Shown: one piece after another, positions 1 through 38,276 of the stretch
How positions within the stretch are numbered: position 1 is the first letter of the stretch
How the letters are laid out: every line of letters begins with the position of its first letter
Assembly: GCA_030589895.1 (NCBI GenBank)
Contig: JAUUZQ010000029.1
Span: 1-38,276 of the forward strand
Length of the DNA stretch: 38,276 bases
Source of the DNA: Bacteroidales bacterium
Lineage (GTDB): Bacteria; Bacteroidota; Bacteroidia; Bacteroidales; GCA-2748055
Direction of reading: 5' to 3'
Notes under the pieces: model-generated
Database searches by the model: none
What the model was told of the DNA's origin: nothing
The model's input: only the letters and a program-made list of their open reading frames with translations
Translations under genes and position numbers: made by a program

Positions 1-146
1 AAGAGAAATTGCGGAACCTGAATCAGGTGTTGTTAAATTTCGGCACAAAAGATTTCGGACTTTGTCTGAAGTGCAGAAATCCAATTCCTGTTGAGAGGAT
101 TCTATTTAGACCTGAAAGTTTGTATTGTGTGAATTGTGCGCAATAG
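1..146 (+). CDS. DksA/TraR-like zinc-finger protein, 3' end only
   Basis: Only the last 47 codons are in the window; reading from base 3 gives an open frame ending in TAG at 144-146. The peptide carries CLKC and, 17 residues later, CVNC, with IPVERILFRPES between them. This spacing and the IP-x-R-x-x-x-x-P core match the C-terminal four-cysteine zinc finger of the TraR/DksA family, whose members bind the RNA polymerase secondary channel. The N-terminal coiled coil lies outside the window, so a full DksA cannot be told from a shorter TraR-like protein. The assignment rests on the finger alone. Confidence 0.7.
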   Translation, partial: EKLRNLNQVLLNFGTKDFGLCLKCRNPIPVERILFRPESLYCVNCAQ

Positions 147-205
147 AGCACTCCACACCCCGCATTACGAAAAAGTTAACTATGTAGATTAGATAAATTT
201 CAATG

Positions 206-213
206 TATCTTTG
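206..213 (+). promoter_or_regulatory. Candidate Bacteroidota -7 box (TATCTTTG)
   Basis: TATCTTTG matches the TAnnTTTG -7 consensus of Bacteroidota primary-sigma promoters and lies 18 bases before the ATG of the CvfB-like gene. I do not see a clear TTTG -33 element at the usual distance, so this is a partial match. Confidence 0.45.
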
Positions 214-231
214 CACAGTAAATAGTAAACA

Positions 232-1065
232 ATGATAGAAATAGGAAAATATAATACGCTTAAGATTAAGCGAACAACCAGGGTTGGACTCTTCCTCGAA
301 ACTGATGAAGGAGAAGATGTATTGCTTCCCAATAAGTACAGTCCCTTGCGTTATGAGACCGATGATGAATTAAAGGTGTTTGTTTACCTGGACAATGAGG
401 GGAGAAAGATTGCCACGAACCTGGTTCCAAAAATTTTGCTTGATGAATTTGCTTTTCTACAGGTTACCTCGGTATCAAATGTAGGTGCTTTTGTCGATTG
501 GGGACTTGCAAAAGAGCTATTGGTTCCATTCAGAGAGCAGAAAATGAGAATGGAGGAGAACAGGTGGTATATTGTTTATATGAGTATCGATAAAAAAACT
601 GACAGACTCTATGCCAGCAATAGGTTGGAGAAATTCCTTCAGAATGAAGTTTTATCTGTAAGGGAAAATGAGGAGGTAGATTTGTTGGTGATGCACAAGA
701 CAGACATAGGTTATAATGTGATTGTAAATAATGTGCATATTGGTCTGGTATTTGAAAATGAGATTTTCCGGGAGCTAAATATAGGTGATAAGCTTAAGGG
801 TTATGTGAAGAAGATACGTGAAGATAATAAACTTGATATTTCGTTGCAGGCTATTGGTTATGAGAAGTCTAACGATCCGAATAGTGAATTGATCCTTAAA
901 ATTCTTTTAGAAAATGACGGGGAATTATCCATTACAGATAAGAGCTCACCAGAAGAAATATATTCTAAATTCAGTATGAGCAAGAAGGCATTCAAGAAGG
1001 CAATTGGAGCGCTTTATAAGCAGAGGAAAATTGAAATCCAATCTGAAGGAATCAACTTGGTATGA
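232..1065 (+). CDS. CvfB-like S1-domain RNA-binding protein
   Basis: The 277-residue protein has the architecture of the CvfB/YitL family: tandem OB-fold S1-like domains over roughly residues 1-210, then a winged-helix domain at the C-terminus (about 222-277, with KAFKKAIGALYKQRKI typical of the recognition part). The segment VTSVSNVGAFVDWGLAKELLVPFREQ is a recognisable S1 motif. Family members bind RNA; CvfB affects virulence gene expression in Staphylococcus, but no specific role follows for this organism. The length is normal for the family. The ATG at 232 follows a promoter-like box closely, so the leader is short. It ends 34 bases from the convergent S74 gene, with no obvious hairpin between them. 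Confidence 0.85.
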   Translation: MIEIGKYNTLKIKRTTRVGLFLETDEGEDVLLPNKYSPLRYETDDELKVFVYLDNEGRKIATNLVPKILLDEFAFLQVTSVSNVGAFVDWGLAKELLVPFREQKMRMEENRWYIVYMSIDKKTDRLYASNRLEKFLQNEVLSVRENEEVDLLVMHKTDIGYNVIVNNVHIGLVFENEIFRELNIGDKLKGYVKKIREDNKLDISLQAIGYEKSNDPNSELILKILLENDGELSITDKSSPEEIYSKFSMSKKAFKKAIGALYKQRKIEIQSEGINLV

Positions 1066-1099
1066 GCTATCAGCTACCGGTTGATTCTGTAAAGATCAT

Positions 1100-2743
1100 T
1101 TATTCAGCAACCGCCATCTGTCCCATGAGTTGTTCTAGTTTTTCCAGCCGGGTTTTCATATCTGCTAACTCAAGGACCTCCTTTTTCAGCTCTTCAATCT
1201 GTATTTGTTGCTCTCTATTCTCCTCAATGAGCTCCTGAACAGCCTTAACAGAGACAATGATAGCGGGTGTATTGCTCATAAGATAGAGATTTTCATCATC
1301 GCCCTCCAGTAGTTCACTGCTTTGCTGCACTGCATCGGGAAATACTTCTTTGAACTCCTGGGCGATAAAATTGTAATACGTCTTATCTTTTACCCCCGGA
1401 TTTCTGGCTTTCCAATATTCATTATATTCAAAGCTTACCGGACGAAGCCTCATGATTTGCTCACGTGCATTTTCGATATTCCTGATGTTTGTTTTTACTC
1501 TGCTGTCTGAAGTTGTAAGCCATGTTTCAGAATCGGTTTTATAAGCACTGCCCTCAACCTCAAGATTATAGTCAGTGGCATTTCTTCCTATTCCCAGACT
1601 ATTGTTTATACGAACTTTGTCGGTATCGAATTCACCATAGATAAGAGCACCATTCAGGTCGTTTGCTCCATTTTCAATATAGAGTCTGTCGTCACCCAAT
1701 TCTTCCATTCCCGCCTGGTTTCCTATAAAAATATTGTGGTTTCCCATGTTACCATAACCGGCTTCATTCCCGAGATATACGTTATTAGACCCGCTAATAT
1801 TGTGATAACCAGCACGATAACCTAAATAAGAATTATACTTTCCTGATCTATCCGCATAACCTGCTTCGAAACCAATGTAACTGTTTTCAGCGTTCACACT
1901 CAGGATTTCATTGTGACTTCCCTTGCCCTGAGGATCGTTTAGTTTTACATTAAATCCCCCATTTACCGGATCATTAACATAGACTTCAGTACTATCGCTG
2001 CTAACGAAAAAGTGTGGGATGATCTCTCCTTTATTGAGTTTGTTATATCCACCTACGGCAAATCCTCCCTTAATTCCTTTTCCGACGGGCTCTTCAATAT
2101 ACATTCTGATACTGTCAGGTGTTATCCTAAAGTACTCATTTGTCATTCCTTTGGTTTTGTTGTAGCCACCTACCGCAAAACCCCCTTTGATGCCTTTACC
2201 ATCCGAATCATCAACATAAACCCTTGTCCCTTCCGGATAAACTGCGAAAAGCGTGTTACCAAATTGGTCCTTTACCTCGAAAAGCGCCTCCTCAACTGCA
2301 TGGTCATTATCGGCCATTACAGTGAATTTACTCATGGGTTGATTTACAGCACCTGAGAACATAGCATAAGGAACTGAAATAAGCTGTGAAGTACCCATGT
2401 CTCTGTAACTGGCTCCACCTGTTGGGTCCAATTCAACTTTCAGAAAATAATCACTTACTCCCCAGTCAATTGCGCCTAAAATTCCAATGCGTGATGATCC
2501 GGTGCCAATTATTAAATTGACTATTCCCAGGGGACTGGTTGTTACATTGTGTGTTTCTGAATAAACGGGCTGACCAGTCGCGTCATTTGCAAGGATGCTA
2601 AGTTTGAATTGGACATCCTGTTCGGAGAGTATCTCACTCATATCATTTCTGACCACTGCCTGGTAGTTGAATTTATCCGGAACTTGCGTGTGTGCTGCTT
2701 GCACAATCAATACTGCTATGATAAGTAAAATTAGTCTTTTCAT
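1100..2743 (-). CDS. Surface protein with C-terminal peptidase S74 chaperone domain
   Basis: The 547-residue protein starts with a signal peptide (residues 1-20, ending in A-H-T-Q). Residues 182-196 and 221-235 hold two copies of GKGIKGGFAVGGYNK, 39 residues apart. Residues 288-345 form three to four repeats of about 21 residues (xSYLGYRAGYxNxSG), resembling the beta-roll head repeats of trimeric adhesins. Residues 410-505 form a peptidase S74 intramolecular chaperone domain; S412 and K417 fit the Ser-Lys dyad that self-cleaves in phage tailspikes. Residues 505-543 are a predicted coiled coil. It is probably a trimeric fibre exported to the surface, with the S74 domain guiding assembly. No phage genes are nearby, so I read it as a host surface protein. 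The ligand is unknown. Confidence 0.75.
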   Translation of the reverse strand: MKRLILLIIAVLIVQAAHTQVPDKFNYQAVVRNDMSEILSEQDVQFKLSILANDATGQPVYSETHNVTTSPLGIVNLIIGTGSSRIGILGAIDWGVSDYFLKVELDPTGGASYRDMGTSQLISVPYAMFSGAVNQPMSKFTVMADNDHAVEEALFEVKDQFGNTLFAVYPEGTRVYVDDSDGKGIKGGFAVGGYNKTKGMTNEYFRITPDSIRMYIEEPVGKGIKGGFAVGGYNKLNKGEIIPHFFVSSDSTEVYVNDPVNGGFNVKLNDPQGKGSHNEILSVNAENSYIGFEAGYADRSGKYNSYLGYRAGYHNISGSNNVYLGNEAGYGNMGNHNIFIGNQAGMEELGDDRLYIENGANDLNGALIYGEFDTDKVRINNSLGIGRNATDYNLEVEGSAYKTDSETWLTTSDSRVKTNIRNIENAREQIMRLRPVSFEYNEYWKARNPGVKDKTYYNFIAQEFKEVFPDAVQQSSELLEGDDENLYLMSNTPAIIVSVKAVQELIEENREQQIQIEELKKEVLELADMKTRLEKLEQLMGQMAVAE

Positions 2744-2883
2744 GATTTTTCAAGTTTTAATGCTACCGTATGAAGATACATATTATTGAATATTGTTTGT
2801 AAAGTCAAATAGGTACTATTTGTTTAAGACCGCAAATTCACTATCCGGGTTGCTTTCTGGTAGTAAAGAATTGGAATTTTATG

Positions 2884-3720
2884 CTAAACAGTCAGGGTGG
2901 GATTGTTCTGACCTGCATATTGCCTGCATGCATCCCAATCTTCAGTGAAATAGTTTTTTATGGCAGTCAGCTCTTCAGAATCCGGCAAAAAAACATCGCT
3001 GCTTAACCAGCTATCCGGAATTATTGGAGCAGTGTAAAGAGTGGTATAGCGGATACTATTTTTAAGGAGATTGATTAAAACATTGATGGTTTTTGAGCTG
3101 GAGGGTTTGTGTTTTACGAGTTTAATTCTCTTGCTTACTGTATAGACAGCCCTGAGTTGTTTTTCATTATATGAGGCGTGCTTTGGTGAAAGATTGATAT
3201 CCGAAATATCCACTTTTACACTCATAACTTCAGCAAGTTGAGTGATAAATTTTGCAGGATCATTTCTGAGATCATCATAAAAGAATACCATGGGTTTATG
3301 GGTAAAATAGTTTTCGAGAATTTCAATATTCCCCATATATCTTAGCCACTCTTTTTCCCAGTAAGCATTGTCATTTTTGACATTGAAAAATTCATTGAAT
3401 TTGAAGGCATGTCCGCTTTTTACAAATCGTCGATATTGAGAAGCGATCCATTCATCATGTCTTCGAAGAATGATGATTGGTCTGGCATTGGGAAAATAGG
3501 AAGAGAATTCACGCATATGTCGCTCTAGCTTCTTGTATTCCATCTCACCGGAGATGAGGTATTTTTTATGTCTTCCTTTTTGGATTATTTGAACTGCTCT
3601 GCGAAACTTTGTCCGTTGTGTATAGCATATCCCTTCGAACTTTGGAAAGACCTTATACTGAAGAAAGGTGGAGCCGGTTCGTCCCATGCCGGTGTGTATG
3701 AAGATCTCAGGGTTTTTCAA
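2884..3720 (-). CDS. Sulfotransferase-family protein
   Basis: The 278-residue protein has a P-loop-like 5'-phosphosulfate-binding motif near its start (HTGMGRTGSTFLQ, residues 9-21). A second motif, IIILRRHDEWIASQYRRF, resembles the 3'-phosphate-binding region (R-x-P-x-x-x-x-x-S type) of PAPS-dependent sulfotransferases. There is no signal peptide or clear membrane segment, so the protein is probably cytosolic. The acceptor is unknown; such enzymes in bacteria often modify glycans or glycolipids (family knowledge). The only start available after the upstream in-frame stop is TTG at 3720. It is transcribed away from the thioredoxin lipoprotein gene, 67 bases apart. Confidence 0.7.
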   Translation of the reverse strand: MKNPEIFIHTGMGRTGSTFLQYKVFPKFEGICYTQRTKFRRAVQIIQKGRHKKYLISGEMEYKKLERHMREFSSYFPNARPIIILRRHDEWIASQYRRFVKSGHAFKFNEFFNVKNDNAYWEKEWLRYMGNIEILENYFTHKPMVFFYDDLRNDPAKFITQLAEVMSVKVDISDINLSPKHASYNEKQLRAVYTVSKRIKLVKHKPSSSKTINVLINLLKNSIRYTTLYTAPIIPDSWLSSDVFLPDSEELTAIKNYFTEDWDACRQYAGQNNPTLTV

Positions 3721-3787
3721 TGCTGTTTTGTTTGCTTAAAGGTGGTGATTTTTTTTTATTCCTGAGTTTTACTAATTTCATACGCAC

Positions 3788-5257
3788 ATGAAAAGAGCAA
3801 CAACAATTATATTTATTGCATTTCTTGGTTCAATGTTATTTCAATGCAATGAACCCTCGGGAAACAATGTCAGAGCTGGTAATCCAGTTGAGAATCCATT
3901 GAGAAGTGAAGTATTCTCCGATCAGATTTATACTGTAGATGTCATTGTAAGCAATCTACCGGATCAGTTTATCTACCTGGTATCATATCAAAAAGCATCC
4001 TATTCGATAATTGATAGTATACTATCTGTTAATGGATCTTTTTACTTTACTTATCCATCAGTAAAACATCCCGGAACTTATCGTATCTATTTTGGCCGTC
4101 CGGATTTTAATAGTCGTGATGCGGTTGAGAGACAATTTATTGAATTTTTGTGGTGGCAGGAGTCGTTTACTATTTTTGCAGATTTTCGGGATATAAGTAC
4201 TTCGGTTACTTTTGAAAATTCAGCAGAGAACGACTTGCTGGGAGAGTTTCGGGAATATGAAACACGTTTTGAAGAGAAGATGGGCGCACTGTTTCCATTG
4301 TTTGACAGATACCCGGAGGAGGATGATTTTCTAAAGCAAGCGGGTGACCATTTTCTATCTCTTCAGCTGGATCGTGATGATTTTATAGTAAATCTTACAA
4401 AAGGGAATCCTGATCTTTATGCCTCTGTCCTTATCAAAGCTTATCGCTCGCTTATCCTCAAACCTGATCTGAAGGGAGATGAGCGTATGGACTTTCTCAG
4501 GTATCATTTTTTCGATAAGGCTCCTATTGATCAGCCGGACCTGATCTTTTCACCTGTTTATAATTTTAAAATAATCGAGTATCTCTCATTGTACAAAAAC
4601 CAGTCTCATACATATTCTCAGCAGGAGGACGCCTTTATTGAAGCCACTGATATTATAATGGCAAATGTATCCGGAGATGCTGATGTGAGATCTTTTGTTG
4701 TAGAATATTTACTGGATGGGTTCAACTCATTTCAAATGGAAAGGGTGCAAACCTATATTGCTGATAATTATGTTGATGAAACTTGTACGACGGACTTAGT
4801 TGAATTAGCTATGCAGCGGGTGGAGGGGTATCGGAAAATGGAGATTGGAGCTATTGCTTCTGATTTCAGGCTTAGGGATATCAATAACAAGGAGGTGATT
4901 CTGAGTAAACTGAAGAGTGATTATACAGTGGTGATTTTCTGGGCCAGTCATTGTGAACACTGTTTGAGAATGTTGCCTAAAATAAAAGAGTGGTATTTAA
5001 ACGAGCGACCGGAAAATGTTGAAGTAGTTGCGATTTCAATTGATACTGTAAAATTGAACTGGACAAGTGTGGTAAATCAGATGCAGCTTCCCTGGATCAA
5101 TGCACATGAACCATTGGGGTGGGAGGGGAGAAGTTCTTCTGACTACAATATCTACGCGACACCTACAATATTTATTCTTGATCGGAAGAGGGCTATATTG
5201 GATAAGCCTTTGACATATAGGGAGATGAAAAGAAGTATTGAGGGTGTGGTTAAGTAG
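3788..5257 (+). CDS. TlpA-like thioredoxin-fold lipoprotein
   Basis: The 489-residue protein has a lipoprotein signal ending in LFQC (Cys20). Residues 45-140 look like a DUF4369-type beta domain common in Bacteroidota. A helical middle region follows, and residues 353-489 form a TlpA/AhpC-type thioredoxin domain. The redox motif is CEHC (C389, C392) in VVIFWASHCEHC, and the cis-proline is P459 in YATPTIFILD. It is probably a membrane-anchored, periplasm-facing thiol:disulfide oxidoreductase of the kind linked to cytochrome maturation or disulfide repair. The substrate cannot be told from sequence. It ends 17 bases before the convergent symporter gene. Confidence 0.85.
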   Translation: MKRATTIIFIAFLGSMLFQCNEPSGNNVRAGNPVENPLRSEVFSDQIYTVDVIVSNLPDQFIYLVSYQKASYSIIDSILSVNGSFYFTYPSVKHPGTYRIYFGRPDFNSRDAVERQFIEFLWWQESFTIFADFRDISTSVTFENSAENDLLGEFREYETRFEEKMGALFPLFDRYPEEDDFLKQAGDHFLSLQLDRDDFIVNLTKGNPDLYASVLIKAYRSLILKPDLKGDERMDFLRYHFFDKAPIDQPDLIFSPVYNFKIIEYLSLYKNQSHTYSQQEDAFIEATDIIMANVSGDADVRSFVVEYLLDGFNSFQMERVQTYIADNYVDETCTTDLVELAMQRVEGYRKMEIGAIASDFRLRDINNKEVILSKLKSDYTVVIFWASHCEHCLRMLPKIKEWYLNERPENVEVVAISIDTVKLNWTSVVNQMQLPWINAHEPLGWEGRSSSDYNIYATPTIFILDRKRAILDKPLTYREMKRSIEGVVK

Positions 5258-5274
5258 ATTCGTGTTTCTTCATT

Positions 5275-6645
5275 TTACCTTTTCACCTGTAAGTCCTTAA
5301 AATACTTCTTCGATGCCTTCATCACTTTCGGAGCAAGGAGCAGGGCTGAGATCATGGTTGGGAATGCCATCAGTGCATAGGCTCCATCAAATATACCGAC
5401 TGTGAATCCCAGTGTGGCAGCAGCTCCAAGTGGTATGGCAATTATGTAGATTACCTTATAAATAATTGAATATTTTGCTCCAAAAACAAATGAGAAACAC
5501 TTGGTTCCGTAGTATGGAAATGAGATCATTGTTGATATTGAGAATACGGCCACACAGATGGTGAGTAAGATTGCTCCGATACCAGGAATAGCAGTTTCAA
5601 ATGCCTGGGCAGTTAGCGTGATGCCATCCACATCGGTATCAACCCATACTCCTGTAATTATCAATGCCAATGCGGTCATGGTGCAGATGATAATAGTATC
5701 CACTACCGGTCCAAGCATAGCCACCAGTCCTTCCCGAACAGGTTCATTGGTTTTTGCAGCACCATGTGCCATAGGTGCGGTGCCTATTCCTGCTTCATTG
5801 GAGAAGGCCGCTCTTCTCACACCGGTTATGATAATGCTTCCTAAGGCACCACCCAGCACAGAATCGGCATGGAAAGCATCATGAAAGATTAATTGGAATC
5901 CCGGGATAATCTGACTGGCATTGGTGAAAAGTATATACATAACAATCAGAACATAGAGTACAACCATGAAGGGAACCAGTCTTCCTGTTACTTTCCCTAT
6001 TCGCTTTATACCCCCAAAAATTACAAGTGCCACCAACGCGGCAACAAGAACTCCGGTAATGAGGTCTGATGCTAAGCCGGCCTGAACCTGATTGGGAATG
6101 AGAACAACATCTCTGATTACCTGTGTAAGCTGATTTGCCTGGAACATGGGTGATACACCAATCATTCCTAGCAGGGAGAAGAAGATAGCCAGTGGCTTCC
6201 AGTTTTTCCCCAATCCTTCAACAATGACATACATTGGTCCGCCCTGAACAATGCCATTGGAGTCTTTACCCCGATACATTACAGCAAGTGTACAGGTGAA
6301 GTATTTTGTTGTAATACCCAGAATAGCACTGATCCACATCCAGAATATTGCACCGGGACCTCCCATGACTATTGCCAGGGCCACTCCGCTTACGTTTCCC
6401 ATTCCTACAGTGGCTGCAAGGGCAGTGGAGAGAGCCTGGTAGTGATTGATCTGTCCGGGTTCATCAGGATTGTCGTACTTACCCCTTAAAATTGCAATGG
6501 CATGTTTGAAGTATCGAAAAGGCAGCAATCTTGAATAAAGAAGAAAAAATATACCCCCGCCAAGTAACAATATCAGTAGCGGTGTTCCCCAGGCCAGGTC
6601 ACTAAAACCAACTATTATCTTTTCAGCAAGACTAACTTCTTTCAA
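5275..6645 (-). CDS. Alanine/glycine:cation symporter (AGCS family)
   Basis: The 456-residue integral membrane protein has about ten hydrophobic segments. It carries the AGCS signature region AFSNEAGIGTAPMAHGAA and the early motif TALAATVGMGNVSGVA. Family members import alanine or glycine with Na+ or H+ across the inner membrane. Length is typical. The start is TTG at 6645: an in-frame stop lies just upstream and the next Met is well inside the first membrane region. The gene follows the MutS-like gene on the same strand by 49 bases, so co-transcription is possible. Confidence 0.9.
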   Translation of the reverse strand: MKEVSLAEKIIVGFSDLAWGTPLLILLLGGGIFFLLYSRLLPFRYFKHAIAILRGKYDNPDEPGQINHYQALSTALAATVGMGNVSGVALAIVMGGPGAIFWMWISAILGITTKYFTCTLAVMYRGKDSNGIVQGGPMYVIVEGLGKNWKPLAIFFSLLGMIGVSPMFQANQLTQVIRDVVLIPNQVQAGLASDLITGVLVAALVALVIFGGIKRIGKVTGRLVPFMVVLYVLIVMYILFTNASQIIPGFQLIFHDAFHADSVLGGALGSIIITGVRRAAFSNEAGIGTAPMAHGAAKTNEPVREGLVAMLGPVVDTIIICTMTALALIITGVWVDTDVDGITLTAQAFETAIPGIGAILLTICVAVFSISTMISFPYYGTKCFSFVFGAKYSIIYKVIYIIAIPLGAAATLGFTVGIFDGAYALMAFPTMISALLLAPKVMKASKKYFKDLQVKR

Positions 6646-6694
6646 TTTATCTGCTTATCTTTTTTTTTCTGAAACTCAACCCCAAACTTCCTCT

Positions 6695-8491
6695 CTACTC
6701 CATGATCCCCATCTTCTTCATAAGAAAACTGGCATTCATATTTTTTGCAATACCGGGCTGAATTTTATAGTCGAAAGTCAGCTCCAGCTCCTTGATGTAA
6801 CTTTCGAAACAATAGTTTACTACAATACCAGGGAATTGATCCTGCATATCACCCAGTGCAAGGTCATGCGTAGCAATGAAGCAGACAATATCATGATTAA
6901 TAGATTTCTTGATCAATCCTCTGGATCCTTTTTGCTTGTCGGTGGTATTCGTCCCTTTCAACACTTCATCCAGGAGGATAAGCATTGGAGTGCCCTCTTC
7001 CATTTGGTCAACGATCCGTTTCAACCTCTTTATTTCAGCGAGGAAATATGATTCTTCATCCTTCAATGAATCTGCAGTGCGCATGCTTGAAAAAAGGGCA
7101 TAAGTACCTGTAGTAAATTGATCTGCACAAACCGGACAACCGGCATACGAAAGTACCATGTTCACACCAACCGCTCTTAAAAATGTAGATTTTCCTGCCA
7201 TATTGGCTCCGGTGATGAGGACTACCTTTTCATCATTTATTGTAATTGAATTATCAATGCGTTTGGTTTTAGAAATCATGGGATGCCCCAGATTCTTTGC
7301 CTGGAAACCTCTGTTGTCATCGGAAACTTCAGGGTAATTAAATGATGTATGGTTGTAGGCAAATCCGGAAAGGCTAAACAGTGCATCTGCTTCAGAAATC
7401 ACATGCATCCAATCCTCCAGTTGATCAGCGTGTTTTGTGGTCCAGGAAGATAATCTTCTTACCATGTGAAAATCGAAGAGGAAGAGGCTGTTCATTACAA
7501 AGCCCATTATGAGGTTGAGTCGCTGATCGAAAATATTAAGCAGTGTTGAAAGCTTCCTGATAGATTTGCATCCATCTTTTGAAAGCTCTTGAAGGCTTAC
7601 TAATCGAGGATGTTTGAAGTCTTGCTTTGAAATAATCTGAAGCAATTCCGAATATGTTTCAAGGAATGAATGTTTTTTGGAAACCTGAACCTGGTAACGA
7701 TTGGTCTTCGCCAGAAATGGAGATAAGAGGAACCAGTTAATGAGTCCGATATATAGTAAATATTGAAAATATCCCGAATCGAATATGCCTGCAATGATAG
7801 TCAGAAGTGAAAATATGCTCATCGCAATGGATACATATTTTAACCATGGATGTTTCTTAATATACGTAGGTTTTTTGACCCAGTCCAGTAGCTCACTTAC
7901 TTCATCCTGTTTTTTTCCAAGCATCTTGGCCCTCGCAATAAATAGTTGTCGCAGATCCAATTCAGGTGTCAGTTCCTGTAAGATATTTTGTCTTTTGCTA
8001 ATTTCTGTCTGGTCCCCCGGAGTTTTATTCAGGTACGCTGAGAGCAGAGCTGCGCCCCGGTGTGTTGAGGTTCTGTTAAGATACTGGAAGATAGATCCTT
8101 CTCCAAACAGGTCAAGATCATAGGACCAGGGGTGGTCCGTATTTATGAACTCTTTTCCGGAGGGGTTGGCATCAAAACGATAATCTAAACAATTCAATTC
8201 TGATTCATTAAGGGCAATCAGCTGCTGGAGTAATTTCTTCTTGTCAGATTGATTCTTGTGGTAGCTTACCAGTGTAAAAAAAAGGATAGTCATGAGTGCT
8301 GAAATCCCGTAGAAAAGATGATATTCGCGTATACCTGCAATAAAAAAATATACAGTAAGCACTGCTACAAAAAGTCTTAAGAAGCCTATATATCCAAGTA
8401 TTTTATTTTGTCTCTTAAGATCCTTCTCAAATTGTTCTTTACGCTCTCCGTATGTATTCTGCAGTGTATGATTAGGGCTGGAATTTTGCAT
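6695..8491 (-). CDS. Membrane-anchored MutS-like ATPase
   Basis: The 598-residue protein has hydrophobic segments at about 32-52, 58-76, 218-236 and 241-260, followed by a MutS-type core and ATPase domain. Walker A is GANMAGKST (428-436), Walker B is LILLDE (504-509), and KGTNTTDKQKGS follows as in MutS-family domain V. The mismatch-recognition domain of MutS is missing and there is no Smr domain as in MutS2, so it is unlikely to be a repair MutS. Proteins with this layout are widespread in Bacteroidota and have no known function. The ATP-binding residues are intact. Confidence 0.8.
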   Translation of the reverse strand: MQNSSPNHTLQNTYGERKEQFEKDLKRQNKILGYIGFLRLFVAVLTVYFFIAGIREYHLFYGISALMTILFFTLVSYHKNQSDKKKLLQQLIALNESELNCLDYRFDANPSGKEFINTDHPWSYDLDLFGEGSIFQYLNRTSTHRGAALLSAYLNKTPGDQTEISKRQNILQELTPELDLRQLFIARAKMLGKKQDEVSELLDWVKKPTYIKKHPWLKYVSIAMSIFSLLTIIAGIFDSGYFQYLLYIGLINWFLLSPFLAKTNRYQVQVSKKHSFLETYSELLQIISKQDFKHPRLVSLQELSKDGCKSIRKLSTLLNIFDQRLNLIMGFVMNSLFLFDFHMVRRLSSWTTKHADQLEDWMHVISEADALFSLSGFAYNHTSFNYPEVSDDNRGFQAKNLGHPMISKTKRIDNSITINDEKVVLITGANMAGKSTFLRAVGVNMVLSYAGCPVCADQFTTGTYALFSSMRTADSLKDEESYFLAEIKRLKRIVDQMEEGTPMLILLDEVLKGTNTTDKQKGSRGLIKKSINHDIVCFIATHDLALGDMQDQFPGIVVNYCFESYIKELELTFDYKIQPGIAKNMNASFLMKKMGIME

Positions 8492-8507
8492 GGAATAAAG
8501 ATAAAAA

Positions 8508-8533
8508 AAACCCGGGAGATATTTCCCGGGTTT
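8508..8533 (-). terminator. Intrinsic terminator after the lipoprotein gene
   Basis: A ten-base-pair stem (AAACCCGGGA with TCCCGGGTTT) closes a six-base loop, and on the minus strand it runs into a tract of T. It sits 39 bases past the stop of the upstream minus-strand lipoprotein gene and just before the MutS-like gene, so it separates the two transcription units. Confidence 0.9.
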
Positions 8534-8572
8534 ATTATATAGTCTGATAAGCTTAATTATTGCTTTTGCAAC

Positions 8573-9877
8573 TTATAAATTCGGTTCCAAAATCCAATAG
8601 CATGGATAGATAACGATGTCCTGAATAGTGAGTTCTCCCTCCCTGATAATTAGCTCTCCGGGTAGTCTGGAACTCAGGTACATGTCGATATAGTATCCAT
8701 AGGAAGTTTTAACCATGTATAAATACCTTCCTGCATCCAGTGGTACCTGGTAGTAACCTGAGCTGTTAGATCTGACGATCACATCAGGACCAAGATCCAC
8801 AATAAGAGATACACCACAATTGTTGATTTCAATCCACTGATAGATTGAATCTTCCTCAGCTATCCGGTACAAGTAGAGATCTCTTACTACGGGGTAGCCG
8901 TCACATTCTTCCGTGGATATAGAATCGTAACACGGACCGGGAGAGTTTGTTGTGTCGTTAAAGGAAATAGTGAGCCTTCCAAAAACACCTTGTTTGATAG
9001 TTGGTTCAAATACATCTTCAGGAGTGATGATAATGTCAGAAGGTGTATTTGAGCAGTTTATCAGCAAAGGTTGCCCTTGTCTGCAGGTAAAATCCAATAA
9101 CTCTTCTGCTTTAAATGTTTTTTTGAAGCAAGGATCCATATAACAGTCTTCCGCTACAATGGTATAACTTCGGTATCCGCGTGGCAGAAAGATCGTATTA
9201 TAACCAGGAAACAATGGAGTTTCCAGGATTAGTTCATCGCCAGATAAAACAAATAAGTGAGCAGGATAAACCGGTGCGAATGAACCGTCCGGACCAATAG
9301 TTGAATCCCCAATCATGTACCAGTCCCGGCACTCAGAAATAAATTCAATACCTAAACAAAATCTGTTTACAAAATCTACATCAAAAGACACATATCCGAA
9401 ATCTCCGGGATTATGGTTTCCAACCCAAACTACCTGGGGCCGTACATGTGTGGTTGTATTAGGAGTAATGCGGAAATGCATGGGCAAGGGGTCGTCAACC
9501 AGGTAAGCTAATTCTGAGTTTTCAAGAGGTGTGGCCCAGATGATTTTTCCATCCATATCCAACAAGAGAAATTCTGAAAGTGAGAAATGCCCCGCGTCGA
9601 GAGATAATCTTTCGGTAACAAAAGATTCTCCAAAAGTATAAAAATCCAGGAACTCTTTGTCGTAGACCAACTGCCCATTTTCTCCCGTTATTGACACCAA
9701 AGCACCGGCAATTTCATTGAGATTAACATCAGCACTTTTTAAGGTCGATTCGATCAGTGGATTCATCCCAAAATCGATAGTACCTTTTTGTACTTCCTCT
9801 GTTTCTGAACACCCTTGTCCACCAATCATTGATATCAGGACAAGAATGAATATTGGCAATAATTTATTGGTTTTCAT
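8573..9877 (-). CDS. Unrecognised lipoprotein, 434 residues
   Basis: I do not recognise a family. The start at 9877 is chosen over one 25 codons upstream because it gives a clean lipoprotein signal (MKTNKLLPIFILVLISMIGGQGC). The mature part is acidic and beta-rich, with many cysteines (for example ECRDWY, CYMDPCFKK, DFTCRQG, CYDSISTEEC), which suggests disulfide bonds outside the cytoplasm. Near residues 353-410 the pattern resembles a carboxypeptidase-like or prealbumin-like beta domain (NSSGYYQVPLDAGRYLYMV), but this is only an impression. It is followed by a strong terminator and preceded by an octamer repeat array 111 bases upstream, so it appears to be a single-gene unit. Confidence 0.6.
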   Translation of the reverse strand: MKTNKLLPIFILVLISMIGGQGCSETEEVQKGTIDFGMNPLIESTLKSADVNLNEIAGALVSITGENGQLVYDKEFLDFYTFGESFVTERLSLDAGHFSLSEFLLLDMDGKIIWATPLENSELAYLVDDPLPMHFRITPNTTTHVRPQVVWVGNHNPGDFGYVSFDVDFVNRFCLGIEFISECRDWYMIGDSTIGPDGSFAPVYPAHLFVLSGDELILETPLFPGYNTIFLPRGYRSYTIVAEDCYMDPCFKKTFKAEELLDFTCRQGQPLLINCSNTPSDIIITPEDVFEPTIKQGVFGRLTISFNDTTNSPGPCYDSISTEECDGYPVVRDLYLYRIAEEDSIYQWIEINNCGVSLIVDLGPDVIVRSNSSGYYQVPLDAGRYLYMVKTSYGYYIDMYLSSRLPGELIIREGELTIQDIVIYPCYWILEPNL

Positions 9878-9987
9878 GATTTTTAGTTTAATATATAACT
9901 CGAAATTACAATATAAACTGACTATTGTCAATTGGTATTTGATTAATGGCAAGATGCAGAATCAGCTATGAAGGTTGCGTTGGACAT

Positions 9988-10059
9988 GCGACAATGCGAC
10001 AATGCGACAATGCGACAATGCGACAATGCAACAATGTAACAATGCAACAATGCAACAAT
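9988..10059. repeat. Tandem octamer array, nine units of GCRACAAT
   Basis: Nine adjoining 8-bp units can be read directly: five GCGACAAT, then GCAACAAT, GTAACAAT and two GCAACAAT. The array lies between the histidine kinase stop (10078) and the lipoprotein start (9877). The same unit recurs near 20.8 kb. No coding role is visible here. Confidence 0.95.
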
Positions 10060-10077
10060 GCGTAAGTTAAAAAACTA

Positions 10078-11430
10078 CTAAAACGTCAATGAAAAAATGG
10101 TTTCCTCACCGGGTGTAGAATGTGCTGTTATTGTTCCTCCGTGTAGTCGCAGTATCTCTCGGGAAAGGCTAAGCCCAATACCGGAACCGTGGCGTTTAGT
10201 AGTAAAAAATGGAATGAATATTTTATCGAGAACTTCAGGAAGTATGCCCTGACCATTATCTGATAACTGAATAGTTGGCCGTCCACGTTTATTATAATAT
10301 CCTTTTACACTAATTATTCCGCCATCAATATCCTCCAGGGCATGAACCGAATTTTTAATCATGTTGATGAGTACCTGTACAATCATCTGTTCATCAATTT
10401 GAAGTTCAATACTTTCAGGTTCAATTGAATATATTAATGATATATTTTCATCTTTCACCTCCTTTTTCATGAGGGTAAGCACATTTTCAACAAGAGCTTT
10501 CATGGGCACCATCGCAAAATTTGGCTTCGGAATTTTTGTCAGGCTTCGGTAAGTTTCAACGAAACTCATCAAACCTGTACTTCTTTTGTTGATAGTTTGC
10601 AGTGCTTGCCGGATCTCATCTACGGAGTCCGTATCAAGAAAGGGGGCGATATCACTTTGTGAGCTATACTCTTTTATCATCAGCTCAACGGTAGATGCGA
10701 GACTGGAGATTGGAGCAATGGAATTCATAATTTCATGGGTCAGAACCCGGATCAGTTTCTGCCATGCTTCTGTTTCCTGTCCCTCGAGTACATTCTGAAT
10801 GTTTTTTACGGTTGTGAGGATGATAACTTTGTCTTTAACCTTAAATTCAGTTGCGTAAATAGCCAATTGTAAAATGTCATCATCGTCTTGCACCTTAACC
10901 AAATGATTCTCTCCCGGCTTGATAGTAAGCAAAGTGTGGCACAGATCCTTACTTAGTGGTTCTAATTTTTTTATCTCTTTAAGAGAGTTCACCTGAAATA
11001 ATTTTTTTGCGGCCGGATTGATCATCTCCACTATTCCATTTCGTTGGTATGCCAGGATACTTACATCAACATTCTGGACAATGCTTTGCAGATAGTGGAA
11101 ATGTTCTTCTCTTTCGGACCTGATCTGCTGAAAATCTTTCATTACATCATTAAAAGCCTCACTCAAGGCTTCAAACGACGATCCTGCCTCTTTCATTTGG
11201 AATGTCCTGGTGAATTCTGAATATCGGATAGACTCCAGAAAATTTGCCAGTTCCCGGTTGGTTCTGTCTACATATCGAATAAGTGCCCAAACCTGGTAAA
11301 CAATAAGTCCAATAATTAGTAAAGGTGTAAATATGAACTTGCTGTTGAGTGAAATGAACAACAGAAGACAAGTTGCGGTCAGGCCCAGAACCCTGAATAT
11401 TACATTGAACCTGAATTGTTTATAAATCAT
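10078..11430 (-). CDS. NtrB-like sensor histidine kinase
   Basis: The 450-residue protein has two hydrophobic segments near the start (about 12-28 and 33-51), a linker, a PAS-like domain (about 110-215), a HisKA domain with H232 in VLTHEIMNS, and a HATPase domain with N360 in NMIKNSVHAL, DNGQGI (391-396) and GSGIGLSL (415-422). The H-box form THEIMNSIAPI is seen in kinases that partner sigma-54 response regulators. There is no sizeable periplasmic loop, so it may sense a membrane or cytosolic signal. Its start overlaps the end of the regulator gene by 11 bases, so the two are translationally coupled and very likely partners. Confidence 0.9.
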   Translation of the reverse strand: MIYKQFRFNVIFRVLGLTATCLLLFISLNSKFIFTPLLIIGLIVYQVWALIRYVDRTNRELANFLESIRYSEFTRTFQMKEAGSSFEALSEAFNDVMKDFQQIRSEREEHFHYLQSIVQNVDVSILAYQRNGIVEMINPAAKKLFQVNSLKEIKKLEPLSKDLCHTLLTIKPGENHLVKVQDDDDILQLAIYATEFKVKDKVIILTTVKNIQNVLEGQETEAWQKLIRVLTHEIMNSIAPISSLASTVELMIKEYSSQSDIAPFLDTDSVDEIRQALQTINKRSTGLMSFVETYRSLTKIPKPNFAMVPMKALVENVLTLMKKEVKDENISLIYSIEPESIELQIDEQMIVQVLINMIKNSVHALEDIDGGIISVKGYYNKRGRPTIQLSDNGQGILPEVLDKIFIPFFTTKRHGSGIGLSLSREILRLHGGTITAHSTPGEETIFSLTF

Positions 11431-12799
11431 GTTTCTCCATTCTTCTGTACAATGAAGTACGTGTTAATCCTAATTGGGAAGCTGCCTGTGTGACATTCCC
11501 CTGATTCTGTTTCATTACCTTGTTGATGATTGCTTTTTCAATTTCATCAAGATTGTATGATTCAAAGTCAAATCCACCACCTGAAGGCCTCCTGTCTGAG
11601 GAAAGAACAAAATCTTCTGAACCAAGGCTTGTTCCATCACACATTATAACAGCACGTTCGATGGCATGTTGCAGTTCTCTGACATTCCCCGGCCATTGAT
11701 ATTGATTTAATTTCTTCAGGGCAGATGATTGGATATTTCTGATAGATTTTCTGTATTTCTTGCTATATATTTTCAGAAAGTGCTCTGCCAATATCGGAAC
11801 ATCTCCTCCTCTGTCACGCAATGGAGGCAAATGAATTTCTACAGTATTGACTCTATAGAGTAGGTCCTGACGGAAATTTCCATTCGCTACTTCTTCATTA
11901 ATATTATTATTGGTAGCTGTGATGAGGCGAACATCGACAGAAAGAGGTTTTGCTGCACCAACCCTGACTACTTCTCTGCGTTCAATAACCGTAAGTAATT
12001 TTGATTGAAGGGGGTATGTCAGGTTCCCAATCTCATCCAGAAATAAAGTCCCTCCGGAGGCAATTTCGAATCGACCCTGTTTCATCTTATGTGCATCTGT
12101 AAAAGCACCCTTCTCATGCCCAAAAAGCTCACTTTCAAAAAGTGTCTCGGCAATTGACCCCAGGTCAACACTAATAAATACTTCCTCTTTTCTTAGGGAA
12201 TTACGATACAATGCTCTGGCAACAAGCTCCTTACCTGTTCCGTTTTCTCCCAGAATCAAGACATTGGCATCTGTGGACGCTACTTTTTTAATGGTTGTAA
12301 ATACCTCTTGCATTTCCAGAGATTGGCCAATAAATTCAGTAAACGGCTGGTCAAGAACAGCACTGATCTCCTGTTGTTTCCTTCGAAGTGATTCGCTTAG
12401 CATTCTTGATCGTCTCAGACTTATGGCAGAATTAATGGTTGCAAGAATCTTTTCATTTTGCCAGGGCTTGAGAATAAAATCTGTGGCACCGGCTTTAATT
12501 GCCTTCACTGCTTTTTCAGCATCACCATAGGCAGTTATAAACACAACAACGGCATTGGGGTCATGCTCAAGAATAACTTTCAGGGAATCAAAACCCTCCT
12601 GGCCACTGATGGCATCTTTGGTGAAGTTCATGTCTAAGAGAATGACATCCCACTGCTCTTTCCTCATCATTTCCGGAATTCGCTCAGGTCCGCTTAGTGT
12701 ATCTATGAGCTCTACATGTGAACGAAGTAATAGCTTAAGTGCAAATAAGATATCTTCGTTGTCATCAATTGCAAGTATACGACCTACTTTGTCTTCCAT
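11420..12799 (-). CDS. NtrC-family sigma-54-dependent response regulator
   Basis: The 459-residue protein has a receiver domain (phospho-acceptor D56 in VILLDMNF, T89 and K111), an AAA+ domain (about 153-390; Walker A GENGTGKE, Walker B GTLFLDE), and a Fis-type helix-turn-helix at the end (about 420-456, NQGNVTQAASQLGLTRTSLYRRM). The sigma-54 contact loop reads GAFTDA (231-236) rather than GAFTGA, a variant I know from other Bacteroidota members. It should activate sigma-54 promoters when phosphorylated by the overlapping kinase gene product. It is divergent from the adaptor/TolC pair, which is the natural target candidate (inference). Confidence 0.92.
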   Translation of the reverse strand: MEDKVGRILAIDDNEDILFALKLLLRSHVELIDTLSGPERIPEMMRKEQWDVILLDMNFTKDAISGQEGFDSLKVILEHDPNAVVVFITAYGDAEKAVKAIKAGATDFILKPWQNEKILATINSAISLRRSRMLSESLRRKQQEISAVLDQPFTEFIGQSLEMQEVFTTIKKVASTDANVLILGENGTGKELVARALYRNSLRKEEVFISVDLGSIAETLFESELFGHEKGAFTDAHKMKQGRFEIASGGTLFLDEIGNLTYPLQSKLLTVIERREVVRVGAAKPLSVDVRLITATNNNINEEVANGNFRQDLLYRVNTVEIHLPPLRDRGGDVPILAEHFLKIYSKKYRKSIRNIQSSALKKLNQYQWPGNVRELQHAIERAVIMCDGTSLGSEDFVLSSDRRPSGGGFDFESYNLDEIEKAIINKVMKQNQGNVTQAASQLGLTRTSLYRRMEKHDL

Positions 12800-12915
12800 A
12801 GGAAAAGATTATTATATGTTATAAGACCTTTTTCAGCAAATAGGATGCCTTCTTCATTAAATAGTTAATAAACAGAGGTTTTCAATTTTCACTTCAAACA
12901 AAGGTACTAAAAAAG

Positions 12916-12933
12916 GTGTACGTTTTCGAACAC
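12916..12933. promoter_or_regulatory. Dyad, candidate enhancer site for the NtrC-type regulator
   Basis: GTGTACG-TTTT-CGAACAC is an 18-base inverted repeat with one mismatch per arm. A second CGAACA half site lies at 12948-12953. The dyad is about 120 bases upstream of the transcription start implied by the sigma-54-like site at 13018, a usual distance for an enhancer. Binding by the neighbouring regulator is inference. Confidence 0.45.
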
Positions 12934-13017
12934 TTTAAGGCTAAATCCGAACATTTTTGTATTTTTTTGATAACTATGATTTTTATTAATGAATTGATAC
13001 TCAAAAAAGTATTTTCT

Positions 13018-13034
13018 TTGGCATAATAAATGTT
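13018..13034 (+). promoter_or_regulatory. Candidate sigma-54 (-24/-12) promoter
   Basis: TTGGCA matches the -24 element fully. Ten bases after GG comes GT, where the -12 consensus has GC (TTGGCA, then TGTTT). It is 25 bases before the ATG of the HlyD-type gene, which is divergent from a sigma-54 activator gene. The imperfect -12 element keeps confidence moderate. Confidence 0.5.
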
Positions 13035-13058
13035 TACTGAGAGATAAAAATTCACACT

Positions 13059-14321
13059 ATGGACGGAATGGATCGAAAAATCGAGAAAAAGGGTATAGTT
13101 TCTCGTCAGACAATTCTCTATGGCTCTATCTTAATTTTAGTTTTAGTAGTATTTGCTACGATTATTTTTGGAGACAAGAGTTCGAAATACAATGTAGAGG
13201 CTTCACGATTAGGTATTGATGAGGTTGTGCAGGATATTTTTCAGGATTATATTACTGATCAGGGTATAGTTGAACCTATACGTACAATTTTCCTCGATGC
13301 AGTTGAAGGTGGAAGGGTAGAAGAAATTTTTATCGAAGAGGGAAATATGGTAAAAAAGGGAGATGTGATCCTTAGTTTAAGTAACAATAATCTCTTGCTG
13401 GAGATTACAAATAATGAGGCGCAGGTTGTAAGGGCAGTAAATGAATTGCGTACTTCCAGACTATTGATGGACCAGCAAAAACTAGCTAATAAGCAGCAAA
13501 TTATTCAACTTTCCCGCCAGGTAACACAGGATAAAAGAATATACAATAACAATATCAAACTCTATGAGGAGAGCCATATTTCGAGAGAAGATTTCGATCA
13601 GTCGAAAGAGGCTTATGAGTCATCTGATGCTCAGCTGAAGCTTGTATTAGAAAATTTCCGCAACGATTCAATGTATCGTTCCATACAAATAAGTTCATTA
13701 GAATCGTCTGTTAGCAGTATGACAAAGAGCATGGGTATTATTCGTCAAAGGCTTGATAATCTGAATATCAGGGCATCTGTAAATGGAGAATTGGCAACAT
13801 TGAATCCTGAAATTGGGCAGGTAATTAACTATGGTAATCGCATGGGGACCATAAATATTCTCGATTCATATAAATTGCGGGTTGAGATCGATGAACATTA
13901 TATTGCCAGGATTAGCAAGGGACTTCTTGGTGAGTGCGATTTTGCAAATAAGGCCTATTCTGCTGAAATTGTGAAGTTATATCCGGAAGTTCAAAATGGC
14001 AGATTTGCTGTTGATATGGTTTTCACTGACTCGGTCCCTGAGCAAATTAGAATTGGACAGAATACAAGAATCAGGCTTCAACTTGGAGAATCCAAGCAAG
14101 CTTTATTACTTCCAAAGGGTGGGTTCTATAATAAAACGGGTGGACAATGGGTATTTGTGGTCGATCCATCGGGTGAATTTGCAGTGAAACGGGATATTAC
14201 CATTGGACGTCAGAATCCTCGTTATTATGAAGTGCTCGGGGGACTGGAAGCCGGAGAGAAGGTCATAACTTCCAGCTATCAGAATTTCGCAGATCATGAT
14301 AAGCTTATCCTGAAAAAATAA
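13059..14321 (+). CDS. HlyD/MacA-type periplasmic adaptor protein
   Basis: The 420-residue protein has one N-terminal membrane anchor (about 17-37), then half of a lipoyl-like domain (GGRVEEIFIEEGNMVKKGDVIL, about 89-110), a long coiled-coil hairpin (about 115-235), the second lipoyl half and beta-barrel (NIRASVNGELATLNPEIGQVI), and a membrane-proximal domain. This is the standard layout of membrane fusion proteins that join an inner-membrane pump to a TolC channel. Eighteen bases separate it from the TolC-type gene, so the two form an operon. No ABC or RND pump gene is in the unit, which is unusual. The long coiled coil and single anchor fit MacA-like partners of MacB/FtsX permeases. Confidence 0.88.
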   Translation: MDGMDRKIEKKGIVSRQTILYGSILILVLVVFATIIFGDKSSKYNVEASRLGIDEVVQDIFQDYITDQGIVEPIRTIFLDAVEGGRVEEIFIEEGNMVKKGDVILSLSNNNLLLEITNNEAQVVRAVNELRTSRLLMDQQKLANKQQIIQLSRQVTQDKRIYNNNIKLYEESHISREDFDQSKEAYESSDAQLKLVLENFRNDSMYRSIQISSLESSVSSMTKSMGIIRQRLDNLNIRASVNGELATLNPEIGQVINYGNRMGTINILDSYKLRVEIDEHYIARISKGLLGECDFANKAYSAEIVKLYPEVQNGRFAVDMVFTDSVPEQIRIGQNTRIRLQLGESKQALLLPKGGFYNKTGGQWVFVVDPSGEFAVKRDITIGRQNPRYYEVLGGLEAGEKVITSSYQNFADHDKLILKK

Positions 14322-14339
14322 TCCTTAATTAACTATTTC

Positions 14340-15686
14340 ATGAGACATTTTATAATTATTGTACTTGTTTTAGCTCTTGCGGGTGTCGATGGAAATGCAC
14401 AGGATAAGAAGGCGTGGGCACTTGAGGAGTGTGTTAGCTATGCACTTGAAAACAATATCTCACTTAAGAGACAAGAACTTGCTACTCAAATTTCGAAAAA
14501 GGATTATAGTCAGAGTAAATTAAATTTGTTGCCTGATTTGGGTGGTGCATTGGAACATACTTTTAGTGCAGGAAGTGTTCTTGATCTTGAAACTTATGAG
14601 TGGATGAATTCAGATCTGAGTCAGGGAAATCTTGGAATTCGAAGTAGTGTGACTCTTTTTAGTGGTTTGCAGGGTTACAATGCCATCCTGATGTCGAAGG
14701 CAAATTTCATGATAGAGAAATCGAATCTTGCTATGCTGGAGAATAATATCACCCTGCAGGTGATGACCGGGTATCTTGATCTGCTTCGGAAGATGGAACT
14801 CTACGACATAGTTCTTGAAAAGGTTAAAATAACCGATCTGCAGGTATTGAGGATGCAACGTTTAATGGAGGTTGGGAATGCTTCATCTGGCGAATTGTTG
14901 GAAGTCCGTGCCCAGCATTCAGCCGAAAAGTACAACTTATCAGTTGCCACAAATGATGTTGAGATATCGAAATTGAATTTAATACATTTGTTAAATCTGG
15001 ATATGGATATACAGTTGGATATCTTAAAACCTGAATTAGCAAATCCTTCAGCTATAGATATTCCTAACCTCGATTCTGTTTATGCAAATTCCCTGCGCGC
15101 GCTTCCTCAAATAAAGGGGGCAGAGCATAATATTACTTTTCATGAGAAAAGACTGGCAGTTGCCAAAGGTGCCTTGTCGCCTGAAATAGTAGCAAGAGGT
15201 GGTTATGGTTCCCGTTATACACAGAATATACCAGATCCATTTGACCCAACAATTGATTATGCGATGAGTGATCAGGTAGTAAACAATTTGTCAAATTATG
15301 TTGCTTTAGGACTCAATATTCCAATTTTCAATCGCTGGCAATCAAATACCAACATTAGTAAAGCGAAAATCGCTGTTCAGGATGCCAGATATAACATGGA
15401 TAATGAGAAGCAACAATTGCTAAAAGAGATTCAGAAGTTTTATACTGATGTGGTGGCTGCACTTGAAAACTTTAATGCAGCGAGTGAATCGTTTGCTAAT
15501 AGCGAAGAGGCATACCGCTATACAGAGGAGAAATTCAAGGTGGGCATGGCAACTACACTTGAGCTTGAAGAGGCACGCAATCGGCTTTTCGCTTCACAGT
15601 CAGAAATGATAAGTGCCAAGTACATATTTATATTTTATTCAAAAATTCTTGATTTTTATCAGGGGAAAGAAATCTCTTTAAAATAG
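14340..15686 (+). CDS. TolC-family outer-membrane efflux protein
   Basis: The 448-residue protein starts with a signal peptide (about 1-20, ending GNAQ) followed by WALEECVSYALENNISLKRQEL, the usual opening of the outer membrane efflux (OEP) family. Two OEP repeats follow, with long helical stretches and the FKVGMATTLELEEARNRL motif near the C-terminus. It should form a trimeric channel and periplasmic tunnel. It is the second gene of the adaptor operon. No clear intrinsic terminator was found after it. Confidence 0.9.
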   Translation: MRHFIIIVLVLALAGVDGNAQDKKAWALEECVSYALENNISLKRQELATQISKKDYSQSKLNLLPDLGGALEHTFSAGSVLDLETYEWMNSDLSQGNLGIRSSVTLFSGLQGYNAILMSKANFMIEKSNLAMLENNITLQVMTGYLDLLRKMELYDIVLEKVKITDLQVLRMQRLMEVGNASSGELLEVRAQHSAEKYNLSVATNDVEISKLNLIHLLNLDMDIQLDILKPELANPSAIDIPNLDSVYANSLRALPQIKGAEHNITFHEKRLAVAKGALSPEIVARGGYGSRYTQNIPDPFDPTIDYAMSDQVVNNLSNYVALGLNIPIFNRWQSNTNISKAKIAVQDARYNMDNEKQQLLKEIQKFYTDVVAALENFNAASESFANSEEAYRYTEEKFKVGMATTLELEEARNRLFASQSEMISAKYIFIFYSKILDFYQGKEISLK

Positions 15687-15911
15687 GCACTAATTAGTTG
15701 CTTAGCCAATATAATGGAGATAGAATTCTCTAAAGCATAAGTCCAAATATACAATGGGACACCCGAATTCACTAATTCAAAATGCTTTAATTATTGATAG
15801 TCAAATGTTTAGAAAATCAACCCGAAAAAAGTTCGGAAAACAGGAAAAATTTCATCAGATTTTCCTATATCTGTCAGATTCTTCTATTTTTGCTCCTCTA
15901 AGCTAATATCT
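15687..15911. promoter_or_regulatory. AT-rich intergenic region with two dyads and a -7-like box
   Basis: This 225-base gap holds CCGAA-N5-TTCGG at 15822-15836 and GGAAAA-N11-TTTTCC at 15843-15865, then TATTTTTG at 15885-15892, which fits the Bacteroidota TAnnTTTG box 19 bases before the next ATG. The CCGAAC core recurs at 12947-12952 upstream of the adaptor operon, hinting at shared control, but the match is short. I see no other gene in the gap. Confidence 0.4.
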
Positions 15912-16469
15912 ATGAAGAGATACTTTATAATTATCTTTCTATTTGCTGCCACGGTCTCTTCTGCCCAGGTAATCAATTATTCAAAGACTTTACCGATGAG
16001 GGCATATAGTATTGGAGCAATTGCAGCGGTCAATACAGATACTCCTTATTCTGATGGAGGAATGTCATATTTCCTGCAAGGTGGGTATGGGGTCAATTAC
16101 TCACTTGATATCAGTTTTAAGTATGGATATTTTCCGGGAGCAGATTTCTTTGGGGCAGATATGCAGTATTTGTTCAGGGAGACCAGAAAAAGTTATTATA
16201 CATTCATAGGAGGTATACACTGGCAAGATGACATATGGGTGGATTTAACAGGAAGTTATACCTATGCAGCGCAGTATTGGATAAATTTTACAGTGGGATT
16301 GGATATTGATATCGGACTCTCAGAGGAACTTGCTTTCCGGGCATGGATTCCACTCAATGCAGGAGTAATGGTGTCAGAATATGTTTATCTTTTCTTTGAG
16401 TACAATTTACCTGCATATGAGACTTCCTGGGATATCATCTCATTGGGTGCTACCTATATTATTCGCTAG
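15912..16469 (+). CDS. Small outer-membrane beta-barrel-like protein
   Basis: The 185-residue protein has a signal peptide (about 1-18, ending SSAQ). The mature part is a series of alternating polar/aromatic beta strands (for example YFLQGGYGVNYSLDISFKYG, YTFIGGIHWQDDIWVDLTGS, YWINFTVGLDIDIG, VYLFFEYNLPAY) and ends in a strand with terminal IIR. This fits a small barrel of about eight strands in the outer membrane. I do not recognise a named family. Its end overlaps the end of the convergent GNAT gene by four bases. Its upstream region shares a short motif with the adaptor operon, so a link to that module is possible but unproven. Confidence 0.6.
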   Translation: MKRYFIIIFLFAATVSSAQVINYSKTLPMRAYSIGAIAAVNTDTPYSDGGMSYFLQGGYGVNYSLDISFKYGYFPGADFFGADMQYLFRETRKSYYTFIGGIHWQDDIWVDLTGSYTYAAQYWINFTVGLDIDIGLSEELAFRAWIPLNAGVMVSEYVYLFFEYNLPAYETSWDIISLGATYIIR

Positions 16470-16981
16470 CTTATTTTTTTTTCAAGTCCAATGAACCGCG
16501 TTTCAAAACCGGGGAAATAAAATTCATTCAGTTCTTTGTAATTCAGCTTCTTATATAGATTCCTTCCCGGAATATTTATCGTGTATACATCCATTCTTAT
16601 CGAAGAACAAGCAGATGATTTAGCCAGTTTCTCAGCAAATTCCATCATTATTACCGCGTAACCTTTTCCCTGATGATCGGGAGAGATGGCAAGTCGGTGA
16701 ACAACCAGAAATGGACCGCTCAGATACTCCCAGTTTACCTCAGCATACTCAATTGGCTGGTCATCATTCAATGCCACAGCACCATGAATCCGATCGGTTT
16801 CAAGGATATAAAGCGTTCCGTTTCGAATATCTCCGGAGAGAGTCTCTGAATCAGGATAAGTGCTATGCCAGTTGAAGAGCCCTGATTGATTCATTTTTAT
16901 TGTACAATTCTTGTAGAGTTCAACAACTTGTTCCATATCAGCTTCCCGGGCCTGTCGAATGTGCCAATTACTGTTGCTCAT
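16466..16981 (-). CDS. GNAT-family N-acetyltransferase
   Basis: The 171-residue protein has the GNAT fold: N-terminal IRQAREADMEQVVELYKNC, and motif A at about 96-116 (RLAISPDHQGKGYAVIMMEFAE), where QGKGYA is the acetyl-CoA pyrophosphate-binding loop. NIPGRNLYKKLNYKE is the usual C-terminal part. The substrate is unknown. Its start lies within the end of the amidohydrolase gene (14-base overlap), so the two are translationally coupled on the minus strand. Confidence 0.88.
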   Translation of the reverse strand: MSNSNWHIRQAREADMEQVVELYKNCTIKMNQSGLFNWHSTYPDSETLSGDIRNGTLYILETDRIHGAVALNDDQPIEYAEVNWEYLSGPFLVVHRLAISPDHQGKGYAVIMMEFAEKLAKSSACSSIRMDVYTINIPGRNLYKKLNYKELNEFYFPGFETRFIGLEKKIS

Positions 16982-18602
16982 ATACTTTCACTCCTCCCGA
17001 GTATGTATAGGCTACATTTATTTGTGCTAAATTTTCTTCAGTGGCCGTCATTATATCCTCTTTTGTAACAATGAAATCTGCCAGTTTCCCGCTTTCTATA
17101 CTACCCTTGAGATCTTCTTCAAAAGTCGATTTTGCTGCCCAGATAGTCATTGAGCGCAACGCTTCCTCTCTTGTAAGACATTCTTCAGGCCTGAATCCAT
17201 TAGCAGGATATCCTTTCAGGTCCTTCCTGAATACAGCAGCATAGAATCCATATAGAGGATTGATCTGCTCAACCGGAAAATCACTTCCATTGGGAAGCCA
17301 TCCATTTTGGGAAAGCAGTGTTTTGTAGCTATATGCACCTTCAATTCTTGTCGCTCCCAATCTATCAATGGCCCAGTACATATCTGATGTGGCATGGGTC
17401 GATTGAATGGATGGGATAATACTGTACTTTGCAAACAACTTGAAGTCATCAGGATGAATAACCTGGGCATGCTCAATTCTCCATCTTCTGTCATTTTTCC
17501 CTTCAAGCAACTCTCCAAAAATTTTCAAAACCTGTCTATTGGCATCATCCCCAATACAATGGACAGCAACCTGAAAATTGTTCTCCAACGCTCGTTTCGA
17601 ATAGGCTTCCATATCTTCCAATGAAGTTACAAAGATTCCTTTGTTTTCAGGATCGTCAGAATAGGGCTCAATCATTCTTGCACCCCTGGATCCAAGTGCG
17701 CCATCGGCAAAAAGTTTTATGGTGCCGATTGTCAGATAGTCGTTCTGAAATATACCATTTTCCACATACGTTTTGAAGTTGTTTTCGCTGGGACTCAGCA
17801 TTGCATTCATCCTCATTTTCAATAAGCCTGATTGATGAAGTGAATCAATAAGCCTTACTTCATTGGTATTTAATCCCGCATCAGTTACGGAGGTGAGCCC
17901 TACTGCAAAACAGTTTTTCTCAGCTTCAAGCAGTCCCTTTTCAAGTTCCTCAATTTTGGGTTTTGGAATAATTTCCCCTACCAGTCCAATGGCATTGTCG
18001 ATTAAAATCCCGCTTGGTGCTCCATCATTCAATTTGACTTCGCCACCGTCGATCAAGGTTTTTGCTGTAATTCCAGCCATTTCTAAGGCAATAGTGTTTG
18101 CCCAGGCTGCATGTCCATCAATTCTTCTAAGAAGAACAGGGATCTCAGGGAAGGCTTCATCGAGTATTTTTTTGTTTGGAAATTCTTTTATTTCCCAGTC
18201 ATTCTGGTCCCACCCACGCCCTGTAATCCAGTCAGGATTATTTTCTTCCACGAATTTTTGGCATAGCTCAATGATTTCCTCTACCGAGCTGCTTCCTCTT
18301 AATTCAACCTGGTTAAGAGACAGACCGTAGCCCAGGAAATGACAGTGGGGATCGATCCATCCAGGATATATATAATGATCCTCCAGTGATAGGGTAGATG
18401 AGGCGCTATATTTCTCTTCCATCTCATTTTTTGTACCGGTATCGAATATATGACCATCTTTCACAACGAAAGCTTCCACTGTTGAAAATTTTTCATCTAC
18501 TGTATATATGGTAGCATCTTTCACCAGCAGATCAACTTGTTCTTTTTTCATGGTACATCCTGTAATGAGAATAGTAGCAATTAGAAGTAATATCCGGTTC
18601 AT
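16968..18602 (-). CDS. Amidohydrolase family 3 lipoprotein (YtcJ-like)
   Basis: The 544-residue protein has a short lipoprotein signal (ILITGC, Cys16) and an amidohydrolase_3 fold. Metal-site motifs are DPHCHFLGYG near residue 84, HCIGDDANRQ, RIEHAQVIHP and NGSDFPVE. Members hydrolyse C-N bonds with a metal centre in a TIM barrel. The lipid anchor suggests a periplasmic or outer-membrane site of action, unlike most cytosolic members. The substrate cannot be predicted. It lies first in a two-gene unit with the GNAT gene, so the two may act on related amino compounds (inference). Confidence 0.85.
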   Translation of the reverse strand: MNRILLLIATILITGCTMKKEQVDLLVKDATIYTVDEKFSTVEAFVVKDGHIFDTGTKNEMEEKYSASSTLSLEDHYIYPGWIDPHCHFLGYGLSLNQVELRGSSSVEEIIELCQKFVEENNPDWITGRGWDQNDWEIKEFPNKKILDEAFPEIPVLLRRIDGHAAWANTIALEMAGITAKTLIDGGEVKLNDGAPSGILIDNAIGLVGEIIPKPKIEELEKGLLEAEKNCFAVGLTSVTDAGLNTNEVRLIDSLHQSGLLKMRMNAMLSPSENNFKTYVENGIFQNDYLTIGTIKLFADGALGSRGARMIEPYSDDPENKGIFVTSLEDMEAYSKRALENNFQVAVHCIGDDANRQVLKIFGELLEGKNDRRWRIEHAQVIHPDDFKLFAKYSIIPSIQSTHATSDMYWAIDRLGATRIEGAYSYKTLLSQNGWLPNGSDFPVEQINPLYGFYAAVFRKDLKGYPANGFRPEECLTREEALRSMTIWAAKSTFEEDLKGSIESGKLADFIVTKEDIMTATEENLAQINVAYTYSGGVKVYEQQ

Positions 18603-18664
18603 TGTTTCTTTTTTTGTAAAAGTAGTAAAAAGAGGGGAAGATGGGAAGGAGAGAAGGGGTCTCC

Positions 18665-18718
18665 ATAGCTATTGGGAGGGAGGAGGGGTGCTGATAGCTA
18701 TCGAGAGGGAGAAGGGGA
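18665..18718. repeat. Two copies of a dispersed ATAGCTAT-purine repeat
   Basis: Two units begin with ATAGCTAT (18665 and 18694, 29 bases apart) and continue into a GAGGGAG-rich purine tract. The second carries the perfect palindrome GATAGCTATC. The same unit occurs inverted at 33251-33278. The repeat lies between the amidohydrolase start and the ywbE promoter-like box, with no coding potential seen. Confidence 0.8.
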
Positions 18719-18728
18719 GAAATTATTG

Positions 18729-18736
18729 TATTTTTG
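18729..18736 (+). promoter_or_regulatory. Candidate -7 box (TATTTTTG) for ywbE
   Basis: The octamer matches TAnnTTTG and ends 20 bases before the ywbE ATG. No clear TTTG element lies upstream, since that position is taken by the purine-rich repeat. Confidence 0.4.
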
Positions 18737-18756
18737 GGATTTCATATATTCAAATT

Positions 18757-18954
18757 ATGCAAGGAATAGTAAGAAGCAATATTAAGCCCGGAATATTTGT
18801 GAAAATTATCTTGAAACAAGATCAGAGGTCCGGTAAACTAACAGAAGGAGTAGTTAAGAATATTCTCACGAATAGTCCAGGTCATCCTCATGGAATTAAA
18901 GTACAATTGGAGACCGGCGAAGTGGGTAGAGTGAAATTTATAATGGAAATGTAA
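18757..18954 (+). CDS. ywbE: YwbE family protein
   Basis: The 65-residue protein matches the small YwbE (DUF2196) family: start GIVRSNIKPG, central VKIILKQDQRSGKLTEGVV, then NSPGHPHGIKVQLETGEVGRV. The family is conserved in many bacteria and has no established function; its short beta-rich fold suggests nucleic-acid or ribosome-related binding only by analogy. A longer in-frame reading back to 18508 exists, but it would run through the purine repeat and antisense to the amidohydrolase gene, so the ATG at 18757 is preferred. Confidence 0.85.
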   Translation: MQGIVRSNIKPGIFVKIILKQDQRSGKLTEGVVKNILTNSPGHPHGIKVQLETGEVGRVKFIMEM

Positions 18955-18978
18955 TCATATACAATACTTAATAGAGCA

Positions 18979-19227
18979 ATGAGATATCTGATTCCTATAT
19001 TTTTGCAGAAAGTAGTAGATATTACAATTGATCAAAAACCTGATGCAGTATTTATTACTGGTGATCTGTTTGATGGACGCATCAATCTTTCAGAAGAGAA
19101 TCTTTCACCTGTGAAACAGATAAAGGTCCCCGTCTTTTTTGTTGAGGGGAATCATGATGGATATGCAGATGAACATGGTATTGATTTATATCTTTCGGGT
19201 CATACCCATGCAGGTCAGATTTCCCCC
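18979..19227 (+). pseudogene. Metallophosphoesterase remnant with internal deletion
   Basis: About 83 residues match pieces of a YkuE/YaeI-type metallophosphoesterase: QKPDAVFITGDLFDG, VPVFFVEGNHDGY, then GIDLYLSGHTHAGQISP. The first metal-binding motif (D-x-H) is missing. The GNHD and GHTH motifs, normally about 80-100 residues apart, are only about 14 apart here, so the middle of the enzyme is gone. The C-terminus is lost too: after ISP the reading frame runs on into the signal sequence of the next gene. Without the first metal ligands and core strands it cannot be active. It is a decayed gene, perhaps formerly in a unit with ywbE. Confidence 0.85.
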
Positions 19228-19308
19228 ATTATCCTTCACTCTTTTCTTTGTACTATTTTCCCCATCTTTGCGTTAATATTTCAATACTCATTGTTTGAAG
19301 CTTTTATT

Positions 19309-20739
19309 GTGAAGAAGATACTCCTATATGCTGTACTGGTTTTTCTGATAAGTCTGCTCTTTTATTGCAATCCTGAAAGAAATTATATTGATGACCATGA
19401 TGCCCGCTTAAGCTTTACGGTTGACACCGTATATTTTGATACTGTGTTTACCACCATAGGCACTATCACCAGGTCATTTCGTGTTCACAATCATCACGAC
19501 CGCTTTATAAAGATTGACAAAATTGTCCTGGCCGGAGGTGATAATTCAGTATTCAGAATTAATGTTGACGGATTGGGTGGAACTGAGTTTGATGGATATG
19601 AGATTGCTCCCAATGATAGTATGTATATTTTTGTTGAGGCAACACTTGACCTTAATAATACAGCTGATATTTTGCGAATTCAGGACTCTATCACTTTTGA
19701 GGTGAATGGAAATTTACAGGATGTTGATCTGGTTGCCTGGGGACAGGATGTGCATTTGTTGCGGGATAGCATTCTGGATTATTCTACAACCTGGATTGCT
19801 GATAAACCATATCTGATTATAGGGGCAATTCTTGTGGATACATTGCAGACGCTTACAATGGAAGAGGGAGTGAAGGTTTATATGCACCGTGATTCATGGA
19901 TATATGTAAAAGGATCCTTGAAAATGGCTGGATCATATGAGAATCCGGTTACTGTGCAGGGGGACAGACTTGAGTTGTATTATGATGAATATCCGGGACA
20001 GTGGGGTGGAATCTATTTTGTGCCGGGAAGTGTTGAAAATGAGATAGATAATGCACTGATTATTAATGGAACAGTTGGGTTCTGGGCTGATTCTATGGTA
20101 AACTTTTCAGAGCCGGTTCTTAAAATATCCAATACTGAGATCAATCGGATGAGTCATGATGGAATCCTTGCCAGGGGCTCATCAATTGATGCTTATAATC
20201 TTGTCATCGGAGATTGCGGAAATAGTTGTTTGGAGCTTCTCTATGAAGGTTCATATACTTTCAATCATTGTACATTTGCAAATTATTGGTTTAGTGGTTT
20301 TTCTAACAGAAGAACACCTGCGCTGTTCATCGCAAATTATTTTGCGTATAAAGATGACAATGGAATTGAGCATATTGAAGCAAGGGATATTGAGGAGGCT
20401 ACTTTTCGGAATTGCATAATCTATGGCTCCAATGCCCATGAAATTATTGTATCCAAATCTCCTGATGGAATCTTAAATTACACCTTCGATCGTTGTCTGA
20501 CAAAGATGGATGAGAATAAGTACAATTTTCATCAGGATCCTAATTTTATTGCCATTACAAACGAAAAAGATCCACTGTTTGATTCCCTGCATGTTAGCTA
20601 TGAACTTGATACATTATCTCCTGCCATAGACATAGCTTATTTCGATTATTCAATTTCCTTCCCACTGGATAAAAAAGGAGACAATAGATTCGCCGATGGA
20701 AAACCCGATCTGGGCGCTTTTGAAAGAATTGAGCAATAG
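19309..20739 (+). CDS. Beta-helix lipoprotein with choice-of-anchor-Q-like end
   Basis: An open frame starts at 18979, but its first 110 codons are the metallophosphoesterase remnant and non-coding sequence. A GTG at 19309 gives a proper lipoprotein signal (VKKILLYAVLVFLISLLFYC, Cys20), so I place the start there (476 residues). The N-terminal part (FTVDTVYFDTVFTTIGTITRSFRVHN) is a beta-sandwich common in Bacteroidota surface lipoproteins. The middle (about 180-380) shows right-handed beta-helix rungs (KVYMHRDSWIYVKGSLKMAG, SNTEINRMSHDGILARGSS). The end, SPAIDIAY then KPDLGAFE, resembles choice-of-anchor Q. It is probably a surface or periplasmic binding protein of unknown ligand. Confidence 0.8.
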   Translation: MKKILLYAVLVFLISLLFYCNPERNYIDDHDARLSFTVDTVYFDTVFTTIGTITRSFRVHNHHDRFIKIDKIVLAGGDNSVFRINVDGLGGTEFDGYEIAPNDSMYIFVEATLDLNNTADILRIQDSITFEVNGNLQDVDLVAWGQDVHLLRDSILDYSTTWIADKPYLIIGAILVDTLQTLTMEEGVKVYMHRDSWIYVKGSLKMAGSYENPVTVQGDRLELYYDEYPGQWGGIYFVPGSVENEIDNALIINGTVGFWADSMVNFSEPVLKISNTEINRMSHDGILARGSSIDAYNLVIGDCGNSCLELLYEGSYTFNHCTFANYWFSGFSNRRTPALFIANYFAYKDDNGIEHIEARDIEEATFRNCIIYGSNAHEIIVSKSPDGILNYTFDRCLTKMDENKYNFHQDPNFIAITNEKDPLFDSLHVSYELDTLSPAIDIAYFDYSISFPLDKKGDNRFADGKPDLGAFERIEQ

Positions 20740-20780
20740 GCGCGATATTTCCACTTCTCATCACATTAAGGGGTATTAAT

Positions 20781-20828
20781 GCAACAATGCAACAATGCAA
20801 CAATGCGACAATGCAACAATGCGACAAT
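20781..20828. repeat. Second tandem octamer array, six units of GCRACAAT
   Basis: Six adjoining units: three GCAACAAT, then GCGACAAT, GCAACAAT and GCGACAAT. The array ends ten bases before the ATG of the next gene. Adjacent units create an ATG at each junction, so the array supplies extra start codons in all three frames; one of them opens a spurious 20-residue extension of the downstream gene. Confidence 0.95.
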
Positions 20829-20838
20829 GTGCAGATTG

Positions 20839-21870
20839 ATGAAAGGAAAGTATATCTTTCTCGGTTTTGCTGTAGTAGTGCTTTTGGCAGGGTGCTCCTC
20901 TGTTGAAAGACAGAAAAGTGGTGATGTGAATTTTCCAAATGACCTTCCCTGTACTTTCATGTTTTACAATGTGGAGAATCTTTTTCATCCATCTGATGAT
21001 TCACTCTCCGGTGATGACCCATTCACTCCTGCAGGAGAAAAACGATGGACCTATAGCAAGTACAATCGGAAGATAAACGCAATATGCAAAGTAATTCTTG
21101 CAGCAGGGGAATGGGAGCCTCCTTTGTTAATTGGATTGTGTGAACTGGAGAATGACAGAGTGCTTAAAGATTTAATATACAACCCATTGTTGATTGATTA
21201 TAACTACAAATTTCTGCATCGTGACAGCCCGGATCATAGAGGAATTGATGTTGCACTACTGTATAGGGAAGATGAGATCAGATACATTTCACATAGTTTT
21301 ATTAGCAATTGTCTGCCTGATGGAAGGAATACAACCAGAGAGATATTGCATGGTGAATTTGCTTTGCAAACCGACACTATTGATATTTATGTGAACCATT
21401 GGACATCAAAGTATGGAGGTGCATATGAGACTGAGAAATTCAGAGTTTACCAGGCCAGATTATTGTCGAATGCCATTGACTCCTTACTTTTTATTTTTCC
21501 TCAGCGAAAAGTGCTTGTTGCAGGAGATTTTAATGACAACAGCAGTTCAGCTTCAATTGAAATTCTTAAGGCGAATGAAATTTTGCAGGAAATTGTTCCT
21601 CAATCAGAATTCGACAGTTACAAGTACCAGGGAAAGTGGGAGTCGATAGATCATTTTTTTGTCGTCGGTAAATGGAACTCAGATCAATACAGAAGTGAAG
21701 TATTTGCACCTCGTTTCCTGCTTGAGGATGATGTTACTTATACAGGCTTAAAGCCCTTCAGGACATATGCGGGCTATTCCTATAATGGTGGAATTAGCGA
21801 TCATCTGCCAATCCTGTTGCATTTTAATCTTCAGGAGGCTGTTCAATCTGCCAATCCTGTTGCATTTTAA
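20839..21870 (+). CDS. Endonuclease/exonuclease/phosphatase-family lipoprotein
   Basis: The 343-residue protein starts at the ATG at 20839, which gives a lipoprotein signal ending LLAGC (Cys19); an upstream start at 20779 would add only octamer-encoded QCNNATM residues. The EEP fold is shown by FYNVENLF (about 42-49), CELEN, HRGIDVALLYR, the VNHW motif, VAGDFND and SDHLPILL, which are the usual metal- and phosphate-binding motifs. Members cleave nucleic acids or phosphoesters; with a lipid anchor this one acts outside the cytoplasm, perhaps in phosphate or nucleotide scavenging (inference). Its last residues are encoded by a duplicated stretch (see 21803-21885). Confidence 0.85.
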   Translation: MKGKYIFLGFAVVVLLAGCSSVERQKSGDVNFPNDLPCTFMFYNVENLFHPSDDSLSGDDPFTPAGEKRWTYSKYNRKINAICKVILAAGEWEPPLLIGLCELENDRVLKDLIYNPLLIDYNYKFLHRDSPDHRGIDVALLYREDEIRYISHSFISNCLPDGRNTTREILHGEFALQTDTIDIYVNHWTSKYGGAYETEKFRVYQARLLSNAIDSLLFIFPQRKVLVAGDFNDNSSSASIEILKANEILQEIVPQSEFDSYKYQGKWESIDHFFVVGKWNSDQYRSEVFAPRFLLEDDVTYTGLKPFRTYAGYSYNGGISDHLPILLHFNLQEAVQSANPVAF

Positions 21871-21885
21871 TCTTCAGGAGGCTGT
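21803..21885. repeat. Direct repeat of 40 bp, 43-bp period, at a convergent gene end
   Basis: Bases 21803-21842 and 21846-21885 are identical, starting ATCTGCCAATCC and ending AGGAGGCTGT. The first copy encodes the EEP protein's conserved PILLHFNLQEA in one frame. The second is read in another frame by that gene (NPVAF, stop) and on the other strand encodes the end of the CCA-adding enzyme (LQPPED, stop). Confidence 0.95.
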
Positions 21886-23315
21886 AACTCACTGACCTGT
21901 TTAAGTCCCAGCTCGCTACCGATTTTTAGCATTAGTTCATAAGCTGCTTTGAATTCATTTGGAATTTCACCATCAAGAATTGCTTCCTTGATGCTATTTT
22001 TAATAACTCCAATGGGTCTGCTGGGTTGTATATTGAATGCTTTTTGAATATCATCGCCGGAAATCGGAGGCTGAAAGTTTCGAATATGGTCCTTTTCTTC
22101 TATCTCAGTGATTTTTTGCCGGACAATACCAAAATTCTTCAGATGACGCTTTACCGTTCGTTCATTCTTTGAAGTAATATCTGCTTCACAAAGTGTCATC
22201 AGGTCATCAATTTCAGGTCCTGCGTCAAATAGCAATCTCCTGACAGCCGAGTCGGTAACAATTTCCTGAGAGAGTACAATGGGACGAAGATGTAATTTCA
22301 CCAGTTTTTGGACATATTTCATCTTTTCGTTGAGAGGAAGTTTCAATCTCTTGAAAATGGAAGGAACCATTTTTGCTCCGATAAAATCATGGGCATGAAA
22401 GGTCCATCCAATTCCCTGCTCAAATCTTTTTGTAGCAGGTTTAGCGATATCATGCAGCAATGCCGACCATCTCAGCCATAGATCATCCGACTTTTTCGAC
22501 AGATTATCAAGCACTTCCAATGTGTGCAGAAAATTATCTTTGTGTTTGATTCCTTTCCTTTCATCAACCCCTTTCATTTTGTGGAGTTCAGGAAAAATAA
22601 TTTTCAACAAGCCTGTTTTGTCAAGTAAAATGAATCCTCTGCCGGGATTTTCAGTCATTATTATTTTATTCAACTCATCACTTATCCGTTCCTGCGAAAC
22701 GATTGAAATCCTCTCTTTCGTTGATGAAATTGCTTTAAAAGTGTCTTCTTGAATTTTAAATCCCAGTCGTGTGGCAAACCTTATCCCTCTTAACATTCTC
22801 AACGGATCGTCATCAAAAGTTGTTTCAGGGTTCTGAGGCGTTCGGATGATCTTTTTTTCCAAATCTGATACGCCGTGAAAAGGATCCAATAACTCACCAA
22901 AAGTATCAGGATTTAGGGAGAGTGCCATGGCATTGATCGTAAAATCACGCCGGATCTGGTCATCTTCCAGTGTTCCGTTCTCCACAATTGGTTTGCGTGA
23001 TTCCCTTCTGTAAGACTCTTTCCTGGCTCCAACAAATTCAATTTCCTGTTTACCATGCTTGACCATGGCTGTTCCAAAGCTCTTAAAAATGCTGAGAGAA
23101 GTTTTTCCCCCCAGCTCATTTTTTACTTTTTGAGCCATATCGATCCCACTACCTACAACTACTATGTCAATGTCTTTGGCATCTTCCGGGGATTTCCCCA
23201 ATAGTATATCTCTTACAAATCCGCCAATTACATATGTTTTAACACTATCTCTGGCTGCTATGTCGGAGATAATTTTAAAAACAGGATCTGTTAAATATTG
23301 TCTCATATCTGTCAT
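21867..23315 (-). CDS. cca: CCA tRNA nucleotidyltransferase with HD domain
   Basis: The 482-residue protein (from ATG at 23315; a TTG three codons upstream is less likely) has the class II nucleotidyltransferase head: YVIGGFVRDILLG (28-40) and catalytic DID (48-50), then the RRDFTINAMA and DPLRMLRGIRFATRLGF motifs of the CCA-adding/poly(A) polymerase family. An HD domain follows (LLHDIAKP, with HDFIGAKM). It adds or repairs the CCA tail of tRNAs; the HD domain is common in bacterial CCA enzymes and may carry phosphohydrolase activity. Its stop overlaps that of the convergent EEP gene. The product could be a poly(A) polymerase paralogue, but a CCA enzyme is more likely. Confidence 0.88.
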   Translation of the reverse strand: MTDMRQYLTDPVFKIISDIAARDSVKTYVIGGFVRDILLGKSPEDAKDIDIVVVGSGIDMAQKVKNELGGKTSLSIFKSFGTAMVKHGKQEIEFVGARKESYRRESRKPIVENGTLEDDQIRRDFTINAMALSLNPDTFGELLDPFHGVSDLEKKIIRTPQNPETTFDDDPLRMLRGIRFATRLGFKIQEDTFKAISSTKERISIVSQERISDELNKIIMTENPGRGFILLDKTGLLKIIFPELHKMKGVDERKGIKHKDNFLHTLEVLDNLSKKSDDLWLRWSALLHDIAKPATKRFEQGIGWTFHAHDFIGAKMVPSIFKRLKLPLNEKMKYVQKLVKLHLRPIVLSQEIVTDSAVRRLLFDAGPEIDDLMTLCEADITSKNERTVKRHLKNFGIVRQKITEIEEKDHIRNFQPPISGDDIQKAFNIQPSRPIGVIKNSIKEAILDGEIPNEFKAAYELMLKIGSELGLKQVSELQPPED

Positions 23316-23347
23316 GAAGTACAAAAGTAGTATATTTGTAATTGAAT

Positions 23348-23424
23348 TCTCTAAGGGGGGTGCCTTAAATTTCAGGCTGAGATTATACCCTTAGAACCTG
23401 ATCCGGGTAATGCCGGTGTAGGGA
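23348..23424 (+). promoter_or_regulatory. TPP riboswitch (THI element)
   Basis: The conserved core is plain: GGGGTGCC, then CTGAGA (23377-23382), ACCCTTAGAACCTGAT (23387-23402), and GGGTAATGCCGG (23405-23416). P1 can form between TCTCT (23348-23352) and AGGGA (23420-23424). These are the pyrimidine-binding and pyrophosphate-binding parts of the thiamine pyrophosphate aptamer. It lies 39 bases before the TonB-dependent receptor start. I see no strong terminator hairpin there, so control may be at translation. Confidence 0.96.
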
Positions 23425-23463
23425 TAAGAAGAAATCGAATGAGACATTTTTAATTTTCAGGCT

Positions 23464-25890
23464 ATGAGGAAGCAAGTTTTTTTAGGACTTGTATGGTTTT
23501 TTATTGCCATGCAGGTATCCGGACAGAATACAGTGACCGGGATAATTGTTGATGAGCAGAATACCCCACTTGAAGGAGCCAGTATTGTTGCAGAAGAGCT
23601 GATGATAGGGAGTATTGCTAATCGTGGCGGAGACTTTAGTCTTAATGATATTCCATTAGGCGCACTTAAACTAAAAGTTTCATTTATTGGTTATGAAACA
23701 TATTCTGTTAGTATTGATATTGAAGCAGATACTGAGCTTGGGAAAATTATTTTAATAAGATCCCCATATCAGGGAGAAGAGGTTACCATTAGTGCTTTAA
23801 AAGCAGGTAAAAAGACGCCTATGGCGTTTACAAATATGAGCAAACAGGAGATTACAAACAGGAATTTTGGAATGGATATTCCATACATTGTAAGCTCAAC
23901 TCCATCTATGATTACCTCTTCCGATGCAGGCCATGGAATTGGTTATACATCAATGAGAATCAGGGGAACAGATGCCAATCGTATCAATGTCACTATTAAT
24001 GGGATTCCTTTAAACGATGCGGAATCCCAAAGTGTATTCTGGGTTGATCTGCCGGAACTAGCCTCATCAACGGATCAGATTCAAATCCAAAGAGGTGTGG
24101 GTACATCTACCAATGGAGCCGCTGCATTTGGCGCAACTGTGAATATGCTCACCAATCTTTTAAACAAGGATCCATATGCCAAATATAACGCTACGCTTGG
24201 GTCCTTTAATACCATGAGAAACTCAATTTCTGCAGGTACCGGACTTATCAATGACAAATTCTCTATGGATGTAAGGATTTCAGACCTGAAGTCAGACGGC
24301 TATATTGATCGCTCATGGACTGATCTTCAATCCTATTACCTTTCTGCAGCATATTATTCTGAGAAATCAAGTGTGAAATTTATCACTTTTGGAGGGTTTG
24401 AGGAACTTTATCAATCGTGGGGTGGGGTTCCCTCTTCAATGTTGAGTACAAACCGAACTTACAATGAAATGGGTTTGTATACCAATGTAAATGGAGATAA
24501 TACTGCCTATGAAAATCAGGTGGATCATTATGATCAGGTGCATTATCAACTTCATTATGCACGGAGAATTAACAGGGCAATTCATTTAAATGCAGCTTTG
24601 CATTATACAAAGGGAAAAGGCTACTATGAGCAGTATGAATCTGGTGAAGATTATTCATTTTATGGTATGAAGGAGGCTGTTATTGGGGGTGATACGCTTA
24701 CCCAAACAGATCTTGTCAGAAGAAAAATGCTTGACAATGATTTTTATGGAGCAATAGCTTCAGTAAATTACGATTTAGAAAATAGTACCCTGATCATTGG
24801 AGCCGGGTGGAATCGTTATTATGGATTACATTTTGGCCAGGTAATCTGGGCACAGTATTTTGGTGACAATTCTATTGGTCATCAATGGTATGAAGGAATT
24901 GGAGATAAAACTGACTGGAATATTTACAGCAAGTACTACTACTATGTTAATGATAAGTTCAATACTTTTGTTGATCTTCAGATCAGAGGTGTGGATCATA
25001 TAATTGAAGGAACAGATGCCAACAACAGGGATGTAACTCAGGATCATTCTTTCCTGTTTTTTAATCCGAAGATAGGAGTGAATTATGATCTTTTAAATGG
25101 GCAGCGTGCCTTTTTTTCCTTTGCCCGGGCCAACAGGGAGCCAAACAGGAATAATTATACTGATGTCGGACCTGCAGGAATAGAACCATTACATGAATGT
25201 ATGCGTGATTTTGAAGCTGGTTATATGTACAAAGGACAGCAGTTGACCGGGGGAGTTACTTTATACTTTATGGATTATAACAATCAGTTGGTCCTCACAG
25301 GTCAGATCAATGAAGTGGGTTATCCGATAATGACCAACGTGAAGGATAGTTATCGTGCGGGAGTTGAATTTGAGGCATCTTACAGAATTACAGAAAACCT
25401 GAGTTGGAATATGAACCTGACACTGAGCAGAAATCAAATTAGTGATTATACGAATTATGTGGATAACTGGAGTTATTGGGACGATCCCATTAATGAAGCA
25501 ATCCAGATTCTGGATACTATCGGTACAAGTGCGCTGGCTTTTTCACCGTCTGTTATTGCAAATAATCTCTTGACTTTCAGTCCAATAAAAAACTCCAGTA
25601 TATCCTTGATTACAAAATATGTAGGGAAACAGTATATTGATAATACATCAAATGAAAACTTCATCCTTGATCCATATTTTGTCAATGATCTTCGCATTTC
25701 ATATACATTTACACCAAACTGGGCGCAAGGCATAACCCTAAGTTTGTTATTAATAAATCTCCTGAATGAGAAATATGAAACCAATGCCTGGTTATACAGG
25801 TATTATTCCGGAGGTGAGGAATATTTTATGGATGGATATTACCCTCAGGCTGGCACTCATTTCATGTTCTCGTTGAATATGAGTTTTTAA
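23464..25890 (+). CDS. TonB-dependent receptor, probably for thiamine or precursors
   Basis: The 808-residue protein has a signal peptide (about 1-20, ending VSGQ), a carboxypeptidase-regulatory-like beta domain (about 22-103, TVTGIIVDEQNTPLEGASIV), a TonB plug (about 115-235, with MRIRGTDANRINVTINGIPLND) and a 22-strand-type barrel ending in aromatic FSLNMSF. It is an outer-membrane active transporter. The TPP riboswitch directly upstream ties it to thiamine supply; thiamine-linked receptors of this kind are known in Bacteroides (OMPthi). No SusD partner, PnuT or thiamine kinase gene adjoins it, unlike the Bacteroides locus. Substrate is inferred from the riboswitch, not from the protein. 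Confidence 0.9.
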   Translation: MRKQVFLGLVWFFIAMQVSGQNTVTGIIVDEQNTPLEGASIVAEELMIGSIANRGGDFSLNDIPLGALKLKVSFIGYETYSVSIDIEADTELGKIILIRSPYQGEEVTISALKAGKKTPMAFTNMSKQEITNRNFGMDIPYIVSSTPSMITSSDAGHGIGYTSMRIRGTDANRINVTINGIPLNDAESQSVFWVDLPELASSTDQIQIQRGVGTSTNGAAAFGATVNMLTNLLNKDPYAKYNATLGSFNTMRNSISAGTGLINDKFSMDVRISDLKSDGYIDRSWTDLQSYYLSAAYYSEKSSVKFITFGGFEELYQSWGGVPSSMLSTNRTYNEMGLYTNVNGDNTAYENQVDHYDQVHYQLHYARRINRAIHLNAALHYTKGKGYYEQYESGEDYSFYGMKEAVIGGDTLTQTDLVRRKMLDNDFYGAIASVNYDLENSTLIIGAGWNRYYGLHFGQVIWAQYFGDNSIGHQWYEGIGDKTDWNIYSKYYYYVNDKFNTFVDLQIRGVDHIIEGTDANNRDVTQDHSFLFFNPKIGVNYDLLNGQRAFFSFARANREPNRNNYTDVGPAGIEPLHECMRDFEAGYMYKGQQLTGGVTLYFMDYNNQLVLTGQINEVGYPIMTNVKDSYRAGVEFEASYRITENLSWNMNLTLSRNQISDYTNYVDNWSYWDDPINEAIQILDTIGTSALAFSPSVIANNLLTFSPIKNSSISLITKYVGKQYIDNTSNENFILDPYFVNDLRISYTFTPNWAQGITLSLLLINLLNEKYETNAWLYRYYSGGEEYFMDGYYPQAGTHFMFSLNMSF

Positions 25891-25945
25891 ATCAAGAAAT
25901 TTTAATTAATTTTCGGATTGGTAACATGGAATAACCTTACTCTTA

Positions 25946-28900
25946 ATGGCTGGCCTGAAAATCAATATTTGTTTTTGGTATTTGGATAGTGATCTTATTG
26001 AGGAGATATTGGCCACCCTTCGGAGTGGCAACTATAATCCTGAGCATAGATCAGCCAGAGATATTAAAGAAGTCAAGAAGAATCTTCAAAATGGTACGAC
26101 TGATCTTATCATTGCAGATTTTGATCTGCCTGATACATTAAGGAATGATATCGAACATGTTCACAGGGGGGTAAATGAAGATGTCCCTCTTATTTATGTA
26201 GTTGGAGAGAAGAATGAGCTCAGGGCAGCTGAGACACTTAAAAAGGGGGTGTGGGATTATATTCTTAAGAGTCAGTTCACGAAGTTAATTTCGACGGTTT
26301 ACTCATCTCAGAAGTATGGAAAGGTTCTTAGGGACAGTAAAATAGTACTTAAAGAGAAACAAATACAGGATGAGTTATCTAAGGTGTTGATTCAGTATAC
26401 TTTAGATTCTGTTTTTATTATTAATGAAGATTGGGACATTCTTTTTGCAAATTCCGGAGCAGCTGCGTTTCTGAATTTGCCAGAGGAATATCCGGATGAA
26501 ACTCTTGATAATATCAAAGCTTCCGTAATTGACTTAAACGGTAAACCTCATCTTGAAATCATTAAATTGGTAAACAGGGAGAGTGAACTCACTACGCAAC
26601 AACACTATATTGGGTACATAATGCCTGATAAGTCAATTTCTTACGGCTTTCTTAAAATACAAAATGTAGATACTGAAGAGAGTAAGGAGCAATTGACAAT
26701 CATTACCTTCCAGGATATGACCGATTTAAGGAAGGTTGAGCAGGAATTATTTGAATCAGAATCGAAATATCATTCAATTTTTAATGCTGTTCAGGATGGT
26801 ATGTTATTGATTGATCCAGATACATTTGAAATTGTAGAGAATAATCCCCGGGTTGAAGAGATGTTTGGATTTGATAAAAAGAAATCAAAACAACAGAACC
26901 TGAAGAATCTCACAGTCAGAGGATTTGGATATGACCGTGATTCACTTTCTAAGGCAGTAAATATCCTATCGGGAAAAGATCCTGTAAGTTATATATATTT
27001 GAGTAAAAGACTCAATGGAAAAGAATTTTGGACAGAAAATACTCTTACCAGATTTTCGGTAGGAGAGAAGAACCTGATTGTACTTGTAATACGTGATATT
27101 CATGAACAGAAATTATTAGAGTATAATCTGAAAGAGTCCAGAGAGCATTTTCAAAATTTGGCAGAGAATTCGCCTGATGTAATAATGCGTTTTGATAAGG
27201 ATTTAAAGCATCTGTATGTTAATCAGACAATTGAAGATCAGACAGGGCTTAAAGTCGAACAATTTATCAATAAGACGCACGCTGAGGTTGGTATTTTCCC
27301 TCATGATAAGGTTGAATTCTGGGAGAAGGCCCTGGACCAGGTTTTTGAAACCGGAGAGGCGAATACTGTAGAATTTGTTCTTGAAGGTAATGACACAATG
27401 CTCTCTATTGAATGGAGAATTTATCCCGAGAGAAATGAAAATGGTGAAATAGATACTGTTTTAACCATTGCACGCGATGTAACTGCCAAACAAAATGCTG
27501 CAGCTACTATTAAAAATAGTGAACATAGACTACAATTAGCGCTTCAGGCAACAAGCCTGGGATTATGGGATTGGAATCTGACCTCAAATGAAGTTTATTA
27601 TTCGCCTGTTTGGTTCACAATGTTGGGTTATGAATCCGATGAACTTCCTCAGGAATTGGAAACATGGCAAAAACTTCTGCATGACGATGACCGTGATGAA
27701 ACCGTGGAGCTTGTAAATAGAAGTATTAAGGATCGGGATGAAACTTTTGAAACAGAGTTTCGATTGCTATCCAAGGATGGAAGTTATAAGTGGATTCATG
27801 CAAAGGGTAAAGCTGTGCAATTTGATAAAGAGGGAAATACAACTCGTCTAACCGGAACGCATGAAGATTACTCTGAAAGAAAGAGGAATGAAAATATTCA
27901 AAAGACACTTTTCAATATCTCCAACGCAGTAAATACTACAAATAATCTACAGGAATTATATGAGAAGATCAGGGAATATCTGGGATTGGTTGTTGATACA
28001 ACAAACTGTTTTCTTGCAATTTACCATAAAGATACAAATACGCTGACGCTTCCATTTTTAAGAGATGAAAAAGATTCTTTTGAAGAATTTCCGGCAGGTA
28101 AGAGCTTAACAGGGTATGTTATTAGTACAGGAAAAGCTCAGCTGATTGACAGGAAAAGAGAGGCAGAACTAACTAAGAAGGGTCTTATTGAGCCAGTTGG
28201 CGCTCCAAGTGTGAGTTGGTTGGGGGTTCCATTAAAGCTTGAAAATAAAACAATTGGTGTTTTTGCAATTCAGTCATATAATGAAGATGTCTTCTATACT
28301 ATTGAAGATGTTGTTTTACTTGAATTTGTTAGTGACCAGATTGCAATTGCGATTGAGAGGAAGCGAGACCAGGACAGCATACGGGAGAACCAGGAGAAGC
28401 AGCGCAGAATCTTTGAGTCTTCACCCGATCCAATTATTGTTTTAGACCAAAATGCAATAGTCATTGACTATAATTCAGCATTGCTGGAGGAACTTCATAT
28501 TAAGGATCAGCCCATTGTTGGGCAGAACGTATTTCATTTCATAAGTCGGGAGTATTGGAGAAAAGGCTTAAATAGCTTTAAAAAAACCTGGGAAGAGGGA
28601 TATATTAAAAATCTGGAATTTCAGGTAATAAGGGCTGATGGTTCAAAATTTGACGCAGAAGTGGCTACCGGTGCAATGTATAATAAGGACGATGTACCGG
28701 AATCTATGGTAGTCGTGATTAAGAATATTAGCGAGCGCAAGGTGGCTGAGCGTAATCTCATGGAAGCAAAAGAAAAAGCAGAGGAATCAGACAGGCTTAA
28801 AACAGCATTTCTTTCAAACATGTCGCATGAGATAAGAACTCCAATGAATGCTATTGTTGGTTTTTCAGATTTGCTAAATGATGCTACTGTTTCTGAAGAT

Positions 28901-29905
28901 GATCGAAGAGAGTTTATATCACAGATTAATCTTGGTGCTGACAATCTAATGCACCTGATTGATGATATTATAGATATTTCAAAAATAGAGGCCGGGCAGA
29001 TAAATATAAATAAGAGAGAATGCATTGTAAATAAGCTGGTGAAGGATCAGATAGTGATGTTTCGACAAAATCTCGACAGACTTGATAAATCTCAAATAGA
29101 CGTGAGGCTGAATTGGCTATGGCCTTCTGAATCATTAGTAATAAAAACAGATCCCTTCAGACTGAAGCAGGTAATTACCAATCTGCTTAGCAATGCTATC
29201 AAGTTTACGGAAAACGGTTTTGTAGAGTTGGGTGTTGCAAAGAGAAAAGACAAGGTGTTCTTCTATGTAAAGGATTCTGGCATTGGGATAAGAGAAGAGA
29301 AGCAATCAATTATTTTTGATCGGTTCCGACAGGCTTATGACTCAAAAATAAAGCTTTATGGAGGAACTGGTTTAGGGCTTGCTATTTCCAGAAATATAAT
29401 ACTTCTTTTAGGAGGAGAAATTGGCGTAATCTCAGAGTCGGGGAGAGGATCTGAATTTTGGTTTACTATACCAGCTGATGAGTTGGCAATAAAAGAGCAG
29501 GAAATTTCACCAGATTCTACTGTGTACTCAAAGGATTGGAAGGGTAAGAAAATTCTTGTTGCAGAGGATGATCTCTCAAATTACCTCTTAATTTCTGAAT
29601 CATTGAAATCGACGAATGTTGAGATTTTGTGGGCAAAAGATGGAGAGGAAGCATTAAACATATTTAAGAAACAGGCAGATATCTTACATTTGGTACTGAT
29701 GGATATACATATGCCCTTGCTTAATGGATATGATTGCACAAGAGCGATGAAAAAGATAAAGCCAGATCTGCCGATAATAGCACAAACCGCTTATGCCATG
29801 TCTGGAGAAAGAGAACTAAGCCTGTCTGCCGGGTGTGATGATTATATCAGCAAACCTCTGCAGATTAAAGCCCTGGTCAGGATGGTAGAATCATATATAA
29901 AGTAA
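25946..29905 (+). CDS. Soluble multi-PAS hybrid histidine kinase
   Basis: The 1319-residue protein has no membrane segment. Domains in order: a receiver-like domain (5-120, candidate acceptor D58 or D60), PAS regions at about 145-260, 270-390, 398-515 and 525-645 (the last a PAS_3 type with WDWNLTSNEVYYSP), a GAF domain (650-805), another PAS (815-935), HisKA (H961 in LSNMSHEIRTPMN), HATPase (N1083, DSGIG 1110-1114, GGTGLGLAIS) and a C-terminal receiver (D1253 in LVLMDIHMP; K near 1300). The N-terminal receiver has VVGE where a Thr/Ser is expected, so it may not switch normally. It starts 55 bases after the receptor gene on the same strand with no hairpin between, so read-through is possible. 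No DNA-binding output is present, so a separate partner is needed. Confidence 0.9.
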   Translation: MAGLKINICFWYLDSDLIEEILATLRSGNYNPEHRSARDIKEVKKNLQNGTTDLIIADFDLPDTLRNDIEHVHRGVNEDVPLIYVVGEKNELRAAETLKKGVWDYILKSQFTKLISTVYSSQKYGKVLRDSKIVLKEKQIQDELSKVLIQYTLDSVFIINEDWDILFANSGAAAFLNLPEEYPDETLDNIKASVIDLNGKPHLEIIKLVNRESELTTQQHYIGYIMPDKSISYGFLKIQNVDTEESKEQLTIITFQDMTDLRKVEQELFESESKYHSIFNAVQDGMLLIDPDTFEIVENNPRVEEMFGFDKKKSKQQNLKNLTVRGFGYDRDSLSKAVNILSGKDPVSYIYLSKRLNGKEFWTENTLTRFSVGEKNLIVLVIRDIHEQKLLEYNLKESREHFQNLAENSPDVIMRFDKDLKHLYVNQTIEDQTGLKVEQFINKTHAEVGIFPHDKVEFWEKALDQVFETGEANTVEFVLEGNDTMLSIEWRIYPERNENGEIDTVLTIARDVTAKQNAAATIKNSEHRLQLALQATSLGLWDWNLTSNEVYYSPVWFTMLGYESDELPQELETWQKLLHDDDRDETVELVNRSIKDRDETFETEFRLLSKDGSYKWIHAKGKAVQFDKEGNTTRLTGTHEDYSERKRNENIQKTLFNISNAVNTTNNLQELYEKIREYLGLVVDTTNCFLAIYHKDTNTLTLPFLRDEKDSFEEFPAGKSLTGYVISTGKAQLIDRKREAELTKKGLIEPVGAPSVSWLGVPLKLENKTIGVFAIQSYNEDVFYTIEDVVLLEFVSDQIAIAIERKRDQDSIRENQEKQRRIFESSPDPIIVLDQNAIVIDYNSALLEELHIKDQPIVGQNVFHFISREYWRKGLNSFKKTWEEGYIKNLEFQVIRADGSKFDAEVATGAMYNKDDVPESMVVVIKNISERKVAERNLMEAKEKAEESDRLKTAFLSNMSHEIRTPMNAIVGFSDLLNDATVSEDDRREFISQINLGADNLMHLIDDIIDISKIEAGQININKRECIVNKLVKDQIVMFRQNLDRLDKSQIDVRLNWLWPSESLVIKTDPFRLKQVITNLLSNAIKFTENGFVELGVAKRKDKVFFYVKDSGIGIREEKQSIIFDRFRQAYDSKIKLYGGTGLGLAISRNIILLLGGEIGVISESGRGSEFWFTIPADELAIKEQEISPDSTVYSKDWKGKKILVAEDDLSNYLLISESLKSTNVEILWAKDGEEALNIFKKQADILHLVLMDIHMPLLNGYDCTRAMKKIKPDLPIIAQTAYAMSGERELSLSAGCDDYISKPLQIKALVRMVESYIK

Positions 29906-29989
29906 CCATGGGAAGTAAGCTAGGAAGTATAGTATTATAATGGATAAGGCTCCTGTAGTATTCCTGATACCAGGGGGATCAAATCGACA

Positions 29990-30184
29990 CTAATCTTTTT
30001 CCAGAATCTTATTCACCTCAGATTCAGTAAGATGAAGCTTATTTTTACAGATTTTTAATAAGTCTGTCACCCTTTTTACATTCACTGTAAGTTCATCTAC
30101 ATCCAGCTCTCCGTCTTCAATCTTTTCAAGAATCTTTTCAATTTCTTCAATGGCTGCTTTATATGTAATTTCCTGTTTTGCCAT
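29990..30184 (-). CDS. xseB: Exodeoxyribonuclease VII small subunit
   Basis: The 64-residue protein matches XseB: TYKAAIEEIEKILEKIEDGELDVDELTVNVKRVTDLLKICKNKL forms the family's helical hairpin and is the usual length. The ATG at 30184 (MAKQEITY) fits homologues; another ATG two codons upstream (30190) is equally possible. It lies 23 bases after xseA on the same strand, and the two products form the ssDNA exonuclease VII complex in the cytoplasm. Confidence 0.92.
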   Translation of the reverse strand: MAKQEITYKAAIEEIEKILEKIEDGELDVDELTVNVKRVTDLLKICKNKLHLTESEVNKILEKD

Positions 30185-30207
30185 AATCATATAATTAAAT
30201 TTCTATC

Positions 30208-31593
30208 CTATTTTTTATTACTGGTTTTTTCAACTACACTCTCAATCTCTCCATCAGAAATAAGGCTTGTAAGTTTATCTCCTTTTGAAATATTTTTAAC
30301 CGAGCTTATCGCTTTTCCGTTTGCATAGCTTATTGAGTAGCCTCTTGCAAGAACACGCTCCGGACGAATAAGGTCAAGGTGTTTTTCTTTGTTCTTCAGA
30401 TTTTCTTTTTCAGCATCAAGAATCTTTTTCAGGGAGATTTTCTGCTTATCTCCCAGCTGCTCCAGTTCTCTTCTGAAATGGGTGAGTATTGTTTTCCATT
30501 GGAATTGAATCTGCTTGGTGCTGTTTCTTAAAAAGTCATTATTGACTATAATATTGTTTTTTACTGAAGCCACTAACCTTGATTTGTACTCCTTGATAAC
30601 AAACCCTTCTTCAGTAAGATACTGTTGAATGTAATGGTGAAGATCTTTAACGTTTTGATTGAGTTTTAAATTTTCCTCCAACAAAATTGATTCAACTTTT
30701 TGTTGGAATCTATCTTGAAGATCTAAAATATATGCATGGAATTCTAACAATATGTCAATCAGGAATTCAGCTACTGCTGTTGGTGTTTTTAAGCTTCTGT
30801 GGGCAACCATATCAGCAATTGTTTCATCCCGGTCGTGTCCGATTCCTGTTAGTACAGGCAAAGGAAACTGTGCAATATTCATGGCCAGATCGTAGCCATT
30901 AAAGCAATCAAGGTCTGCCTGTGAACCACCCCCTCTGATTATAACCACGGCATCGAATGAAGTTTTATGCTTGTAAATATTTTCGAGTGCCTGAATAATG
31001 GATTGTTCTGCTGTATCACCTTGTAAAATAGCAGGGAAAAGTGTGCTCTTAATTAAAAAATTGTATTGATTATTGTTGAGGGATTCTAAAAAGTCACCAT
31101 AGCCGGCAGCAGTTTCAGATGAGATAACGGCTATTGTTTGCGGAACTGAAGGGAAGGCTAACTCCCTGTTCATTTCCATTGCTCCTGATGCCTTGAGTTT
31201 TTTAATAATCTCTCTCCTTCTCATCGCCATGTCTCCCATTGTGAAAGAAGGATCGATATCAGAAATATTCAGACTTAGTCCATAGACTTCATGGAATTTT
31301 ACTTCAGCTTTAACCAGAATCTTAATACCATCCTTAAGAGTGGTGCCGGTTGTAGTCTCAAAAAATGGTTTTAGCATAGAGAACTTGTAAGCCCAAATCG
31401 TAGCTCTGCTCTTTGCTACAATTGAATCGTCGTCTTCCGATTTCTCTATAAGCTCCATGTAGCAGTGGCCGGTTCTATTGACCTGCATCCCAAGAATTTC
31501 AGCTCTGATCCATATTGGCAAGGGGAACTTTGTTTGAGTAGCTTCCCTGATCAATGTGTTTAGAGCGAATAATGTAATGCTGGATTCCGACAT
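30208..31593 (-). CDS. xseA: Exodeoxyribonuclease VII large subunit
   Basis: The 461-residue protein has an N-terminal OB-fold (about 20-115, with VNRTGHCYMELIEK), then the catalytic exonuclease VII domain with the strongly conserved VVIIRGGGSQADLDCFNGYD and PVLTGIGHDRDETIADMVAH, then a long coiled-coil stalk that binds XseB. It degrades single-stranded DNA to short oligonucleotides. Its ATG overlaps the stop of the upstream subtilase gene by one base (TAATG), so translation is probably coupled to that gene. Confidence 0.95.
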   Translation of the reverse strand: MSESSITLFALNTLIREATQTKFPLPIWIRAEILGMQVNRTGHCYMELIEKSEDDDSIVAKSRATIWAYKFSMLKPFFETTTGTTLKDGIKILVKAEVKFHEVYGLSLNISDIDPSFTMGDMAMRRREIIKKLKASGAMEMNRELAFPSVPQTIAVISSETAAGYGDFLESLNNNQYNFLIKSTLFPAILQGDTAEQSIIQALENIYKHKTSFDAVVIIRGGGSQADLDCFNGYDLAMNIAQFPLPVLTGIGHDRDETIADMVAHRSLKTPTAVAEFLIDILLEFHAYILDLQDRFQQKVESILLEENLKLNQNVKDLHHYIQQYLTEEGFVIKEYKSRLVASVKNNIIVNNDFLRNSTKQIQFQWKTILTHFRRELEQLGDKQKISLKKILDAEKENLKNKEKHLDLIRPERVLARGYSISYANGKAISSVKNISKGDKLTSLISDGEIESVVEKTSNKK

Positions 31594-33218
31594 TAATATT
31601 TGATAATGCGACTTCGGTATGAGTAATCACGGTTTTTAACTTCAATAATGAACATTCCTGAGGAAATTGTACCTGTTGAAATTCTGGCGGGAACAGTTTC
31701 CAGAGATGAGTATATAATTCTTCCCTGAATATCATATATCGCAATTTGAAATTCTCCGCTCAGATTCAAAGGCAATTCAATGTTAAAATAGTCTTTGAAT
31801 GGATTCGGATAAGCCTTTAATTGTTCAGAAATAATTGAGTTTGGGGCATTTGTAATAGCATGGAAAGTAGCTCCGAAATCGGGCACCCCGTAACCATAGA
31901 TGCTATCTGGTGTTTTCTTTCTGTCACCTGATTCTATAATGGATTGCATAAGATCTGTTGCTGTCATAGAAGGATATGCCTGCCAGAGTGATGCTACTGC
32001 ACCAGCAATTAAAGGGGAGGAAAAAGATGTTCCGTTACCCAAAGCGGGACTTCCATTGCTTGATTGAAGAGCAGCCTGAACACCCATTGCAACAATTTCA
32101 GGCTTAATACGACGGTCGTATGTTGGGCCTCGTGAACTAAAATTTGCTATGTTTCCTAATTTGTCAATTGCACCAACAGTTAAAATATTTCTGGCATCTC
32201 CGGGTGTCCCAATGTAATACCAGGGATCATTACCTGAATTCCCTGCACTGGTTACACACACAATTCCTTTTTCAGCTGTCATCGCCGATGCCATAGAGAT
32301 AAAGGCAGTAGTTCCATCCATATCCTTATAGGAATAATTTGTTGCTTCGTTATCGAATTCAGTATATCCCAGCGAGGTATTAATTATATCTGTGCCCAGA
32401 CTATCTGCCCATTCAGCAGCCTCAATCCAGGCAAATTCTTCAATTTTAGTCTCTGATGCTCCATCTTCAGTGTTTGCAAGAATCAAAGTTGCATCCGGAG
32501 CTGTTCCCATGAGGCTATCCGGCCATTCTGCAACAATTAGAGAGGATACATTTGTTCCGTGAGTATGACTTTTGTAGACATCTGCGGTGCCGTCTATAAA
32601 GTCTTTTGTGGCAAGTACTCGTCCATCGTTGTACAATTCTTCAAATGAAGGCAGTTCGGGCATGCTTGAAAAACCCACATCCATCACCGAAATATGTACA
32701 CCATTTCCAGTATACCCTTTCTGATGAAGATAGTTAACCCTGATCTGATCAATCTGCTGCTGTGAATATCCATACGCGTAAGATGGTGGAATTTTGTATG
32801 CTGGTTCAAAACGATCCTGACTCGGCAAGTCTGGAAAATATGCATTTTCAAAGTCAGCTTGCCATCGTGTGCTGTCAATGAATGAGAACTGATACAGGGA
32901 ATCGATAAGCAGGGAGTCCTGACTAAGAACCAATGCGCCATTTAGCCATTTTGAAACATGTTTAATTTCTAAACCGAGCGTTTCTAAACTATCTAAATAA
33001 GCCTGAGAAACAGGAAGATCAGTTTCATTAACCGGGAGAGATTGCCATGCCCTTCTGTCAATAGATCTTTGAGATAAAAATGCACCAGGCTGATCTATAG
33101 AATAAGAATTTTCCTGTTTGTCAGTGAAATAAAACCAATATGCATTGTCTGCCACCTTTTGAGAGAAAAGGCTCAGGGAAAGAGATAAAAATATGATTGA
33201 AACGAATATATGCCTCAT
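31593..33218 (-). CDS. Subtilisin-like serine protease with T9SS C-terminal signal
   Basis: The 541-residue protein has a signal peptide (about 1-20, LSLSLFSQ), an N-terminal propeptide-like part, and an S8 peptidase domain: D180 in ISVMDVG, H220 in KSHTHGTNVS, the oxyanion N327 in TSAGNSG and nucleophile S398 in GNGTSFSSP. The last 80 residues (AYPNPFKDYFNIELP to the terminal SRIIKY) are a type A sorting domain for the type IX secretion system. It is therefore a secreted or surface-attached protease. All triad residues are present. The gene leads a tight unit with xseA and xseB, which is functionally unexpected. Confidence 0.92.
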   Translation of the reverse strand: MRHIFVSIIFLSLSLSLFSQKVADNAYWFYFTDKQENSYSIDQPGAFLSQRSIDRRAWQSLPVNETDLPVSQAYLDSLETLGLEIKHVSKWLNGALVLSQDSLLIDSLYQFSFIDSTRWQADFENAYFPDLPSQDRFEPAYKIPPSYAYGYSQQQIDQIRVNYLHQKGYTGNGVHISVMDVGFSSMPELPSFEELYNDGRVLATKDFIDGTADVYKSHTHGTNVSSLIVAEWPDSLMGTAPDATLILANTEDGASETKIEEFAWIEAAEWADSLGTDIINTSLGYTEFDNEATNYSYKDMDGTTAFISMASAMTAEKGIVCVTSAGNSGNDPWYYIGTPGDARNILTVGAIDKLGNIANFSSRGPTYDRRIKPEIVAMGVQAALQSSNGSPALGNGTSFSSPLIAGAVASLWQAYPSMTATDLMQSIIESGDRKKTPDSIYGYGVPDFGATFHAITNAPNSIISEQLKAYPNPFKDYFNIELPLNLSGEFQIAIYDIQGRIIYSSLETVPARISTGTISSGMFIIEVKNRDYSYRSRIIKY

Positions 33219-33250
33219 AATGCAATAAAGATAATGATTATACTTAATAC

Positions 33251-33278
33251 TCCCCCTTCTCCCTCCTGATAGCTATCG
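33251..33278. repeat. Inverted copy of the ATAGCTAT-purine repeat
   Basis: Read on the minus strand this gives CGATAGCTATCAGGAGGGAG followed by AAGGGGGA, closely matching the second unit at 18694. It fills the 92-base gap between the subtilase and the YwqK-like gene. Confidence 0.75.
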
Positions 33279-33310
33279 GGACCCATTCACCCATCCATCC
33301 TCACTATTTC

Positions 33311-34084
33311 CTAGAACTCTCCATCATCAGGATCAGGAATATTCCCAATATTATCTTCTACATGCTTTAAGAAATCCTCATAGTTTTCCTGGAGTACCTC
33401 CGGATTCTGAATATCGCCCATATCATATATTAAGAGGTCTTTTTTCTCACCATCTTCTCCATAGTATTGCCAGTTTCCATCCTTCAGGTCATCTATATAG
33501 CTACCCGAAATCTCCAACTGTTCTTCCGGGTAGTATGCTTCATAAATACCATGCAGTTTATCATTTTTGTAATTTGCCGACTGCATCAAATTTCCGTTTT
33601 CATAAAACTGAAGCCACTGACCGTTCTTCACCCCATCTTTATAATTAGTTTTTTGAGAAATATTTCCATCGTGGTAGTAATCTTCACTTGTCCCGGAAAG
33701 GAGTCCTTCAGAATAGTACTCTTTAAGGCGGACAGACTTGTCAGAACTATAATATACCCAGATCGAGTCTTTCTTTTGATTGATGTACATTCCTTCAGCG
33801 ATTATGCCTCCGGATTTTCCATGTATTTTGGTGTAGCACTTCGATGGATTGACATGAAAATCCATTATAGCAGACAGCGATCCATTCGGATTGTATCTTT
33901 TCATTATCCCGACCGGTATTCCATTGTCAAAAATAGCTTCGTAGCGCAATGAGCTATCCGGATAATACACTTTCCATGAACCTGTCTTATTTCCCTGGTC
34001 ATCAAGTCGATTTTGTCCTGATAATGAAAGTGGTATCAGAGAAAGCATGAAAATTATCTTAATTGCGAAGTGATTGTATTTCAT
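33311..34084 (-). CDS. Exported YwqK/MORN-like repeat protein
   Basis: From the ATG at 34084 the protein is 257 residues with a signal peptide (MKYNHFAIKIIFMLSLIPLSLSG); a start 16 codons upstream would put polar residues before it. The rest is a run of about 20-24-residue beta repeats of the form G-x-x-x-x-Y-Y-x-x-G-x-x-x-x-x-x-Y-x-x-G (for example GTSEDYYHDGNISQKTNYKDG, GQWLQFYENGNLMQSANYKN), as in the YwqK-type family also labelled MORN_2. Database names call some of these an antitoxin, but nothing here supports a toxin-antitoxin role. The acidic tail ends PDPDDGEF. It is probably periplasmic or surface-located; function unknown. Confidence 0.75.
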   Translation of the reverse strand: MKYNHFAIKIIFMLSLIPLSLSGQNRLDDQGNKTGSWKVYYPDSSLRYEAIFDNGIPVGIMKRYNPNGSLSAIMDFHVNPSKCYTKIHGKSGGIIAEGMYINQKKDSIWVYYSSDKSVRLKEYYSEGLLSGTSEDYYHDGNISQKTNYKDGVKNGQWLQFYENGNLMQSANYKNDKLHGIYEAYYPEEQLEISGSYIDDLKDGNWQYYGEDGEKKDLLIYDMGDIQNPEVLQENYEDFLKHVEDNIGNIPDPDDGEF

Positions 34085-34209
34085 TAGAGATTTTGGTTTT
34101 GAAGACGCATAGTGCATTACGAACTCCATCATTATTGCAATTTATATTAGCGTCAATATTATTTATAAAACGTCTGAATATACATGATGGTATGACCCAA
34201 AGATAAAAA

Positions 34210-34237
34210 AAAAGGGTATCGATTATGACACCCTTTT
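34210..34237 (-). terminator. Intrinsic terminator of dnaK
   Basis: AAAAGGGT pairs with ACCCTTTT around a 12-base loop and continues on the minus strand into nine T. It lies 21 bases past the dnaK stop. Confidence 0.85.
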
Positions 34238-34257
34238 AATTGTAACTGTGAAAGTTA

Positions 34258-36174
34258 TTATTTTACTTCTTCAAAGTCAACGTCAGTGACTTCAGAGTCA
34301 TTGTCTTTACCACCATCATCACCAGGAGCTTCTCCGCTAGCTTCGCCTTGAGGTTCTGATTCAGCACCCTCTTGCCCTGCATTATAGATATCCTGAGATG
34401 CAGCTTGCCATGCAGTGTTAAGCTCAGTTGTTGCAGCATCGATTGCTTCAATATCCTCTGCTTTGTGAGCCTCTTTCAATTTTCCAAGCGCCTCTTCAAT
34501 AACTGTTTTTTTATCGGCCGGTAATTTTTCCTCATACTCTTTGAGTTGCTTCTCAGATTGGAAGATCAAGCTATCTGCACCATTTAATTTATCAATTCGC
34601 TCTTTGGTTTGCTTGTCTGCCTCTTCATTCTCTTTGGCTTCATTCTTCATTCTTTCGATTTCTTCATCTGAAAGCCCTGAGGAAGCTTCAATACGAATGC
34701 TCTGCTCTTTGCCTGTACCTTTATCTCTTGCTGATACGTTCAGAATACCATTTGCATCAATATCAAATGTTACCTCAATTTGTGGAGTACCACGCATTGC
34801 TGGTGGAAGTCCGTCGAGATGGAATCTTCCAATGGTTTTATTATCCTTAGCCATAGATCTCTCTCCCTGGAGAACATGGATCTCAACTGAAGGCTGATTA
34901 TCTGCAGCAGTTGTAAATGTTTGAGATTTTTTGGTAGGGATAGTAGTATTAGCTTCAATTAGTTTTGTTGTTACACTGCCCATTGTTTCAATACCAAGTG
35001 ACAAGGGAGTTACATCAAGAAGCAATACATCTTTTACTTCACCTGTTAAAACACCACCTTGAATAGCTGCACCTACGGCAACAACCTCATCTGGATTAAC
35101 TCCTTTAGAAGGGGCTTTTCCAAAAAACTTTTCAACTACAGCCTGAATAGCAGGTATACGTGTTGAACCACCAACTAAAATTACTTCATTAATATCTGAA
35201 GAGGTCATTCCTGCGTCTTTCATAGCAAGCTTACAAGGACCTATGGTTGCCTGGATAAGTTTGTCTGCCAGACTTTCAAATTTTGCTCTTGTAAGTGTTT
35301 TTACCAGGTGCTTGGGTATACCATCAACAGGCATTATATATGGAAGATTGATCTCCGTTTGTGTTGAACTTGAAAGTTCAATTTTTGCTTTTTCAGCGGC
35401 TTCCTTCAATCTCTGAAGAGCCATTGGGTCTTTCTTCAGATCAATTCCTTCATCTTTTTTGAACTCAGCAGATAACCACTCAATGATTACCTGGTCGAAA
35501 TCGTCACCTCCCAGGTGTGTATCACCGTTGGTGGATTTTACTTCAAATACACCGTCTCCCAATTCAAGAATTGAGATGTCAAATGTACCTCCACCAAGGT
35601 CAAATACTGCGATCTTAAGATCTGTTGCTTTTTTATCGAGTCCATATGCAAGTGCTGCTGCGGTAGGCTCGTTGATAATACGTTTAACTTTAAGTCCTGC
35701 AATTTCACCAGCCTCTTTTGTTGCTTGTCTCTGTGAATCGCTAAAATATGCAGGGACAGTAACAACTGCATCTGTAACCTCATGTCCAAGATAATCTTCA
35801 GCAGTTTTCTTCATTTTTTGAAGAACCATTGCAGAAATCTCCTGAGGAGAATACTTGCGGTCATCAATTTGTACACGAGGTGTATTGTTTTCCCCTTTTA
35901 CAACCTTATATGGTACGCGTGACACCTCTTTTGTAACCCTGTCGAAAGTTTCACCCATAAATCTCTTTATGGAGTATACTGTTTTCTCAGGATTAGTAAT
36001 TGCCTGTCTTTTTGCAGGATCTCCAACTTTTCTTTCCCCTTTCTCAACAAATGCCACTACAGAAGGCGTTGTTCTCTTACCTTCGCTGTTAGGAATTACA
36101 ACAGGTTCGTTGCCTTCCATTACTGACACACATGAGTTTGTGGTTCCTAAATCAATTCCAATTATTTTACTCAT
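34258..36174 (-). CDS. dnaK: Chaperone DnaK (Hsp70)
   Basis: The 638-residue protein is a full-length Dna[17 protein letters not shown] at the start, the second phosphate loop [12 protein letters not shown], the adenosine motif [13 protein letters not shown], the interdomain linker [13 protein letters not shown], the substrate-binding domain, and a lid ending in a Gly-rich acidic tail with [11 protein letters not shown]. It folds proteins in the cytoplasm with DnaJ and GrpE, neither of which is in this window. It is a single-gene unit with its own terminator and a 230-base divergent region shared with panB. Confidence 0.98.
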
Positions 36175-36234
36175 TCTTATATCGTTTGGATGTTTTCTAT
36201 TAATTTCTCCATTTTCATAGTCAATGATTATGCC

Positions 36235-36326
36235 ATTTGTGCCATATCATATATTTGTGCAAATTTGACACCTACTTAGTGGTTCTCACTGTCAGTATCC
36301 GTCCGATTGTGATAGAAAAACTGACA
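36235..36326. promoter_or_regulatory. Repeated motifs in the dnaK-panB divergent region
   Basis: ATTTGTGC occurs twice (36235-36242 and 36253-36260, 18 bases apart), and a TGTCAGT/ACTGACA inverted repeat lies at 36290-36296 and 36320-36326, with a further TTTGACA at 36265-36271. There is no CIRCE element, so HrcA control of dnaK is not indicated. Which gene these motifs serve is unknown. Confidence 0.4.
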
Positions 36327-36404
36327 TTTTGGCGCGGTAATAATTCTATTTTTAAGAGTTAAATCCGGATATTATTGTAAACTTTGTACAAAATCCTTAG
36401 ATAT

Positions 36405-37220
36405 ATGTCAATTCATAGCAGAGTAAGAAAGGTTACTACACATGTTCTTCACGAAATGAAACTGAAGGGCGAAAAGATTGCAATGTTAACAGCTTACGAT
36501 TACTCGCTGGCAAGAATAATCGATCAATCGGGTGTAGATATTATACTTGTTGGTGATTCAGCATCAAATGTGATGGCAGGACATGAAACCACACTGCCAA
36601 TTACCCTCGACAATATGATTTACCATGCTGCATCTGTTGTCAGAGCTACATCAAGGTCACTGGTTGTTGTTGATCTTCCATTTGGAACCTACCAGGGTAA
36701 CTCCAGGGAGGCGCTGGCTTCATCGATCAGAATCATGAAGGAGACCGGAGCCAGTGCTGTGAAGATGGAAGGTGGTGTAGAAATTATTGAATCAGTTGAG
36801 CGAATACTTTCTGCAGGCATACCTGTTATGGGACATTTGGGACTTACTCCACAAGCGATTCATAAGTTTGGAACCTATGTGGTGAGAGCGACTGACAATG
36901 ATGAAGCTGACAAGCTAATAGATGATGCTCAAAAATTGGAAGAAGCAGGTTGTTTTGCAATTGTATTGGAAAAAATCCCGGCCAAATTGGGAGAAAAGGT
37001 TTCCAAAGTGCTGAGAATACCAACCATTGGAATTGGAGCAGGGGGAGGGACAGACGGACAAGTATTAGTGCTGCACGATATGCTTGGCATTACCCAGGAG
37101 TTTTCTCCGCGATTCTTACGCAGATACCACAACCTTAATGATGAAATCCTGGGTGCTGTAAAGTCATATATTGAAGACGTACGCTCAATGGATTTCCCTA
37201 ATGAGAAGGAACAGTATTAA
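36405..37220 (+). CDS. panB: 3-methyl-2-oxobutanoate hydroxymethyltransferase
   Basis: From the ATG at 36405 the enzyme is 271 residues, the usual PanB length; a TTG seven codons upstream lies within a promoter-like ACTTTG and is unlikely. Conserved PanB segments are [66 protein letters not shown], and the end [21 protein letters not shown]. It makes ketopantoate from 2-oxoisovalerate and methylene-tetrahydrofolate, the first step of pantothenate and CoA synthesis. A pseudouridine synthase gene follows 31 bases later on the same strand. Confidence 0.96.
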
Positions 37221-37251
37221 ACTATCTATACTAAGAATATCATATATTTAA

Positions 37252-37935
37252 GTGGAGAAACCTATTGATATATTGTATGAGGACAATCATCTTATTGTAG
37301 TGAATAAGAGGATTTCGGATATTGTACAAGGCGATAAAACGGGAGATAAGTCGCTGGATAAAATCATCAAGAACCATATTAAGGAGAGGGATAATAAACC
37401 GGGGGAGGTTTTTCTTGGGATTCCTCACCGATTAGACCGACCGGTAAGTGGGGTAGTGGTGTTTGCCAAAACAAGTAAGGCATTGAGCAGAATGGCCATG
37501 CTTTTTAAAGAGAAGGAGATTGAGAAGGTTTATTATGCGATAACAAAGGAGTTGCCGGATCCAATATCCGGAACACTGGAAAACTATATTGCACGTAACA
37601 CTAAACAGAACAAGTCATACTGCTATAACAAGTCGGGAGCTGAAACGAAACATGCAGTTCTGCATTATCGTGTCCTGAGTTCTTCTGAAAGATATCACTT
37701 GATTGAGATCATTCTGGAAACTGGAAGACATCATCAGATTCGGGCACAGCTTTCATCTATTGGATGTCCGATTAAGGGAGATCTGAAATACAATTTTAAT
37801 CGATCGAATAAGAATGGTGGCATAAGCCTGCATGCCCGGAAGATTTCATTCATTCATCCGGTTAAGCAGGAACCAATTGAGATTATTGCTCCATTTCCTC
37901 CGGGAGATATCTTTGAAGTATTTGAATTACAGTGA
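37252..37935 (+). CDS. RluA-family RNA pseudouridine synthase
   Basis: The 227-residue protein (GTG start) has the RluA catalytic motif PHRLDRPVSGVVVFAKT with catalytic D62, the opening ILYEDNHLIVVNK, and the late motifs ETGRHHQIRAQLSSIGCPIKGDLKY. There is no N-terminal S4 domain, which suits TruC/RluA-like rather than RluC/RluD enzymes. It isomerises uridine in rRNA or tRNA; the exact site is unknown. It probably shares a transcript with panB, an unrelated function. Confidence 0.9.
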   Translation: MEKPIDILYEDNHLIVVNKRISDIVQGDKTGDKSLDKIIKNHIKERDNKPGEVFLGIPHRLDRPVSGVVVFAKTSKALSRMAMLFKEKEIEKVYYAITKELPDPISGTLENYIARNTKQNKSYCYNKSGAETKHAVLHYRVLSSSERYHLIEIILETGRHHQIRAQLSSIGCPIKGDLKYNFNRSNKNGGISLHARKISFIHPVKQEPIEIIAPFPPGDIFEVFELQ

Positions 37936-37955
37936 TCCCTTATTCCGCACCGCTC

Positions 37956-37997
37956 ACTTTGCATCCCGCAATCCATACTTTGTATCCCGTATCCTGT
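37956..37997. repeat. Two 21-bp imperfect repeats (ACTTTGyATCCCGyA...)
   Basis: ACTTTGCATCCCGCA at 37956 recurs as ACTTTGTATCCCGTA at 37977, a period of 21 bases, in the short gap between the convergent pseudouridine synthase and cytidine deaminase genes. No gene or terminator hairpin is seen in the gap. Confidence 0.75.
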
Positions 37998-38004
37998 ACC
38001 CTTT

Positions 38005-38276
38005 CTATGTCAAATCATATATAAACGGCAATGGCAGCAGATCACTTACACTTGAAAGCACCTTTATTTCCTTTGTTCCGTACATTATGATCTCCACCGG
38101 CATTTTTACCCTGTTTTCATGTTCAAGCAATACCTGTCGGCAATCTCCGCAAGGATAAACCGGATTTTCAACAAATATTCCATCAGCAAAAGCTGCCAGG
38201 GCAATTTTTTTTATTGGTATGCCGGGAAACTGGGATGATGCATAGAACAGCGCAACTCTCTCAGCGCAAAGGCCTG
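38005..38276 (-). CDS. cdd: Cytidine deaminase, 3' part only
   Basis: Ninety codons (including the stop, complementary to 38005-38007) are present; the start lies beyond the window. The peptide begins GLCAERVALFYA and contains NPVYPCGDCRQVLLEH. The C-A-E and P-C-x-x-C motifs are the zinc-binding and catalytic motifs of homotetrameric cytidine deaminases, which convert cytidine to uridine for pyrimidine salvage. The C-terminal region ends LLPLPFIYDLT, a normal family end (LLP-x-x-F). It converges with the pseudouridine synthase gene. Confidence 0.9.
   Translation of the reverse strand, partial: GLCAERVALFYASSQFPGIPIKKIALAAFADGIFVENPVYPCGDCRQVLLEHENRVKMPVEIIMYGTKEIKVLSSVSDLLPLPFIYDLT

Follow-up and report, generated by a model that had tools for sequence, protein, structure and literature searches.

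The 586-codon open frame at positions 18979-20739 of the plus strand is a trap for annotation rather than a new two-domain fusion. It is very probably an accidental read-through of a phosphoesterase remnant, the promoter and leader of a lipoprotein gene, and the intact lipoprotein gene itself. The frame starts with ATG and contains no internal stop codons. The window, i.e., the whole stretch of 38,276 nucleotides that was analysed, is the entire contig C127 of a single MAG (3.84 Mb, 200 contigs, 88.9% complete). The original prediction had described a single frame of 586 codons and had interpreted it as a chimera of a dead phosphoesterase part and a complete lipoprotein; the frame is indeed uninterrupted, and the interpretation is supported. 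The locus contains the following features.

16968..18602, minus strand: amidohydrolase gene (Amidohydro_3; Pfam, 1.9e-91), the left neighbour
18635..19250 (ends approximate), no strand assigned: ~600 bp of putative extra DNA in the ancestral amidohydrolase/lipoprotein promoter region
18729-18736: consensus -7 element of ywbE, TATTTTTG
18757..18954, plus strand: intact ywbE gene, 65 aa (YwbE family, DUF2196; TIGR03833, 106 bits against a cutoff of 63.4; PF09962)
18979..18999, plus strand: the first seven codons of the false frame, which do not resemble phosphoesterases; alignments start at residue 8
19000..19164, plus strand: left island of the phosphoesterase remnant (residues 8-62; TGD, GNHD), 67% identical to residues 179-233 of the G011 homologue (BLASTP)
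19162..19164, plus strand: deletion junction at a shared Tyr codon, TAT, with 81 codons (243 bp) absent
19162..19236, plus strand: right island of the remnant (residues 62 to 84-86; GHTH), 70% identical to residues 314-336 of the G011 homologue
19257-19274 (starting at ~19255), plus strand: conserved promoter-like element of the lipoprotein gene, TTTCCCCATCTTTGCGTT, between the remnant and the GTG
19263-19270, plus strand: -7-like box CATCTTTG within this element
19275..19308, plus strand: predicted transcript start and leader of ~34 nt, derived from the geometry of the -7 element (PMC6847099)
19309..20739, plus strand: intact lipoprotein gene, 476 aa, GTG start, with signal peptide, lipobox Cys, beta-sandwich and beta-helix

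Residues 8-84 of the frame are homologous to YaeI/YkuE-like membrane metallophosphoesterases (PF00149), with up to 67% identity across 55 residues (G011). The motifs TGD (residues 27-29), GNHD (57-60) and GHTH (74-77) are present in order, and, as originally claimed, the middle between them is missing. The only Pfam domain on the frame is Metallophos at residues 9-62 (54 residues, matching profile positions 18-73 of 191; E 3e-8), while the remainder gives a weak Beta_helix match below the cut-off. Alignment to intact YkuE-type proteins places the ends of the internal deletion at Tyr233 and Tyr314 of the G011 protein, to both of which Tyr62 of the frame can be aligned. The deletion had been estimated at approximately 80-100 residues; it is exactly 81 in the closest intact homologues, and this offset is constant in other ones (e.g., L033, L034, L164 and L165). 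Since Tyr62 may belong to either side, the deletion comprises 243 bp with at least one codon of shared sequence.

The remnant, about 78 of ~377 residues, has lost more than the original prediction stated: unlike the intact enzymes, it also lacks ~170 residues at the N-terminus, including the membrane part and metal motif I, and ~59 at the C-terminus. As judged against seven intact homologues, three motifs are absent, i.e., motif I (D-x-H; SDIHLGH in homologues), which would precede the first aligned residue, the intervening histidine motif (LLHHSP in homologues; between GNHD and GHTH), which falls within the deleted 81 residues, and the C-terminal GTFGPPMR-type segment, which has no counterpart past residue ~86. 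In the metallophosphoesterase superfamily, motif I and the middle histidines supply metal ligands. As these ligands are gone, no activity is expected, and the phosphoesterase part is, to judge from its sequence, dead, as had been claimed. A MAFFT alignment paired residues 98-108 (LIFQYSLFEAF) with the LLFKYNKGLSDY segment of the enzyme, but this likeness was rejected as due to chance; the DNA concerned aligns with the upstream region of the lipoprotein gene in relatives.

Intact YaeI/YkuE-like metallophosphoesterases (~357-397 aa) are encoded by separate genes elsewhere, i.e., in four genomes of the family (G003, G008, G011 and G015, the copy in G011 being cut by a contig end) and in others of the order. 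The genome of the window, G000, encodes other PF00149 proteins; an intact copy of the phosphoesterase represented by the remnant was not found elsewhere in it, nor was a second match to the remnant. Differences between the remnant and its homologues, including that of G011, are mostly at third codon positions, and the decay thus looks fairly recent.

The lipoprotein gene, as far as alignment and structural modelling can tell, is complete and ordinary. The in-frame GTG at 19309 is codon 111 of the frame, and it aligns with the starts in relatives. The encoded protein (frame residues 111-586) aligns over its full length with 49 homologues at 37-68% identity, among them three from genus g4 (65-68%), and the lipobox Cys (Cys20 of the lipoprotein, frame residue 130) is invariant in all 50 aligned sequences. 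In an AlphaFold model (mean pLDDT 89.9, no segment below 50), a signal helix and a beta-sandwich can be seen, and the remainder is beta-helix-like. Alignment and model thus agree with the earlier claim of a complete lipoprotein that starts at a GTG with its own signal peptide. Fold searches returned matches to the N-terminal beta-sandwich alone, with low whole-chain TM-scores, and sequence searches of the PDB gave no matches; the profile matches, to Beta_helix (PF13229) and choice-of-anchor Q, were weak and both below the curated cut-offs. The protein resembles the beta-helix lipoprotein family of Bacteroidota from the signal peptide through the C-terminus, and nothing notable distinguishes the gene from those of this family besides the additional DNA in front of its promoter.

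Residues ~87-110 of the frame are part of neither protein. Here, inside the frame, lies the upstream element of the lipoprotein gene, an observation that goes beyond the original prediction. In G000, G001, G003, G006 and G010, the pattern TTTYCCCATYTTTGCGTT matches exactly at a single site, which in each case is found 5' of the lipoprotein gene; the copy upstream of this gene in G008 has two mismatches. The element could be aligned in 14 of 14 lipoprotein upstream regions, and an (A/C)TTATTTTCCCCAT(T/C)TTTGCGTT-like sequence is present at all same-family g2 loci and at most g4 loci. The distance from the -7-like box to the lipoprotein start is 27-43 bp in g2 and g4 loci, with one g4 locus at -131. 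In Bacteroidota, the -7 element is TAnnTTTG (PMC6847099; PMC7366714). The core in the window resembles it with a C replacing the first T, and this deviation of CATCTTTG from the consensus TA-start counts against the preferred explanation; a -33 element could not be clearly made out, which weighs against it too. From the position of the core, transcription would be predicted to begin at ~19275, with a leader of ~34 nt, close to the median of 32 nt in Bacteroides thetaiotaomicron (PMC7366714). The start near 19.25-19.3 kb that had been predicted for the lipoprotein transcript is therefore supported by a conserved sequence element. With its promoter element inside the false frame, the true start of the lipoprotein can be identified, and residues ~87-110 would be promoter and leader read as protein. 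A 24-codon spacer of matching composition stays open in 39% of shuffles; the frame is open across the spacer by chance.

A full-length fusion conserved in relatives was searched for in 120 other Bacteroidota genomes bearing a lipoprotein homologue (52 order- and family-level relatives and 68 further Bacteroidota, with no second species of the own genus, g1, among them) and was found in none. In these genomes, no lipoprotein match extends credibly into frame residues 1-67, and the sole match that starts as early as residue 71 crosses six stop codons. A remnant-family metallophosphoesterase was likewise absent from the fetched flanks of all 109 lipoprotein loci.

At 14 same-family loci, all of genus g2, the amidohydrolase gene and the lipoprotein gene diverge from each other, in head-to-head orientation, and the wider gene order is the same as in the window. 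The gap between the two genes is 706 bp in the window versus about 80-130 bp, measured between matched ends, in these 14 relatives. As the window's gap contains ywbE and the phosphoesterase remnant, comparison suggests that both are extra DNA at this site, a point not made before. The stretch of ~600 bp between the two genes was found in the window only. Its G+C content is 37.8%, compared with 39.1% for the contig. The ywbE gene was found in 60 of 393 genomes of the order and in none of the 27 other genomes of the family. The suggestion that relatives might carry the intact phosphoesterase gene downstream of ywbE was therefore not borne out within the family, and none of the 29 order-level ywbE loci examined has a remnant-family phosphoesterase within 1.5 kb. 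We also considered that ywbE and an intact phosphoesterase gene travel as a pair, and rejected this, as the pair was not found at these 29 loci or beside the phosphoesterase gene at 15 further loci.

Several other features of the contig were recorded. At 18508-18954, the ORF call (148 aa) extends ywbE too far upstream; the gene really starts at 18757. The intergenic DNA contains a G-rich 29-bp imperfect repeat at 18642-18717, with partial copies elsewhere in the genome, and short-word arrays at 9986-10062 (ATGCGACA, 9.6 copies) and 20778-20829 (AATGCAAC, 6.5 copies); in G013, a different word array (AGTTGAGAGTTGAAAGTTGAG) is located upstream of the lipoprotein gene. The AATGCAAC array gives the ORF of an endonuclease/exonuclease-phosphatase a false N-terminal extension (20779-20841); the protein probably begins with MKGKYIF, at about 20842. 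At 21803-21885, 43 bp are perfectly duplicated in tandem, across the region where the endonuclease-like gene (stop at 21870) and cca (stop at 21867) converge and overlap; cca is 65-74% identical to its counterparts in relatives. On the plus strand at 23345-23441, a TPP riboswitch (RF00059, 68.7 bits) lies directly 5' of a TonB-dependent receptor gene at 23464, which suggests that the receptor takes up thiamin or one of its precursors. The order is rearranged in genus g4, where this receptor gene and an element of similar appearance directly adjoin the lipoprotein gene.

The frame might also be a young functional fusion, in which the remnant serves as a membrane or cytosolic N-terminal domain that is translated from a ywbE-remnant-lipoprotein transcript. 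The frame is continuous, a consensus -7 element precedes ywbE, 24 bp separate the end of this gene from the ATG, and TGD, GNHD and GHTH are still present. Beyond its deletions, the remnant contains neither a stop codon nor a frameshift, and its motifs are well kept, which speaks against the preferred explanation; thus, expression within a longer protein may be conceivable. However, the two-metal site cannot be completed without motif I and the motif-IV histidines, the signal peptide of the lipoprotein would be buried at residue 111, where normal processing is not expected, and the native promoter element sits within the frame. The fusion is also absent from every relative searched, and the third-position pattern of the differences from G011, which fits a functional fusion, is equally expected from the period before decay. 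We therefore consider a functional fusion highly unlikely. A variant is an incipient fusion with two starts and an internal promoter, in which translation of the remnant from the ywbE transcript would yield a longer, membrane-anchored isoform besides the lipoprotein; its chance of being correct is just as slight.

Alternatively, the ywbE-remnant stretch could have been misjoined during assembly, as it is known from one MAG in 200 contigs of 88.9% completeness and ywbE was not found in the 27 other genomes of the family. Yet, the flanking amidohydrolase and lipoprotein genes keep their ancestral orientation and the conserved promoter element, the composition of the stretch matches that of the contig, synteny is otherwise like that in relatives, and the internal in-frame deletion of 243 bp would demand a second artefact. 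An assembly error is the least probable of these explanations.

If the frame is an accidental read-through, its history may have been as follows. A stretch of ~600 bp with ywbE and a phosphoesterase gene, the ancestor being a gene for a membrane-anchored YaeI/YkuE-like metallophosphoesterase, would have come to lie in the short stretch of promoter DNA that separated the divergent amidohydrolase and lipoprotein genes. The phosphoesterase gene would then have lost its start and N-terminal ~170 codons, its C-terminal part and the internal 243 bp, for which slippage at a short repeat that contained the shared TAT codon is the probable cause. The promoter element adjoining the lipoprotein gene would have been retained and, with this element kept, transcription of the gene most likely begins at about 19275 and its translation at 19309.

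Thus, the locus holds a pseudogene of an ordinary kind, the open frame of which is misleading. As in other spurious fused ORFs, where a decayed gene is in frame with its neighbour, longest-ORF calling joins the remnant, the promoter and the gene; in contrast to such cases, the conserved promoter element of the neighbour can be located inside the false frame. The finding has little bearing outside annotation. There, it illustrates cleanly how a spurious two-domain protein arises when a longest-ORF caller runs a pseudogene, a promoter and a gene together. The correct start of the lipoprotein is the GTG at 19309, and the gene-specific upstream element could be used to correct starts throughout the family.
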